From Collimonas arenae (GTDB lineage: Bacteria > Pseudomonadota > Gammaproteobacteria > Burkholderiales > Burkholderiaceae_D), in NCBI RefSeq assembly GCF_000786695.1, contig NZ_CP009962.1, positions 2,914,001 to 2,978,000 on the forward strand: a DNA stretch of 64,000 nt, given 5' to 3'. Both the position numbers and the translations under genes were made by a program. The notes under the pieces were generated by a model. The model did no database searches. It saw only the letters and a list, made by a program, of their open reading frames with translations, and was not told the origin of the DNA. Positions 1 through 64,000 of the stretch are shown here, piece by piece. Each line of letters begins with the position of its first letter. Position 1 is the stretch's first letter.

Positions 1-2063
1 CTGAAGTCATACCAGCCTTTGGCCGCACCGAGCGGCACCATCAATCTAAGCACCCGACCTGCCGCCACCGGATAAGAGCCCTGGAAACCACTCGACGGAC
101 CGGCGTTGGCGGTGATCGTGAAAGTGCATGGTTTCGACCCGGCGTGGTTGGATAATACCAGGGTGATTGCATGACGTTCATAGTCGTCGCGCACCTGGAC
201 TTCCGGCTTGGCCGCTGCTACTGCGCCGGCGACAGCAAAGCTGCCTTTGATCTCCCGGAAGAAGCCGTTCGGGCCGTGTACGCGCAATTCGTACTGGTCG
301 CCTGTCCAGTTGGCGAGTTTGACGTCGCGCAGGACCTTGCCGGCTTCCACCGTGTAATGCCACGGCCCGTCCTGGCGCAGATTCGAATAGGCGATGAAAG
401 CGGCGCCGGCCTTGCCTGTATTGCCTAATGTCAGCGACAGTTCGCGATGGCCGGATTGTGCGGCGTACTGCGCATCGACATGCAATTGATACGGCAAATG
501 GCAGGCCGGTCGTGGACCGCGGTTCAACTCTTGAACAGGGAAGGTTTGCACGGCCGGCGGCGTGGCGCTTACCGTCGAATCGACCTTATGGTAAGGCGCC
601 GCTGGTGTAATTTGCGGCCATGCCTTGTTCGGGGTCTTGAAATCAAATGCCGATGTCAAATCGCCGCACACTGCCCTGCGCCATGGCGAAATGTTTTTAC
701 AGGTAACCTTGTCGCGATCCAGGCCGCGGCCCTCTACCAGCCATTCCTCCAGGAAGCGCAGCACCGAGGTGTGGTCAAACAGCTGCGAGCAGACGCGACC
801 GCCGCGGCTCCATGGCGAAATCACCAGCATCGGCACCCGTGGCCCAAGTCCTTTCGGTACTTGCTGGTACAGCTCGCCTACCGTTGGGTCAGCCAGCGTG
901 GTCTGGCCCATGTCCGCGTTCAATGGCGGAACATTCGGTGGCACGTGATCGAAAAAGCCGTCGTTTTCATCATAGTTAATCAGGAACACCGTCTTCGACC
1001 ATACTTCCGGGTTGCTTGCCAGCGCACCCAGCAACCGGGAGGCGATATCTTCGCCGGCGTTTGGCGATGCCTCCGGATGTTCGCAATATTCATAAGGCGC
1101 AAAAATCCAGGAAACCTGCGGCAGCGCTGTCTTGCCGTTGACGCCATCGATGTCGCGCTTGAAGGCCTTGATCAGCAAATCACCCTTGGTGCCGGCGGTG
1201 TTGGCCTGGGTTGAACCGTCCGCCAACGCCCGGCCGTTCTGATACAAGGGCGAACTGGTCTTGAGGCGGCTGCCGTCGCTTTCGACCCGGAAATTCTTGA
1301 AATAGGCGAGATAGTTGTCGCCATAATTGTCGAACTCCTGGTAAGCCTTCCAGCTGACGTTGTTGGCTTGCAAGACTTCCGCATAGGTCTTCCAGTTAGG
1401 CGCGGCGGCAGTGGTTGCGGCGCTGATATCGTCGTTGTTGATGTCGCCGTTATAGATCGGATTGGCGTTGTACAGGTTGCCGTCATTGAGCCCGGTGATG
1501 TTGTCGCCGGCAGTACCGGACAAGGCATAGAAGCGGTTCGGATCGGTCGGACCGAAAATCGAGCAGTGATAAGCGTCGCAGATGGTGAATGCGTCCGCCA
1601 CCGCATAATAGAAAGGCAGGTCGCCGCGGTCGAAGTAGCCCATGGTGTAGGCGGTTTTCTTCGGCACCCAGGCGTCCCAGTTCTTCCAGGTAGTCTCGGA
1701 ACCCTTCCAGCTATGGTTCAGGCCGACTTGCGTGGCGTTGGTCCCCTTCGCATCGAAATGGTAAGGCAGCACGTAAGAGCTGCCGTTCGGCTGATACCAC
1801 ACCGACTGTCCGCTTGGCAGCGAGATGGCGCGTGGATCGCCGAAGCCGCGCACACCGGCCAGCTTGCCGAAATAATGGTCAAAAGAGCGATTCTCTTGCA
1901 TGAAAATCACGACGTGTTCGACGTCGGCGATCGTGCCGGTCTTGCAGTTTGCCGGCACCGCCAGCGCTTGCCGGATCGTTTCAGGAAAAACGCCTGCAGC
2001 GGCAGCAGCAGCGGCCGTTTTAGCCGTCAAGGCCAGGAAGTCACGTCTGCTCTTTTGCGCCAT
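1..2063 (-). CDS. plc: Phosphocholine-type phospholipase C, Tat-exported (3' end outside window)
   Basis: Secreted phosphoesterase that should cleave phospholipid head groups. The N-terminus has a twin-arginine signal (SRRDFLALTAK followed by an alanine-rich stretch). It is followed by the phosphoesterase-family signature VVIFMQENRSFDHYFG, where the Asn/His/Asp residues belong to the metal and catalytic centre. Later come FGPTDPNRFYALSG and INYDENDGFFDHV, typical of bacterial non-haemolytic phospholipase C. The C-terminal third (after about residue 500) matches the two small beta-rich domains found in this family. The start ATG at 2063 has GGAG about seven bases upstream. The gene runs off the left edge, so the last residues are unknown. 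A second PF04185-type enzyme lies at 16890. The family is clear; substrate choice (phosphatidylcholine versus others) is inference. Confidence 0.93.
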   Translation of the reverse strand, partial: MAQKSRRDFLALTAKTAAAAAAAGVFPETIRQALAVPANCKTGTIADVEHVVIFMQENRSFDHYFGKLAGVRGFGDPRAISLPSGQSVWYQPNGSSYVLPYHFDAKGTNATQVGLNHSWKGSETTWKNWDAWVPKKTAYTMGYFDRGDLPFYYAVADAFTICDAYHCSIFGPTDPNRFYALSGTAGDNITGLNDGNLYNANPIYNGDINNDDISAATTAAAPNWKTYAEVLQANNVSWKAYQEFDNYGDNYLAYFKNFRVESDGSRLKTSSPLYQNGRALADGSTQANTAGTKGDLLIKAFKRDIDGVNGKTALPQVSWIFAPYEYCEHPEASPNAGEDIASRLLGALASNPEVWSKTVFLINYDENDGFFDHVPPNVPPLNADMGQTTLADPTVGELYQQVPKGLGPRVPMLVISPWSRGGRVCSQLFDHTSVLRFLEEWLVEGRGLDRDKVTCKNISPWRRAVCGDLTSAFDFKTPNKAWPQITPAAPYHKVDSTVSATPPAVQTFPVQELNRGPRPACHLPYQLHVDAQYAAQSGHRELSLTLGNTGKAGAAFIAYSNLRQDGPWHYTVEAGKVLRDVKLANWTGDQYELRVHGPNGFFREIKGSFAVAGAVAAAKPEVQVRDDYERHAITLVLSNHAGSKPCTFTITANAGPSSGFQGSYPVAAGRVLRLMVPLGAAKGWYDF

Positions 2064-2296
2064 ATGGTTCTCCGGGAGGTCATGGTTAAATTTGCCGACA
2101 GGCTATATTTTTTATGTTACGTCCTCATGACCGCCAAGGAATCGGAGCAAAAGGCGACATTACATTCAAAAACAAACCATTAATAATCAATGCATTATTG
2201 ATTACTGATGATTTAATTTATTTAATGTATTACGTCAGGTTTTTGTCTGAAAACGACAAGATTGGGGCCTGTCCATGCTTCATTTGGAAGAAGCGT

Positions 2297-3349
2297 TCAA
2301 ACCAAAACTTGTGGTATCTCGCCGAGGGGAACCGGCTGACGCTGCCGATAGCCGTACGGCGTACAGCCGCTCCAGCGCCGGAATGCGCGGGTAAAAGCGC
2401 TTTGCTCTGAATAGCCCAGCAACTGGGCGATTTCCGCCAGTTGCAGGCGCGGGTCAGCCAGATAATGCTCGGCCAGGCGGTGACGGATACTCTCTCGCAA
2501 CTCCCTGAAATTGATCCCGCTGGCTTCCAGCCGGCGATGCAAGGTGCGCGCCGATACATGCAATTCGTTCGCCACCAGTTCCAGTTCAGCCTGTCCTTCG
2601 CGGATCAGGCGTGCAATGCAGCGCCGCACTGCCAGTTCGAAGTCGTCCGTAGGGGGCAACTCCGCCAATAAACCTTCGGCTTGCCGCTCCAAGACATTGA
2701 GCAGAATCGTATCCGGCTGGCGCAGCGGCAAAGCCAGCAAAATTTGCGGGAGGTGGATGGAAGTGACCGGCTGGTCGAACAGTACCGGACAGCCAAACCA
2801 GTCGCGATAGGGTTTGCTATCGACCGGCGTCGGATTCACAAAGCAGACTTGGGTCGGCACTACGCGGCGGCCAGTGGCGTTATGCGCCAGTTGCAATAGC
2901 GCGGTGATGGCGCATTCATCCACCAGCGGACCGGGGCGGCCCTGGTCGACGCCCCATTCGAGCAGCAGGTCGCTGCCTTCCAGCGCGCTGCGCATCGGGT
3001 TGACGTCGTATAGCAGGCGCTGGTATTGCAGCGTGCGGGCCAGCGCTGCGCCCAGATTGGGACAAGCCAGCAACACATAGCCCATTACGCCGAAATGGGC
3101 CGGCGTAATGCTCTGGCCCAGGCGCAAGCCAAGCAAGGGATCGTGCAAATGCTCGGCGGCACGTTGCAGAAGCGCTTGCCAGCGCGTCACCGGGTAGCGC
3201 TGCAAGCCACGATCCGCTGCTTCCGGCGCTGCCACTCCCAGCAAGGCGGCCGCCGCCACTCCTTGTTTTTCGAGGTATTCATACAGCAGCCTGACGTAGG
3301 TGCTAGGCACGACGCCACGAAGCGGCTGGACCGGTGTGATGAGAGACAT
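2297..3349 (-). CDS. AraC-family regulator with AraC_N ligand domain
   Basis: 350-residue transcription regulator. The N-terminal about 200 residues look like the arabinose-binding-type domain of the OruR/ArgR branch (for example the HFGVMGYVLLACPNLGAAL region), and the last about 100 residues carry two helix-turn-helix motifs ending in QSAFTRAFRRWSGCTPYGYR, the AraC signature. I chose the ATG at 3349 (MSLITPVQ). The frame stays open to 3427, but that would overlap the divergent gene's leader and has no homology-like content. It lies back to back with the membrane hydroxylase at 3448, with only 98 bases between, so it may control that gene. The ligand is unknown. Confidence 0.9.
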   Translation of the reverse strand: MSLITPVQPLRGVVPSTYVRLLYEYLEKQGVAAAALLGVAAPEAADRGLQRYPVTRWQALLQRAAEHLHDPLLGLRLGQSITPAHFGVMGYVLLACPNLGAALARTLQYQRLLYDVNPMRSALEGSDLLLEWGVDQGRPGPLVDECAITALLQLAHNATGRRVVPTQVCFVNPTPVDSKPYRDWFGCPVLFDQPVTSIHLPQILLALPLRQPDTILLNVLERQAEGLLAELPPTDDFELAVRRCIARLIREGQAELELVANELHVSARTLHRRLEASGINFRELRESIRHRLAEHYLADPRLQLAEIAQLLGYSEQSAFTRAFRRWSGCTPYGYRQRQPVPLGEIPQVLV

Positions 3350-3447
3350 GGCGAGAATTGTCAAATAATTGTCTGGCGCGGTCAAGCCTTTCGGCAACCC
3401 CAGTCCTAATATGCAACAAATCGACACTGTACACGGAGCGGTACTTC

Positions 3448-4368
3448 ATGATGGATCTGATCGGCTGGATGGAAGCCACCTTCGGCGCGCACATAGAGTG
3501 GAAGCAGGTGGTGCTGATTGGCATGACGCCTCTGTTCCTGGTCGGCTTCGCCATCGAATGGCAAGTCATGCGCAAGCGCGGCGGCCGGCGTCAGTTCTAC
3601 TGGAAAGACATCCTCACCAATGTCAATCTGGGCGGCAGCTACCAGCTTTTCGAGCTGCTGGTGCACGTGCTGTTCGTCGGCGCGGCGGTTTTCTGGTTCT
3701 GGTGCCATCGCTTTTTCACGATCCCCATCAACGCCTGGACCCTGCTGCCGATATTCCTTGCCGTCGAATTTTGCTACTACTGGTTCCACCGCTGCAGTCA
3801 CCGCGTGCGCTGGTTCTGGACCGCCCATGTGGTGCATCACAGCGGCGAGCACATGAACATGAGCACCGCCATGCGGCAGTCGATGCTGTATCCGATTACG
3901 GGCTGGTGGCTGTTTTTCATGCCGCTGGTGTTGCTTGGCGTGCATCCAGCCGTGGTGTTCATTCTTTACGCTTGCGACCTGGTGTACCAGTTTTTCATCC
4001 ACACCGAAAGCGTCGGCAAGCTGCATCCGGTGCTGGAGTACATATTCGATACGCCCAGCAACCATCGCGCCCATCATGGCCGCAACGATTGCTATATCGA
4101 CAAGAACTATGGCGGCGTCCTGATCGTCTTCGACCGCCTGTTCGGCACCTATGTGGAAGAGCAGGAAGCCGTTGATTACGGCATCAAGCGGCAGGTATAT
4201 AGCCACAACTTGCTGACGCTTAACTTCCACGAATTCATCGATATGTGGAAAGACGTAGGCAAGCCGGGCAAACCGACCGAACGCCTGAAACATATCTGGG
4301 GGCCGCCTGAATACGAACGGACACCAGGCGTCGCAGCGCAAAGCCAGCTGCACAACGCCGATAGCTGA
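3448..4368 (+). CDS. Sterol desaturase / fatty acid hydroxylase superfamily membrane protein
   Basis: 306-residue integral membrane protein of the diiron fatty-acid-hydroxylase superfamily. The histidine clusters are visible: HRCSH (His114, His118), HVVHH (His127, His130, His131) and NHRAHH near residue 210, which would bind two irons. Several hydrophobic segments flank them. Start: ATG at 3448 (a second ATG follows at once) with GGAG about ten bases upstream. The frame is open further upstream, but that part runs into the AraC promoter. Members hydroxylate or desaturate sterols, fatty acids or carotenoids; the substrate cannot be read from the sequence. The divergent AraC regulator at 2297-3349 is the likely controller. 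The next gene, phoD, follows 36 bases downstream on the same strand. Confidence 0.9.
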   Translation: MMDLIGWMEATFGAHIEWKQVVLIGMTPLFLVGFAIEWQVMRKRGGRRQFYWKDILTNVNLGGSYQLFELLVHVLFVGAAVFWFWCHRFFTIPINAWTLLPIFLAVEFCYYWFHRCSHRVRWFWTAHVVHHSGEHMNMSTAMRQSMLYPITGWWLFFMPLVLLGVHPAVVFILYACDLVYQFFIHTESVGKLHPVLEYIFDTPSNHRAHHGRNDCYIDKNYGGVLIVFDRLFGTYVEEQEAVDYGIKRQVYSHNLLTLNFHEFIDMWKDVGKPGKPTERLKHIWGPPEYERTPGVAAQSQLHNADS

Positions 4369-4404
4369 AAAATTTTCTAAATACAAAAAATAGAGGGAGA
4401 CACA

Positions 4405-6189
4405 ATGGATCGTCGGGAGTTTATCAAACGCACTACATTTTTTACCGTAGCGGCTGCCACCGGCACGCTGGCTGGCTGCGGCGGCGGGAGCGGAGATGCA
4501 TCATTTGGGAAAAGCGGCGCATATACATTCCCGCAAGGCGTAGCCAGCGGTGATCCACGCGACACCAGCGCGGTGTTCTGGACCCGCGTCATACCTGCCG
4601 CCGGTGGCGCAATCAGCATCAATGTGCGGCTAGATGTCGCCACCGATGCCGGCTTCCAGCAAATGGCGGCGCAAGTCCAGCTCAGCGCCGATCCGGTCTA
4701 CGACAACACCGTACGCGCCAAGATTACCGGTCTGTCGCCCTCCACCACCTACTACTACCGCTTCGTCGCCGACACCGACACCAGCCCGTCCGGCAAGACC
4801 AAGACGGCTCCTTCCGCCGGCAGCAGCAACAGCCGCGTGCGCTTTGCCTACTTCACCTGCCAGGACTGGTCGATCAATCACTGGGGCGCCTTAGCGCTGA
4901 TGGCGCAAGAGACCGACCTCGACTTTATCGTGCATCTGGGCGACTACATCTACGAAGCAGTGGGCGCCGCCTATCAGGCTGGCTCGGTCGAAAGCGCACA
5001 CCCGCCGATCAAGCTGCCCGACGGCACGCCGCTGCCGTTGCAAGCCGGCGGCAACTACGCCACCACGCTAGCGGACTACCGCACGCTGTACCGCACCTAT
5101 CGCGGCGATATGCGGCTGCAGGCGCTGCATCAGGCCTTCCCCTTGATCGCCATCTGGGACGACCACGAATTCACAGACGACAGCTGGCAGGATCACGAAA
5201 CCTATACGCTCGACAACCCCGAGCAGTTATCGCGCCGGCGCGTAGCCAACCAGGCATGGTTCGAATACACGCCGGTCGACATGGGCGACGTCTCGTTCGA
5301 CCTGAACAATCCATCCTTCCAGAATATCCGCATCTACCGCGATTTCCACTTCGGCCAGCTAGTGCATCTGGTCATGACCGATGAGCGCTTGTACCGCACC
5401 CAGCATCCGGTGGGCTGGCAAACCAGCCAGACAAGCAGCGCGTCGCAAACCAGCAGCCCGATCGGCGTGCGCTATTTCGTCGACAAGGCCACGCTCGCCA
5501 GCGCCGAACAGCAGTACGCGGCCGCGCATCAGAATCAACTGCCGACCATGCTTGGCGCCGACCAGACCACATGGTGGAAAAACACCCTGCAAACTTCCAC
5601 TGCAACCTGGAAAGTCTGGGGCAACGAAGTCATGCTCAACCGCCTGTGGATTGATCCGGTCGCTCCGCTGGCGCCGGTCGACAGCAATCCCAAGCTGATC
5701 GCCAATTGCGACTCATGGGATGGCTACCCAACCCAGAAAGCCGACCTGATGGGCTTCCTGGCAAACAACAACATCAAGAACGTCATGGCCATCACAGGTG
5801 ATTTGCACGCCTACCAGTGCGGCGTGGTGCGCGGCCCCGATCCGACTACAGGCGTGCCGGTGCTGGTAGATTTTGTAACCGCCGGCATCAGCAGTTCCTC
5901 CTTCTACAGCTATGTGAAATCAGGCCTGCCGGCCAACGACCCGCGCGCGGCGCTGGTTTCTTCGCCTGCGGTGTTCGATACGGTATTCAAGCTGAACAAT
6001 CCCGATCTGGTGCTGGCCGATCATGACGCGCAAGGATATGCATCGGTGACGGTAACGCCGGACGCGTTTACGGTGGTGTTCAAAAAGGTCGATCGCACGT
6101 TGACGGCTGCCGGTGCTATCGCCAATCCGGCAGCCATCGCAACCACGATCAATGTCGCGGTGAATACGCTAAAACCGGTGGTTTCCTGA
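4405..6189 (+). CDS. phoD: PhoD-type alkaline phosphatase/phosphodiesterase, Tat lipoprotein-like
   Basis: 594-residue secreted metallophosphatase. The N-terminus has the Tat motif RREFIK, then a hydrophobic segment ending LAGCGGG, so it may be both Tat-exported and lipidated. A fibronectin-like PhoD_N domain (about residues 35-130) is followed by the metallophosphatase core with YFTCQDW, HLGDYIYE, WDDHEFTDDS and GDLHAYQCG, the metal-binding elements of the PhoD family (calcium and iron in characterised members). It would release phosphate from phosphomonoesters or diesters in the periplasm. No Pho box was recognised. With the phospholipase C genes at 1 and 16890 this is the third secreted phosphoester hydrolase within 19 kb. 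Confidence 0.93.
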   Translation: MDRREFIKRTTFFTVAAATGTLAGCGGGSGDASFGKSGAYTFPQGVASGDPRDTSAVFWTRVIPAAGGAISINVRLDVATDAGFQQMAAQVQLSADPVYDNTVRAKITGLSPSTTYYYRFVADTDTSPSGKTKTAPSAGSSNSRVRFAYFTCQDWSINHWGALALMAQETDLDFIVHLGDYIYEAVGAAYQAGSVESAHPPIKLPDGTPLPLQAGGNYATTLADYRTLYRTYRGDMRLQALHQAFPLIAIWDDHEFTDDSWQDHETYTLDNPEQLSRRRVANQAWFEYTPVDMGDVSFDLNNPSFQNIRIYRDFHFGQLVHLVMTDERLYRTQHPVGWQTSQTSSASQTSSPIGVRYFVDKATLASAEQQYAAAHQNQLPTMLGADQTTWWKNTLQTSTATWKVWGNEVMLNRLWIDPVAPLAPVDSNPKLIANCDSWDGYPTQKADLMGFLANNNIKNVMAITGDLHAYQCGVVRGPDPTTGVPVLVDFVTAGISSSSFYSYVKSGLPANDPRAALVSSPAVFDTVFKLNNPDLVLADHDAQGYASVTVTPDAFTVVFKKVDRTLTAAGAIANPAAIATTINVAVNTLKPVVS

Positions 6190-6201
6190 CAACGTGCTCG
6201 C

Positions 6202-6243
6202 TGCGCCTTTCCGTTATCAACGACATGCTGAGGGGAAGGCGCA
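6202..6243. terminator. Possible hairpin between convergent genes
   Basis: An 11-base stem with one G-T pair (TGCGCCTTTCC at 6202-6212 with GGGAAGGCGCA at 6233-6243) and a 20-base loop lies between phoD and the convergent MocR gene. There is no T-run, so a terminator role is only suggested by position. Confidence 0.35.
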
Positions 6244-6258
6244 TCACGATGGATCTGA

Positions 6259-7698
6259 TTAAGCTATTTCCGTCAGAATCGCCTTGACCCTGTCCAGCGC
6301 CGGCGCAATATCCAGGGTTTCAATAGCACCATAGCCAAAGAACAAGCCCGGCGTGGGTGGAATCTCGTGATAGAAGACATCGGTGGAATAGAGGCCGACG
6401 TCGACCCGCCGCGCCAGCTTGAGCAACAAGGGAATGTCGATATCCGACCTGGTCAGCGCCGTCATGTGAAAGCCGGCCGTAGCGGCGATCGGTTGCAGCC
6501 ATGGCGCCAGGTCGGTAGCGAAGCGCGACAGCAATTGCGCGCGGCGGCTGGCATAGATCGCGTGGCAGCGCCGGATGTGTTTCTGCAGATAGCCGTCATC
6601 GATGAATTTGGCCAGCGCCCATTGCAGCATGGTCGGCGCATGCCAGTCGGACAAATGCTTGGCGATGGCCACCGCTTCGCGGATCGCCGGCGGCGCAATC
6701 AGGTAGCCGAGGCGCAATTCCGGCTGCATGCTCTTGGAAAAAGTCCCGACAAACGCCACCAATCCTTCGCTATCCATGCTTTGCAAAGAATCGGTGGGCC
6801 TTCCTTCGTAGCGGAATTCACTGTCGTAGTCGTCTTCGATGATGATCGCACCCAGCTCGCTGGCGCGTTTCAACAACGCCTTGCGGCGCGCCAGGCTCAT
6901 CGGCATGCCGAGCGGGAATTGATGCGCCGGGGTGACATAGATCAGGCGCGTCCGGTCAGGAATCTGATCAACGATCATGCCTTCGTCATCCACCGGAATG
7001 CTGGCGATGTTGGCGCCCTGGCTAGCGAACGCCATGCGCGCCGTTGGATATCCAGGATCTTCGACCGCCACCGTGCAGCCAGGCTCCAGCAAAACACGGG
7101 CAATCAGATCAATGGCTTGCTGCGCACCGTTGGTGACCAAAACATCCATCGGCACGCACTGTACGCCGCGTGCGAACGAAGTATGGCGGGCGATAGCTTC
7201 GCGCAATACTGGCAAGCCTTCCGCATAAGAATAAAAACTGCGGTCGGCCTGGCTTTTGCGCAAGCCGTGCAGGACGCACTGGCGCCACTCGCTCACCGGA
7301 AAATGACCCTTTGCGCCGCCGCCAACAAAATCATAGCCTGAGCGCCGCTCCGATCCCGGCGGCGGCAGCGGAACTGAGCGCCCAAGCCAGGTTTTCAGGG
7401 CAGCGGCGCCGGCCAAGTCCTTGCTGGCAAACTGCCGGGCGCGCGGCGGGCCCTGCACATTGACCTCATTGACAAAAGTGCCGCTACCGATCTGTCCAAC
7501 CAGCAGCTTGTCGACGGTCAGCCGTGCATAGGCTTCCGACACGGTTTTGCGCGACACCTTGAGCTGCTGGGCCAGCAAACGCGATGGAGGCACTTGTTCG
7601 CCTGCCGCCAACCGACCTGCCTGGATGGCTTCCTTGATTTGCCGGTAAATCTGGCCCGCCAGGTCTTTGTCCCCGTCGATGACGACATGTAATTCCAT
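6259..7698 (-). CDS. MocR-type regulator (GntR helix-turn-helix fused to aminotransferase-like domain)
   Basis: 479-residue PLP-dependent transcription regulator. Residues 1-70 are a GntR winged helix (AGEQVPPSRLLAQQLKVSRK), and the rest is a fold-type I aminotransferase domain, with the PLP-lysine region visible in FVGTFSKSMQPELRLGY. Members (PdxR, GabR, TauR) sense PLP plus an amino compound. I chose the ATG at 7698 (MELHVVID); the open frame begins six codons earlier. It is divergent from the AhpD-like gene at 7916 with about 215 bases between, which fits control of that gene. The effector is unknown. Confidence 0.92.
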   Translation of the reverse strand: MELHVVIDGDKDLAGQIYRQIKEAIQAGRLAAGEQVPPSRLLAQQLKVSRKTVSEAYARLTVDKLLVGQIGSGTFVNEVNVQGPPRARQFASKDLAGAAALKTWLGRSVPLPPPGSERRSGYDFVGGGAKGHFPVSEWRQCVLHGLRKSQADRSFYSYAEGLPVLREAIARHTSFARGVQCVPMDVLVTNGAQQAIDLIARVLLEPGCTVAVEDPGYPTARMAFASQGANIASIPVDDEGMIVDQIPDRTRLIYVTPAHQFPLGMPMSLARRKALLKRASELGAIIIEDDYDSEFRYEGRPTDSLQSMDSEGLVAFVGTFSKSMQPELRLGYLIAPPAIREAVAIAKHLSDWHAPTMLQWALAKFIDDGYLQKHIRRCHAIYASRRAQLLSRFATDLAPWLQPIAATAGFHMTALTRSDIDIPLLLKLARRVDVGLYSTDVFYHEIPPTPGLFFGYGAIETLDIAPALDRVKAILTEIA

Positions 7699-7915
7699 AA
7701 CTGCTCCACAGCACAAAACAGATGAACATCTGTGCCCAAATACAACTCAGATGCAGCCCAGCGTTTTAGCATGTCCGCGCAGCCAGTGCAAATTTGGCCG
7801 CCAGTGGTCTCCTGTTTTTTCGCCGAATTGGTTATCCACAGGCCTGCCTGCGCCCCCTATCATACAGTCTCTTACCGACGTAACTTGCCAACTTAACAAT
7901 GCACAGGAGAGTATT

Positions 7916-8356
7916 TTGGAAGCACGTATCGATTTCTACACAGCCTCGCCAGAAGTGATGAAAGCCATGATTGCTCTGGAAGGCGCAGTCAACAAGCTGG
8001 GACTGGAACCATCGCTGCTGGAGCTGGTGAAACTGCGCGCTTCGCAAATCAACGGCTGCGCATTTTGCATCGACATGCATACTGCGGACGCCCGCAAGGC
8101 CGGTGAAACCGAGCGCCGCCTGTATGGCGTCACCGCCTGGCGCGAAACTCCGTTCTTTACCGCACGTGAACGCGCCGCGCTGGCCTGGACCGAATCCCTG
8201 ACATTGATTGCCCAGACCCATGTGCCGGATGAAGACTACAACCTGGTGCGCGCCCAGTTCAACGACGCTGAAATGGTCAACCTGAGCCTGGCCATCAATA
8301 CCATCAACAGCTGGAACCGGTTGGCGATCGCTTTCCGCAAGATGCCGGCTGTCTGA
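7916..8356 (+). CDS. Carboxymuconolactone decarboxylase / AhpD-family protein with TTG start
   Basis: 146-residue AhpD-like alkylhydroperoxidase-fold protein. The redox motif is CAFCIDMH (Cys-x-x-Cys followed by His), typical of the family, which reduces peroxides or handles carboxymuconolactone-like substrates. There is no ATG at a sensible place. The best start is TTG at 7916, preceded by CAGGAGAG (7904-7911) at proper spacing, and it gives the usual family length of about 150. A longer reading would run into the promoter of the divergent MocR regulator. That regulator (6259-7698) probably controls it, as MocR-AhpD pairs are common in proteobacteria. Confidence 0.88.
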   Translation: MEARIDFYTASPEVMKAMIALEGAVNKLGLEPSLLELVKLRASQINGCAFCIDMHTADARKAGETERRLYGVTAWRETPFFTARERAALAWTESLTLIAQTHVPDEDYNLVRAQFNDAEMVNLSLAINTINSWNRLAIAFRKMPAV

Positions 8357-8379
8357 CCAACATTGCTCGCCAAGCCTGC

Positions 8380-9903
8380 CTACAGCGCAGGCTTATCCGC
8401 AGGCAGGCCGATGCCGGCCTTGCCTTCCCAGCCGCCGCCCAGCGCGGCAAACAGCACTACACAATTCTGCAGGCGTTGCCCTTGCATACGCACCAGGTTC
8501 ATACTGGCCTGGGCATAGGCGTTTTCGGCGGTAATCAGCTGCAGCACATTCGATTTGCCGGCACTGTAGCTGGCGCGCTGCAGGCGCAGCGAGGTGGTCG
8601 AGATCGTCATGGCGTTCTGCGCCAGCCTGAGCGATTCGGTATCGTTGTCGATGGCCCGCAACGCATCGGCGACCTGGCCGAAAGCAGTCAGGACGGTTTG
8701 CCTGTAGGTAGCCAGCTGGGCATCGTAGGCATCTTCGGCAGCGCGCTTTTGCGACGCCAGCGAGCCACCCTGGAACAAGGTCCAGTTGCCGCTGGTGGCG
8801 GCGCTCAGCGAGCGGTTTACGGTATTGAACAGTGTATTGATCAGCGTCGACTGATAGCTATCCGAGAGCGACAGCGTCAGGCTTGGATACAACTGCGCGG
8901 CGGCGATGCCGATGGCGGCGCTATCAGCATGCAAGATGGCCTCAGCCGAAAGAATGTCCGGACGCTGATGCACCAGTTCCGATGGCAGGCTGACCGGCAA
9001 TGTTTGCGGCATCTTGAAACTGTCGAAATCGAAATCCGGCGTCTGCCATTGCGACGGCGCCTGCCCGACCAGCACCGCCAGCGCATGGCGCGCCACGCTG
9101 ATTTGCTGGTGCAAGGCCGGCAGCTGGGTGCGATCGTTCTCCAGTTGAGACTGCGCCGTCAGCACGTCGGTTTGCGCCGCCGTACCGATCTGGAACGATT
9201 TCTGCACCAGTTCCATATTCTTTTCATCGTTCTTGATCAGGCTTTCGGTCGTCGCCAGCAGCTTTTGCGAAGTCGCCAGTGTAATCGCCTGGGTCACCGC
9301 CGAACTGGTTAGCGTCAGATAGGCCGCCGCCAGCTGGTAGTGCTGGTCTTCCGCATTGGCCTTGGCCTGTTCCACGGTGCGGGCGGTCTGGCCGGCGATA
9401 TCGAAGGTATAGCTGATCTGCGGACCAAGCGAGAACTGGTTGGTGGCCGTGCTCGAAGGCCGGAAAGTATACTGATTGCCGCCGTTGCCGGAAATGCTGC
9501 GCCCGGCGGAAGCGCCGACGCTCAGCACCGGAAACCAGGTAGAGCGCGCTTGCACGATACCCTCTTGCGCCTGCGCCAGTGTGGCGCGGGCCGCCGCCAG
9601 GGTCTGGTTGGCCGCAACCACCTGATCCAGAACAGCCGGCAATGCCGGTGCTTGCAACAACTCCCACCATTGCGCCGGCAAGGTTTGCCCCGCACCGACC
9701 ACGGCGAGCGAGGGATTGGCCGAGCCGGCCGCAGGCGCCTGATCGTTGTCGTAAGTACTGAAGGCCGGCGCAGCTGGACGGACAAAATCCGGCCCTGCGG
9801 TACAGCCGGCCAAACCGAACGCCAACCCCGCCAGCAAGCCACCGACGCCACGGCGCTTTGCCGAGGACACAACCCCGGAAATGATAAAAACCTGCTTATT
9901 CAT
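8380..9903 (-). CDS. Outer-membrane efflux lipoprotein, NodT/TolC family
   Basis: 507-residue outer-membrane channel subunit of a tripartite pump. The signal peptide ends in the lipobox LAGC, and the mature protein starts with TAGPDFVRPAAP, the usual NodT-family opening. Two repeated outer-membrane-efflux domains follow, rich in coiled-coil alanine/glutamine. It lies two bases after macB on the same strand (order macA, macB, nodT), so the three should be one transcript. The partner in Escherichia coli, TolC, is encoded elsewhere; a dedicated channel in the operon suggests a self-contained pump. Confidence 0.93.
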   Translation of the reverse strand: MNKQVFIISGVVSSAKRRGVGGLLAGLAFGLAGCTAGPDFVRPAAPAFSTYDNDQAPAAGSANPSLAVVGAGQTLPAQWWELLQAPALPAVLDQVVAANQTLAAARATLAQAQEGIVQARSTWFPVLSVGASAGRSISGNGGNQYTFRPSSTATNQFSLGPQISYTFDIAGQTARTVEQAKANAEDQHYQLAAAYLTLTSSAVTQAITLATSQKLLATTESLIKNDEKNMELVQKSFQIGTAAQTDVLTAQSQLENDRTQLPALHQQISVARHALAVLVGQAPSQWQTPDFDFDSFKMPQTLPVSLPSELVHQRPDILSAEAILHADSAAIGIAAAQLYPSLTLSLSDSYQSTLINTLFNTVNRSLSAATSGNWTLFQGGSLASQKRAAEDAYDAQLATYRQTVLTAFGQVADALRAIDNDTESLRLAQNAMTISTTSLRLQRASYSAGKSNVLQLITAENAYAQASMNLVRMQGQRLQNCVVLFAALGGGWEGKAGIGLPADKPAL

Positions 9904-9905
9904 GA

Positions 9906-12019
<2,114 letters not shown>

Positions 12020-12020
<1 letters not shown>

Positions 12021-13522
12021 CACCGCCCGAACCCGCCACGGCGGCCGCCGGACTGAGCGAACGGCGATTGCACCGGCGTGCTCTTGGCCTCAACGGGGCG
12101 CACTTCCTTGACGATGACCTTGTCGCCGGCCTTGAGGTCGCCCTTGATCACTTCCACCAGGTCGCCATCGTCGAGCCCCGTCTGGATCCGCACCAGATGC
12201 GGCGCACCGTCGCGCAAGACCCAGACCCTGGCGTGCTTTCCGTGCGATGCCGCGGATTTTTCCTGCGCAGCCGTCGATTCAGAATCATTCTGCTTGTCTT
12301 CAGCCTGATCTTGCTTATCCTGTTTGCCCTTCTGCTCGCCTGCCTGATCAGCGATACTGTTACGGTCCCCACGCCGGTGTTCGCCTTGCGCGCCACCCTG
12401 ATTACGGCTGGCCCATGCGCTAGCGACATCGCGCCGGATGGCTCCGTCTTTGCCAGCGTGATTTCCGGCGTGATCGCCATCGCGATTACCGCTTCGGACA
12501 TAACCGGCATCGCCGCCACGATCAGCACGCTCTGGTGAAAACCGTATCGCGGCCAGCGGGATCCGCAGCACGTTTTCTCGCGAATCGGTGACGATTTCTG
12601 CATCCGCAGTCATTCCCGGAAACAGCAGCAATTCCGGATTATCAACCGCGACCACCACATCGTAGGTCACCACGTTCTGCACCGTGATCGGGCCGCGGCG
12701 TATCTGCTTCACCGTGCCCTCAAAGGTTTTTTCGGGATAGGCCTGGACCGAGAAGGTCACGTCCTGATCTTCCTTGATGCGGCCGACATCGGCTTCGCTT
12801 ACATTGGCGTCGACCTGCATTTTGGTCAAATCCTTGCCAATCAAAAACAAGGTCGGGGTTTGCAGGCTGGAAGCGACTGTCTGCCCGACATCGACGCTAC
12901 GGGTCAGCACAGTGCCGGTCACCGGCGAGACAATATCGGTATAACCGAGGTTGACCTTGGCCGATTTGAGCGACGCTTCCTGCGCCACAATCGCGGCCTG
13001 GTCCAGATCCAGCTGGGCGCTGGCCTGCTTGAATACATTGCTGTCGTTATCGACGATTTCCTGAGCCACGATACCGTCTTTGAGCAACTTGCCATCGCGT
13101 TCGAATACCGCTTTGGCGTACGCCTGCGCCGCCTGGTCCTTGCGCAACTGAGCGCGGCTGCTATTGAGTTGCGCTGCATTCTGGTCGACGATCACCTGGA
13201 ACGTCGACGGATCGATCTTGGCGCAGATCTGGCCGGCCTTGACTTCGGTGTTGTAGTCGCAGGACAGCGACTTGATGGTGCCCGACACATACGAACCGAC
13301 CTGCACCGTTACCCGTGGATTGATTGAGCCGGTGACATTGACGGAGCGTTCGATGTCGCCCATCGTCACTCCGGCCGTCACATACTGCGGTTTGGCCCGC
13401 ATACTGGCCCACCAGTAATAAGCAGCGCCGGCAACGGCCACCAGCAACACCAATCCCAGCCAGAATGCAGCTGTCCTGAACGGGAAACCTGAGCCCGCCC
13501 GGTCCGACAAAATTTTACCCAC
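12020..13522 (-). CDS. macA: MacA-like periplasmic adaptor with a long hydrophilic insert
   Basis: 500-residue membrane-fusion protein. An N-terminal membrane anchor (about residues 18-38) is followed by the lipoyl/hairpin region (about 60-215), the beta-barrel domain and, at the C-terminus, the membrane-proximal domain (ARVWVLRDGAPHLVRIQTG). It links MacB to the outer-membrane channel. The odd part is about residues 331-430, between the barrel and membrane-proximal domains. This stretch is rich in Gly, Asp, Arg, Lys, Gln and Ser, has no aromatic core and looks disordered. Family members are usually 370-420 residues, so the insert explains the extra length. No frameshift is needed: the frame stays open and the conserved domain resumes. 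First gene of the macA-macB-nodT operon. Confidence 0.92.
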
Positions 13523-13713
13523 GCCATTTACCCTATGCGATTAATTCGACGGCCGAATGCCACTAGATCGTCAGTGTCCGATGATTAGTAGGCATTAGAC
13601 ATGCATCATGTAAATCGCTGATTGCAAGGGGGAGCTTTTTGTATCTGGCGCGTGAACAATTGTAAGCAATTATTGCACTTCAGAATTTGTCTTCAGACTG
13701 CCATATTTGGACT

Positions 13714-13745
13714 TGAGCAAGCCTGCGCCAATGCAGGCTTGCTCA
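13714..13745 (-). terminator. 13-base perfect hairpin after the IorB-type gene
   Basis: TGAGCAAGCCTGC (13714-13726) and its exact complement (13733-13745) enclose a six-base loop, 22 bases beyond the stop of the minus-strand oxidoreductase gene. There is no clear T-run on either side, so it may be a weak or Rho-assisted terminator. The rest of 13523-13713 is AT-richer and holds the macA promoter, with no gene seen. Confidence 0.5.
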
Positions 13746-13766
13746 CAGCCACACAGCCAATGCCGG

Positions 13767-15896
13767 TCAGGCGGCTTTGATGTTGTCGGGCGACAAGGGC
13801 ATCTTGCGTACCCGCTTTCCGGTTGCGGCAAACACCGCATTCGCCACCGCCGGGCCGATCAGCGCCGTAGCCGGTTCGCCGATGCCGCCCGGTTTTTCCG
13901 TGCTGGCGACCAGCGTGACGTCGACTTTCGGCATATCCACCATCCGTACCACCGGATAATCGCCGAAGTTCGTTTGCTGGACCCGGCCTTTTTCCAGCGT
14001 GATCTGCCCTCCCAGCGCTGCCGACAGCCCGAAGGCAATGCTCGACTGCAGTTGCGCTTCCACCGTATCCGGATTGACCATATGTCCGAGGTCGGCCACC
14101 ACGACTACCCGATGCACCTTGATTTCATGATCGTCGTGCATGGAAATTTCAACCACCTGCGCCATATAGGTATCGTAGCCTTCCATCAAGGCGATGCCGC
14201 GAAAGCGCCCGGCAGGCAACGGCGTACCCCAGCCGGCATTCTGCGCCGCCTGCTTCAGCACATTGGCGAAGCGCGGCTGCTGATCCAGCAACGACAGCCG
14301 GAAAGCATAAGGATCCTTGCCTGCCGCGGCGGCCATCTCGTCGATGAAACTTTCATTGGCGAACGCATTCAGCGCATGGCTGACGGAACGCCAGTAACCG
14401 ACGCGCAAACCGGCGTCATGGATGATCAGGTCCTGCGCCATGTTGGGAATGCCATAACCGACCACCGCCGCTTCCGCCATGAACGGGTCAAGCGTATCCT
14501 TGGGCAGGCCGAAGGCGCGCTGGGTCACCGATTGCGAGGTCAGCTGGAAGGTCAGCGCCACCGGCTTGCCATCGGCGTCGAAACCGCCCTTCATGCGATG
14601 CAAGGCCATCGGCCGGTAGAAATCATGCGTGGTGTCGTCTTCGCGGGTCCAGAGCAGCTTGACCGGTTTGCCGACCGCCTTCGAGATTTGCGCCGCCTGG
14701 ACGATGAAGTCGACATCCAGCCTGCGGCCGAAACCGCCGCCCAGGAAAGTGGTTTGCACGTCCACGTCTTCCGGCTTGAGGCCGAGCGCCTTGGCCACCG
14801 CACCCTGTGCGCCCTGCTGGTACTGGGTCGGGCCGATCACCAGGCATTTGCCGTTGCGGAAATCGGCTGTAAAGTTTTGCGGCTCCATGGTGGCGTGCGC
14901 CAGCAGTTGCGACTGGTACTCGGCGCTGATGGTCTTTGCCGCGCCTTGCATGGCTTTTGCGGCGTCGCCGGTCTTTTTGATGCTGATTACCTTTGCATCT
15001 TTTTCGGCAGCGCGTATGCCGGCCATCATGACGGCATTGTCCAGCTTGGCGACCGGGCCCTCATCCCATTCGACCGTGAGCAGTTCACGCGCCTTTTTTG
15101 CGCGCCAGTAGGTGTTTGCCACCACCGCCACGCCATCGTCGATCTGCACCACATCGATCACGCCCGGCATTGCGCGCGCCTTGGCGCCGTCAAAGCTGCG
15201 CACCTTGCCGCCGATCACCGGACACTGCTCCAGCGACGCATACACCATGCCCGGCAGTTTGACGTCAATACCATAGACAGCGCTGCCGTTGACCTTGGCT
15301 GGAGTATCGAGACGCTTGGTGGCCTTGCCGACGATCTTGAAATCTTTCGGGTCTTTCAATTGCACGTCTGTCGGTACCGGCAGCTTGGAAGCAGCTTCAG
15401 CCAGTGCGCCAAAGCTGGCCTTCTTCCCGTTCGGACCAAGCACCATGCCGTTTTCTGCCCGCAACGAAGCCGCATCGACATGCCACTTGCTGGCGGCGGC
15501 GCTGATCAGCATGGTGCGCACCTGGGCGCCGCCGATGCGCAGTTTTTCCCAGCCATCGCGTACGGAAGTCGAACCACCTGTAATCTGGGCGCCAAGCAGT
15601 GAATTGGTATACACCGCATTGGGTGGCGCAATCGCCACTTTCACTTTGCGCACGTCGACCCCGAGTTCTTCGGCGATCAGCATGGGCAGCGCGGTATAGA
15701 CACCTTGTCCCATCTCGGAGCGGGCCGAAATCAGCGTGATGCTACTGTTGTCGGCGATATGCACCCAGGCATTCGGAGTGTAGATCGTACCGGCCGCCTG
15801 CGCTTCGTCCAGCAGTCCGGGCAACATGATGCCAAGCGTCAGGCCGCCGCTGGCGATGGCGGAAGTCTTCAGGAAATCGCGTCGAGTAGTCGTCAT
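13767..15896 (-). CDS. Molybdopterin-binding large subunit, isoquinoline 1-oxidoreductase (IorB) type, Tat-exported
   Basis: 709-residue large subunit of a xanthine-oxidase-family hydroxylase. The N-terminus has a Tat motif (TTRRDFLKTSA) and a hydrophobic stretch. The a/b hammerhead and molybdopterin domains are recognisable from SEMGQGVYTALPMLIAEELG, TFLGGGFGRRLD and the C-terminal GGIGEPATALIGPAVANA. Its [2Fe-2S] partner starts the operon, ten bases upstream. The pair lacks an FAD subunit, like isoquinoline 1-oxidoreductase and periplasmic aldehyde dehydrogenases, where electrons go to a cytochrome. No cytochrome subunit is adjacent. The substrate (aldehyde or N-heterocycle) is unknown. Confidence 0.92.
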   Translation of the reverse strand: MTTTRRDFLKTSAIASGGLTLGIMLPGLLDEAQAAGTIYTPNAWVHIADNSSITLISARSEMGQGVYTALPMLIAEELGVDVRKVKVAIAPPNAVYTNSLLGAQITGGSTSVRDGWEKLRIGGAQVRTMLISAAASKWHVDAASLRAENGMVLGPNGKKASFGALAEAASKLPVPTDVQLKDPKDFKIVGKATKRLDTPAKVNGSAVYGIDVKLPGMVYASLEQCPVIGGKVRSFDGAKARAMPGVIDVVQIDDGVAVVANTYWRAKKARELLTVEWDEGPVAKLDNAVMMAGIRAAEKDAKVISIKKTGDAAKAMQGAAKTISAEYQSQLLAHATMEPQNFTADFRNGKCLVIGPTQYQQGAQGAVAKALGLKPEDVDVQTTFLGGGFGRRLDVDFIVQAAQISKAVGKPVKLLWTREDDTTHDFYRPMALHRMKGGFDADGKPVALTFQLTSQSVTQRAFGLPKDTLDPFMAEAAVVGYGIPNMAQDLIIHDAGLRVGYWRSVSHALNAFANESFIDEMAAAAGKDPYAFRLSLLDQQPRFANVLKQAAQNAGWGTPLPAGRFRGIALMEGYDTYMAQVVEISMHDDHEIKVHRVVVVADLGHMVNPDTVEAQLQSSIAFGLSAALGGQITLEKGRVQQTNFGDYPVVRMVDMPKVDVTLVASTEKPGGIGEPATALIGPAVANAVFAATGKRVRKMPLSPDNIKAA

Positions 15897-15906
15897 CTCA
15901 GTCTCC

Positions 15907-16374
15907 TCAAGCCTTGTTCCGCATTTCGGCGGCAGCGCTCTTGATGGCGGCGCGGATGCGGTTATAGGTTCCGCAACGGCAGATGTTGCCGCTCATGGCG
16001 TTTTCAATATCGCTGTCGCTCGGATTCTTGTTGGTGGCCAGCAGCGCCGCGGCGCTCATCAATTGCCCGGACTGGCAGTAACCGCATTGCGGCACGTCAT
16101 GGGCGATCCAGGCTTTTTGCAGGGGATGGGAATTGTCCTTGGAGAGCGACTCGATGGTCGAGACTTTTTTTGACGCCACCGCCGAAACCGGGGTCTGGCA
16201 AGAGCGCACCGGCTGGCCGTCCAGATGTACCGTACAGGCGCCGCACAAGGCAACGCCGCAGCCGAACTTGGTGCCGGTCAGGCCGATCTCATCGCGAATC
16301 ACCCACAGCAACGGCGTATCAGGCTCAGCTTCTACCGATACCTTCTTTCCATTCAGGTTAAAGACTGTTGGCAT
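15907..16374 (-). CDS. [2Fe-2S] small subunit, IorA type
   Basis: 155-residue iron-sulfur subunit. The plant-type ferredoxin cluster motif [13 protein letters not shown] and the second cluster motif with CGYCQSGQ and [13 protein letters not shown] are complete, giving the eight cysteines expected. I chose ATG at 16374 (MPTVFNL) because GGAGG lies about eight bases upstream and the family starts here; the open frame goes much further but adds unrelated residues. It transfers electrons from the molybdenum subunit encoded ten bases downstream, and the two are co-transcribed. Confidence 0.94.
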
Positions 16375-16889
16375 GCTTATCTCCTCCATGTGGACCCACG
16401 GGATAAATACTGCAGCCTCATTCCTTGTACCGTCGTAGATGATGGCTAGCAATATCTGCTTTGCTACAAACCGCGACAACCTGGTGGTGCGGGCAAGACC
16501 GGCTTGCCTCTGAACAGTACTGTACGCCGTTTGACGGCATATCGCTTTTTTCATTTCACGCCAAAGCTGTTGGCGATTGCGCGCGGATCGTCTTTCCGGA
16601 TCGCACAGTTTGTTGTTTTATTAATTTTTTAGCATAAATAGTGTAACAATTTGTGACGACGCAAGTTGTGAAAAGGAATGTATGAACCTCTCGTAAGCAT
16701 CCCACTGAAGCTGGTTTGCTTTGGCTGATGGCCGTTTGCACCGATCTTGCGCAGAAAATCGCCAAAGGCAGCGGAAATGCGCACCGTCGCAGGCTTCCCA
16801 CACCAAATTTTCCGTCACGGAGCTGAAATATAACTGCGCTATCGTCGCTCGCAGTTACGTAGCAAACACCCAGCACACCAGAGGAAAGC
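16375..16889. other. 515-base divergent intergenic region
   Basis: Lies between the IorAB operon (leftward) and the phosphoesterase gene (rightward), so it must hold both promoters. The right half (about 16600-16830) is AT-rich. An open frame crosses it on the minus strand, but it overlaps the neighbouring gene's start, has no convincing ribosome site and no family character, so I do not call it. No convincing operator was seen. Confidence 0.6.
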
Positions 16890-18515
16890 ATGAATAAGAA
16901 TATGATGAAAGCCATCCCGGCGGCGTTGTTCCTGGCCGGCCTGGCAGCCTGCAGCGGCTCCGGCAGCAGCAGCAACCTGACGCAGACACCGGTCAGCGCG
17001 CAAGACGCGCTGGCGACAGCGACCCCGATCAAACACGTCGTGGTCATTTTCGGCGAGAACATCTCGTTCGACCATTACTTCGGCACTTACCCTAACGCCA
17101 CCAACCCGACGGGCGAACCGGCATTCACCGCCGCCAGCGGCACGCCAACCGTGGCCGGTCTGACGCCAGCCCTGCTGACCGCCAATCCGAACTCGACCAA
17201 CACTGCCAACGGCACCGGCGCGGCCAACCCGTTCCGCCTGGACCGTTCGCAAGCGCTGACCGCCGACCAGAACCACGGCTACACCGCAGAACAGAACGCC
17301 TACAACGGAGGCGCCATGGACCTGTTCCCGAAAAATACCGGCACCGCTTCGAGCGGCACCGGCACCGGTCCGTTCTATACCAAGGGCCTGGTGATGGGTT
17401 ACTACGACGGCAATACCGTCACGGCCCTGTGGAACTATGCCCAGCATTTCGCCATGAGCGACAACTCCTTCGATACCCAGTTCGGACCATCGACCCCTGG
17501 CGCGCTTAATCTGATTTCCGGCCAGACCAACGGCGTGACGCAAGTGGTCGGCACCAATAGCACGGCATTGATTGCCGATGGCCAGGGCGGCAAAACGATG
17601 ATCAGCGATATCGATCCGTCCGCGGATACCTGTTCCTCGACGACCAGCACCAGCACCATGAGCGGCAAGAACATCGGCGATTTGCTGAATGCGAAAAACG
17701 TCAGCTGGGGCTGGTTTGAAGGCGGTTTCGACCTGACTGCAACCAACGCAAACGGCACCACCGGCTGCGCCCGCAGTTCATTTTCGACAGTGCTGAACGG
17801 CTACACAGCCGACTACATTCCGCATCACCAGCCATTCCAGTACTACGCGTCGACAGCCAACCCGAAACATGTCCGCCCTAGTTCGGTGGCGGTAATCGGC
17901 ACCAGCAATGACGGCGGCGCCAACCACCAGTACGACACCAACGACTTCTTCACTGCGGTCGCTGCCGGCAATTTCCCTTCGGTCAGCTTCCTCAAGGCCC
18001 AGGGTTACCAGGATGGCCACGCAGGCTATTCAAACCCGTTGGATGAGCAAGCGTTTATCACCAAGGTGGTCAACTTCTTGCAACAGCAGCCAGACTGGGC
18101 CAATACCGTCGTGATCATGGCGTATGACGATTCCGACGGCTGGTACGACCACGTCAGCAAGATCGTCAATGGCTCGACTTCGACAGCCGACACCTTGAAC
18201 GGCGCCAGCACTTGCGGCAGCGGCACGCCATTGAATGGCATCAACGGCACGCCGGTGCAAGGCCGTTGCGGTTATGGTCCACGTTTGCCGCTGGTGGTGG
18301 TTTCGCCATATGCAAAAGCCAATTTCGTCGACCATACCGTGACCGACCAGTCTTCGGTACTGCGCTTCGTTGAAGACAACTGGCTCGGTGGCGCCCGTAT
18401 CGGCCAAGGCTCGTTCGACGCTATCGCCGGTTCGATCCAGAACATGTTCGACTTCACCAACGGCGGCAGCACACCGAAGCTGAATCTCAATACCTCTACC
18501 GGCTTGCCAATGTAA
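16890..18515 (+). CDS. Phospholipase C/acid phosphatase-type phosphoesterase lipoprotein
   Basis: 541-residue exported enzyme of the PF04185 phosphoesterase family. A lipoprotein signal ends LAGLAAC, then IKHVVVIFGENISFDHYFG carries the catalytic signature. Further conserved blocks are DNSFDTQFGPSTPGALNLISG, MAYDDSDGWYDHV and GPRLPLVVVSPYAK. It lacks the extra C-terminal domains of the enzyme at 1-2063, so it belongs to the shorter AcpA/alkaline-phosphatase-like branch. It should hydrolyse phosphoesters outside the inner membrane. A strong terminator follows directly, so it is probably monocistronic. Confidence 0.92.
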   Translation: MNKNMMKAIPAALFLAGLAACSGSGSSSNLTQTPVSAQDALATATPIKHVVVIFGENISFDHYFGTYPNATNPTGEPAFTAASGTPTVAGLTPALLTANPNSTNTANGTGAANPFRLDRSQALTADQNHGYTAEQNAYNGGAMDLFPKNTGTASSGTGTGPFYTKGLVMGYYDGNTVTALWNYAQHFAMSDNSFDTQFGPSTPGALNLISGQTNGVTQVVGTNSTALIADGQGGKTMISDIDPSADTCSSTTSTSTMSGKNIGDLLNAKNVSWGWFEGGFDLTATNANGTTGCARSSFSTVLNGYTADYIPHHQPFQYYASTANPKHVRPSSVAVIGTSNDGGANHQYDTNDFFTAVAAGNFPSVSFLKAQGYQDGHAGYSNPLDEQAFITKVVNFLQQQPDWANTVVIMAYDDSDGWYDHVSKIVNGSTSTADTLNGASTCGSGTPLNGINGTPVQGRCGYGPRLPLVVVSPYAKANFVDHTVTDQSSVLRFVEDNWLGGARIGQGSFDAIAGSIQNMFDFTNGGSTPKLNLNTSTGLPM

Positions 18516-18554
18516 GCAGCCAGGCGGATAACGCCTGTTTCAAGCCATAGTCTG

Positions 18555-18597
18555 CGGCGGTGCTGTGCTTTTTGCGCAGCGCCGCCGACACTTTTTT
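18555..18597 (+). terminator. Rho-independent terminator
   Basis: A 14-base GC-rich stem with two G-T pairs (18555-18568 with 18574-18587), a TTTTT loop and a six-T run at 18592-18597 lie about 40 bases after the phosphoesterase stop. Confidence 0.85.
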
Positions 18598-18642
18598 ATA
18601 GCTGCGCAGATATTCCTCAATTTGCCGCTTACCATAGCTTTG

Positions 18643-20049
18643 ATGAAACGCTACCCCACTTTATTGTTAGCAGCTCCCAGCCTGTTGCTGGCATTGGCCG
18701 GCTGCGACCGCGCCACGCCATCTGCGTCGGCGACGACTGCCTCTCCTCCTGTAATGGTGCCCGTAGCTCCCGTGGCTCCCACCTACCAGGCTGCCCCCGG
18801 CGTCGCTCATCCGGTTACGTTAAGCGCAGTCGCCCAGCTCGGCAAAAAGATTTTCTTCGACCCCTCCTTGTCCGGCTCCGGAAAACTGGCTTGCGCTTCC
18901 TGCCACAGCCCAGACCATGCCTACGCGCCGCCGAATAACCTGGCGGTGCAGCTGGGCGGCCCCAAGCTTGATCGCCAGGGTTTGCGCGCCGTGCCTTCGC
19001 TGCGCTATCTGGAACACACGCCGACTTTCACCATCGGCCCCAACAAATCGATGCCGGATAGCGACGCTGTCGATGCGGCGCCAGCCACAACGACCGACAT
19101 CAAGGTTGCCGCTGTGGCCAAGAGCACCCAGCCTGATGCCGCGTTGCTGGCGGCAGAAGCCAATGTACCGATGGGCGGCCTGGATTGGGACGGCCGCGCC
19201 GACACCTTGCAGAACCAGGCACAAGGGCCGTTCCTCGACCCGAATGAAATGGACAACAAGAGCGCCGCAGCACTGCTGGAAAAATTGCGGCGAGCGCCGT
19301 ATGCGGAAGATTTGCGCAAACTGTTCGGCGCCAATGTGTTCGATAACTCTGGCCTGGCGCTGAGCGAAGCCTTGTTTGCCCTCGGGCGCTTCCAGATGGA
19401 AGATCCGAGCTTTCATCCCTATGACAGCAAATATGATTACTATCTGGCAGGCCAGGCCAGGCTGAGCGCGGAAGAAAGCCGCGGCCTCAAGCTGTTCGAC
19501 GGTCCCAAAAAGGGCAATTGCGCCTCCTGTCATATCGACAAGCCCTCACGCGACGGCATGTTTCCGCCGGCGTTTACCGATTACCAGTTCGAAGCGCTGG
19601 CCGGTCCGCGCAACAAGGACTTGCTGGCCAATCGTGATCCGAAGCACTACGACCTCGGCTTGTGCGGTCCCATGCGCAGCAACTACAAGAAGCAAGCGTC
19701 CTACTGTGGCTTGTTCAAGACCCCGACGCTACGTAACAGCGCCACGCGCGGCGCTTTGTTCCATAACGGCGTGTTCAAGAACCTCGACGATCTGCTGCAT
19801 TTTTACGTGGAACGCGAAACCGACCCCGGCAAATGGTATCCGAAGCGCAAGGACGGCAGCATCGACAAGTACGACGACCTGCCGCCGCAATACAAGAAAA
19901 ATGTCGATGTCGTGGATGCGCCATTCGACCGCAAGCACGGCGATGCGCCTGCGTTGAATGCGGATGAAATCAAGGACATGGTGGCGTTTCTGAAAACCTT
20001 GAATGACGGTTACCAGCCCGGTGCAGAGCAAAGCGTCAACTCTAAATAA
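18643..20049 (+). CDS. Dihaem cytochrome c peroxidase, MauG/CcpA family lipoprotein
   Basis: 468-residue exported dihaem protein. A lipoprotein-type signal ends LALAGC. The two haem-c sites are CASCH in KLACASCHSPDH and in GNCASCHIDKPS. The conserved tail YCGLFKTPTLRNSATRGALF (distal-haem ligand region) matches the family. It would reduce peroxide with electrons from small cytochromes, or act as a MauG-like oxidase. I chose ATG at 18643 (MKRYPTLL); the frame opens earlier but overlaps the upstream terminator. The gene 70 bases downstream may be separate. Confidence 0.92.
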   Translation: MKRYPTLLLAAPSLLLALAGCDRATPSASATTASPPVMVPVAPVAPTYQAAPGVAHPVTLSAVAQLGKKIFFDPSLSGSGKLACASCHSPDHAYAPPNNLAVQLGGPKLDRQGLRAVPSLRYLEHTPTFTIGPNKSMPDSDAVDAAPATTTDIKVAAVAKSTQPDAALLAAEANVPMGGLDWDGRADTLQNQAQGPFLDPNEMDNKSAAALLEKLRRAPYAEDLRKLFGANVFDNSGLALSEALFALGRFQMEDPSFHPYDSKYDYYLAGQARLSAEESRGLKLFDGPKKGNCASCHIDKPSRDGMFPPAFTDYQFEALAGPRNKDLLANRDPKHYDLGLCGPMRSNYKKQASYCGLFKTPTLRNSATRGALFHNGVFKNLDDLLHFYVERETDPGKWYPKRKDGSIDKYDDLPPQYKKNVDVVDAPFDRKHGDAPALNADEIKDMVAFLKTLNDGYQPGAEQSVNSK

Positions 20050-20119
20050 GGCAATATGCAATAATTCCCGCACTATTTTTGGCAGTTTGTTTCATCAGAT
20101 CAGCTAGTCGGCGGACACC

Positions 20120-20452
20120 ATGAGTACAGACACAGCACGCGCCAGAGCCTTGGAGCTGGCCGAATTCCTTGCCCCTCTGGGACAAATTACGGTATCCCGT
20201 TTTTTCGGCGGCGCCGGGTTGAGTATCGACAAGCTGCAATTTGCCTTTGTCATCAAGGGTACGCTGTATCTGCGTGTGGATGAACGAAGTCGCCCAGCGT
20301 TCGAGGCGCGCGGCTGTCAGCCATTCCGTTACGCTACCAAGGAAAAAACGGTGACAGTGGGCAGCTACTATGAAGTGCCGGCCGAGATTGCAGACGAGCC
20401 GGATGCCTTGCTGGATTGGGTCAGCCGCTTGCGCCGAGGCGCCTTGAGCTGA
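20120..20452 (+). CDS. TfoX N-terminal domain protein
   Basis: 110-residue cytosolic protein that matches the TfoX N-terminal domain alone (SRFFGGAGLSIDKLQFAFVIKGTLYLRVDE near residues 26-55). In TfoX/Sxy proteins this domain is joined to a second domain and acts in competence control; single-domain forms are common and uncharacterised. There is no C-terminal TfoX domain here, so a competence role should not be assumed. It is convergent with the MFS gene, with ten bases between stops. Confidence 0.82.
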   Translation: MSTDTARARALELAEFLAPLGQITVSRFFGGAGLSIDKLQFAFVIKGTLYLRVDERSRPAFEARGCQPFRYATKEKTVTVGSYYEVPAEIADEPDALLDWVSRLRRGALS

Positions 20453-20462
20453 GCCAGCGCGG

Positions 20463-21776
20463 TTAGCTCGTTTCCTGCCTGGCTGCACGCGACTCGGCTG
20501 GCACCAGCGTAGCCATGGGATCGGGCCAGCCGGTATTGAAACGGAGACGTCCGCCGACAATACGCACCCGCAACTGGCGGTACTTCATGAGGTAATGCAA
20601 TCCAACCATCGCCGCCGCAAAGCCGGACAGCGCGCCGACGCCCAATGCCCAGCGCGGGCCGAAGGTATCGGCGACCCAGCCGATCACCGGCGCGCCGAGG
20701 GGTGTACCGCCCAAGGCCACCGCAAGCAAGATCGCCATTACCCGTCCACGCATGGCCGGCTCGGTCGACAGCTGCACCGCGCCATTGGCGGTAGTGGTGA
20801 AGGTTTGCGCAGCCACGCCGATGATCACCAGGGCGACGGCAAACAACCCGTAGCTGGGCATCAATGCCGCCAGCGTCACTCCGCCGCCAAAGACCGCCGC
20901 TCCCGCCAGCAAAAAAGCCATGCGCGGCTTCTCGCGCCGCGCAGCCAGCAGCGCGCCGGTCACCGATCCCAGCGCCATGATCGACGACAGGAAACCGTAT
21001 TGATGCGCGCCCGCATGGAACACGCTGACCGACATGGTTGAAATAAAAATCGGAAAATTAAGGCCGAAGGTGCCGATCAGGAAAAACATCAGCAGGATCG
21101 CCTTCAAGTCAGGCCGCTGCCAGATATAGCGAAAACCAGCAACCAGGCTGCCACGGACCGGCGCCGCCCTGGCCCGCAGATGGAGTTCGCCGATGCGTAG
21201 CATGCTGAGTGACGCCAGCACTGCGGCAAACGAGGCCGCATTGATCAGGAACACCCAGCCGGCGCCAACCACAGCGATCAGAACGCCTGCGATGGCCGGA
21301 CCGATCATGCGTGCGGCATTGAATGAAGTGGAATTCAATGCCACCGCATTCGACAGATCGCTTTCTGCCACCAGCTCCGAAACGAAGGTCTGGCGCACCG
21401 GTGCATCGAAGGCGGTGACGCAGCCCAGCAAAAGCGCAAACAGATATACCTCCCATAGCCGGACTACGCCGGCGACAGTCAGGATGCCCAGCCCCAAAGC
21501 CAATGCGCCCATCGCGGCCTGCGTGACAATCAGTAGTTTGCGACGGTCGAAGTGATCTGCGGCGAAACCGGTCAACGGCAGCAGCAATGCCTGCGGGCCG
21601 AACTGCAATGCCATGACGATACCCACCGCAGTCGCATTATTGTGCGTCAGCTGGGTCAGGACGATCCAGTCTTGCGCGGTGCGCTGCATCCAGGTACCGA
21701 CATTGGACACCAGCGCGCCGCCAGCCCACAGCCGGTAATTGAACCCGTTCAGCGAGCGAAAAGTACCGGTCATCAT
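20463..21776 (-). CDS. MFS exporter, EntS-like (MFS_3 family)
   Basis: 437-residue transporter with about twelve hydrophobic segments. The opening FRSLNGFNYRLWAGGALVSNVGTWMQ and the motif ADHFDRRKLL belong to the EntS-like branch of the major facilitator family, which exports siderophores and drugs. It is the last gene of a leftward unit of marR, isochorismatase-like hydrolase and this exporter, with 37 bases to the gene before it. A MarR-controlled detoxification or export unit is the simplest reading; the exported compound is unknown. Confidence 0.9.
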   Translation of the reverse strand: MMTGTFRSLNGFNYRLWAGGALVSNVGTWMQRTAQDWIVLTQLTHNNATAVGIVMALQFGPQALLLPLTGFAADHFDRRKLLIVTQAAMGALALGLGILTVAGVVRLWEVYLFALLLGCVTAFDAPVRQTFVSELVAESDLSNAVALNSTSFNAARMIGPAIAGVLIAVVGAGWVFLINAASFAAVLASLSMLRIGELHLRARAAPVRGSLVAGFRYIWQRPDLKAILLMFFLIGTFGLNFPIFISTMSVSVFHAGAHQYGFLSSIMALGSVTGALLAARREKPRMAFLLAGAAVFGGGVTLAALMPSYGLFAVALVIIGVAAQTFTTTANGAVQLSTEPAMRGRVMAILLAVALGGTPLGAPVIGWVADTFGPRWALGVGALSGFAAAMVGLHYLMKYRQLRVRIVGGRLRFNTGWPDPMATLVPAESRAARQETS

Positions 21777-21813
21777 GGCGCTGGCTTGGCGTTAATCCGG
21801 ATCGCCGGCGCGT

Positions 21814-22377
21814 TCATGCGCGGCTGCGGTCCAGCAGCGCGATGATCTCCTGGGTGCTGCCGGTTTCGCCCAGCCGCGGGAAAATCCGCGTGATGCTGTT
21901 AACGTGGGCATCGAGGTTAAGATCGGTCATGGCGTCAATCGCCAGTGTGACGTGGAAGCCCAGTTCTTGCGCCTGCCGCGCGGTCGACTCGACGCCGATG
22001 CTGGTAGCGACACCTGCAATAACGACCTGAGTCACGCCGAGTTGTTTGAGATGCTGGTCGAGGCCGGTGTTGGTGAATGCGCCCCAGGTCTTCTTGCTGA
22101 CGGTATGGTCTTGCGGTTGCTGGTTCACTTCTGGCACCAGTTCGGCCCAGTTGGCCGGCAGCGCGCCGTTGTTGCGCACTTGTTCGTTTCGCCCTGGCGC
22201 AGCGCCGGTGACAGTCACCAACACTACCGGCGCACTATGCCGGCGGAACGCCTCCGCCAGTTCGCTGGCATGCTGCACCACCGGCTGGACCGGATGGACG
22301 ATAGGCAAAGCGAGAATGCCTTGCTGCAAATCGATAAGGATCAACGCGGTGTTCGGATCAAGAATGGTGACTGCCAT
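21814..22377 (-). CDS. Isochorismatase-family cysteine hydrolase
   Basis: 187-residue hydrolase. The catalytic triad of the family is visible: Asp in ALILIDLQQGI, Lys in TVSKKTWGAF and Cys-position context in QVVIAGVATSIGVESTA. In this last motif the usual catalytic Cys of the G-x-x-T-x-x-C-V pattern is replaced by Gly (SIGVESTA). The protein may therefore be a non-classical member with altered or absent hydrolase activity. Start ATG at 22377 has AGGAGA upstream; the open frame upstream is ignored. It sits between marR and the MFS exporter. Confidence 0.85.
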   Translation of the reverse strand: MAVTILDPNTALILIDLQQGILALPIVHPVQPVVQHASELAEAFRRHSAPVVLVTVTGAAPGRNEQVRNNGALPANWAELVPEVNQQPQDHTVSKKTWGAFTNTGLDQHLKQLGVTQVVIAGVATSIGVESTARQAQELGFHVTLAIDAMTDLNLDAHVNSITRIFPRLGETGSTQEIIALLDRSRA

Positions 22378-22438
22378 GAGATTCTCCTTCAGGTACGTGG
22401 ATTGCGCGCCGGATAACGGCTGCAATAGATAATGTGCG

Positions 22439-22897
22439 CTAGGCTTCGGCCAGGCGCTTCAGCAATTCGACGCTGGCCGCGAGCTGTTCCAGTTCCGCCG
22501 TTGCAAATTTTGTGCGGATGGCGCGGAACAGCCAGTCCTCTCGCGCCGCCCGGCCGACCCTGAACATTTCGCGGCAATCTTCGGTCAGCGACAAAATGGT
22601 TTGGCGACCGTCGGCCGGGTCGGCCGCTCCGCTCACCAGCCCCGCTGCTTCCAGCGTCGCCACGGTGGCGCCCATCGATTGCGGCCGGACGCCTTCCGCA
22701 CGCGCCAGCGTGGTGACCGTTGCGGGACCGTCGCGCTCCAGCCGGAGCAATACCGACTTCTGCGAGCCTGTGAAATCTCCCGCATGGCTCTGTTCGCGCA
22801 GCCGCCGGCTCAACTGGCCGAGCAGGACGCGCAACTCTCCGGCCATGACGGCTGCGCGCGTGGCTTCGGGATTGTTTGCTTGTTCTTGAGTGGTCAT
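22439..22897 (-). CDS. MarR-family regulator
   Basis: 152-residue winged-helix regulator. The DNA-binding helices (TVTTLARAEGVRPQSMGATVATLEAAGLV) and the wing with DPADGRQTILSLT are typical MarR. I chose ATG at 22897 (MTTQEQ); upstream codons overlap the promoter. It heads the leftward operon with the hydrolase and MFS genes. A 32-base near-perfect palindrome 44-75 bases before its start is the likely operator, giving autoregulation and control of the whole unit. Confidence 0.92.
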   Translation of the reverse strand: MTTQEQANNPEATRAAVMAGELRVLLGQLSRRLREQSHAGDFTGSQKSVLLRLERDGPATVTTLARAEGVRPQSMGATVATLEAAGLVSGAADPADGRQTILSLTEDCREMFRVGRAAREDWLFRAIRTKFATAELEQLAASVELLKRLAEA

Positions 22898-22940
22898 GGT
22901 TTTAACGTGCGGGCTCGGTGAATGTCCCCACTTTAGCAGA

Positions 22941-22972
22941 TACAAAGGAAAACTTGGTAGTTTTCCTTTGTA
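22941..22972. promoter_or_regulatory. 32-base palindrome, probable MarR operator
   Basis: Two perfect 14-base arms (TACAAAGGAAAACT at 22941-22954 and its complement at 22959-22972) with a four-base centre TGGT. It lies just upstream of marR (start 22897), where a promoter is expected, and about 190 bases from the divergent VOC gene. MarR dimers bind palindromes of this kind. Confidence 0.7.
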
Positions 22973-23158
22973 TATTTATGTATAGGGCACGACAATTTCA
23001 TCATTTGCATTTTCGCCATTTAACATGGCAGACACTTGGTATAAGGTAGTTCTATCGACTACACAGATGGGCAATGACGCGCGCCGAGAAGCGGTGACCT
23101 GCTTGACCATGTATGCTCATGCCATCACCATCGACATCAATTAAAGGAATCAGCCGAT

Positions 23159-23941
23159 ATGCCGAGCAACCAGGAAAAACCCTCAAAATTCGTCTGGTAC
23201 GACGTCATGACCAGCGACACCAAGGCCGCTGAAACCTTCTATCGCAGCGTAGTCGGCTGGAATATGCAGGACGCCGGCATGGACGGCCCCGCTTACACCG
23301 TACTTTCGGCCGGAGCCATCATGGTCGGCGGCCTTATGGCAATTCCGGAAGAAGCCAGCGCCATGGGCGCCAAACCTTGCTGGATGGGTTATATCGCGGT
23401 CAGCGATGTCGATGACTACGCGGCCCGTGTAACTAAAGCAGGCGGATCTATCCGCCGCCCGCCGACAGACATTCCCGGCGTCGGCCGCTTTGCCGTGGCA
23501 GCGGATCCGCACGGAGCCGGTTTCTTTCTCTTCAAAGGCAATAGCGATGCCCAGCCAGCGCCAGCAGCACCCGACGCGCCTGGCCATATCGGCTGGCACG
23601 AATTGCATGCCGGCGATCAGGAAAGCGCCTTCGCCTTCTACGCGGGCCTGTTCGGCTGGAGCAAGGAAGAAGCGATCGACATGGGGCCAATGGGCGCGTA
23701 CCAGACTTTCTCCACCGGCGGCCCGGCGGTTGGCGGCATGATGACCAAGATGCCAGACATGCCTGCGCCGTGCTGGCTCTATTACATTAATGTCGCGAGC
23801 ATCGACGCCGCCGTGGAGCGCGTCAACGAAGGCGGCGGCAAGATCATCATGGGGCCGCACCAGGTTCCCGGCGGCAGCTGGATCGTCCAGGGCTTCGATC
23901 CGCAGGGCGCCATGTTTTCGCTGGTGTCGGCAAAGCGCTAG
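23159..23941 (+). CDS. Two-domain VOC (glyoxalase-like) protein
   Basis: 260-residue protein with two tandem vicinal-oxygen-chelate domains (about residues 8-128 and 140-258). Each has the alternating motif of the CFP-30-like group: FVWYDVMTSDTKAAETFYRSVVGW and IGWHELHAGDQESAFAFYAGLFGW. The family includes hydroxylases and proteins of unknown function. Start ATG 23159 follows AAAGGAATCAGCCGAT. It is divergent from marR across the palindrome and could share its control, but nothing proves this. Confidence 0.88.
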   Translation: MPSNQEKPSKFVWYDVMTSDTKAAETFYRSVVGWNMQDAGMDGPAYTVLSAGAIMVGGLMAIPEEASAMGAKPCWMGYIAVSDVDDYAARVTKAGGSIRRPPTDIPGVGRFAVAADPHGAGFFLFKGNSDAQPAPAAPDAPGHIGWHELHAGDQESAFAFYAGLFGWSKEEAIDMGPMGAYQTFSTGGPAVGGMMTKMPDMPAPCWLYYINVASIDAAVERVNEGGGKIIMGPHQVPGGSWIVQGFDPQGAMFSLVSAKR

Positions 23942-24084
23942 CGCCATTTGTGAATTTGTAAGACGAGGTATATGGATATGCGAATCCATTATTTGCGGCA
24001 ACTGCCCTGAAGCGAGTGTAATGTTGTTTTTGGCAAGCGCAGCCTGCAACAGCCATGCACCCGTTTCGTTACCAAAGCCATCTT

Positions 24085-24981
24085 ATGTCTATTGTCATTG
24101 ATGCACCAAGCCCGGCCGTCGCTTCCTCTCAAGAGTTCGAGATCAAGCCTGTCCGCGGCCCGCTGGGCGCAGAAATCACCGGCCTGGATCTCAACATGCC
24201 GCTGTCCGGAACAGAACTGGCGCGCATCCGCTCGGCCCTGGTCAAGTATGGCCTGCTGGTATTTCGCGAACAGCGCATTACGCCGGAGCAGCACATCGCG
24301 TTCAGTCGCTGCTTTGGATCGCTGCAAGTCCATGTGCTGAACCACTTTCACCTGCACGGCCACCCCGAGATTCTGATCGTTTCCAATGTCGTCGAAAACG
24401 GCAAGCCGATTGGCCTGGTGGATGCAGGCGCCGACTGGCATTCTGACCTGTCGTACATGCCCAAGCCCAGCCTTGGCTCGTTGCTGCATGCGCAGGAATT
24501 ACCTGCTGAACAAGGCGATACGCTGTTCGCCAATATGTTCAATGCCTATGACACGTTGCCCGCCGATGTCAAGCAACTACTGGAAGGCCGGCGTGCGGTC
24601 CACTCCTACGTTTACCGCTATCGCCGCTTGCAAAAATTATCCCCTTGGCGCGCCGACCTGACGCAAAAGCAGATCGACGAAGTGCCCGAGGTCGAACATC
24701 CGGTGATTCGCGTGCATCCTGAAAGCGGTCGCAAGGCGCTGTTTGTCAGCGAGGGTTTTACGTCGCACATCATCGGCTTGCCCAAGGATGAAAGCGATGC
24801 CTTGCTGCGCTTCCTGCATGAACACACGATTCGTCCCGAGAACGTCTACCGCCACCAATGGCGTGCGCGTGACATGGTGTTTTGGGATAATCGCAGCACA
24901 GTCCACTACGCTGCCATCACACCGCAGCATCTGCGCCGTACCCTTTACCGGACCACCGTCGAAGGCGACGTGCCGGCCTGA
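24085..24981 (+). CDS. TauD/TfdA-family Fe(II)/2-oxoglutarate dioxygenase
   Basis: 298-residue non-haem iron dioxygenase. The iron ligands are visible as His119-x-Asp121 (ADWHSDLSY) and His274 (WDNRSTVHYA), with the 2-oxoglutarate arginine in RRTLYRTT near 285-289. TauD-like enzymes release sulfite from taurine or alkylsulfonates; others hydroxylate unrelated acids. I chose ATG at 24085 (MSIVID). The next genes, a thiol dioxygenase and a rhodanese, are also sulfur enzymes, which makes an organosulfur substrate more likely. The 200-base gap to the next gene suggests separate promoters. Confidence 0.9.
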   Translation: MSIVIDAPSPAVASSQEFEIKPVRGPLGAEITGLDLNMPLSGTELARIRSALVKYGLLVFREQRITPEQHIAFSRCFGSLQVHVLNHFHLHGHPEILIVSNVVENGKPIGLVDAGADWHSDLSYMPKPSLGSLLHAQELPAEQGDTLFANMFNAYDTLPADVKQLLEGRRAVHSYVYRYRRLQKLSPWRADLTQKQIDEVPEVEHPVIRVHPESGRKALFVSEGFTSHIIGLPKDESDALLRFLHEHTIRPENVYRHQWRARDMVFWDNRSTVHYAAITPQHLRRTLYRTTVEGDVPA

Positions 24982-25183
24982 AAATCCGTGCGGATAAATA
25001 GTTTTTTCTCAATAACTGATTCTCGGCTAAGCGCCGTGACGCCGCTACTGGACAAGAAACCGATAGCGCAGCGTGGATTCGAACCGGCCTGGCGCATCTC
25101 TCTAGAGCGCGTTTCCTGCGTCATCGACTAGAATGTCGAGAGCGTCAATCTCCCACCGCGCATCACTGAACACAAAGCCAAGC

Positions 25184-25801
25184 ATGTCAAACATTTTTCC
25201 CTCCCCCAATCCTGGCCGGCTCCGCATTTTTATCCGGTCCCTGGCGGCGCTGCTCGACGAGCGGCCGCCCGAAGCCCGTCTCCTACACGAAGGCGGTGCA
25301 CTGCTGCAACAACTGATCGCAGTGGACGACTGGCTGCCGGATGTCTATACACAGGCCCAACCCGAGCGTTACCAGCAATATCTGCTGCACGCCGATTCGG
25401 CTGAACGTTTTTCGATTGTCAGTTTCGTCTGGGGGCCGGGACAGACGACACCCATCCATGATCATACGGTATGGGGCCTGATCGGCATGTTGCGCGGAGC
25501 CGAATATTCGCAAGCCTACAAATCGTCTGCCGATGGCCGCTTGCGGCCGGATGGAGAGCCGGTCAAGCTGTTGCCGGGCACGGTTGAGGCGGTATCGCCG
25601 ACCGTCGGCGATATCCATCAGGTACGCAATGCATTTGCGGATAACGTATCGGTCAGCATCCATGTTTATGGCGCCAACATCGGCGCGGTAAAACGTTCGG
25701 TGTATGGTGAGGATGGCAGCCGCAAATCCTTTATTTCCGGCTACTCCAACTCCCATCTGCCGAACATCTGGGACCGTTCCATCGAACTGAAAAACCAATG
25801 A
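25184..25801 (+). CDS. Bacterial thiol dioxygenase (cysteine dioxygenase type I family)
   Basis: 205-residue cupin enzyme that oxidises a thiol to a sulfinate. The three-histidine iron site is His92, His94 (TTPIHDHTVWG) and His145 (GDIHQVRN). Bacterial members act on cysteine or on 3-mercaptopropionate; the sequence alone does not settle which. I chose ATG at 25184 (MSNIF). The stop overlaps the start of the next gene as ATGA, so the enzyme and the four-domain rhodanese are translationally coupled. The pair would convert a thiol to a sulfinate and then handle released sulfur. Confidence 0.9.
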   Translation: MSNIFPSPNPGRLRIFIRSLAALLDERPPEARLLHEGGALLQQLIAVDDWLPDVYTQAQPERYQQYLLHADSAERFSIVSFVWGPGQTTPIHDHTVWGLIGMLRGAEYSQAYKSSADGRLRPDGEPVKLLPGTVEAVSPTVGDIHQVRNAFADNVSVSIHVYGANIGAVKRSVYGEDGSRKSFISGYSNSHLPNIWDRSIELKNQ

Positions 25802-27438
25802 CCACCACCATCGACAAAGAAATAGCTACTTCCTTCGCCACCCTCTCCGTCACGCAAATCCGCGCTGCACTATTGGCCCGCAAGGAACTGGCTTTGCTGG
25901 ATGTACGCGAAGAGGCGCCATTTGCAGAAGCGCATCCGCTGTTTGCCGCCAACCTGCCGCTGGGGCGGATTGAACTGGAAACCCACGCTAGGATCCCGCG
26001 CCGCGACACTCTCATCGTCGTCTATGACGATGGCGAAGGCTTAGCGTTGCCAGCCGCGCAGCGTTTGCTGCAACTCGGCTATAGCGCCGTACATTTACTT
26101 GAAGGCGGCTTGCAAGGCTGGCGCGATGCCGGTGGCGAGATTTTCCGCGACGTCAACGCGCCCAGCAAAGCCTTTGGAGAACTGGTTGAATCGCAACGTC
26201 ATACGCCTTCTTTGTCGGCGCCTGAAGTCAAAGCTTTATTAGATGCCAAGGCAGACGTGGTGGTGCTCGATGCGCGCCGCTTCGAGGAATACAACACAAT
26301 GAGCATCCCCGGCGGGATCAGCGTGCCCGGCGCCGAACTGGTGTTGCGGGTACGCGCGCTGGCCCCACGCCCGGAAACCCGGGTGATCGTCAATTGCGCC
26401 GGGCGCACGCGCAGCATCATCGGCAGCCAGTCGCTGATTAACGCCGGCATTCCGAATCCAGTCAGCGCCCTGCGCAATGGCACGATAGGCTGGACCTTAG
26501 CCGGACAGCAACTGGAACACGGGAAAACGCAGCGATTCTCAGATCACGTGCACGCCGAGACAGGATCTGAACAGCATATCCAGGCAGTAGCGTCCGCCAG
26601 GCAAGTCGCAGATCGCGCGAAAGTCGGCCGGGCCGATCTCGCGGCATCAGCGCGCTGGCAGCAAGAGACCGGCCGCACTACCTATTGCCTTGACGTACGC
26701 ACGCCGGAGGAATATATAGCTGGCCATTTGCCTGGCTTCAGCTCCGCACCCGGCGGTCAGCTGGTACAAGAAACAGATCACGTGGCGCCAGTGCGCGGCG
26801 GCCGCATCGTGCTAGCTGACGATGATGGTGTCCGCGCCAACATGAGCGCCTCATGGCTGGCGCAGATGGGTTGGGAAGTCCATGTGCTGGACGGATTGCA
26901 GAAGGCAGATTTCAGTGAGGCCGGCTTGCCACGGCAGGCATTGCCGCCAGCCCCGCCGTTCGAATCGGTGGCCGCCGCTCAGCTTGCTGAATGGTTAAAG
27001 GATAACGACCCTAACAGCGCCGGCACCGTGCTGCTCGACTTCACCAGCAGCGCCAACTACGTCAAACAGCACATTCCCGGCGCTCGCTTTACACTGCGTT
27101 CGCAACTGGCCTCGGCTCTACAACAAACGCCATCCGCGCAACGTTATGTCTTGACCTGTGGCAGTAGCCTGCTGGCGGGTTATGCCGCAGGCGACCTGAA
27201 ACAGTTGACCGAGCGTCCTGTCTTTGTACTAGCAGGCGGCACGGCAGCATGGATTGCCGCCGGATTGCCGCTGGAATCCGGAGAAACCGCGTTGGCGTCG
27301 CCCCGTATCGACCGCTATCGCCGGCCATATGAAGGCACCGACAATCCGGTCGCCGCGATGCAAGCCTACCTGGACTGGGAATACGGCCTGGTAGCCCAAT
27401 TGGCCGCGGACGGCACGCACGGTTTCTTCGTGATTTGA
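25798..27438 (+). CDS. Four-domain rhodanese-like sulfurtransferase with alternating active sites
   Basis: 546-residue protein built of four rhodanese domains (about residues 15-115, 138-240, 280-370 and 390-500). Only domains 2 and 4 carry a catalytic cysteine: Cys200 in VNCAGRTRS and Cys454 in LTCGSSLLA. Domains 1 and 3 have acidic loops instead (DDGEG at 77-81 and DDDGVRAN at 341-348), so they look catalytically dead. It is thus an active/inactive tandem arranged twice. It is coupled to the thiol dioxygenase by ATGA overlap. Cytosolic, with no signal peptide. The likely role is transfer or disposal of sulfur released in thiol catabolism. Confidence 0.92.
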   Translation: MTTTIDKEIATSFATLSVTQIRAALLARKELALLDVREEAPFAEAHPLFAANLPLGRIELETHARIPRRDTLIVVYDDGEGLALPAAQRLLQLGYSAVHLLEGGLQGWRDAGGEIFRDVNAPSKAFGELVESQRHTPSLSAPEVKALLDAKADVVVLDARRFEEYNTMSIPGGISVPGAELVLRVRALAPRPETRVIVNCAGRTRSIIGSQSLINAGIPNPVSALRNGTIGWTLAGQQLEHGKTQRFSDHVHAETGSEQHIQAVASARQVADRAKVGRADLAASARWQQETGRTTYCLDVRTPEEYIAGHLPGFSSAPGGQLVQETDHVAPVRGGRIVLADDDGVRANMSASWLAQMGWEVHVLDGLQKADFSEAGLPRQALPPAPPFESVAAAQLAEWLKDNDPNSAGTVLLDFTSSANYVKQHIPGARFTLRSQLASALQQTPSAQRYVLTCGSSLLAGYAAGDLKQLTERPVFVLAGGTAAWIAAGLPLESGETALASPRIDRYRRPYEGTDNPVAAMQAYLDWEYGLVAQLAADGTHGFFVI

Positions 27439-27447
27439 CTGATTGGA

Positions 27448-28590
27448 CTACCCGCGGAAATAGCGCGCCGGCGTGAACGGCATGGCGGCGACCTCGACCG
27501 GCACCGCCTTGCCACGCACCATGGCATGTAATGGCGTGCCGATTTTGGCGAACGCCGCCTCGACATACCCCATCGCCACCGGCTTATCCAGCGTTGGCCC
27601 GAAGCCGCCACTGGTGACCTTGCCGATCACCTTGCCGTCGGCATCCACCAGTTCCGCACCTTCGCGTACCGGCATGCGTTCCAGCGGTAACAACCCGACC
27701 CGCTTGCGGCTCGCACCCTGCGCCAGATGCTGTTCGATTTGCGCTGCGCCCGGATAGCCGCCAGCGCGTGCACCGTCCGCGCGCCGCACCTTTGACAAGG
27801 CCCAAGTCAGACTGGCTTCAACCGGCGTGGTCGACACATCCATATCGTGACCATACAGGCACAGGCCCGCTTCCAGGCGCAGAGAATCGCGCGCGCCGAG
27901 ACCGATAGGTGCCACTTCCGGCTGCGCCAACAGCAAGCGCGCCAGCTTTTCAGCCTGGGCGTTTGGTACGGAAATCTCGAACCCATCTTCGCCGGTATAG
28001 CCGGAACGGCTGATGAAGCATTCGGCATCGGCCAGCGTTACTTTGCCGGTTTGCATGAAGACCATTTTTGCAGGGTTATTTGCAGATTCAGGCGCCAGAC
28101 GCGCCAGCACTGCTGCCGCAGCCGGGCCCTGCAAAGCCAATAACGAGCGGTCGGTCAGCTCTTCAATCTCGCAACGGCCAGCCAGGTGCTGGCGCAAATG
28201 CGCGGTGTCTTGCTGCTTGCAAGCGGCGTTCACCACCAGGAACAGATGATCGCCGCCGTTGCTGACCATCAGGTCATCCAGGATACCGCCTTGTGGATTG
28301 GTAAATACGGCGTAACGCTGGCGGTTGGCTGGCAGGTCGACGATATCGACCGGCACCAGCGATTCCAGCGCCGCCGCGGCATCCGGCCCGCTCAGGCGCA
28401 GCTGGCCCATGTGCGAAACGTCGAACAGCCCGGCTTCGGCGCGGGTGTGTTTATGTTCCTTGAGAATGCCGCTCGGGTATTGCAGCGGCATGTCGTAGCC
28501 GGCAAACGGCACCATCTTGGCGCCGAGTTCCAGATGCAAATCATAAAGCGCGGTGCGAGCCGAGGCTGCCGCGCTGCTGGTATCACTCAT
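27448..28590 (-). CDS. gcvT: Glycine cleavage system T protein, aminomethyltransferase
   Basis: 380-residue folate-dependent enzyme. It opens with LYDLHLELGAKMVPFAGYDMPLQY and has DVSHMGQLRLSG and SRSGYTGEDGFEI, the hallmark blocks for tetrahydrofolate binding and catalysis. It takes the aminomethyl group from GcvH and releases ammonia and methylene-tetrahydrofolate. I chose ATG at 28590 (MSDTSS). It is last in the leftward order gcvH, gcvP, gcvT, separated from gcvP by 116 bases that contain a hairpin. It is convergent with the rhodanese gene. Confidence 0.96.
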   Translation of the reverse strand: MSDTSSAAASARTALYDLHLELGAKMVPFAGYDMPLQYPSGILKEHKHTRAEAGLFDVSHMGQLRLSGPDAAAALESLVPVDIVDLPANRQRYAVFTNPQGGILDDLMVSNGGDHLFLVVNAACKQQDTAHLRQHLAGRCEIEELTDRSLLALQGPAAAAVLARLAPESANNPAKMVFMQTGKVTLADAECFISRSGYTGEDGFEISVPNAQAEKLARLLLAQPEVAPIGLGARDSLRLEAGLCLYGHDMDVSTTPVEASLTWALSKVRRADGARAGGYPGAAQIEQHLAQGASRKRVGLLPLERMPVREGAELVDADGKVIGKVTSGGFGPTLDKPVAMGYVEAAFAKIGTPLHAMVRGKAVPVEVAAMPFTPARYFRG

Positions 28591-28660
28591 GAGAAATTGT
28601 CCTTTTGATGGTGGTACGCGCCGTGTAGTACGGTCCGTATCGTACGGTGTCGGTAACGGT

Positions 28661-28699
28661 AAAACACCGGTCTGGCGAACATGTATTCCGCCAGACCGG
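28661..28699 (-). terminator. Intercistronic hairpin between gcvP and gcvT
   Basis: Perfect 11-base arms (CGCCAGACCGG complement pair at 28667-28677 and 28689-28699) with an 11-base loop. Read on the minus strand the stem is followed by TGTTTTA, so it resembles a weak terminator or a transcript-stabilising hairpin eight bases after the gcvP stop. Confidence 0.55.
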
Positions 28700-28706
28700 C
28701 TTGGTA

Positions 28707-31571
<2,865 letters not shown>

Positions 31572-31612
31572 GGGTGCTTCCTTCAATTGTGAACAGTAAA
31601 ATTGCGTGGTGC

Positions 31613-31993
31613 TTAAGCCTGGCCTTTGATCATGGCAGCGTAAGCCGCTTCATCCATCAAACTGTTCAACTCAGCCGCGTCGTTCACTTTCATCTTGAAG
31701 AACCAGCCCGCGCCCAGAGGATCTTCGTTGATCTTGCCTGGTTCATCGGCCAATGTTTCATTAATTTCAGTCACCACGCCGGCAACCGGCATCATGATTT
31801 CACTTGCGGCCTTGACCGATTCGATCACTGCTGCTTCATCGCCCTTGGCCAGTTCGGCGCCCACTTCCGGCAATTGCACGAACACCAGGTCGCCCAGGTG
31901 GCCTTGCGCGAAGTCGGTGATACCGACCGTGACCAGGCCGTCAGCCTCGACGCGCAACCATTCATGCTCAACCGTATATTTAACCTGACTCAT
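31613..31993 (-). CDS. gcvH: Glycine cleavage system H protein
   Basis: 126-residue lipoyl carrier. The lipoylated lysine is Lys61 in [12 protein letters not shown], and the fold is complete from [11 protein letters not shown] to the C-terminus. It shuttles the aminomethyl group between GcvP and GcvT. I chose ATG at 31993 (MSQVKYT), preceded by AGGAGA. It is the first gene of the operon. I looked for a tandem glycine riboswitch in its leader and found none. Confidence 0.97.
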
Positions 31994-32411
31994 GCTATCT
32001 CCTGTTTTAAAAACATTAATTAAAAACATTCATTGCGAAACACTAACTGCAAAACATTCATTGCAACCAGAATTGCAAGCCCATTTGCCATCTTGGCTGT
32101 ATTATTAAAATATACATACTTTGACGTATCCGATATCGAATATGTCGGTAGAAACCAACTGTCCAGCTCGCTATTCGACCATAAGTCAGGCCGATGCAAC
32201 AGCGTATTTTCCCACGGCTCCAGGTGCTTTCTGCAAGCATATGATTCTATTCAGAATTTTAGCATTGCTTCAATCCGGCACCGCTCCTTGATATTTCATT
32301 TTCATTAACAAAACTGCTATTTTATTGTTTTTTTGCAGATCGAAATGCGATTTCCGATTTGACTCGGCGCGCCAATCCGGGCCTGAAGGCGAGAACGCAA
32401 GAGAGTAAAAG
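31994..32411. other. Long AT-rich leader of gcvHPT with a 14-base direct repeat
   Basis: No gene is called here. The repeat AAAACATTCATTGC occurs at 32023-32036 and 32051-32064, 28 bases apart, with a shorter copy (AAAACATTAAT) at 32010-32020. The region should hold the gcvH promoter. A short frame on the plus strand (32033-32308) has no ribosome site or family features and is not called. Confidence 0.55.
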
Positions 32412-32453
32412 AATAAAAGAAAAAGCCGTCAATGAAATTACTTCATTGACGGC
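32412..32453 (-). terminator. Rho-independent terminator of the diiron oxidase gene
   Basis: Perfect 12-base arms (GCCGTCAATGAA at 32425-32436 and its complement at 32442-32453) with a five-base loop. On the minus strand they are followed by TTTTTCTTTTATTC. It lies 29 bases after the stop at 32482. Confidence 0.9.
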
Positions 32454-32481
32454 CCTGCTTTGATGCCACGCTACGGGTTTA

Positions 32482-33606
32482 TTAAGCCTGGTGCACTACT
32501 GAAGAATGTGTTTGCAGCATTTCAAGCAACGCATCGTAGTAGTCCTGGCAGGTATTCAGGCGCAACATCGCGCCTTGCAGGATTTCACCGCGCGCTTCAG
32601 GATACTTCGCATCCAGCGGCACAATCACGTTTTCCAGCCAACCTTGCGCATGGACGATATCAATGCTGATGTGCTCCTTGTAGTAGTCGACTTCACCGTC
32701 CTTGCCCAGGCCGATGCGATGACAGCCATGCACCAGCTTTTCATACTGGCGCGGATCGAGCAATTCAGTGATCGCCATGATGCCGATTGCCTTGAAGTAA
32801 TGCTTGCGTTGCAGGCAGGTCAGCATGAACAGGTTGTGCCCCGCCAGGCCTTGCCAGCCCAGCGATGAGGCATGATTGTCTTCAACGTTATCAGCGCCGA
32901 CCATATCCAGCAGCTTGCGAAACAGGTTGACGTGGCTTCTGGTGGAGTTACCGTTACCCGACTCATCCCACAAATTCTGCACCAGTTCCTTGCGGGTGAT
33001 TTCGTCGGAGCCAACCAGAATCAACGCGATCAGGTCAAAGAAACGGATATTGAGCGCTGCATCGCTGCGGAAAAAATCGACGAACTGTCCATGCGAAGCG
33101 GTAGTTTCCAGATAGTCGAACAAAGGATGATTGGAGACCGTGTGCTCATTCCAGAGAGCGCGCAAGGCATCGGTGAGCGGCATATTGGCCCCGATACGCG
33201 CCAATGGCGAAGAATCGCTGGAAGCCAGCCAGGCCCGCTCGATTTCATTGCGCATTTGCTGCAGATAATGATTGGATTGGTTGGCTGCAGCAAAACTGGT
33301 GGCCGACGCCACATGCATATCCAGTAGAACGAACAGTGTCCGGTGCACGACGCAAAGTGCATCATCGTCATTTGTAGCCAGCGCCGTCGCCAGAGTCGAA
33401 CGGACTTTTGTCATTAAGAGATTGAACAGTTCGCGGTCATTGTCGAAGCGATTTTCAAGTTCTGGATCTGCTACCAGGAAAGAAACAATCGTATCAAGGG
33501 GGAGATCGAGATCCGGCCGCCGGATGCTTTCATAGACGTCATGATGAAGATTCGCTCCATGAACCACTTCTGTGGTTTGCGAATTAGCTACGGTTGAATA
33601 ACTCAT
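32482..33606 (-). CDS. Haem-oxygenase-like diiron oxidase (HDO; iron-containing redox enzyme family)
   Basis: 374-residue cytosolic protein whose C-terminal half fits the HDO superfamily (relatives: UndA, BesC, SznF middle domain, CADD). Candidate metal ligands in the typical order are Glu215 (WDESGNG), His225 (RSHVNLF), Glu281 (AITELLD), His312, Asp316 and His319 (EHISIDIVHAQGW). The N-terminal 150 residues are helical and of unclear role. Known members use oxygen to desaturate, cleave or N-oxygenate small molecules or fatty acids; the substrate here is unknown. It stands alone between its own terminator and a divergent TetR gene, with a TetR-like operator in its promoter region. Start: ATG 33606 with AGGAAGTTAC upstream. 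Confidence 0.85.
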   Translation of the reverse strand: MSYSTVANSQTTEVVHGANLHHDVYESIRRPDLDLPLDTIVSFLVADPELENRFDNDRELFNLLMTKVRSTLATALATNDDDALCVVHRTLFVLLDMHVASATSFAAANQSNHYLQQMRNEIERAWLASSDSSPLARIGANMPLTDALRALWNEHTVSNHPLFDYLETTASHGQFVDFFRSDAALNIRFFDLIALILVGSDEITRKELVQNLWDESGNGNSTRSHVNLFRKLLDMVGADNVEDNHASSLGWQGLAGHNLFMLTCLQRKHYFKAIGIMAITELLDPRQYEKLVHGCHRIGLGKDGEVDYYKEHISIDIVHAQGWLENVIVPLDAKYPEARGEILQGAMLRLNTCQDYYDALLEMLQTHSSVVHQA

Positions 33607-33974
33607 GTAACTTCCTCAGAATAGTGTTTAAGCCGTGACTGCCATTGCCACCCTTTATTTTTATGCAAGCGGCTGAAGCACGCCCCCACAAAATTTTTAT
33701 AATATCTTAAATTTAAACAGACAGGTCTGTCATATAATTGAAATATCAGAATCTGGTATAAACGCCAATGATAGCTGTTCCGCACCGTTTTATGCCGTTT
33801 TCAGCCAATTTTGACTGCCGGCAATTAACTTGCATCAGCGACAATAAATACTGAGCTAATATACTGTGCTGTATATCGTACCGATTGCAACAGACTTTGT
33901 CCGGCAGTCGCTTTGCCATGTTGTGTGCTATCGGCTTATTGCATGTCTAGTAATGTAACCACCACCTCAAATCA
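33607..33974. other. 368-base divergent region between the diiron oxidase and TetR genes
   Basis: AT-rich, and should hold both promoters. On the minus strand TATTAT (about 33697-33702) could be the -10 element for the oxidase gene, with the palindrome at 33717-33730 over its -35 area. No small gene was recognised. Confidence 0.55.
33717..33730. promoter_or_regulatory. Palindrome ACAGAC-AG-GTCTGT, probable TetR operator
   Basis: Six-base arms around a two-base centre. The site lies 111 bases before the diiron oxidase start, beside a candidate -10 box, and 245 bases before tetR. The shape (short central spacer, GAC/GTC core) is common for TetR-family operators. Confidence 0.6.
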
Positions 33975-34559
33975 ATGACTCGTATGAAAGAAAAACGACA
34001 GATACTTATTGATACGGCAACCCGGCTCTTTTCCCAAGATGGCTACCATGCAGTGGGCATAGACCGCATCCTGGCGGAGGCAGGTGTAGCCAAGATGACG
34101 TTATACAAATACTTCCCGTCGAAGAGAGAACTGGTGGTCGAGGTATTGCAAGAACGCATGGAGATGTGCGCGAGTTCGCTTTCCCTGTTTCTCGAAAAAT
34201 TCGATACACCGATGGAAAAACTGCACGGCGTGTTCATGTGGCACGACAAATGGTTTCGCGAGGTCAACTTTACCGGATGCATGTTTGCCGCCGCCGCCGC
34301 CGAATTCCACGGCTCCGACAACGCCATCTTGCGCACTGCCGCCAGTCAGAAAAAAGGCCTGACCGACCTTATCAAGAACCTACTGGACCCCTTGGTCGGG
34401 AAAACCGTCGCCATGAAACTGGCGCGGCAAATAGTCATGCTGCTCGACGGCGCCACGCTCGCAGCGCATGTCGCCGGCAGGAAAAACGCCGCCAACGATG
34501 CCTGGAGCGTCGCACAGGAGATTGTCCTGCTTGAGCACTCCAAGCTTCAGACTGCTTAG
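33975..34559 (+). CDS. TetR-family regulator
   Basis: 194-residue repressor-type regulator. Residues 8-55 form the TetR helix-turn-helix (GVAKMTLYKYFPSKRELVVEVL); the rest is a helical ligand domain with the TetR_C-like block FTGCMFAAAAAEF. It is divergent from the diiron oxidase gene, which it most likely represses. Start: ATG 33975; a second ATG lies three codons on. A good terminator follows. The ligand is unknown but may be the oxidase substrate or product. Confidence 0.92.
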   Translation: MTRMKEKRQILIDTATRLFSQDGYHAVGIDRILAEAGVAKMTLYKYFPSKRELVVEVLQERMEMCASSLSLFLEKFDTPMEKLHGVFMWHDKWFREVNFTGCMFAAAAAEFHGSDNAILRTAASQKKGLTDLIKNLLDPLVGKTVAMKLARQIVMLLDGATLAAHVAGRKNAANDAWSVAQEIVLLEHSKLQTA

Positions 34560-34579
34560 ACCCTAACCTTCCCCATAAG

Positions 34580-34618
34580 AAAAGAGCTGCTCCGGCTAGT
34601 CCAGAGCAGCTCTTTTTT
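34580..34618. terminator. Bidirectional Rho-independent terminator
   Basis: Arms AAAAGAGCTGCTC (34580-34592) and complement (34604-34616) with an 11-base loop. A T-run follows on the plus strand (34613-34618) and TTTT on the minus strand. It serves tetR and the convergent MoaF-like gene. Confidence 0.88.
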
Positions 34619-34648
34619 AACAGCAATAAACCGATTGTCTTGCAAAAG

Positions 34649-35119
34649 TTATTTTGCGTTCCCGACAATTTTAATAGTGCCTTTGAAGTGAACAAATTTC
34701 CCATCAGGATAGGTGACATTCGTGTACACCGTGCCATGTTCAAAGTCTTCCACATGCACCACATTCAGCTTCGATTCCGGCTCATGCCAATACACCATGT
34801 AGACCTGGGGACGGATCTTGACCGCCGTGTATTGCACTGTTTCGGTAATGCCTTTGAATATGCCGGACCGGCAAAAAATTGACAGCGTAGTCAGATCCTT
34901 GAAATTCAAATCAATGATCGCGTCGCCAAACACCACTTCAACCGCTTTACCTGCGGCCGGAAAATCGGCATCGCTCACTACTGCCGTGGAGACGGCCGTA
35001 TTGGCGACACTGTCCTGCGTCGCTGCATTCTGAGTAGCGTCCTTAGCTGACACTTGCAGCACCAGCCCCAGTTGCAATGCCGCAAACAGTGAAGTTCTTA
35101 CAATTGATTTCAGCAACAT
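34649..35119 (-). CDS. Secreted MoaF-like protein
   Basis: 156-residue protein with a signal peptide (MLLKSIVRTSLFAALQLG, likely cut after QVSA). The C-terminal about 100 residues resemble the MoaF-like domain: a small beta-barrel with YWHEPESKLNVVHVEDFEHG and YTNVTYPDGKFVHFKGTI. The function of this domain is poorly known. The ribosome site GGGGGAGG lies only four bases from the ATG and can pair with a complementary stretch 44 bases upstream (see the leader feature), so translation is probably regulated. A promoter candidate at 35206-35233 gives it its own transcript. Confidence 0.78.
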   Translation of the reverse strand: MLLKSIVRTSLFAALQLGLVLQVSAKDATQNAATQDSVANTAVSTAVVSDADFPAAGKAVEVVFGDAIIDLNFKDLTTLSIFCRSGIFKGITETVQYTAVKIRPQVYMVYWHEPESKLNVVHVEDFEHGTVYTNVTYPDGKFVHFKGTIKIVGNAK

Positions 35120-35123
35120 GTAC

Positions 35124-35175
35124 CTCCCCCTATTTTGATTATTTGAAATGTTAAATCAAAGGCGACGAGGGGGAG
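35124..35175 (-). promoter_or_regulatory. Leader hairpin that can mask the ribosome binding site
   Basis: On the minus strand, CTCCCCCT (35175-35168) is the exact complement of AGGGGGAG (35131-35124), which contains the Shine-Dalgarno of the MoaF-like gene. Inside it TTTGATT (35160-35154) pairs with AATCAAA (35140-35134). The result is a two-part stem with a 13-base loop, four bases before the ATG. An RNA thermometer or another translational switch is possible. Confidence 0.6.
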
Positions 35176-35205
35176 TATATCCATAAACAAAATTGGATAA
35201 CAGCA

Positions 35206-35233
35206 GTAATAATTGCGCTGCCATGCGTATCAA
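35206..35233 (-). promoter_or_regulatory. Candidate sigma-70 promoter of the MoaF-like gene
   Basis: TTGATA (35233-35228) and TATTAC (35211-35206) separated by 16 bases on the minus strand. Transcription from it would include the whole leader hairpin. Confidence 0.45.
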
Positions 35234-35237
35234 TGCG

Positions 35238-35261
35238 ATAAAACAGGGGCTGCTCAAGCCC
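35238..35261 (-). terminator. Weak Rho-independent terminator after the frc operon
   Basis: On the minus strand GGGCT-TGAGC-AGCCC is followed by CTGTTTTA, about ten bases after the stop of the formyl-CoA transferase at 35271. The stem is only five base pairs but GC-rich. Confidence 0.5.
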
Positions 35262-35270
35262 GGAATTGTC

Positions 35271-36518
35271 TTATATGACTTTCTCTTCGCGCAACAGCGC
35301 GATGTAATCCTTGCCATAACCGAGTTGCGCCAGCACCTCTTCGGTATGCTCCCCCAACAAAGGGGAACGGGTGACTTCGGTCGGGCTGTCCGACATCTTG
35401 ATCGGGTTGCCTACCGTCAGATATTTGCCGCGCGTCGGATGATCGACTTCTACAATCGTGCCTGTCTCGCGCAGCGATGGCTCTTCAGCGATTTCCTTCA
35501 TCGACAGGATCGGACCGCAGGGAATATCGTACTGGTTCAGGATATCCATCGCCTCGAACTTGGTTTTGGTCATGGTCCATTGTTCGATGCGGGCAAAGAT
35601 CGGCTTCAGATGCAGCAGCCGCGCCGCTGGCGTCGCGTAGGCGTCATCGGTGATCCAGCCCTCCTCGCCGATCACCTTGCAGACCGCCGGCCAGACCGCG
35701 CCCTGGGTGATGAAATAAATGTAAGCATTGGGGTCGGTTTCCCAGCCTTTGCATTTCAAGATCGATCCGGGCTGGCCGCCGCCGGAAGCATTGCCCGCGC
35801 GCGGTACGGCCTCGCCGAATTTACTGTCAGGATATTGCGGATATTCCTGCATGCTGCCGACACGTTCCAGCCGTTGCTGGTCGCGCAGCTTGACGCGGCA
35901 CAGGTTAAGCACAGCGTCTTGCATCGGCGCCAGCACTTTCTGGCCACGGCCACTGGCATGACGTTGATACAGAGCGCTGACAATACCAAGCGCAAGATGC
36001 AGGCCGGTGCCGCTATCGCCGATCTGGGCGCCAGTGACCATCGGCGGGCCATCATCGAAACCTGTCGTGGACGCTGCGCCGCCTGCACACTGGGCGACGT
36101 TCTCATAGACCTTGCAATCTTCGTACTTGCCGGGGCCGAAGCCCTTGACCGAGGCAACGATCATGCGCGGGTTCAATTCCTGGATACGCTCCCAGCTAAA
36201 GCCCATCCGATCCAGCGCACCCGGTGCGAAGTTCTCTACCAGTACATCGCACTCCTTGATCAGGGTTTCCAGCACCTCCTTGCCCTTGGGGTTCTTGGTA
36301 TCCAGCGTGATGGAACGCTTGTTATGGTTGAGCATGGTGAAGTACAAACTATCGACGCCGGGAATATCGCGTAACTGGCCGCGTGTCGCGTCGCCCTCGC
36401 CGGCCCGCTCGACCTTGATGACATCGGCGCCGAACCAGGCCAGCAGTTGAGTGCAGGTCGGCCCTGACTGGACATGGGTGAAGTCAAGAATGCGCACGCC
36501 ATCCAGTGCTTTGCTCAT
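35271..36518 (-). CDS. frc: Formyl-CoA:oxalate CoA-transferase paralogue 1 (class III)
   Basis: 415-residue class III CoA transferase. The catalytic aspartate is Asp168 in [10 protein letters not shown] (Asp169 in Oxalobacter formigenes Frc), and the HVQSGP and [13 protein letters not shown] blocks match. The active-site glycine loop reads GNASGGGQ instead of GNAGGGGQ, so the first loop glycine is Ser. The loop covers the aspartyl intermediate, so substrate choice may differ from the second copy. It is last of four leftward genes (TPP enzyme, frc2, PAS, this gene), 60 bases after the PAS gene. It is more divergent than the copy at 37127. Confidence 0.9.
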
Positions 36519-36578
36519 GTAAATCTCCTGTTTATCGTTATCGTTTTCACCGTGTCGCCGGTACTGTTTTGTACGATC

Positions 36579-37028
36579 TTAGCTGGATTCAGTCGCCTGC
36601 GCCGCTACCCTGGCCTCCAGTTCCGCCAGGCGTTTGCGCAAGGCGCGGTCCTCGGCAAAGCGGCTGCTTTCATCGCGGATAACGGCGACGATAGCCGCCA
36701 CCTTATGTTCGGGCGTATACAACAAGGCGACGGTAAACGCGATCGACAAAGTGTGGCCATCCTTGTGCACCGCCGGCACGCGCAGCACATCATTGCCGTA
36801 GCGCGTGATTCCGGTATCCATGGTTTTTTGATAGCCATCCCAGTGACGCTGGCGCTGGCGTTCCGGAATAATCAAATCGAGCGACTTTCCCAACGCTTCT
36901 TCACTGGTAAAACCGAACATCCGTTGCGCGGCTGGATTCCACAAAGTGATGGCGCCTTTGGCGTCGGAAATCACGATGGCATCGCCGACGGCTTGCACCA
37001 GTTGCCCGAGATCGATTGCAGTACTCAT
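36579..37028 (-). CDS. Single PAS-domain protein inside the frc operon
   Basis: 149-residue cytosolic protein: one PAS domain (about residues 8-120; VQAVGDAIVISDAKGAITLWN, MFGFTSEEALGKSLDLIIPE) and a short coiled coil (ALRKRLAELEARVAAQ). There is no kinase, cyclase or DNA-binding domain. Start ATG at 37028 has AAGGAG nine bases upstream. It lies between two formyl-CoA transferase genes, with 98 and 60 bases on either side. Stand-alone PAS proteins sense ligands, redox state or oxygen and act through partners; the partner here is unknown. Confidence 0.88.
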   Translation of the reverse strand: MSTAIDLGQLVQAVGDAIVISDAKGAITLWNPAAQRMFGFTSEEALGKSLDLIIPERQRQRHWDGYQKTMDTGITRYGNDVLRVPAVHKDGHTLSIAFTVALLYTPEHKVAAIVAVIRDESSRFAEDRALRKRLAELEARVAAQATESS

Positions 37029-37126
37029 GGTCGTACTCCTTATCCAAGTCAAGTGATACAAATGTAAAGACGGCGTCCGCCATGGACGCCGCCCCTCCTG
37101 CCTATCCGACGTTCATTACAGCATGT

Positions 37127-38377
37127 TCAGACCGCCTGCGCACTATGCAATTCCGCAATCTGTCCCGCACTGTAGCCGAGGCCGGCCAAGACTTCGTCGG
37201 TATGTTCGCCCAGCAGCGGCGAACCGGTGATTTCCGGCGTCAGGTCGGAGAATTTGATCGGACTGCCGACGGTGAGATATTTGCCGCGCTCCTTGTGATC
37301 GACTTCGGTGATGGTGCCGCTGGCCCGCAGTGATGGATCATTCGCCAGTTCTTTCATGGTCAGCACCGGAGAGCAAGGGATATCGAATTTGCGCAATATG
37401 TCGACGGCTTCAAACTTGGTCTTGTCCTGCAACCAGGCTTCGATCGTATCGAAAATTTCAGTGATGTGCGGCTGGCGCGCCTTCGGCGTGTTATAGGCCG
37501 GATCGTCTATCCACTGTTCCTTGCCGATTGCCTTGCAAATCGGCGCCCAGGCATGGCCCTGGATCGTGAAATAGATATATGCATTCGGATCTTCCTGCCA
37601 GCCTTTGCATTTGAGCACCCAGCCCGGCTGCCCGCCGCCGCCGGCGTTACCGCCGCGCGGCACCACGTCGCTGAAGGTGCCGTGCGGGTATTGCGGATAT
37701 TCTTCCAGGAAACCGAGGCGATCCAGCCGTTGCTGGTCGCGCAGCTTGACGCGGCATAGGTTGAGAACACTGTCCTGCATCGAGACCGCTACCCGCTGGC
37801 CCTTGCCAGTCTTGTCGCGGCCAATCAGCGCAGTCAGGATGCCGATCGCCAGGTGCATGCCGGTATTGCTGTCGCCCAGAGCGGCTGCGCTGACAGTTGG
37901 CGGACCATCCCAGAAACCGGTAGTAGACGCAGCGCCACCAGCGCATTGGGCGACATTTTCGTAGACCTTCAAATCGTCGTAATGGTGGCCGTCGCTGAAA
38001 CCTTTGACCGAGGCCACGATCATCTTCGGATTGAGTTCGTTGATACGCTCCCAGGAAAAACCCATGCGATCCAGCGCTCCCGGGCCGAAATTTTCCACCA
38101 GCACATCGGATTCCTTGATCAGTTTTTCCAGAACCAGTTTGCCTTCCGGCTTTTTGGTGTCCAGAGTCAGCGAACGCTTGTTGCTATTCAACATAGTGAA
38201 GTACAGGGCATCCACATCGGGAATGTCGCGCAGCTGGGAACGGGTGACATCGCCCGAGCCGGGGCGCTCGACCTTGATCACGTCGGCGCCGAACCAGGCC
38301 AGCAATTGCGTGCATGCCGGGCCTGCCTGGACGTGGGTGAAATCGATAATACGAATGCCGTCTAGTGGTTTGCTCAT
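37127..38377 (-). CDS. frc: Formyl-CoA:oxalate CoA-transferase (canonical copy)
   Basis: 416-residue class III CoA transferase very close to Oxalobacter Frc: [12 protein letters not shown], Asp169 in [11 protein letters not shown], and the intact glycine loop [10 protein letters not shown]. It moves CoA from formyl-CoA to oxalate, making oxalyl-CoA for decarboxylation. It lies 64 bases downstream of the thiamine-diphosphate enzyme in the same leftward operon. Start: ATG 38377 with CAGGAGTTTGAA upstream. With the OxlT-type antiporter at 43232 this gives the main evidence for oxalate metabolism here. Confidence 0.95.
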
Positions 38378-38441
38378 TTCAAACTCCTGTTCTGATTGAT
38401 CTAATGCATTGTTCAGCGTCGTTCATTCCTATCCGGCCGGC

Positions 38442-40202
38442 TTATTTGTACATCGTTTGCGCCATGGTTCCCGGTGCGTACACGGCAGGATCGACCCAGA
38501 TATTCACCACGGCGCAACGGCGTGTCTTGCGCACGGCGTCGCGCGCCCTTTGCAAAGCGCCGGCGATCTGCGCCGGATCGCGTACTTCTTCGCCATGACC
38601 GCCTAGCATCTCGGCGAATTTTCCGTAAGGGATATCGCTCAGCAGATTGCCGACGTTGCCCCGCTCTTCGCCGTACTTGGCCAGCTGGCCGTAGCGGATC
38701 TGGTTCATTGCCGAGTTATTGCCGATGACAGCGATGTAGGGCACGCCAAAGCGGTTGGCGGTTTCCATGTCGAAGGAAGTCATGCTGAAAGCGCCATCGC
38801 CGTAGTAGCACATCACTTCCTTCTCAGGATTGGCAAGGCCCGCTGCAATTGCAAAGCCGGTGCCGACCCCCAAGCTGCCAAGCGCACCCGGATCCATCCA
38901 TTGCCCCGGATTACGCGGCCGCACTGCTTGCGCCGAGATCGTGACAACGTCGCCGCCGTCGCCGATGTAGATGGTGTCATCGTTCAAGAATTCGTTAATT
39001 TCATAGGCCACGCGGTAAGGATGGATCGGCGAGCTGTTTGATTTGAACAGCGGCATCAGCTTTTCGGTGGCGGTCGCTTCTAGTTGCTGCAGCTGCTTCA
39101 TCCAGGCACGCCGCTTTTCATGGGCACCCTTGTTGATGCGGCCGCTGGCGGCTTGCAATACTGCGCCAAGAATGGTGCCGGGATCTCCCACCAGTCCGAG
39201 CGTGATATCGCGATTCTTGCCCACGGTACGGTAATCCTGGTCGATCTGGATCACTTTGGCGTTGAGCCCAAGGCGTTTGCCGTAACCCATGCGGAAATCG
39301 AAAGGTGTGCCGACAATCAGGATCACATCGGCTTTATCGAAACCTTCGCGGCGGGTACGGTCGAAGTGGTGCGGATCTCCCGGCGGCAGCAAACCGCGCG
39401 ACGCACCGTTGAAATAGGCCGGAATATCCAGGCCGCGCACCAGGTCGATCGCCTCCTTGTGGCCACGCGAAGACCAGACCTGGCCACCGTATAGCACCAC
39501 AGGACGTTCCGCCTGCACCAGGATATCGGCCAGCTTCTCGATATCGGCAACGTCGCCCAGCGATTTGACTGAAGCGCGATATTGGCCGGCGGCCGGAATC
39601 ACCGCTTTGCTAATCTCGATTTCACGATCCAACACGTCGCGCGGGATTTCCAGGTAAGCCGGACCAGGCGCGCCGGCAAAGCACGCACGGATCGCCATCG
39701 ACACCATGTCGGCCACGCGTTCCGTGGAGCGCACACCTTCAGAAAATTTGGTGATCGGCCGCATCATTTCTGTATGCGGCAAATCTTGCAGCGATCCCAT
39801 CATGTGCTGGGTGATACCGCCCTGGCCGCCGATATGCAGCACCGGGCTTTCCGAGCGAAAAGCGGTAGCAATGCCGGTGACGGCGTTGGTGCAACCCGGG
39901 CCGGCGGTGGTAACCACCACGCCCAGCTTGCCGGTCTGGCGCGCATAGCCGTCGGCGGCGTGGGCCGCAACCTGCTCATGGCGGACATCGATAATGCGGA
40001 TGCCTTCGTCGATGCAACCGTCGTAGATATCGATGATATGGCCGCCGCACAGGGTAAAGATGGTGTCCACACCTTCGTTCTTCAGCGCCCGGGCGACCAG
40101 ATGACCGCCGGACACCACGCCGGCGTCCCGGCTCTTGCGTTTGAGCGTATCGTCAGCGGTCGTACTGGTTGCCACTTTCGGCTCGGATATCACAGCTGCC
40201 AT
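38442..40202 (-). CDS. Thiamine-diphosphate lyase, HACL/ILVBL-like, in the place of oxalyl-CoA decarboxylase
   Basis: 586-residue ThDP enzyme. It has the catalytic glutamate (Glu76, RHEQ), PGPAYLEIPRDV and the ThDP motif GDGAFSM...GNN. By operon position it should decarboxylate oxalyl-CoA to formyl-CoA. From memory of the Oxalobacter enzyme, the active-site Tyr-Glu pair (120-121) is here Leu138-Gln139 (GSLQDLPHTEMMRP), and the Tyr483 region reads GNNSAMNQIRYGQL. Both resemble 2-hydroxyacyl-CoA lyases/ILVBL more than true Oxc. Thus either a divergent Oxc or an enzyme for another acyl-CoA. Start: the second of two adjacent ATGs, with AGGAGG four bases away; an ATG 19 codons upstream has no ribosome site. 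A regulator box lies 85 bases upstream. Confidence 0.8.
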   Translation of the reverse strand: MAAVISEPKVATSTTADDTLKRKSRDAGVVSGGHLVARALKNEGVDTIFTLCGGHIIDIYDGCIDEGIRIIDVRHEQVAAHAADGYARQTGKLGVVVTTAGPGCTNAVTGIATAFRSESPVLHIGGQGGITQHMMGSLQDLPHTEMMRPITKFSEGVRSTERVADMVSMAIRACFAGAPGPAYLEIPRDVLDREIEISKAVIPAAGQYRASVKSLGDVADIEKLADILVQAERPVVLYGGQVWSSRGHKEAIDLVRGLDIPAYFNGASRGLLPPGDPHHFDRTRREGFDKADVILIVGTPFDFRMGYGKRLGLNAKVIQIDQDYRTVGKNRDITLGLVGDPGTILGAVLQAASGRINKGAHEKRRAWMKQLQQLEATATEKLMPLFKSNSSPIHPYRVAYEINEFLNDDTIYIGDGGDVVTISAQAVRPRNPGQWMDPGALGSLGVGTGFAIAAGLANPEKEVMCYYGDGAFSMTSFDMETANRFGVPYIAVIGNNSAMNQIRYGQLAKYGEERGNVGNLLSDIPYGKFAEMLGGHGEEVRDPAQIAGALQRARDAVRKTRRCAVVNIWVDPAVYAPGTMAQTMYK

Positions 40203-40286
40203 CATTCCTCCTGTTGTCGGTTGTCTCTTGGGTTTTCTTGTTGCACTGCTTGATGCCATCTTAGCTACTGGGCCCTCTACTCTTCA

Positions 40287-40300
40287 TTGACCTCGGTCAA
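40287..40300. promoter_or_regulatory. TTGAC-CTCG-GTCAA box, copy 1 (Crp/Fnr-type)
   Basis: Perfect inverted repeat in the divergent promoter between the ThDP/frc operon (centre 91 bases from its start) and the Crp/Fnr-type gene (66 bases). Two more copies lie at 44675 and 46748. The layout fits a dimer of the FNR/CRP family, with TTGA half-sites. Confidence 0.75.
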
Positions 40301-40359
40301 GTTTTGCCGCATCATCTTCGGGGATCCCTAGCGTCGCCGACTATCGTTGAACTTCTTAC

Positions 40360-40968
40360 ATGAGCCTCATAGAAAACCACTCAGAGAAAAACATCATTCG
40401 CGTGCAACTGCGTCAAAATAATGTTTTGAAGGCATTGAGCGAAAGCGAAATGCTTGAGCTGGAATCCCAGCTGATCGTGGTGGATGGCGGCAAAGGCGAA
40501 ATCCTGCTGCGCCAGGGCGTACATGAAATGGAGCAATATTTCATCCTCGACGGCATACTCAAGCGCGTCGTCACCAATCAGCAAGCCAAGGAAATGATCC
40601 TGCGCTTTGCCGACGAGCGCGACATGGAGACCAGCTACGCCGCCTGGCGTCTGAAAACCCCCGCGCCTTACAGCATCGTCTGCGTCTCCAAGGCGCGGGT
40701 TGCCAAACTGTCATTGCAACAATGGGCGGCCTTCATGGAGCGCCATCCCCAGCTCAAACAAACCTTTGAATATGAAGTGATGCGCCTGATGAGCGAGATC
40801 ATGGCGCACACCATTACCCTGCATCTGCTGGATGCTCCCGGCCGCGTGCACAGGTTTTTACGCAAACACGCCGAGCTCTATGACCGCATTCCTAAAAAGG
40901 AATTGGCGACCTATCTCAACATCTCCGCGGAAACCTTGAGCAGATTGAAGCATCAGGGAAAAATTTAA
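40360..40968 (+). CDS. Crp/Fnr-family regulator of the oxalate-type regulon
   Basis: 202-residue regulator with a cyclic-nucleotide-binding-type beta-roll (about residues 20-120), a dimer helix and a C-terminal helix-turn-helix. The recognition helix reads SAETLSRLKHQ. Glu191, Ser194 and Arg195 give the E-x-x-S-R pattern by which FNR reads TTGA. It lacks the N-terminal cysteine cluster of FNR, so it is not an iron-sulfur oxygen sensor of that type; the signal is unknown. It is divergent from the ThDP/frc operon across a TTGAC-N4-GTCAA box, suggesting autoregulation and control of the operon. Confidence 0.88.
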   Translation: MSLIENHSEKNIIRVQLRQNNVLKALSESEMLELESQLIVVDGGKGEILLRQGVHEMEQYFILDGILKRVVTNQQAKEMILRFADERDMETSYAAWRLKTPAPYSIVCVSKARVAKLSLQQWAAFMERHPQLKQTFEYEVMRLMSEIMAHTITLHLLDAPGRVHRFLRKHAELYDRIPKKELATYLNISAETLSRLKHQGKI

Positions 40969-41012
40969 GCCCTCATACACCCTTCCGCCCTTCCGCCGCA
41001 CCCCGGCAACCC

Positions 41013-41039
41013 TGACAGGCTGTCAACTCTGACAGCTGT
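41013..41039. promoter_or_regulatory. Tandem TGACAG palindromes upstream of the secreted pair
   Basis: TGACAG-G-CTGTCA (41013-41025, perfect) is followed five bases later by TGACAGCTGT (41030-41039; ACAGCTGT is self-complementary). They lie 130-160 bases before the gene at 41171 and may be an operator. No regulator for them is known. Confidence 0.45.
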
Positions 41040-41170
41040 TTATCCCTGCTACGCCATCGTAGATTGGTGGAGCCGCTGGCGATTTTCCTTTGCGCCCTAG
41101 TAGTGCTCAAAGACCGAGTCAGCGCGCTTTTCCAGGAAATTTGTCGATCACAAATGGGAGGAAATCAACG

Positions 41171-41911
41171 ATGCACGTAAAACCTGTCGTCCAGGCGCTG
41201 CTGTTCAGCGCCACCTTGCTGGCCATGCAAACGCCGCTCCATGCACAAGCAAGTCTCACGCAAACGCCACAGCAACTCCAGAAAACCGAAGGAAACGATG
41301 CCAGCGCTGCTGCCAGCCGCGGTTTCGCGGAATTCGTGCAATATCAGATCCAAGCGCATTCCGGCAGCTTGCCTGAAGGCTTTCCACTCGACGTGACGGA
41401 TGTCCAGGATCTGAAAGACGCCAGTATCGGCTACGGCTTTCCGGTCTACACGGTCGATCCGAAAGATCTGTTGGCGGGCCGTAGCGACTTCAGCGCCATG
41501 GCAAAATCAACCGGGACCTGGCGCTTTATCATCAACCGCAATCAGCGCCCGATTGGCCTGGTGACCGTGGAAAAGGTCAACGGCACATGGCAAACCGTTG
41601 CCTATGGCGCTGCAGGTTTGTCCAAGGATGTGGATGCGCTGACGCGCTTCCATGGCAATGCCGATCATTCCAACCTGCGCTTCATACGGATATATCAAGC
41701 CCGCTCCGACTTTCTCGAAGTTGGATCAAACAATGGCGCAACAGCCCGCTTCGCGCCTCTGCAGTCGGCCCGGGAAACACTGTTGCTGCAACAGCGTGCC
41801 AACAAAGCCGGCAATGCGTCCGATGCAGCAACCAGCGGTTTGCTGGATGCAAGCCAGTTCGTGGAACCATTGCGCGCAGCAGTGAAGGCCAATATCGCTA
41901 ACTTCCGTTGA
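41171..41911 (+). CDS. Secreted protein of unknown function upstream of a papain-like protease
   Basis: 246-residue protein, not recognised. It has a signal peptide (VVQALLFSATLLAMQTPLHAQA) and then a mixed alpha/beta region. GYGFPVYTVDPKDLL and TWRFIINRNQRPIGLVTVEKVNGTW look like the two strands of a small domain that reads as a periplasmic or secreted module. Start ATG 41171 has GGGAGG upstream. The protease gene follows 85 bases later on the same strand, so the two may be co-transcribed. The protein could be an inhibitor, chaperone or partner of the protease, but nothing in the sequence proves this. Confidence 0.75.
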   Translation: MHVKPVVQALLFSATLLAMQTPLHAQASLTQTPQQLQKTEGNDASAAASRGFAEFVQYQIQAHSGSLPEGFPLDVTDVQDLKDASIGYGFPVYTVDPKDLLAGRSDFSAMAKSTGTWRFIINRNQRPIGLVTVEKVNGTWQTVAYGAAGLSKDVDALTRFHGNADHSNLRFIRIYQARSDFLEVGSNNGATARFAPLQSARETLLLQQRANKAGNASDAATSGLLDASQFVEPLRAAVKANIANFR

Positions 41912-41996
41912 ATCGTATTGACGGCAGTTGTTGTCATTAGCCTGCCTGTCCGGCAGCGTCGACTAAATAATCTGAAGTATATTTTCAGGAGTTAAC

Positions 41997-42593
41997 GTGA
42001 ATAATGTGAAAAGAATCTCCAGCCGCGTGATCATTAGCATCGGCCTTTTTTTGCTGGCGCCAATCGGATTCGCCGAATCAAAAACAATCAATGTCCCGCT
42101 GACCACGCAAGAACACAGCGAATGGTGCTGGGCCGGCGCCAGTAAAGCAGTTCTGAATTTCTACAAAAAAAGCCCAAGCCAGTGCAGTATCGTCAACTGG
42201 GCGTTTGGCATCAATTACGCCTGCGGCAACAACAATTTCAACTGGAACAGCCAGGCCAATCAGCCCAACAGCATGTATGGCGGAAACGGCAGTGTGCAAG
42301 ATATTCTCAACGCCTGGGGCGTGCCGAATACTGCCTTGACAAACTATCTGTCATGGGCGCATGTGGTCAGTGACATCGGCGCCAACCGGCCATTTGTCAT
42401 GCGCTACGGCTGGACCAATGGCGGCGGCCATATCATGGTCGGCCGCGGCTATGAGACCGTGAATGGTGTGAATTACCTCTATATCATGAACCCTTGGCCG
42501 GGCGAAGGCATGACGTACGGCACCTACAATTCGACGGTTTCGGACTACGACCATCAATGGACCCATACCCAGCGCATGAACATCAGCGGCTAG
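41997..42593 (+). CDS. Secreted papain-like cysteine protease (AvrRpt2/C70-like), GTG start
   Basis: 198-residue exported protease. A signal peptide (IISIGLFLLAPIGFA) precedes a papain-like core. The triad is visible: Cys44 in EWCWAGASKAVLNFY, His145 in GGGHIMVGRGYE and Asn165 in YIMNPWPGEG. This resembles the AvrRpt2-type family known from plant-associated bacteria, though many members are uncharacterised secreted proteins. The start is GTG at 41997, with AGGAG six bases upstream. It follows the unknown secreted protein at 41171. Targets could be host or competitor proteins; this is inference. Confidence 0.85.
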   Translation: MNNVKRISSRVIISIGLFLLAPIGFAESKTINVPLTTQEHSEWCWAGASKAVLNFYKKSPSQCSIVNWAFGINYACGNNNFNWNSQANQPNSMYGGNGSVQDILNAWGVPNTALTNYLSWAHVVSDIGANRPFVMRYGWTNGGGHIMVGRGYETVNGVNYLYIMNPWPGEGMTYGTYNSTVSDYDHQWTHTQRMNISG

Positions 42594-42758
42594 TCCTATA
42601 ACCAAATTGCACCTGTGAAATCATCCCCGTTCTAACCGCACCGATTGCGGCCATGGTGTTGTATTCCGCGCCTGTCTGCTTATATTGCAGCGCAAGATAT
42701 TGACAAGTGACATACCAGTTATCGGATAATGTCATTAGAAGAATTAATATTCAAACTC

Positions 42759-42764
42759 TATAAT
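42759..42764 (+). promoter_or_regulatory. Perfect -10 hexamer TATAAT before the small protein gene
   Basis: TATAAT lies 45 bases before the ATG at 42809. The -35 region is weak (TTAGAA at 42735). It implies a short leader of about 40 bases. Confidence 0.45.
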
Positions 42765-42808
42765 GCAAAGCAGCATAAGAAGATTTTTACTTTGACAGGA
42801 GCATCTCC

Positions 42809-42982
42809 ATGACTACAGCAACCAATAGCTTCACCTCCGCGAACGGTACAGGTTTTTCGGCAAAAGTGGCAGGCATTGCCTACGCTGTAGCCGCTGTCGT
42901 GTTCGGCATCAGCTTGCGCGAATCGCTTGATGCGGAAAGCAGCAGCGACAAGGCCAACGCTGCCTATACCTGGGGCATGTAA
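42809..42982 (+). CDS. 57-residue small protein with one hydrophobic segment
   Basis: A short gene with its own AGGAG site seven bases before the ATG, a consensus -10 box upstream and a clear terminator downstream. The protein has a polar N-terminus, one hydrophobic stretch (AGIAYAVAAVVFGISL, residues 21-36) and a short acidic/polar tail ending YTWGM. It could be a small single-span membrane protein. I do not recognise the family. Codon use is like that of its neighbours. Confidence 0.7.
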   Translation: MTTATNSFTSANGTGFSAKVAGIAYAVAAVVFGISLRESLDAESSSDKANAAYTWGM

Positions 42983-43044
42983 TTTCCCGGCAGCAGCCAA
43001 TGCGGTAGCGTCACCGACCCACCGCATGTAAAGCGCAGTACAAG

Positions 43045-43074
43045 ACAGTCAATCTCAGATTGGCTGTTTTTGTT
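43045..43074 (+). terminator. Rho-independent terminator of the small protein gene
   Basis: A ten-base stem with one G-T pair (43045-43054 with 43058-43067) and a three-base loop is followed by TTTTTGTTT. It lies 62 bases after the stop at 42982. Confidence 0.85.
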
Positions 43075-43231
43075 TGTACTCATGGTTTAAATGCGGTTCT
43101 TGCGGCAAACTGTATTGCAAAATTTCTGCGTCGCACCAGAATCAAGTTATGTCGCCTTCTTATAACATTCTGAGCAGAGGCGCGTATGCCGCACAACGTC
43201 GCCGTGATTAAAAGATGACAGAATAGCCAAC

Positions 43232-44551
43232 CTAAGCCGAGTGTTCAATCACCGAAGAACCGTTGACGCGCTTCTCCGCCACTGGTGCAACGACGACCTC
43301 CGGCACCGACTTTTCCACCCAGCGCTTGCGCATCGGCGCCAATACCAACTTGGCGGAGAGACCGGCGACGATGGTAATAGCGGCTGCAATGATGAAGACC
43401 CGATCCCAGGCACCACCTGCCGACAGCACAGAAGTCAGCGGCACCAGCAAGGCCGCCGTTCCCTTTGCGGTGTATAGCGTACCGGCATTCCCCGATGCAT
43501 ATTTACTGCCAAAGGTGTCGGCGCAAATCGCTGGAAAAATGGAAAATATCTCGCCCCAGAACAAGAATATCAGGGCGGCGAACACCATGAATGCATAGGG
43601 ATTGTGGCCGTATTGCATTAAGCCCAGCAAAGCAAGTCCTTCGCCGACAAAGACAATGAACATGGTATTTTCGCGACCGATCTTGTCTGAAATAAAGCCG
43701 CACAGAGGACGAGTGAAACCGTTGCACAAGTTGTCGATGGAGAGCGTCATGGTCAGCAGTGGCAAGGTCACGCCAAGCAAGGTGATCGGTAATTTGGCGA
43801 TACCGAAATCCTTGGCGATCGGCGCCAGTTGCGCCGTTGCCATCAGACCGCCTGCTGCCACCGCCACGAACATGAGGTACATCACCCAGAACACCGGGGT
43901 CCTGATCATTTGTCCGGCCTTGTAGTCGATCTTGGTCATGGTGAGTTTTTTCGACACCACAATCCCTTTCGGCGGCGCCGGCCTGACCATCAGCATCGCC
44001 AGCAGGAAAATACAGACGCCCTGCAAGATGCCAAAAAACAGGAAAGCGCGTTCATAGCCGGAGCTCTGGATCATGTTGGCAATCGGGATCACTGTCACGG
44101 CGGCGCCGGCGCCAAAACCCGCAGCCGTCATGCCCGCCGCCAGGCCGCGTTTATCCGGAAACCATTTCAGCGCGTTACCGACGCAAGTGCCGTACACGCA
44201 ACCGGCTCCGATGCCGGCGATAATCGCCGCCGCATACAGCTCGAACAGGCTGGTCGCCATCGAATTGATCACCCAGCCGGCGGCGGCAAAAATCGCGCCT
44301 GCCGCAATCACCGGGCGAGGCCCGAATTTGTCGACCAGCCAGCCTTCGATCGGCACCAGCCAGGTTTCGGTCACAATGAAAATTGAGAATGACAGTTGAA
44401 TCGCCGCCTGCCCCCAATGGTGCTTGGCATCCATCGGCGTCACGAACAAGGTCCATGCGTACTGCAAATTCGCGACCAAGCCCATGCAGATGATGCCGAT
44501 AATCAGTTGAATCCACCGATTAGCGGCACTCTTGGAATTACTGGTTTCCAT
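43232..44551 (-). CDS. oxlT: OxlT-like oxalate/formate antiporter (MFS)
   Basis: 439-residue MFS transporter. It shares with Oxalobacter OxlT the blocks YAWTLFVTPM, LVDKFGPRP, ALKWFPDKRGLAAGMTAAGFGAGA and NGFTRPLCGFISDKIGR. The two charged residues that bind oxalate, Arg272 and Lys355 in OxlT, correspond to Arg281 (FTRP) and Lys363 (YTAKGT). It would exchange oxalate for formate across the inner membrane. Start ATG 44551 with AGGAGA eight bases upstream; the longer frame adds no sense. A TTGAC-N4-GTCAA box lies 124 bases upstream, linking it to the regulator at 40360. Confidence 0.92.
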   Translation of the reverse strand: METSNSKSAANRWIQLIIGIICMGLVANLQYAWTLFVTPMDAKHHWGQAAIQLSFSIFIVTETWLVPIEGWLVDKFGPRPVIAAGAIFAAAGWVINSMATSLFELYAAAIIAGIGAGCVYGTCVGNALKWFPDKRGLAAGMTAAGFGAGAAVTVIPIANMIQSSGYERAFLFFGILQGVCIFLLAMLMVRPAPPKGIVVSKKLTMTKIDYKAGQMIRTPVFWVMYLMFVAVAAGGLMATAQLAPIAKDFGIAKLPITLLGVTLPLLTMTLSIDNLCNGFTRPLCGFISDKIGRENTMFIVFVGEGLALLGLMQYGHNPYAFMVFAALIFLFWGEIFSIFPAICADTFGSKYASGNAGTLYTAKGTAALLVPLTSVLSAGGAWDRVFIIAAAITIVAGLSAKLVLAPMRKRWVEKSVPEVVVAPVAEKRVNGSSVIEHSA

Positions 44552-44674
44552 GCGTCTTGTCTCCTGATATTTTAGGCTGCTTATATTTTTATCTGTTGCG
44601 ACAGCTGACGGGATTTCGGCAATGCGCACGCAGGGTGCGATGCCTGATTTTGCGGTGCTTTTCCAGACCATTCC

Positions 44675-44688
44675 TTGACGCCGGTCAA
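44675..44688. promoter_or_regulatory. TTGAC-GCCG-GTCAA box, copy 2, before oxlT
   Basis: Perfect inverted repeat centred 130 bases before the oxlT start. Its flanks (CC before, GATTG after) are also shared with copy 3 at 46748; over 21 bases only one base differs. The rest of 44552-44824 has no gene. Confidence 0.75.
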
Positions 44689-44824
44689 GATTGTGCGCCG
44701 CTGGCGGATTTAGAGGCTATTGCAAACACAGATGGCTAGGCGCTTCGACGAAGACAGTACGAGTAGTACGACCAGGAGAAGCAACAACGCCAGGTTAAAT
44801 TTACAACAGTCTCTTAGTTTTCTG

Positions 44825-45835
44825 CTATGCCACCCGCCGTAACTGCAACTGTCCGCGCTCTTCTTCAAAAGTCTTTCCCAACAACTTCACCAGCGCGTAG
44901 ACCGTATCCAGCTGCGGCGTCGGCGTTGCGGTCAGGCGTCCCAGCTCAATCACAGATCCCACCAACGCATCGATCTCCAGCGCCCTGCCCGCTTCCACGT
45001 CTTTCAACATCGACGTCTTGTGCTTGCCGATTTTCTCGGCGCCAGCGATGCGCTTGTCCAAAGGCACGCGGAAACTGATGCCAAGCTTGTGTGCAATCGT
45101 CTGCGCCTCCGTCATCAGCGCCGCAGCAAGTGTGCGCGTCAAGGAAAACTGGCAGATATCAACCAGGGTTGCGTGCGTCAAGGCGCTGATCGGATTGAAA
45201 CTCAGGTTGCCCCACAGCTTGAGCCAGATTTCGGAGCGGATGTCATCCAGCACAGGCGCCTTGAAACCGGCCTTGGTGAAGGACGCCGAAATGCGCAATA
45301 CGCGTTCGCTGTGAGAACCGTCCAGCTCGCCCAAAGGAAAGCGTTCACCCTCGAAATGGCGCACCACGCCAGGCGCGACCAGTTCGGAAGCCGGATATAC
45401 CACGCAACCGATGACGCGCGACGGCGGGATCTTTTCGCCTATCGCACCGCTCGGGTCCACCATGCTCAAACGGCTGCCTTCCAGCGTGCCGCCGGTTTTG
45501 TAGAAATACCAATATGGAATACCGTTCTGCATGGTGACGATAGCGGTTTCCGGCCCCAACAGATGGTGCAACTCGTGGCTCACCGCTTCCAGTTGATGCG
45601 CCTTCAGTGCGAGTATCACTAGATCTTGCCGGCCTGCCTGCCGATAATCATCGCTTGCATTGACCTGGCCGGCGACGTGCTCTGAACCGTCTTCCATGAT
45701 CAGCTTCATGCCGTTGCGACGAATAGCCTCGAGATTGGCGCCGCGCACCATGAAGGTCACGTCCTCTCCCGCCAGCGACAATTTGGCGCCGACATAGCCG
45801 CCTATCGCTCCCGCTCCCACAATTGCGATTTTCAT
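44825..45835 (-). CDS. Ketopantoate reductase-family NAD(P)-dependent oxidoreductase (PanE/ApbA)
   Basis: 336-residue protein with the Rossmann start MKIAIVGAGAIGGYVGAKLSLAG and the ApbA_C helical domain (GNLSFNPISALTHATL, conserved Asn). Classical PanE reduces 2-dehydropantoate, but many paralogues act on other 2-keto or branched acids. I chose ATG at 45835. It lies 46 bases after the fumarylacetoacetase-like gene on the same strand, so the two form an operon. The TTGAC-N4-GTCAA box before that operon suggests a role with the oxalate genes, not pantothenate synthesis. Confidence 0.88.
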   Translation of the reverse strand: MKIAIVGAGAIGGYVGAKLSLAGEDVTFMVRGANLEAIRRNGMKLIMEDGSEHVAGQVNASDDYRQAGRQDLVILALKAHQLEAVSHELHHLLGPETAIVTMQNGIPYWYFYKTGGTLEGSRLSMVDPSGAIGEKIPPSRVIGCVVYPASELVAPGVVRHFEGERFPLGELDGSHSERVLRISASFTKAGFKAPVLDDIRSEIWLKLWGNLSFNPISALTHATLVDICQFSLTRTLAAALMTEAQTIAHKLGISFRVPLDKRIAGAEKIGKHKTSMLKDVEAGRALEIDALVGSVIELGRLTATPTPQLDTVYALVKLLGKTFEEERGQLQLRRVA

Positions 45836-45881
45836 GATTGCTCCGTAGTTGAAATAAGAAATCCGGGAAGCCTTGCCTTGG

Positions 45882-46649
45882 CTATTCAAAGCGATTGCTT
45901 AATCTTCCTATGCCTTCAATCTCGATCTCCACCGTGCTGCCTGGTTTCATGGAGCCGACGCCGACAGAGGTGCCGCATAAAATCACATCGCCGGCGTACA
46001 GCGTCATGTCGTGGGATATCAGGCTGACCAGTTGCGCGGACGAGAACAGCATGTCGCTGACCGGATAGTCCTGCCTCAACTCACCATTCAATATGGTCTT
46101 GACTCTCAGCGTGCCGGGATCAATGCCACTGGCCACCACTGGCCCGAAAGGACAGAAGGTATCGCAGCCTTTGGCGCGCACCCATTGCGCGAACGACGGA
46201 TCGCGATTGAGGACGTCGGCCGCAGTGACATCGTTAGCGCAGGTATAGCCAAAAATATAGTGTTCCGCGTCCGCCTGAGAGACCTGCCTGGCAGTCTTGC
46301 CGATCACGATTCCCAGTTCGCCTTCAAACACCACCTTGCCTCCGGACGCGGGCTGGCGAATGATTCCTTGCGGCTTCAGATATGAATTTGGCGACTTGAT
46401 CAGGTACAGGGGTTCCTCTGGCCGCGACAGGTTCAGCTTGGCGCCCAGCGCGCCGAAGTTATTCCATAGCGCCAGGATTTTGCTGGGTGACGTCGGCGTC
46501 AGCAGATCGACTTCGCCGGCATTCAGATAAACGCCGCTTGGCTCCGGATGTTCAAACATGGAACCATCCCAAAGCTGGATGCGTTTATCCTCAAGCGTGC
46601 CAAAGCGGATATGGTCCTGATACATGAAACTCAGCCAATGCCTTATCAT
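45882..46649 (-). CDS. Fumarylacetoacetate hydrolase-family protein
   Basis: 255-residue FAH-C family hydrolase. The metal-site glutamates appear in VVFEGELGIVIGK and the conserved block FGYTCANDVTAADVLNRDPSFAQW is intact. Members cleave fumarylpyruvate-like diketo acids or decarboxylate oxaloacetate. Start is uncertain: ATG at 46649 (MIRHWLS) has a GAGAGA upstream, with other candidates at 46661 and 46625. It is the first gene of a unit with the PanE-like gene. The regulator box at 46748 is 105 bases upstream. A link to supply or use of oxalate-related diacids is inference. Confidence 0.87.
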   Translation of the reverse strand: MIRHWLSFMYQDHIRFGTLEDKRIQLWDGSMFEHPEPSGVYLNAGEVDLLTPTSPSKILALWNNFGALGAKLNLSRPEEPLYLIKSPNSYLKPQGIIRQPASGGKVVFEGELGIVIGKTARQVSQADAEHYIFGYTCANDVTAADVLNRDPSFAQWVRAKGCDTFCPFGPVVASGIDPGTLRVKTILNGELRQDYPVSDMLFSSAQLVSLISHDMTLYAGDVILCGTSVGVGSMKPGSTVEIEIEGIGRLSNRFE

Positions 46650-46747
46650 TTTTTCTCTCATGGAAATCACCGATGATCAGCTGAAGCTACAGCTATGGCG
46701 CACAAGATAAGCTGGCCTGATTGTGCGGGGACTTGTTGCAAGGAACC

Positions 46748-46761
46748 TTGACGACGGTCAA
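46748..46761. promoter_or_regulatory. TTGAC-GACG-GTCAA box, copy 3, before the FAH-like operon
   Basis: Perfect inverted repeat between the 115-residue protein gene and the FAH-family gene (centre 105 bases from its start). It shares extended flanks with copy 2. Confidence 0.75.
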
Positions 46762-46819
46762 GATTGCGGAATTTTTAGCCGCGCCAGGTGGATTGCATGC
46801 CTCGAATAGCGGCTACTAT

Positions 46820-47167
46820 TCAGATACCGATTTCGGCGCGCTGAACTTCAGCCCAGTTCACGTTGAGACTTGGCCGGGAACCGCAAGCATCGAGCTTTTC
46901 CAGGCAACGGATCCTGGCGCTTTCAATTGCACCGATTAAAAAATCCGCGTCGTAGGCAGTCAGCAAATGCGGCTGATGCAGCTCGACATAAGCGCCGACC
47001 AAGTGTTTGCCGGCGCAATGCGCCAACAAAGAGTTATAGGTATCGGCATCCCAATGCCAGCTCAGGCCAAGTTCGTAAAAGGCCGCGTTGTAAGCAAACA
47101 GCGATGCTTCTTCGGATGGGGCAAGGGATGGAACAATAAAAGCCGGATCGATCGTGATGCTAGCCAT
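46820..47167 (-). CDS. Small protein of unknown function (115 residues)
   Basis: Not recognised. The ATG at 47167 has GGAGG about nine bases upstream, so it is a real gene. The protein is soluble, mixed, with aromatic clusters (FAYNAAFYELGLSWHWDADTY) and no signal peptide. It is divergent from a LysR regulator (start 47323) with 155 bases between, a layout that often means the LysR controls it. Downstream lies the boxed FAH/PanE operon, 170 bases away. Confidence 0.7.
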   Translation of the reverse strand: MASITIDPAFIVPSLAPSEEASLFAYNAAFYELGLSWHWDADTYNSLLAHCAGKHLVGAYVELHQPHLLTAYDADFLIGAIESARIRCLEKLDACGSRPSLNVNWAEVQRAEIGI

Positions 47168-47273
47168 GATGGTTTTCCTCCAGGTGAAGCGCGTCAGCGC
47201 TTGGATTCATCCGCATCGCTCTGCAGATGTGAAACCATGGTAGGGAAACTCTGCGATCGGAAACAGTTAAAGT

Positions 47274-47285
47274 TTTTACGTAAAA
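47274..47285. promoter_or_regulatory. TTTTACGTAAAA palindrome between LysR and the 115-residue gene
   Basis: A perfect 12-base palindrome 38 bases before the LysR start and 107 bases before the small gene. It has a place and symmetry suitable for a LysR-type site, but other readings are possible. Confidence 0.35.
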
Positions 47286-47322
47286 CGATTAGCAATCACT
47301 TATGCGTTGATGCGCAAGCAGA

Positions 47323-48270
47323 ATGAAAAACGCCACTTTGCGACAACTGAAAACCTTCGAAACGGTGGCACGCCATCTAAGCTATTCGCGCGCGGCGGAA
47401 GAATTGCATCTGACCCAGCCGGCGGTTTCGCTGCAAGTCAAACAGCTTGAGGAACATGCAGGCATGCCGCTGTTTGAACAGCTGGGAAAGAAAATCTACC
47501 TGACCGCCGCCGGCATTGAGATGCTGCGGCACGGCCGGATAATCATCCAGCAGTTTCGCGAGACGGAAGACGCCATGGCGCAACTGCGAGGAGTCGCCGG
47601 CGGCAGGTTGAATGTGGCAGTGATCAGCGCCGGCGATTATTTTTTCCCGCGGTTGCTGGCGGAATTCCAGCGCAGCCGTGAGAATGTCAGCCTCAAGCTC
47701 ACTGTCCATAATCGCGAAGAACTGCTGCGCAACCTGCACGACAACCTGACCGACCTGGCGATCATGGTGCGGCCACCTGAAGATGCAGGCATGATCCGGC
47801 AAGCATTCGCGCCCCATCCTTACGTTATCGTGGCCTCACCCGAGCATCCGCTGGCCACCCGTAAAAACATTTCAAGAACCCGTTTGCTGCGTGAACCGTT
47901 TATCGTGCGGGAGCGTGGGTCGGATACCTGGCAGTCGATGCAGGAGAGTTTTGGCGAGCAAATTGAACAGATCAAGGTCGCCATGGAGATCAAGAGTTTT
48001 GAAACCATCAAGCAGGCCGTGATCGCCGGCATGGGGGTAAGCTTCCTCTCGGTCCATACAATCAGCCTGGAGCTGCAGGTTGGCAATCTGGTGGTGCTGG
48101 ATGTCCAGGGCTTTCCGGCGATGTTGAACTGGTACGTGGTACATCGTCAGAACAAGCAGTTGCCGCCGGTGGCGATCGCCTTCGAGAACTTCCTGATGAG
48201 CGACGGCGCTGCGCTGATTGAAAAATTTACCCGTTTCAAACTGGGGCACAGGCACGGCTCTTCTGGATAG
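47323..48270 (+). CDS. LysR-family regulator, CbbR/CysB-like
   Basis: 315-residue LysR-type regulator. The N-terminal helix-turn-helix (TLRQLKTFETVARHLSYSRAAEELHLTQPAVS) and the type-2 periplasmic-binding-like effector domain are complete. The opening resembles the CbbR group. No CO2-fixation gene is near, so the name should not be taken as function. It is divergent from the small protein gene at 46820 and convergent with the crotonase gene (four bases between stops). Confidence 0.92.
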   Translation: MKNATLRQLKTFETVARHLSYSRAAEELHLTQPAVSLQVKQLEEHAGMPLFEQLGKKIYLTAAGIEMLRHGRIIIQQFRETEDAMAQLRGVAGGRLNVAVISAGDYFFPRLLAEFQRSRENVSLKLTVHNREELLRNLHDNLTDLAIMVRPPEDAGMIRQAFAPHPYVIVASPEHPLATRKNISRTRLLREPFIVRERGSDTWQSMQESFGEQIEQIKVAMEIKSFETIKQAVIAGMGVSFLSVHTISLELQVGNLVVLDVQGFPAMLNWYVVHRQNKQLPPVAIAFENFLMSDGAALIEKFTRFKLGHRHGSSG

Positions 48271-48273
48271 TAT

Positions 48274-49050
48274 TCAACCAACGAAACGGCCGTGCCGGCC
48301 GGCGCCAAGCGTGAACCTCGATGCGCCATCTTCACCCTCGCCGAACACGATCGGCACGCCGTGTGCGCCCTCGCGCCGCAATGCTTCAGCCAGCGGCAAA
48401 TCCCATTGCTCGTATGCGGAATGACGATCGGTCAGCATGCATTGCTGAGGAAAACCCGCAATCTGGCGCGCTAGATCCTGCGCTACCAGCAGCGCTCCGC
48501 CAGCCGGCGTACTGCGGTTGATCAGCCCCATGTCCAACGCTTCCGCCGCAGCCACCGGCCGTCCCGTCAGGATCAAGTCCAACGCCCGCCCCATGCCAAT
48601 CAACCGTGGCAAACGCACAGTGCCGCCATCTATCAGAGGCACGCCCCAGCGCCGGCAAAATACGCCGAATACGGCATCGTCATCGGCTACCCGCAGATCG
48701 GCAAGCAACGCTAGCTCCAGTCCGCCGGCAACCGCGCAGCCGTTAATGGCGGCAACCAGCGGCTTGGAGAGCGCCATGCGGGTCGGCCCCATCGGACCGC
48801 TGCCGCCGCCATCGGCATCCAGCTCATTGCGCAAAGCCGGATCGGAAATGGCGGTCAGATCGGCGCCGGCGCAGAAATTGCCGCCGGCCCCAGTCAATAC
48901 CGCCACCTTCAGCGAGGCGTCGCCTTCAAAACGCTCAAACGCCTGATGCAGCTCGTCGGCCATCAAACGGTCGACCGCATTGCGTTTGTGTGGCCGGTTC
49001 ATCGTGATAGTGCAGATGCTACGGTCGGTCTCGAACAAAATGGATGGCAT
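48274..49050 (-). CDS. Enoyl-CoA hydratase/isomerase-family protein
   Basis: 258-residue crotonase-fold enzyme. The oxyanion-hole blocks are GNFCAGADL and NGCAVAGGLELALLADLRVA; the usual catalytic position near WGVPLIDGGTVRLPRLIG fits the branch that has a hydratase-like but atypical active site. It acts on an acyl-CoA of unknown chain length. Start ATG 49050. It is 82 bases after the large NAD-GDH gene on the same strand. Confidence 0.9.
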   Translation of the reverse strand: MPSILFETDRSICTITMNRPHKRNAVDRLMADELHQAFERFEGDASLKVAVLTGAGGNFCAGADLTAISDPALRNELDADGGGSGPMGPTRMALSKPLVAAINGCAVAGGLELALLADLRVADDDAVFGVFCRRWGVPLIDGGTVRLPRLIGMGRALDLILTGRPVAAAEALDMGLINRSTPAGGALLVAQDLARQIAGFPQQCMLTDRHSAYEQWDLPLAEALRREGAHGVPIVFGEGEDGASRFTLGAGRHGRFVG

Positions 49051-49132
49051 GACGTCCCCTTTGTACCTGTCTGTTCAAAACGAAGAAAGAGCCTCAGGCT
49101 GTACGCGCAGTTGCATCGCTCTCCCCGATATT

Positions 49133-52100
49133 TCAGTTGGTTGCGGCATCAATCGACCGCATTTCCCTCACCGCCACCGATAACATGGCCAGGTCGACAT
49201 TACCGCCCATCCGGAAATCGGTCAGCAAGCGGCGATAGCGCTCCAGCGGCGTCCTGCTGGCAGCCTGCCAGGCTTCAATCATGTCTTGCGATTGCTCCAG
49301 CGCAGGCGATAGCTGGATTACCTTTGCGCTCAAAGCACGCTGCAAGCCTGTCAGATCGCTTTGCAGTGCCGTCCGCGCCAGGGTCTGCCAATGCGAATCC
49401 ACCGGCAAGGCATTGGCCCGCTCGCGCATCCAACCGAAATTCAGATTGAGATCGAGCGCAAAATAAACGGTCGCGACCAGTTCCAGGCTGCGACCGGTAG
49501 AAGCTGCCACTTCGGCGATGTCCAGCACTGCGCCGATCAGTTCGGCGCTGGCCACCCGTCGCGCCAATTGCTCAGACACTCCGGCTTGTATCAAGGCATC
49601 GCGTTTGGCCTTGAGTGCATCTGCGTCGGAAGCATCCAGCAGCGAGACCAGTTGCGGCCCCAACTGGTCGGCGGCCTGACGGAAGCGTGCCACCGTGGCT
49701 TCAATCGACGCTTCCTGTGCATGTCGATGCAGGAACCAGAAACTGGCGTGTTCGATCAAGCCGCCGACATCGATAAACATTTGCGCCTGCAAGGCATCCG
49801 GCACCTGGTTATCGAGCGCATCAATGTCTTGCCAGATTTCCTCGAAGCCGAATACTTCGCGTGCAATCACCGTGGCGCGCACCACATCGGCTGGGCTGGC
49901 GCCGCTCTCATCCGCCAGCTGGTAGACAAACGTGGCGCCGACTCGGTTGGTCAGAGTGTTCACCAGATAGGTGGCGATGATTTCGTGCGCCAGCGGATGT
50001 CGCCGCATGGCGTCGGGGTAACGCGCACGCAGCGGTTGCGGAAAATAAGAAGAAAGCGAACTTGCGATAAACGGATCGGCCAGCAATGCCGATGCAAGCA
50101 ACTCTTCATAGAGCCACATCTTGTTATACGCCATCAGCACCGCACGCTCTGGCGCCGCCAATCCTTGCCTGGCCGTCTTGCGTTCGGCGCATTCTTCTTC
50201 CGACGGCAAAAACTCAACAACGCGGTCGAGCCGGCCGGCGCGCTCCAGGAAACGGATCAGGCGCGCTTCCGGCTCCAGCAGGCTGGCGGCACGCCGCCCC
50301 GCCACCGACAAGGACTGCGTCTGGTAATAGTTATCTGTCAGGACTTGCAAGCCGACTTCTTCCGTCATTTCCGCCAGCAACTTGTTACGCTGCTTCTCGG
50401 TCATTTCGCCTTCACTCACTATCAGGCCGAGCATGATCTTGATATTTACTTCATGGTCCGAGCAATCAACGCCGGCCGAGTTATCAATTGCGTCGGTACA
50501 GATACGCCCGCCCTTTTGCGCAAACTCGATACGACCGAATTGGGTCGCACCGAGATTGCCACCCTCTGCCACCACCTTGCAATTGAGCTCGGCGCCATTG
50601 ACGCGGATCGCATCGTTGGCGCGGTCGCCAACCTGGGCATGGGTTTCGCGCGTAGCCTTGATATAGGTGCCGATGCCACCGTTATACAAGAGGTCGACCG
50701 GCGCCAGCAGGATTGCGCGGATCAGTTCAGTCGGCGCCAGCTCGGTTGCCGTAACACCCAGCATCGCCTGCACTTGCGGCGTCAGCGCGATCGTCTTGAG
50801 GGTGCGTGGGAAAACCCCGCCACCGCTCGAAATCAGGCTGCTGTTGTAATCGGTCCAACTGGAGCGCGGCAATGCAAACAAACGCTCGCGCTCGGCAAAG
50901 CTGGCCTCCGTATCGGGCGTCGGATCGAGGAAAATATGGCGATGATCAAAGCCTGCCAGCAGCTTGATATGGCGCGACAGCAGCATACCGTTGCCGAACA
51001 CGTCGCCCGACATGTCGCCGATGCCGACCACCGTAAAATCCTGTTCCTGCGTATTCAGGCCGGTTTCGCGGAAATGGCGCTTGACGGCTTCCCATGCGCC
51101 GCGAGCGGTAATCCCCATTTTCTTGTGATCGTAACCGACCGAGCCACCGGAAGCGAAGGCATCGCCCAGCCAGAAGCCGTATTCGGCAGAAACAGCATTG
51201 GCGTAATCCGAGAAACTTGCGGTACCCTTGTCGGCCGCCACCACCAGATAAGGATCGTCGGGGTCGTAACGCACCACGTCTTGCGGTGGCACCACTTTGC
51301 CGTCGACCAGGTTGTCCGTCAGGTCCAGCAAGCCGCGCAGGAAATTCTGGTAGCACGCCACGCCTTCGCGCAGATAAGCATCACGATCACTGGCCGGGGG
51401 CGCATTTTTCAGCACGAAACCGCCCTTGGAGCCTACCGGTACGATCACCGCATTCTTGACCATCTGCGCCTTGACCAGGCCCAGCACTTCCGTACGGAAA
51501 TCTTCGCGCCGGTCCGACCAGCGCAAACCGCCACGCGCCACTTTTCCGCCGCGCAGATGGACGCCTTCGAAGCGCGGCGAATAGACCCAGATTTCGAACA
51601 TCGGCTTGGGCGCAGGGAGTCCCGGCACCTTGGACGGATCGAACTTGAACGACAGATATGGTTTCGGCTGGCCATCGGCGCCGCGCTGGAAATAATTGGT
51701 GCGCAAGGTGGCGCTGATTACGCCCAGGAACTGGCGCAGGATGCGGTCTTCGTCCAGATTGGGGACCTGGTCCATCGCTTCTTCGGTCTGTTTCAACAAG
51801 CTGTCGACTTTAGCCTGTGCGCCCGCGCCTTTGGCTTGCGCCGGGTCGAAGCGCGCCAGGAACAATTCCACCAGCTTGCGTGCAATCGCCGGATTGGCGG
51901 TCAGCGCCTGCTCGATATAAGCATTGCTAAACGTCGAACCGACTTGCCGCAGATAGCGCGCATAAGCGCGCAAGATTGTCACCTCGCGCCAATTAAGCCG
52001 GGCCCGCAGCACCAGGCGGTTGAGGTCGTCGTTATCAGCTTCGCCGCTCCAGACGCGGGCAAAAGCATCTTCGAAAACACCCTTGATACTATCGATCTCC

Positions 52101-53995
52101 ACTTCGCTGTCATCGGCCGTCTGCATGCCGAAATCGTGGATCCAGGCTGGCTCGCCGTCTTGTAATTCGATGCGGTAAGGCCGCTCTTCATTGACCTTGA
52201 CGCCCATGTGTTCCAGCATCGGCAGGCTTTGCGACAAGGCCATCGGCTTGCCTGCGCGGTAAATCTTCAGACGCAAGGACGCCGGCGTGGCTTCGATCGG
52301 GCGGTACAAGCTCATGGCCAGGCCGGTATTCTGCTGCGCCGCCTCCAGCAAGACGATATCGTGCACTGCAGCGCGCGCCGCGTAATCTTCACGGAAACCG
52401 GCCGGGAAAGAAGTCGCATAACGCCGCAGCAGGCTGGTACCCTGCTCTTCGCCGCGCTGCTCCAGCAAGGCTTCCGCCATGTCGTCCTGCCAGCGTCGCG
52501 TAGCTGCCACAATGCGGGCTTCCAGCTGCTCGACATTGATGTCGGTGACAGTGCCAGGTTCGGTGCGGACGGTAAACTGGATCCGCGCCAGCATCGATTC
52601 CGACAGCAAAGGCGTAAATTCGATGCCGGTACCGTTGAAGGCTTCCAGCAGCAAGACCTGGATCCGCTCGCGCAACTCGGTATTAAAGCGGTCGCGCGGC
52701 ACGAACACCAGGCAGGATACGTAACGGCCGAACGCATCGCGCCGCACAAACAAGCGGGTGCGCTGGCGTTCTTCCAGCCGCAAGATGCCGGTGGCGGTGT
52801 CGTACAACTCATCTTCATCGATCTGGAACAGCTCGTCGCGCGGAAATTGCTCCAGGATAGTGGCCAGAGTTTTGGATAAATGTCCCTTCGGCACAAAGCC
52901 GGCGCGCTCCAGCACCTTGGCGACTTTGCGCCGCACCAGCGGAATCTCGTTGGTCGGCACCATGTACGCGGTCGAGGTGTACAAACCGACGATACGGCGT
53001 TCGCCGATCACCTTGCCGGCTGCATCGTAGCGCTTGACGCCGACATAATCGAGATAACCTGCACGATGCACGGTGGCGCGCGAATTCGCCTTGGTGATGA
53101 AAATTGGCGATTGCGCATCAATGATGCCTTGCGCGCTGATCGGCAGCTTGGTCATGTCAGCGCCGTCCGAAACGCGCAAGCTATCGCGCAATATCCCAAG
53201 GCCGGAGCCGGGCACGCCCTGCAGATAGTTTTCGCCGGCATTGACGATCAGTTCGTAATCGCGATAGCCGAGGAAGGTGAAATGGTCGTCCACCATCCAT
53301 TCCAGGAAAGCGCGCGCTTCGGCGATTTCGCCTTTCAGCGCGGCATCGCTGTTATCTTGCTTTTTCAAATCGTCAATCGCGCCGCTGGCCGCGGCCATCA
53401 TCTGACGCCAGTCTTCCACTGCGGCACGGACATCGCCCAGCACCTTGAGCACGCCCTCGCGGATTTCCTCCATTCGCGCAGCTTCGGTGCAGCGGTCTAT
53501 TTCAATATGAATGTTCGATTCCAGGCGGGCCTGCTCGTTACCTTTGTTGGCGGGTTCGCTGGCGCGCTGGATTTTTTCAACCTGGCCGCCGGCATCGCGC
53601 CAGACCCGGAACACTGGATGAATCACTGCGTGCAAGGTCAGGCCCAGGCGATTGATCTCTGTACTGACCGAGTCCACAAGGAAAGGCATGTCGTCATTGA
53701 CGATCTCGATGACACTATGGCCAGATTGCCAGCCATGCTCGTCGACGCGCGGATTATAGATCCGCACCCGTGGCGCGCCGGTCGTGAAATGCCGGCCGAA
53801 TTGCCAATGCGCCACTGCCGCGCCATACAAATCGGCGATGTCGCGGCTCAAAATCTGTTCTTCCCCAACCTGTGAGTAGTATTCAGCCAGGAATGGTTGC
53901 ATGGTTGCAAACACTTCCGGCGGCAAACGATCACGCGCGAATTCGACCATTTCTGTCAGCTTTTGCTGTTTTTTCTCTGCTGCGGCGTTATGCAT
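49133..53995 (-). CDS. gdhB: NAD-dependent glutamate dehydrogenase, large (about 180 kDa) type
   Basis: 1620-residue L_GDH2-family enzyme that deaminates glutamate to 2-oxoglutarate with NAD. Long N-terminal regulatory domains (ACT-like) precede the catalytic centre with GGLRWSDRREDFRTEVLGL and VGSKGGFVLKN, and the NAD-binding part. A long C-terminal extension follows. I chose ATG at 53995 (MHNAAAEKK) with AAGGA seven bases upstream. The length is normal for the family. A large open frame on the opposite strand is a shadow of the high GC. Confidence 0.95.
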   Translation of the reverse strand: MHNAAAEKKQQKLTEMVEFARDRLPPEVFATMQPFLAEYYSQVGEEQILSRDIADLYGAAVAHWQFGRHFTTGAPRVRIYNPRVDEHGWQSGHSVIEIVNDDMPFLVDSVSTEINRLGLTLHAVIHPVFRVWRDAGGQVEKIQRASEPANKGNEQARLESNIHIEIDRCTEAARMEEIREGVLKVLGDVRAAVEDWRQMMAAASGAIDDLKKQDNSDAALKGEIAEARAFLEWMVDDHFTFLGYRDYELIVNAGENYLQGVPGSGLGILRDSLRVSDGADMTKLPISAQGIIDAQSPIFITKANSRATVHRAGYLDYVGVKRYDAAGKVIGERRIVGLYTSTAYMVPTNEIPLVRRKVAKVLERAGFVPKGHLSKTLATILEQFPRDELFQIDEDELYDTATGILRLEERQRTRLFVRRDAFGRYVSCLVFVPRDRFNTELRERIQVLLLEAFNGTGIEFTPLLSESMLARIQFTVRTEPGTVTDINVEQLEARIVAATRRWQDDMAEALLEQRGEEQGTSLLRRYATSFPAGFREDYAARAAVHDIVLLEAAQQNTGLAMSLYRPIEATPASLRLKIYRAGKPMALSQSLPMLEHMGVKVNEERPYRIELQDGEPAWIHDFGMQTADDSEVEIDSIKGVFEDAFARVWSGEADNDDLNRLVLRARLNWREVTILRAYARYLRQVGSTFSNAYIEQALTANPAIARKLVELFLARFDPAQAKGAGAQAKVDSLLKQTEEAMDQVPNLDEDRILRQFLGVISATLRTNYFQRGADGQPKPYLSFKFDPSKVPGLPAPKPMFEIWVYSPRFEGVHLRGGKVARGGLRWSDRREDFRTEVLGLVKAQMVKNAVIVPVGSKGGFVLKNAPPASDRDAYLREGVACYQNFLRGLLDLTDNLVDGKVVPPQDVVRYDPDDPYLVVAADKGTASFSDYANAVSAEYGFWLGDAFASGGSVGYDHKKMGITARGAWEAVKRHFRETGLNTQEQDFTVVGIGDMSGDVFGNGMLLSRHIKLLAGFDHRHIFLDPTPDTEASFAERERLFALPRSSWTDYNSSLISSGGGVFPRTLKTIALTPQVQAMLGVTATELAPTELIRAILLAPVDLLYNGGIGTYIKATRETHAQVGDRANDAIRVNGAELNCKVVAEGGNLGATQFGRIEFAQKGGRICTDAIDNSAGVDCSDHEVNIKIMLGLIVSEGEMTEKQRNKLLAEMTEEVGLQVLTDNYYQTQSLSVAGRRAASLLEPEARLIRFLERAGRLDRVVEFLPSEEECAERKTARQGLAAPERAVLMAYNKMWLYEELLASALLADPFIASSLSSYFPQPLRARYPDAMRRHPLAHEIIATYLVNTLTNRVGATFVYQLADESGASPADVVRATVIAREVFGFEEIWQDIDALDNQVPDALQAQMFIDVGGLIEHASFWFLHRHAQEASIEATVARFRQAADQLGPQLVSLLDASDADALKAKRDALIQAGVSEQLARRVASAELIGAVLDIAEVAASTGRSLELVATVYFALDLNLNFGWMRERANALPVDSHWQTLARTALQSDLTGLQRALSAKVIQLSPALEQSQDMIEAWQAASRTPLERYRRLLTDFRMGGNVDLAMLSVAVREMRSIDAATN

Positions 53996-54198
53996 GATTT
54001 TCCTTCGAATAGCTAAATGGTTAACTTCTTTCGAACTGTACTCTGCATAGATTCTACCCATCACGGCCCCAAAACCACAGGCTTTTTAAAAAAACAAGCC
54101 GCCGACGGATTCCTGTCATTGTGCGGTAAAACGTTTGTGATAACTTCCCCGGCTTGACTGAGCATGCAGCTCGGAGTTGGTCGAAACAAGGAACAGCA

Positions 54199-55302
54199 AT
54201 GTCGCAACGATTTCATAACCCGGTGGCCATCCATTTTGGCGCCGGTTGCCTGCAGGATCTGCCGCAAATTCTTGGCGCGGGAAAAGTGGTCCTGGTGACT
54301 TTCCCTGAAGCACGCACGCTCGGACTGGTCGCTAAAATGACTGAGTTGCTGGGCGACCGCCTCTCTTATGTCATCGATGATATCCAGCCCAATCCCGATG
54401 TTGCCGGACTAGCGGCGATGTACGAGCAGTTCTGGCGTCAAGAGCAAGCCTGCGACATCGTGGTGGCGCTCGGCGGCGGCAGCGTGATCGATACCGCCAA
54501 GGCGCTGCTGGTGGGTACTGTCAGTGGCAGTTTCCAGGAGTTGCTGGCGCTACTCGCAGATGGCAAGCCGTTCACTCCACCCAAGGCAAAGAAACTGGTC
54601 GCCATCCCGACCACCGCAGGCACCGGCAGCGAAGTCACGCCCTGGGCTACGATTTGGGACGCGGCCAACCAGAAGAAGTATTCCTTGCACCTGGACTGCA
54701 CCTGGCCCCAAGCGGCGCTGGTCGATCCGCAGCTGATGTTGACGCTGCCCCTGCAGGTCACGATTTCCACCGGACTGGATGCGTTGTCGCATGCACTGGA
54801 ATCGGTCTGGAATGTCAACGCCAACCCGATTTCCGACACCTATGCAGTTTCAGCGATCCAGGACATCCTGTCTTGCCTGCCGGCGCTGGTCGACGATCCT
54901 GGCAACCAGGCGCTGCGCTCGACGATGGCGCTCGCAGCCCTCAAGGCCGGCCTGGCATTCTCCAACACCAAGACCGCGCTGGCGCATTCCATTTCTTATG
55001 AAATGACGCTCGGATATGGGCTGCCACACGGAATTGCCTGCTCTTTCACGCTGCCGATGGTGTTGCGCATGGCCTGGGGCGCGCAAGCGGATCGTGACGT
55101 TGTGCTGCAACAGGCGTTTGGCTTGAGCCGTGACGACGCGGAGCAGCGGCTGCGCGATTTTCTCCAGCAGTTGGACGTCAAGACCGATTTTTCCGACTAC
55201 GGCGTCGCCCCCGAAGAGGCACGGCAAATAGTGAACCGGGCGATGCAAGGCGCGCGCGGGAAAAATTTTATCGGGAAAGACGAGACATTAGCCTTTCCCT
55301 AA
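54199..55302 (+). CDS. Iron-containing alcohol dehydrogenase
   Basis: 367-residue Fe-ADH-family enzyme. The NAD motif GGGSVIDTAK and the four metal ligands Asp194, His198 (GLDALSHALE), His263 and His277 (LPHGIAC) are present. The opening RFHNPVAIHFGAG resembles phosphonoacetaldehyde reductase-like proteins, which reduce an aldehyde in phosphonate pathways, but no other phosphonate gene is near, so this is only a hint. Start ATG 54199, with AAGGAACAGCA before it. Divergent from gdhB. Confidence 0.88.
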   Translation: MSQRFHNPVAIHFGAGCLQDLPQILGAGKVVLVTFPEARTLGLVAKMTELLGDRLSYVIDDIQPNPDVAGLAAMYEQFWRQEQACDIVVALGGGSVIDTAKALLVGTVSGSFQELLALLADGKPFTPPKAKKLVAIPTTAGTGSEVTPWATIWDAANQKKYSLHLDCTWPQAALVDPQLMLTLPLQVTISTGLDALSHALESVWNVNANPISDTYAVSAIQDILSCLPALVDDPGNQALRSTMALAALKAGLAFSNTKTALAHSISYEMTLGYGLPHGIACSFTLPMVLRMAWGAQADRDVVLQQAFGLSRDDAEQRLRDFLQQLDVKTDFSDYGVAPEEARQIVNRAMQGARGKNFIGKDETLAFP

Positions 55303-55391
55303 ATCACTGCTCTGCCGCTATCCGGCAAAGCAGTAGTGCTCATCGATCGCCGTTCACCCGCGGTATTTGAGCAGTGTTTTGTTGCTGCGCG

Positions 55392-55778
55392 TTACTGCCC
55401 GGACGGCGGCTGCCACAGCTCAACCTTGTTGCCTTCCGGGTCCAGCACCCAGCCGAATTTGCCATATTCCGATGCCTCGCTATTGCCGATCACATTGCAA
55501 CCCTCCGCACGCAAGGCGTCCAGCAGTGCATCCAGGTCGGCGACACGGTAGTTGATCATGAACGGCGCGGTGCTGGGTGCGTAATTGTCGCTCTCCATCG
55601 CGGAGACACTCCAGATCGTCGAGCCGCCAGCCGGCTTGCCGTCATCTCCCACCCAGTCGAACGACGCACCTCCCCAGTCCTGTACATCAATGCCGAGATG
55701 GGTTTTATACCAGGCGCGCATGGCTTCCGCATCCTTGGCCTTGAAGAAGATCCCGCCGATACCGGTTACTCGTTTCAT
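55392..55778 (-). CDS. VOC (glyoxalase/bleomycin-resistance-like) protein
   Basis: 128-residue single VOC domain: GIGGIFFKAKDAEAMRAWYKTHLGI at the start and VLDPEGNKVELWQP at the end, with the metal-site Glu in VELW. Function unknown; family members bind or modify small hydrophobic or electrophilic molecules. Start ATG 55778 has GGAGCACAC upstream. It stands alone between the Fe-ADH and the exopolysaccharide region. Confidence 0.88.
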   Translation of the reverse strand: MKRVTGIGGIFFKAKDAEAMRAWYKTHLGIDVQDWGGASFDWVGDDGKPAGGSTIWSVSAMESDNYAPSTAPFMINYRVADLDALLDALRAEGCNVIGNSEASEYGKFGWVLDPEGNKVELWQPPSGQ

Positions 55779-55833
55779 GTGTGCTCCGTATAGGAAATGG
55801 TCAGGTGTCGAAAGTCTACACCACGGCGGCTAA

Positions 55834-56262
55834 ACCCTGGCCGCGCTTGGCGCTGCTTCGTCAAAAATTCTGATTTAGAGCCAATCCATCTGGCGTAGCC
55901 AATGAAGAAATCCAAGGTTAGAGCCCCTTGTGACAAGGAAATCCAATTCACCCAATTCGTTCATAAAGCGCGCCATTTTATTTCCGCCTATCGCTCCGGT
56001 AATTTAACAAAACATAATTCATTAAATTCGTTAAATTCATTGAAGTTAACGAATTAGGCGTTTATGATGAGTCATCAGTTGCCAGCAGTTATTTTTCCAC
56101 TGCTGGCGACAAAAATCGCCGGTCACGTTAATGCGTGAAACTTCCAGCGACATCGCGACCGCTCCATGCCAAACAGGAATCTAGCTCTTCGGTAAAGAGC
56201 CTGGCATGGGTTTGCGCCCAAGAAATCAAGCGCCTTTTTATTGGATTTTTTCTCTAAAAGCC
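55834..56262. other. Long AT-rich promoter region of the exopolysaccharide locus
   Basis: No gene seen. It has a small palindrome CCTTGTGACAAGG (55926-55938), three 9-base tandem repeats at 56017-56043 and an inverted partner at 56046-56055 (separate feature). The region is much richer in AT than its surroundings, as expected of a regulated exopolysaccharide promoter. Confidence 0.6.
56017..56055. repeat. Three 9-base tandem repeats with an inverted copy
   Basis: ATTCATTAA, ATTCGTTAA and ATTCATTGA stand head to tail (56017-56043). TTAACGAATT (56046-56055) is the exact complement of AATTCGTTAA (56025-56034). This looks like a multi-site operator upstream of the priming transferase gene. Confidence 0.6.
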
Positions 56263-57681
56263 ATGGCAAACTCAAAACCTTTGATCGTGTTTGAACGGAT
56301 TCTTGCGTTCGAACTGCCGCAATGGCTGGTTGACGCCTTCATCTTAAGCGCCACCGCCCGATTGGCCGGCCACTTCCATTTCAATTCGGCGCTGACCACA
56401 ACGGCTCCGATCCACTTGGTGCTCTTGTATTTTTGTTGCGCGCTTGGCGTGTTGACTTTTTCAAAACTGAATTTGTACACATCGTGGCAAGAATGGTCAA
56501 TGCCGATGCTTTTTACGCGGCTGGCTTCTGCCTGGGGCGCCATATTGTTAATGGGATATTTTCTCAGTTTCATGATTCATGGCGTGGGCGGATTGTCGCG
56601 GCGCTGGCTGGTGTACTGGTATCTGATCAGCATCGCTTTCCTGGCCCTGCATCGGCTGCTGACCTACGCCTCGGCCTGCCACCTGCGCAAGCGTGGCTTT
56701 AACAGCAGGCGCATAGTAATTGTCGGCTACGGTCCCACTGGCCAGGAAATGCACAGGCGCGCACTGCGCAATGCCGCCGCGCTCTATGACGTGCGCGCCG
56801 TTGTCGCAACCAGAGAACAAGCGAACAAATTGCAAGACCCCGCCATCGACCAGATCCATGGCTACGATCAGATCCATCACTATGTGGCGTCACATGATAT
56901 TCATGAAATCTGGATCACCTTGCCAATGAGCGCCGCGCCTCAGTTGAAACAACTGCAGCACTGCCTGCGCAACACGCTGGTGGATATTCGCTGGGTGCCC
57001 GACACATCGGGAATACAAATGCTCAGCAACCAGGCCGTCAATTTTCTGGGGATTCCAGCGGTAGAACTAAATCGCCCGGCGCCGAGTGGCGTACACGCCA
57101 TCGTCAAACATCTGTTGGACAAATTGTTCGCTCTGGCGGCACTGATGTGCCTGGCGCCGCTGTTTGCGATCATCGCAGTTTGCATAAAATACTCGTCTCC
57201 CGGCCCGGTATTCTTCAAACAGGCAAGGCTCGGCCTCAACGGAAAAAAATTCATGGTCTATAAATTCCGCACCATGAAGCTGCATCAGGAACACAACAAG
57301 ATAACGCAAGCCACGCACAATGATCCCCGGATAACCCGGATCGGACAGTTTTTACGACGCACCAGCCTGGACGAGCTGCCCCAGTTCATCAACGTGCTGC
57401 TGGGCGACATGTCCGTCATCGGCCCCAGGCCGCACGCGCTGGAACACAACGAACTCTATGAAAAGCTGCTGGAAATGTACATGGTGCGCCATCGGGTGAA
57501 ACCGGGGATCACTGGCTGGGCGCAAATCCACGGCTACCGGGGGGAAACCGACACCGTAGACAAGATGGAAAAGCGCGTCCAGTTTGACCTGTACTATATC
57601 CAGCACTGGTCGTTCCTGATGGATTTCCGGATCCTGGTCTGGACCGCCTTCAGGGGTTGGACCGGCGCCGCTGCATATTGA
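56263..57681 (+). CDS. Undecaprenyl-phosphate sugar-1-phosphate transferase (WcaJ/EpsB type)
   Basis: 472-residue integral membrane enzyme that starts exopolysaccharide repeat-unit synthesis by moving a sugar-1-phosphate, usually glucose, onto undecaprenyl phosphate. It has four N-terminal membrane segments, a Rossmann-like CoA-binding-like domain (RRIVIVGYGPTGQE), one more membrane helix and the conserved catalytic domain (KYSSPGPVFFKQARLGLNGKKFMVYKFRTM, RRTSLDELPQFINVLLGDMSVIGPRP). Start is uncertain: ATG 56263 gives normal family length but no clear ribosome site; ATG 56206 is possible. It faces the leftward block of exopolysaccharide genes. Confidence 0.92.
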   Translation: MANSKPLIVFERILAFELPQWLVDAFILSATARLAGHFHFNSALTTTAPIHLVLLYFCCALGVLTFSKLNLYTSWQEWSMPMLFTRLASAWGAILLMGYFLSFMIHGVGGLSRRWLVYWYLISIAFLALHRLLTYASACHLRKRGFNSRRIVIVGYGPTGQEMHRRALRNAAALYDVRAVVATREQANKLQDPAIDQIHGYDQIHHYVASHDIHEIWITLPMSAAPQLKQLQHCLRNTLVDIRWVPDTSGIQMLSNQAVNFLGIPAVELNRPAPSGVHAIVKHLLDKLFALAALMCLAPLFAIIAVCIKYSSPGPVFFKQARLGLNGKKFMVYKFRTMKLHQEHNKITQATHNDPRITRIGQFLRRTSLDELPQFINVLLGDMSVIGPRPHALEHNELYEKLLEMYMVRHRVKPGITGWAQIHGYRGETDTVDKMEKRVQFDLYYIQHWSFLMDFRILVWTAFRGWTGAAAY

Positions 57682-57724
57682 TGCCCGCGGCTGAGCCATC
57701 CGGTCCCGCCAGACCTTGCGCACT

Positions 57725-58996
57725 CTAGAACGAAAGCGTTAGCGCAAGCGGTGCCGGGCCCGCCTTCAGCTCCACCGTCTCGCCACTTGCGGGGCACGCC
57801 CTGTCGACCTGCCCAGGCAGAAACTCGCTGATGACACAAGTCTTGGCGCCATTTCTGGCGAACCGGTAAATCCCCCCGCCCTGTGTCGCCCCGCTCCATG
57901 CTATATACACCGTACGCCTTTCTTTTGTTGCAGCTTGACTGCCCAGCGTCAGCAGGTAGTCGTTGCCATTGGCCTTGGCCGAGAGCAGTTGCGTCTGGCC
58001 GATTCTGGAAAGCAAATGCTGCATGGCTAACAAAGCCGGTTTCGGCTGGTCATCCACATCGACGAGGCCATAGTTGTCCTCAATCGCGCTTGAGTCATGC
58101 CCTGCATCCTTCCAGGCGTAAATATTCAGCAATGACAACCGGACAAAAACACTGGAAAGATATTCCCTTAACACCAACAAGGCCTGTTCGCCCTGATCGC
58201 GCGTGGGGGCGACGCTGGAATACCCCCACTCCGAGGCGATCACCGGCGCGCTGCTTCTCTCATATTTGTTCATCACCTGATGGATTTCCGCGAAATCACC
58301 GATCAACGACTCCGGCTTCTGGCGATAGGGATGTATGGAGATGCCGCTCAGGCAGGTTTTCAGTGATACATCGAGTAACTCATCGTAGGGAGAACTGGAG
58401 TTGGCATGTGGCATTTTTGAGAAACCGAAGCCGAACACTTTATACGGATGAGAACTTCCCTGGCTTTGCAAAGCGCTGCAGATTTGCTGCACCGAAGGCA
58501 CCAATCCCGGGCGCAATAATTCAGGTTTCAGAAAAGTCGTGATTTCGGGTTCATTCCATAGCTCCCATAAAATATCGGGATCAGGATGCTGCCCCATGAA
58601 GCCTACGGCGAAATTTGAAAAAGAACTGGCAGACTGGCTGGCCTTCTGGCGGCTGGCGACTGCGGAACTTTGCTCGCCCCATACGTCCGGACCACCGAAT
58701 AGCGTCAGGATCGGCTTGAGCTGTACAGCACGCAGGCGAAGCAGCAAGCCGGCGTAATCAGGATTTCTACCCGAAATGGCGGCAATCGGTGGTCGCACGC
58801 CGAAACGCACATATTCAAAACCCGCCTTCTTGATCAGTTGCAAATCCCTTTCCGATATCCGCGCCGGATCGATCTGGATGCTGATGGCGGTCGGATAGAG
58901 CGACGGGATATTGTCCAGTTCAAGTGCCTCGGCGCGAGCGCCGGCGAACATGCAAAGCACCAGCACCTTGAGAGAAAAACCTATACCTGCCTTCAT
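57725..58996 (-). CDS. Secreted clan-A glycoside hydrolase in the exopolysaccharide locus
   Basis: 423-residue exported hydrolase with a signal peptide (LKVLVLCMFAGARA). The clan GH-A pair of glutamates is clear: Glu149 in WELWNEPE (acid/base) and Glu256 in VIASEWGYS (nucleophile), 107 residues apart. A C-terminal beta-domain covers about residues 335-423. It could trim or depolymerise the polymer made by this locus. Exact GH family (5, 39 or related) cannot be told from the sequence by eye. Start ATG 58996 has GAGGAG upstream. Confidence 0.85.
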   Translation of the reverse strand: MKAGIGFSLKVLVLCMFAGARAEALELDNIPSLYPTAISIQIDPARISERDLQLIKKAGFEYVRFGVRPPIAAISGRNPDYAGLLLRLRAVQLKPILTLFGGPDVWGEQSSAVASRQKASQSASSFSNFAVGFMGQHPDPDILWELWNEPEITTFLKPELLRPGLVPSVQQICSALQSQGSSHPYKVFGFGFSKMPHANSSSPYDELLDVSLKTCLSGISIHPYRQKPESLIGDFAEIHQVMNKYERSSAPVIASEWGYSSVAPTRDQGEQALLVLREYLSSVFVRLSLLNIYAWKDAGHDSSAIEDNYGLVDVDDQPKPALLAMQHLLSRIGQTQLLSAKANGNDYLLTLGSQAATKERRTVYIAWSGATQGGGIYRFARNGAKTCVISEFLPGQVDRACPASGETVELKAGPAPLALTLSF

Positions 58997-59047
58997 GTGC
59001 GCTCCTCAATAGAAAATAACAGCTGCGGCAGCAAGAAACGATAGAAT

Positions 59048-60136
59048 TTATATGGTGGTTCGCAACTTCTCGAACAAATTCTGGTAGCTGGCCACGAACC
59101 TGGCCGGCGCGAATTTCTCCTGATAAGCATGGCGCGCAGCGTCGCCGTATCGGCGCAAGGTGGGTAAATCCAGATCATGCAATTTCTGTGCAAGATCGGC
59201 TGCGGTGCAATTGAACACCAGACCGTTCACGGCATGTTCAACGATCTCTGGTAAGGCGCCACGGTCGCTGGCGATCACCGGCACTGCGCTGCGGAATGCC
59301 TCTAGCACGGTCAAGCCGAATCCTTCGTTGCGTGAAGGCACAATGAATACGTTGGCGCGGTCATAGAAACTGTCGATCAAGGCATGATCGACCCAACCAT
59401 AGTAGTGCACATTGCCGGCGACGATCTTCTCGATCTTGAGATTACCGAGGACAGCGTCGCCTACGATGTGATAGACAAAATCCGGTTTGCTTTTTTGCAG
59501 GATATGGATCGCTTCGACCAGGATATCGTAGCCTTTCTCCCAGTCCAGGCGGGCAGCAAACAGAATGTGCAATTGCTCACCGGACTGGAGCTGCGTCTCA
59601 CGCGGGCAAGTCCTGTCAAGTACGGTACTTTGAATCAACACGTTTTTCCTGGAAAAGCCGTGTTTGCGATTGATCTCGTGCTCGTGACGGGAAATATTCA
59701 CCACCGCATCAGGGATGTAAGACATGCACCGCTCGATAATCCGGCTCAGCCCTATCACCAGCTTGCTACGATCGCGGAAGCTGGCCCAGCCATGCGCGCA
59801 ATACACTGTCTTTGTATTGCGGGAGAGCCATGGCTTGGCCAGGCACAACGCAACGCCGGCGAAGGTGCTGTGCGCGTAGACCACATCCGGTTTGCGCTGC
59901 CTGGCATGACGTACGATTGCCGCCGCCAGTAGCAACGGCCCCAAGCCTTTACGCGAATAGGCGTGCGGCTGAATCCGCTTCGAAGCAATCTGGTCCGCTT
60001 GCGCGGCGGGGATCAGGTATTCGAAATTGCAATTGAAATCGCCACTGAAATGTTCCAGCATATCGAGATAGGTGGCAATCCCCCCCTTGATGGTCTCGGC
60101 TACGTTCAGGATGTGCAATGGTCGCGTGCGATTCAT
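59048..60136 (-). CDS. Glycosyltransferase family 4-type
   Basis: 362-residue GT-B enzyme. The N-terminal glycosyltransferase_4-like domain (VAETIKGGIATYLDMLEHF) and the C-terminal family-1 domain with the E-x7-E motif (Glu271, Glu279, EGFGLTVLE) are complete. It adds a sugar from a nucleotide donor to the growing repeat unit on the cytosolic side. Its ATG overlaps the stop of the upstream membrane protein gene (ATGA at 60133-60136), with AGGAG before it, so translation is coupled. Confidence 0.92.
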   Translation of the reverse strand: MNRTRPLHILNVAETIKGGIATYLDMLEHFSGDFNCNFEYLIPAAQADQIASKRIQPHAYSRKGLGPLLLAAAIVRHARQRKPDVVYAHSTFAGVALCLAKPWLSRNTKTVYCAHGWASFRDRSKLVIGLSRIIERCMSYIPDAVVNISRHEHEINRKHGFSRKNVLIQSTVLDRTCPRETQLQSGEQLHILFAARLDWEKGYDILVEAIHILQKSKPDFVYHIVGDAVLGNLKIEKIVAGNVHYYGWVDHALIDSFYDRANVFIVPSRNEGFGLTVLEAFRSAVPVIASDRGALPEIVEHAVNGLVFNCTAADLAQKLHDLDLPTLRRYGDAARHAYQEKFAPARFVASYQNLFEKLRTTI

Positions 60137-61188
60137 TCAAATCTCCTCGTAAAAGCAGCTTGGCCTGGTGCGATCGGTTCCGGTGACGGGTTCTCATCAT
60201 CCGGCGCGAGATATCTGATTCCGAAAACACAAAAGGCGTAGGCGCTCAGATGCCTGAAGAACGACCCAAGATCCGGCTCGAAAAAAGTCTGGATCACAAA
60301 ATTGGCGGCTACCAATAGAAACAAGGGGTGACTGCGATTGCCTCTCTTGAACATGACCAGGGTCAGCAGCCAAAGCGTCGAGGAAAGGATGATTTCCTGC
60401 GCGCGCACAGAAAACAGCGGTGCGAAATAAAAGCGCATGGCCGCGAACAAGGCGTTCGGGAGCACCGTCAGCACGCCGCTGGGCGCCAGGAAATTGGTGA
60501 ACATCGTCTTGGAGTCGGACAAGCCCTCTCGATTTGCATTGGCGACATCGCGCGCCTGCTGCAACTGGTCCCAGAAATCGCCCGGTATGGCGCAACAGAG
60601 CAAGAGCATTCCGACGATCAGGCAAACGCGCAGCTTGCCACGGCTGCCGGCTACCACATGCAGGGCCAGCATCAAGACGGCGATGACGGCGTAGTACACA
60701 CGGAATTTCCATGCATAGAGCAGGTACAGGGAAACGATAATCATCATCTTCTTGCGGTTCGACAGCTGCATGGCGCATACCGAACAGGCCACCAGATTCA
60801 GGACAATGACGATGACTTCCTTCGATAATTTAAGATTGAAAAGTGCGAACGACAGCATCAGGAGAAACGCAAACAGCAGATCAATCAGCCGATAAGATCT
60901 CTTGCATACGTAGACAATCACCGCCCCAGTCGCCAGCAGCAGCAGAATCTGCGACCATTCCGGCCCAATCACGGCATACACCATGGCGGTGCTGGTAAAC
61001 GAATCCTGCAGCGAGATATCGAGATCGGTATACCTGATCAAATCGGTGATGGTCTTTTCATCGATAAAGAAATAATCAGGGAGAAAAACCCGCTGATAAA
61101 AATAGATCAGGCCGCTTAGCAGCAACAGGAAAATCGCGCAGATGACACGCATCTCCGGATTGATGCGCGTGCTATATAATTTTTTCAT
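60133..61188 (-). CDS. Polytopic membrane protein, probable polysaccharide polymerase (EpsG/Wzy role)
   Basis: 351-residue protein with about nine to ten hydrophobic segments and a long mid-protein loop (about residues 205-245). No strong sequence signature is visible, as usual for Wzy-type polymerases. Position between flippase/pyruvyl-transferase and glycosyltransferase genes is the main evidence. It overlaps the pyruvyl-transferase gene by 17 bases and the next gene by four, so the block is tightly coupled. Confidence 0.7.
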   Translation of the reverse strand: MKKLYSTRINPEMRVICAIFLLLLSGLIYFYQRVFLPDYFFIDEKTITDLIRYTDLDISLQDSFTSTAMVYAVIGPEWSQILLLLATGAVIVYVCKRSYRLIDLLFAFLLMLSFALFNLKLSKEVIVIVLNLVACSVCAMQLSNRKKMMIIVSLYLLYAWKFRVYYAVIAVLMLALHVVAGSRGKLRVCLIVGMLLLCCAIPGDFWDQLQQARDVANANREGLSDSKTMFTNFLAPSGVLTVLPNALFAAMRFYFAPLFSVRAQEIILSSTLWLLTLVMFKRGNRSHPLFLLVAANFVIQTFFEPDLGSFFRHLSAYAFCVFGIRYLAPDDENPSPEPIAPGQAAFTRRFE

Positions 61189-62398
61189 AATCGGCGTTGA
61201 CGGCTGTCCAGAGCGTCGTAGTTGCGGCAGATCCTTGATAAACGGAGGAATTCAGCAACGCCGATACTTCCTTTTTGAGCCTGAGCGTTAGTCGCGCCCT
61301 GCCCGTGCCGGCGCATGACTCGCGGGCGTGACTGAGCAGATCGAGCGTATCTTCCACATCCGGTATCGGCGAAGAGATGAAGAACCTGCTGCGGCCGATC
61401 AGCTCAAAAAAAGATTTGACCTTGACGTCCCAGTTAAGCCCGATCGCAGGTATGTCCAAGGCATAGGCGACGATGCTGGCGTGCAAGCGGTGCGCGATGA
61501 TGTAGTCGCAGGTGCTGATGTTGGCGACCAGCTCGGCCGGCGCACTTGCCCTCGCCATATTGACGATCTGCTGCATACCAAGGCCTGCCGCCAGCGCGTC
61601 CTTGAATGCTTCGTCTTCGGGAGCGCCATTGGTAAACAATTTGACGACGTAGCCGGCCGCCATCGCCTGGCGCGCCAGATTCTCGAAGAACCTTGAAATT
61701 TGCAGGCCGTATGCCGCCTCGCTCTTGATGCCGTGATTGACTTCCAGCGGACAGGAAATGCAAATGCCGAGCACATTTCCCGTATGCGCCGTGAGGCCGC
61801 TTTGGGCAAAAGTCCGCTGCGAATAAATCGCCGGATCAGGGGTAATGCAAACATCGCCATCGATCGCCAGATATTTTTTCATGTGCTGCGCCGACAGCAA
61901 ATCCCGAACGCTGATACGCATCGGCGCCATATTCCTGACAGCGCGCTGAAACAGGTTGGCGCCGATCTTGGACATCCGTTTCGATACGCCCACTGAAAAA
62001 ATGGCCACCTTTCCCGGTTTCCCTATCGCCCTGATGGTTCTTGAAAGCAGAAACAGCTTGATCGGGAAATTCAAGTGCGCATCCATGAACAGCTGCCCGC
62101 CGCCAACCACGATAAGATCGGCGTCAGCTAGCTGCTCGGCCCATTTATGACGCCAGCGCCACCAGTATTGCAAGCAAAAATAAGCGCAAACAACCGACGG
62201 TCGGAGTCGTCCTGGCACGCGGTTGATTAAAGGCCTTCTGGACAAGGTAGAGGCGTCATAGCCATCGCGCCCGGCAATATCGAGTGCGCTGATATGCGCC
62301 GCCGGCGCCAGCTCGGTGAGCAACTGCCGGATGTTTTCATATATCACGCCGTCGCCCAGATTCGGGCTATACGGTACTGCGCAAATCACGATTTTCAT
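61172..62398 (-). CDS. Polysaccharide pyruvyl transferase-family protein
   Basis: 408-residue PF04230 enzyme. The opening IVICAVPYSPNLGDGVIYENI, the mid block VVGGGQLFMDAHLNFPIK and the C-terminal ADYIIAHRLHASIVAYALDIP-like block (here CDYIIAHRLHASI) identify it. It would add ketal pyruvate from phosphoenolpyruvate to a sugar, giving the polymer a negative charge. Its ATG overlaps the flippase stop by four bases. Confidence 0.9.
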   Translation of the reverse strand: MKIVICAVPYSPNLGDGVIYENIRQLLTELAPAAHISALDIAGRDGYDASTLSRRPLINRVPGRLRPSVVCAYFCLQYWWRWRHKWAEQLADADLIVVGGGQLFMDAHLNFPIKLFLLSRTIRAIGKPGKVAIFSVGVSKRMSKIGANLFQRAVRNMAPMRISVRDLLSAQHMKKYLAIDGDVCITPDPAIYSQRTFAQSGLTAHTGNVLGICISCPLEVNHGIKSEAAYGLQISRFFENLARQAMAAGYVVKLFTNGAPEDEAFKDALAAGLGMQQIVNMARASAPAELVANISTCDYIIAHRLHASIVAYALDIPAIGLNWDVKVKSFFELIGRSRFFISSPIPDVEDTLDLLSHARESCAGTGRARLTLRLKKEVSALLNSSVYQGSAATTTLWTAVNADYEKII

Positions 62399-63597
62399 AA
62401 ATAGATGGCCTTTAGACTTTTCTTGATCTGGTAAAACATGATGATTGCGGCCGCCCCCAAGCCGAATACCGTGGGAATCAAGACGTTGCTGATCGAGCGA
62501 TTGCCGTTGAGGAAAAAGGCGAACAGGAAAAACAGGAAGCCGACCGCGACCGCCCAGCTGGCGTAGTGCGTCAGCCTGAGCGCCTTCAAGACTGTGCGTC
62601 CCCCCTGGATGGCGGCGAAAATGACTGGAAACAAAACGTAGTCGCGCATGTTAAGGCCGGCGTATTTGATGCCAAACAGCAGTCCCACCAGCGACTCCCC
62701 CGCTGCCCACATCAGCAAGCTATAGAGAAGACTGAATCCCAGCGTGACCAGTACAAAGGTGCGCGCCATCGCCGAAAATTTGCTTGATCGCTCCTCCGCA
62801 AGACGCGACAACCTGGGAAGCTGGTAGTTGGAAATGGCGATATTCAGGTATTGCGCCGGCAGCACCAAGGTCATCACAACGCGGAAATTGGCAGCCAGTT
62901 CTGCCTGCTGGCGCGACATGTAAAAAATCACCAGACCATGCGTCATGGCCCACACCAGGATCTGGCTGAAGGTGTTGTTCAGCCCAAAACTCAGCCAAGG
63001 TGTTTTTTCAAGTGGCGAGTTGCCGACTTGTTCGCTCTTTAACGACATGCCGCGGGAAATCAGACTGCTCGCAAGCAGCAACGGCAACCCAAGGAATATC
63101 AACACTTCATTCAGCTGATATGGACTGTTCTTTGGAATCAGGGCAATTGCCAGGCAGACGCCGGCAAACTGCGACAGCGCCGGAATGACCGATTTCAGAC
63201 TCTTGTTTTCCAGGATAGCGATGGAGCGCACGGTCCAGTAAGCGATGAAGCCGGTCAACGCGAGTACCAGCGCCAGCACAAAGTACGGCGGCGAGTTGGG
63301 GATATGCACTATCAGGTATATCGTTACCGGAATGCTGGCCAGGGCCAGCGGCACGTGCAACTGCATTAACAGCGACTTGCTGATGAAATGATCCGATTTA
63401 GAGAAAACCAGCAACGGCTCCATCACGGTGCAGCCGTGGATGATGTTTAAAAGAATTACCGCCGAATACACCGCAGAAAACGAGGCGAAACCCGTTACGC
63501 TCAGATATCTGGCCAGTAACGTCTGGGTGCAAAAAAATGACAGAGTAAAGATCGCCTGTTCGAAAATAACCTGGAATAAAGCGCTGAATTTTTTCAT
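62395..63597 (-). CDS. Oligosaccharide flippase (Wzx-like, MATE/PST superfamily)
   Basis: 400-residue protein with about twelve hydrophobic segments, starting FQVIFEQAIFTLSFFCTQTLLARYLS, a layout typical of polysaccharide transporters. It would move the lipid-linked repeat unit across the inner membrane. Its stop overlaps the pyruvyl-transferase start. There are 99 bases between it and the upstream kinase-type gene. Confidence 0.85.
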   Translation of the reverse strand: MKKFSALFQVIFEQAIFTLSFFCTQTLLARYLSVTGFASFSAVYSAVILLNIIHGCTVMEPLLVFSKSDHFISKSLLMQLHVPLALASIPVTIYLIVHIPNSPPYFVLALVLALTGFIAYWTVRSIAILENKSLKSVIPALSQFAGVCLAIALIPKNSPYQLNEVLIFLGLPLLLASSLISRGMSLKSEQVGNSPLEKTPWLSFGLNNTFSQILVWAMTHGLVIFYMSRQQAELAANFRVVMTLVLPAQYLNIAISNYQLPRLSRLAEERSSKFSAMARTFVLVTLGFSLLYSLLMWAAGESLVGLLFGIKYAGLNMRDYVLFPVIFAAIQGGRTVLKALRLTHYASWAVAVGFLFFLFAFFLNGNRSISNVLIPTVFGLGAAAIIMFYQIKKSLKAIYL

Positions 63598-63696
63598 GGC
63601 TTGGGCTTCATCAATTTGACGCCGGTAGAAACCTGGGAGAAAGAACGGCTAAGCGAGCATTGTTCTCATGCCTTCCCTCCCCGGTTCGCGGGGCTT

Positions 63697-64000
63697 TCAG
63701 GTAGTGAGAGGTTTGCCTTTCTTGTATGAATAGGCGGTATAGCGATAGCTCCCATATTTGGAGCCGTAGCGATATCTGCCGACATTGGGATCCAGGCCAT
63801 TGAACAAGACGCCTTTCGGGTGCGCGCCGTTTTGCACCAGACGTCTTGCCGTTTCCAGGATCTCCCCGATTTTCGTGACGCCGGAGCGGGCCACCAGAAA
63901 GGTCGTGCCGGAAAACTCGGCCAGAATCGCCGGATCTGCCACCGCAAGCACCGGCGGCGAATCGATAATGACGATGTCATACTGCCGGGCCACGGTTTGC
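63697..64000 (-). CDS. C-terminus of a BY-kinase / chain-length-determinant protein (5' part outside window)
   Basis: Only the last about 100 residues are in the window. They contain the Walker B-like motif YDIVIIDSPPVLAVADP and a tail rich in tyrosine (RYRYGSKYGSYRYTAYSYKKG), the autophosphorylation cluster of Wzc-type bacterial tyrosine kinases. Such proteins regulate polymer length and export. The frame reads through the window edge; the GTG near 63993 is an internal codon, not a start. It is the most upstream gene of the leftward exopolysaccharide block. Confidence 0.9.
   Translation of the reverse strand, partial: QTVARQYDIVIIDSPPVLAVADPAILAEFSGTTFLVARSGVTKIGEILETARRLVQNGAHPKGVLFNGLDPNVGRYRYGSKYGSYRYTAYSYKKGKPLTT

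Follow-up and report, generated by a model that had tools for sequence, protein, structure and literature searches.

The inverted repeat TTGAC-N4-GTCAA stands before three gene units of an oxalate-type cluster in Collimonas arenae, which raises the question of which protein reads it and to what effect. Among the open-licence papers listed in our searches, no title or abstract opening names a transcriptional regulator for growth on oxalate through frc/oxc. In E. coli, EvgAS also regulates frc/oxc homologues (yfdXWUVE), but it is a two-component acid-resistance system of an unrelated protein type. CstR, according to the accessible part of its description, is a response regulator and differs in kind from a Crp/Fnr-type protein (PMC13344952). 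In our analysis, the repeat and the product of an adjacent gene, a small protein of the Crp/Fnr type, appear to form a conserved system that switches on oxalate breakdown in many soil bacteria as well as in the gut bacterium Oxalobacter.

Three putative operators in an oxalate-type cluster

The window, by which we mean the whole stretch of 64,000 nt that was analysed (contig NZ_CP009962.1), contains three exact copies of the repeat against 0.04 expected, and none of 100 shuffles reached three. Operator 1 (TTGACCTCGGTCAA, 40287..40300) lies between the ThDP gene and the crp-like gene, operator 2 (44675..44688) before oxlT and operator 3 (46748..46761) before the FAH-PanE unit. No other exact copy occurs in the window; allowing one mismatch adds two sites, at 33811 and 61197. 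Operators 2 and 3 have common flanks, CCTTGACG[C/A]CGGTCAAGATTG, with one difference in 21 bases. The initial annotation had described three perfect copies, their places in front of the three units, the absence of a further copy in the window and the shared flanks; the exact scan, the gene positions and the sequence itself bear out each of these points, and the observation was confirmed as stronger than had been claimed. The motif's frequency in its own genome, proposed as a check, gave a divided answer. Across the 5.64 Mb the exact motif occurs at four sites and a backwards control pattern likewise at four, so the genome-wide copy number is at chance level and unremarkable; three of the four copies nevertheless fall inside 6.5 kb.

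Operator 1 is followed on the minus strand by genes for a ThDP-dependent enzyme (38442..40202) and for two formyl-CoA transferases, frc1 (37127..38377; TIGR03253, 722.8 bits, cut-off 504.2) and frc2 (35271..36518; TIGR03253, 723.4 bits), and on the plus strand by the gene for a Crp/Fnr-family regulator of 202 aa (40360..40968). Operator 2 precedes oxlT, encoding an oxalate/formate antiporter (43232..44551, minus strand; TIGR04259, 640.7 bits, cut-off 335). Operator 3 precedes genes for a FAH-family protein (45882..46670, minus strand; PF01557; start GTG 46670 or ATG 46661) and a PanE/ApbA-family reductase (44825..45889, minus strand; PF02558 and PF08546). Two starts were corrected from the sequence, ATG 40202, which has AGGAGG ahead of it, being the more likely start of the ThDP gene and ATG 44551 that of oxlT. 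PanE2 of Methylobacterium extorquens is described, in the accessible text of the source, as a putative oxalyl-CoA reductase (PMC8411744), and by analogy the PanE-like gene of the window may encode the same activity. A lone PAS-domain protein gene (36579..37061, minus strand; PF00989) stands between frc1 and frc2, an arrangement also seen in several relatives. The region 46820-48270 holds a small protein, p9 (46820-47167; no Pfam or NCBIfam match), and a divergent LysR gene, which accompany many oxalate loci.

Judged by family models, the ThDP protein is not an oxalyl-CoA decarboxylase (Oxc): it scores 244.7 bits against NF006721, whose cut-off is 557, and its best models are also below their cut-offs (PRK05858, 447 versus 587 bits; 2-hydroxyacyl-CoA lyase, 354 versus 600). 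At E 1e-150, nothing in the C. arenae genome matched TIGR03254 (oxalyl-CoA decarboxylase). Oxc was found in 50 of the 195 family genomes and the window-type ThDP enzyme in 16; among the ten frc-bearing Collimonas genomes, one (G061) has Oxc and the other nine all carry the window-type enzyme. The Collimonas ThDP gene beside the regulator is possibly a replacement for Oxc, or possibly has a different activity. Replacement is not the whole story, because three genomes (G073, G049 and G183) have both enzymes. In Collimonas pratensis PMB3(1) without biotite, genes named formyl-CoA transferase, oxalyl-CoA decarboxylase and oxalate/formate antiporter are reported to rise together, with log2 fold changes of 1.17, 1.4 and 1.93 (PMC12542777), and we count this joint upregulation in favour of a dedicated regulator.

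Conservation of the operator alongside the regulator gene

Orthologues of the regulator were detected at E 1e-10 in 59 of 195 family genomes (22/44 genera), one of them (G130) a corrupted copy, and at E 1e-20 in 76 of 399 order genomes (29/158 genera). Holders among the matches listed include Collimonas, Herminiimonas, Oxalicibacterium, Noviherbaspirillum, Massilia, Polaromonas, Ramlibacter and Variovorax, the top named matches among those listed being Collimonas at 91-92 percent. We compared 167 loci (the window, 58 from the family, 28 from the order and the best 80 named among the matches listed), which were reduced to 138 distinct loci by removing identical proteins, with the corrupted G130 locus kept in. 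An exact operator lies within 350 bp upstream of the crp orthologue in 112 of the 138, a copy with one mismatch in 19 and neither in seven. In four of those seven loci (L104, L105, L110 and L113), a copy instead precedes the neighbouring ThDP gene, which in L104 is Oxc by model; in the remaining three (L069, L115 and L118) the gene is present and no site was found.

When all five-base arms were combined with spacers of 0-12, TTGAC-N4-GTCAA ranked first of 13,312 palindromes. It is present in 74 of the 96 independent regions (of 166) upstream of crp, and the palindromes at ranks 2 and 3 (55 and 42 regions) are this sequence read in a shifted frame. With any other spacer from 0 to 12, the TTGAC/GTCAA arms do not occur in these regions. 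The 400-bp stretches ahead of pathway genes, 287 kb in total, contain 192 exact copies and the remaining 2.10 Mb of the loci 83, a 17-fold excess with related loci all counted.

The regulator travels with the pathway: regulator and frc/oxc are both present in 57 of the 195 family genomes and both absent from 130, and two genomes have the regulator alone and six frc/oxc alone (Fisher p 1.2e-39, a value that ignores relatedness). The extended motif WTTGACCNNGGTCAAK occurs in 48 of the 59 genomes with the regulator gene versus 37 of the 136 without it, with summed matches of 176 and 60, respectively; the backwards control gave 0 and 21. At frc/oxc orthologues away from the regulator, the site is conserved before oxc and mostly missing before frc. 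Of 17 regions led by a dispersed oxc, one has no upstream sequence, and the other 16 carry an upstream copy that is exact in 14 and has one mismatch in two. Dispersed frc copies not preceded by oxc or a ThDP gene occupy 33 regions, of which seven show an exact site no more than 450 bp away; one other region has an exact copy about 600 bp upstream and one a single-mismatch copy.

As a separate observation, the same-genus genome G130 contains an approximately 11-kb T-depleted stretch (G130:C54, about 297-308 kb; L085:1-10270 and the end of L311), in which, where alignable, A is kept and the other bases are mostly shifted to alphabetically earlier ones. It is probably an assembly artefact; the pattern resembles what would result from settling ambiguous bases in alphabetical order. 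A xenologous origin of this low-identity cluster was considered and dropped, as the stretch looks like a consensus artefact.

The Crp/Fnr-family protein as candidate reader

PF00027, the cNMP-binding barrel, is the single Pfam match of the regulator (34.3 bits, cut-off 27.5), and no Pfam helix-turn-helix model matches its C-terminus. A single predicted structure places helices at 159-169, 179-185 and 190-198, with a mean pLDDT of 66 and an unreliable sensor barrel. Only two PDB sequences matched, 3dn7 (E 5.7e-10) and DNR 3dkw (E 2.4e-4), both alignments extending into the C-terminal helix; 3dn7, a cyclic-nucleotide-binding regulatory protein, and DNR are distant from the regulator, and neither is linked to oxalate in the match records. 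CRP has the PF00027 barrel as well but reads a different operator, and the regulator falls far below the cut-off of the CRP equivalog model NF008732 (27 versus 266 bits). The Glu191-x-x-Ser194-Arg195 signature pointed out by the initial annotation is invariant in 23/23 rows of alignment A1 and 39/39 of A2, as are Arg69, Arg82, His150 and His155; Arg113 is changed in one A2 row. The annotation was also right that an FNR-type cysteine cluster is missing. No conserved cluster for a 4Fe-4S centre exists among the 23 and 39 aligned sequences, eight of the 23 A1 rows have no cysteine at all, and cysteine columns filled in at least half of the rows number none in A1 and two separate ones (43 and 108) in A2. 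This fits a protein that does not carry an Fe-S cluster.

The class II activators of the FNR type (E. coli FNR, Anr and FixK) have in common with this system the Glu-x-x-Ser-Arg helix, a palindrome with TTGA arms and a 4-bp spacer, and an operator near -41.5. The window operator differs in having C/G at the fifth arm position, and the regulator in being linked to oxalate genes and lacking a conserved cysteine cluster. This likeness raises the alternative that the sites are read, in response to oxygen or NO, by a general regulator of the Fnr/Anr/Dnr type whose gene lies elsewhere, and that the neighbouring protein has other targets. The operator is one base per arm away from the FNR site TTGAT-N4-ATCAA, some orthologous loci have TTGAT-N4-GTCAA, and the own genome encodes three other PF00027 matches, all of which would suit such a reader. 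So would four Oxalobacter-like genomes (G006, G137, G158 and G124; loci L287, L289, L290 and L292, in that order) that keep the site before oxc and in which neither protein search nor alignment search detected the regulator gene. However, no PF00027 protein turned up at E 0.001 in G124, G137 and G158, so these genomes show no family member that could take the regulator's place, and across genera the site tracks the crp-like gene and sits in its promoter region. We consider a general regulator of this kind unlikely. The second ThDP gene of G124 and G137 has no site. A Collimonas genome, G186 (L254:9919-12735), keeps the operator with the ThDP and frc genes directly after an enoyl-CoA-hydratase-like gene; crp was undetected genome-wide by protein or alignment search, and oxlT, FAH, PanE and LysR are absent from the 20-kb stretch read.

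Promoter geometry, proposed mechanism and Oxalobacter

Toward oxc, ThDP, frc, oxlT and FAH genes, a TATAAT-like hexamer starts 30 nt from the operator centre. Among 82 deduplicated metabolic promoters (of 137), the mean match at offset 30 is 3.59 of 6, with at least four matches in 55/82, and the best of 2000 shuffle sets reached 1.93; for the frc1 promoters alone (n = 6) the score was equalled in 2 of 2000 shuffles. A -10-like box at this offset puts the operator centre near -42, the position of a class II activator, and the predicted boxes show the class II layout (centre near -41.5, -10 box at fixed spacing). The corresponding boxes of the window, all on the minus strand and with 4/6 matches, are TAAGAT for ThDP/frc (40258..40263), 30 nt from the centre of operator 1, CAAAAT for oxlT (44647..44652), 29 nt from that of operator 2, and CACAAT for FAH (46720..46725), 29 nt from that of operator 3. 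Toward crp (89 deduplicated promoters) the best offset is 16, with a mean of 2.63 of 6 and at least four matches in 31/89; none of 2000 shuffles was as high, the best being 2.15. Offset 16 makes the half-site TTGACC the -35 box of crp with a 17-bp spacer, and in the window the -10-like box is then CATCAT (40310..40315, plus strand). With its -35 box inside the operator, the crp promoter should be repressed when the regulator binds, and the geometry suggests that the metabolic units are activated and crp repressed.

In overlapping the crp -35 box the operator is placed as a repressor site would be, and this would suit a regulator that represses the whole set and is released by a ligand; on the metabolic side, though, the operator takes the place of the -35 box with a -10-like box at class II distance, which makes general repression quite improbable. 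Control by the neighbouring LysR-type protein, with the repeat as its site, is very improbable: LysR and p9 do keep company with many loci and four distinct sites are found 293-357 bp ahead of LysR genes, but the window's p9/LysR intergenic region has no copy, and L042, L061 and L067 have crp, frc and the site with no LysR in the fetched stretch.

Two sets of sites were rejected as promoters of a wider regulon in C. arenae. The fourth exact copy (G000:C1:5030119) covers the Shine-Dalgarno sequence and start codon of an ORF named from its sequence as an ABC-transporter ATPase, and the TTTAAC at offset 30 on its minus side (4/6 matches) would read antisense into the preceding gene. A relaxed pattern, TTGAYCNNNGTCAA, gave five extra genomic sites, none of which reaches four matches at either offset 29 or offset 30.

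From the computed sites, their conservation, co-occurrence and spacing to -10-like boxes, we infer binding, activation, self-repression and ligand as follows. A dimer of the 202-residue protein would bind TTGAC-N4-GTCAA through its Glu-x-x-Ser-Arg recognition helix, the operator replacing the -35 box of the metabolic genes at about 42 bp before the transcription start; from this position the protein, once its signal is present, would activate the ThDP/frc, oxlT and FAH-PanE units in the class II manner. At its own gene, where the left half-site would serve as the -35 box, binding should shut the promoter. The Crp-type barrel would most likely sense oxalate itself or a CoA ester derived from it; oxygen acting via an Fe-S cluster is not proposed. 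We put at roughly 80% the probability that a dedicated Crp/Fnr-family regulator without an Fe-S cluster reads the three operators as a signal-dependent, self-repressing class II activator of oxalate catabolism. Against it we count the five genomes without a detected regulator (G006, G124, G137, G158 and G186), the dispersed frc copies, the three loci without a site and the occurrence of WTTGACCNNGGTCAAK in genomes lacking the gene. The initial annotation had the regulator controlling all three units, itself included. The first part is strongly supported, as far as sequence can tell, by conservation beside the gene, frc/oxc co-occurrence and promoter geometry; self-control is plausible as well, in the direction of repression and not activation.

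Two Oxalobacter genomes show a more elaborate arrangement. In G073, Frc is identical to PDB 1p5h (427/427 residues) and OXC to 2c31 (560/560), which we take to be the Oxalobacter formigenes proteins. Tandem operator arrays precede oxc in both genomes (L281:841-926 and L282:908-993), each of four units spaced 24 bp apart; G073 has two exact and two single-mismatch units, G049 three exact units and one with a single mismatch. A second ThDP/frc-like pair carries an operator too, and in G073 its box at offset 30 reads TATGAT. Upstream of the classical frc gene, neither an exact nor a single-mismatch copy occurs over 1.4 kb (G073) or 1.0 kb (G049). We tentatively suggest that a Burkholderiales oxalate regulator, sensing oxalate or an oxalate-derived CoA ester in its Crp fold, activating in class II fashion and limiting itself, might also govern O. 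formigenes through the four-operator array before oxc, and that in most Collimonas a ThDP enzyme from a different subfamily may have taken the place of its Oxc target. Given a conserved operator, a defined promoter geometry and a likely reader, the way in which oxalate breakdown is controlled can be tested directly, both in soil oxalotrophs and in O. formigenes, a gut bacterium that has been discussed in connection with kidney stones. Exact sites fall at oxalate loci in 5/7 cases in G073 and 6/8 in G049; the others (2/7 and 2/8) were not counted as regulon. One site outside the oxalate loci (L330) has TATATT at offset 30 on one side and, with that box, may be a regulon promoter.
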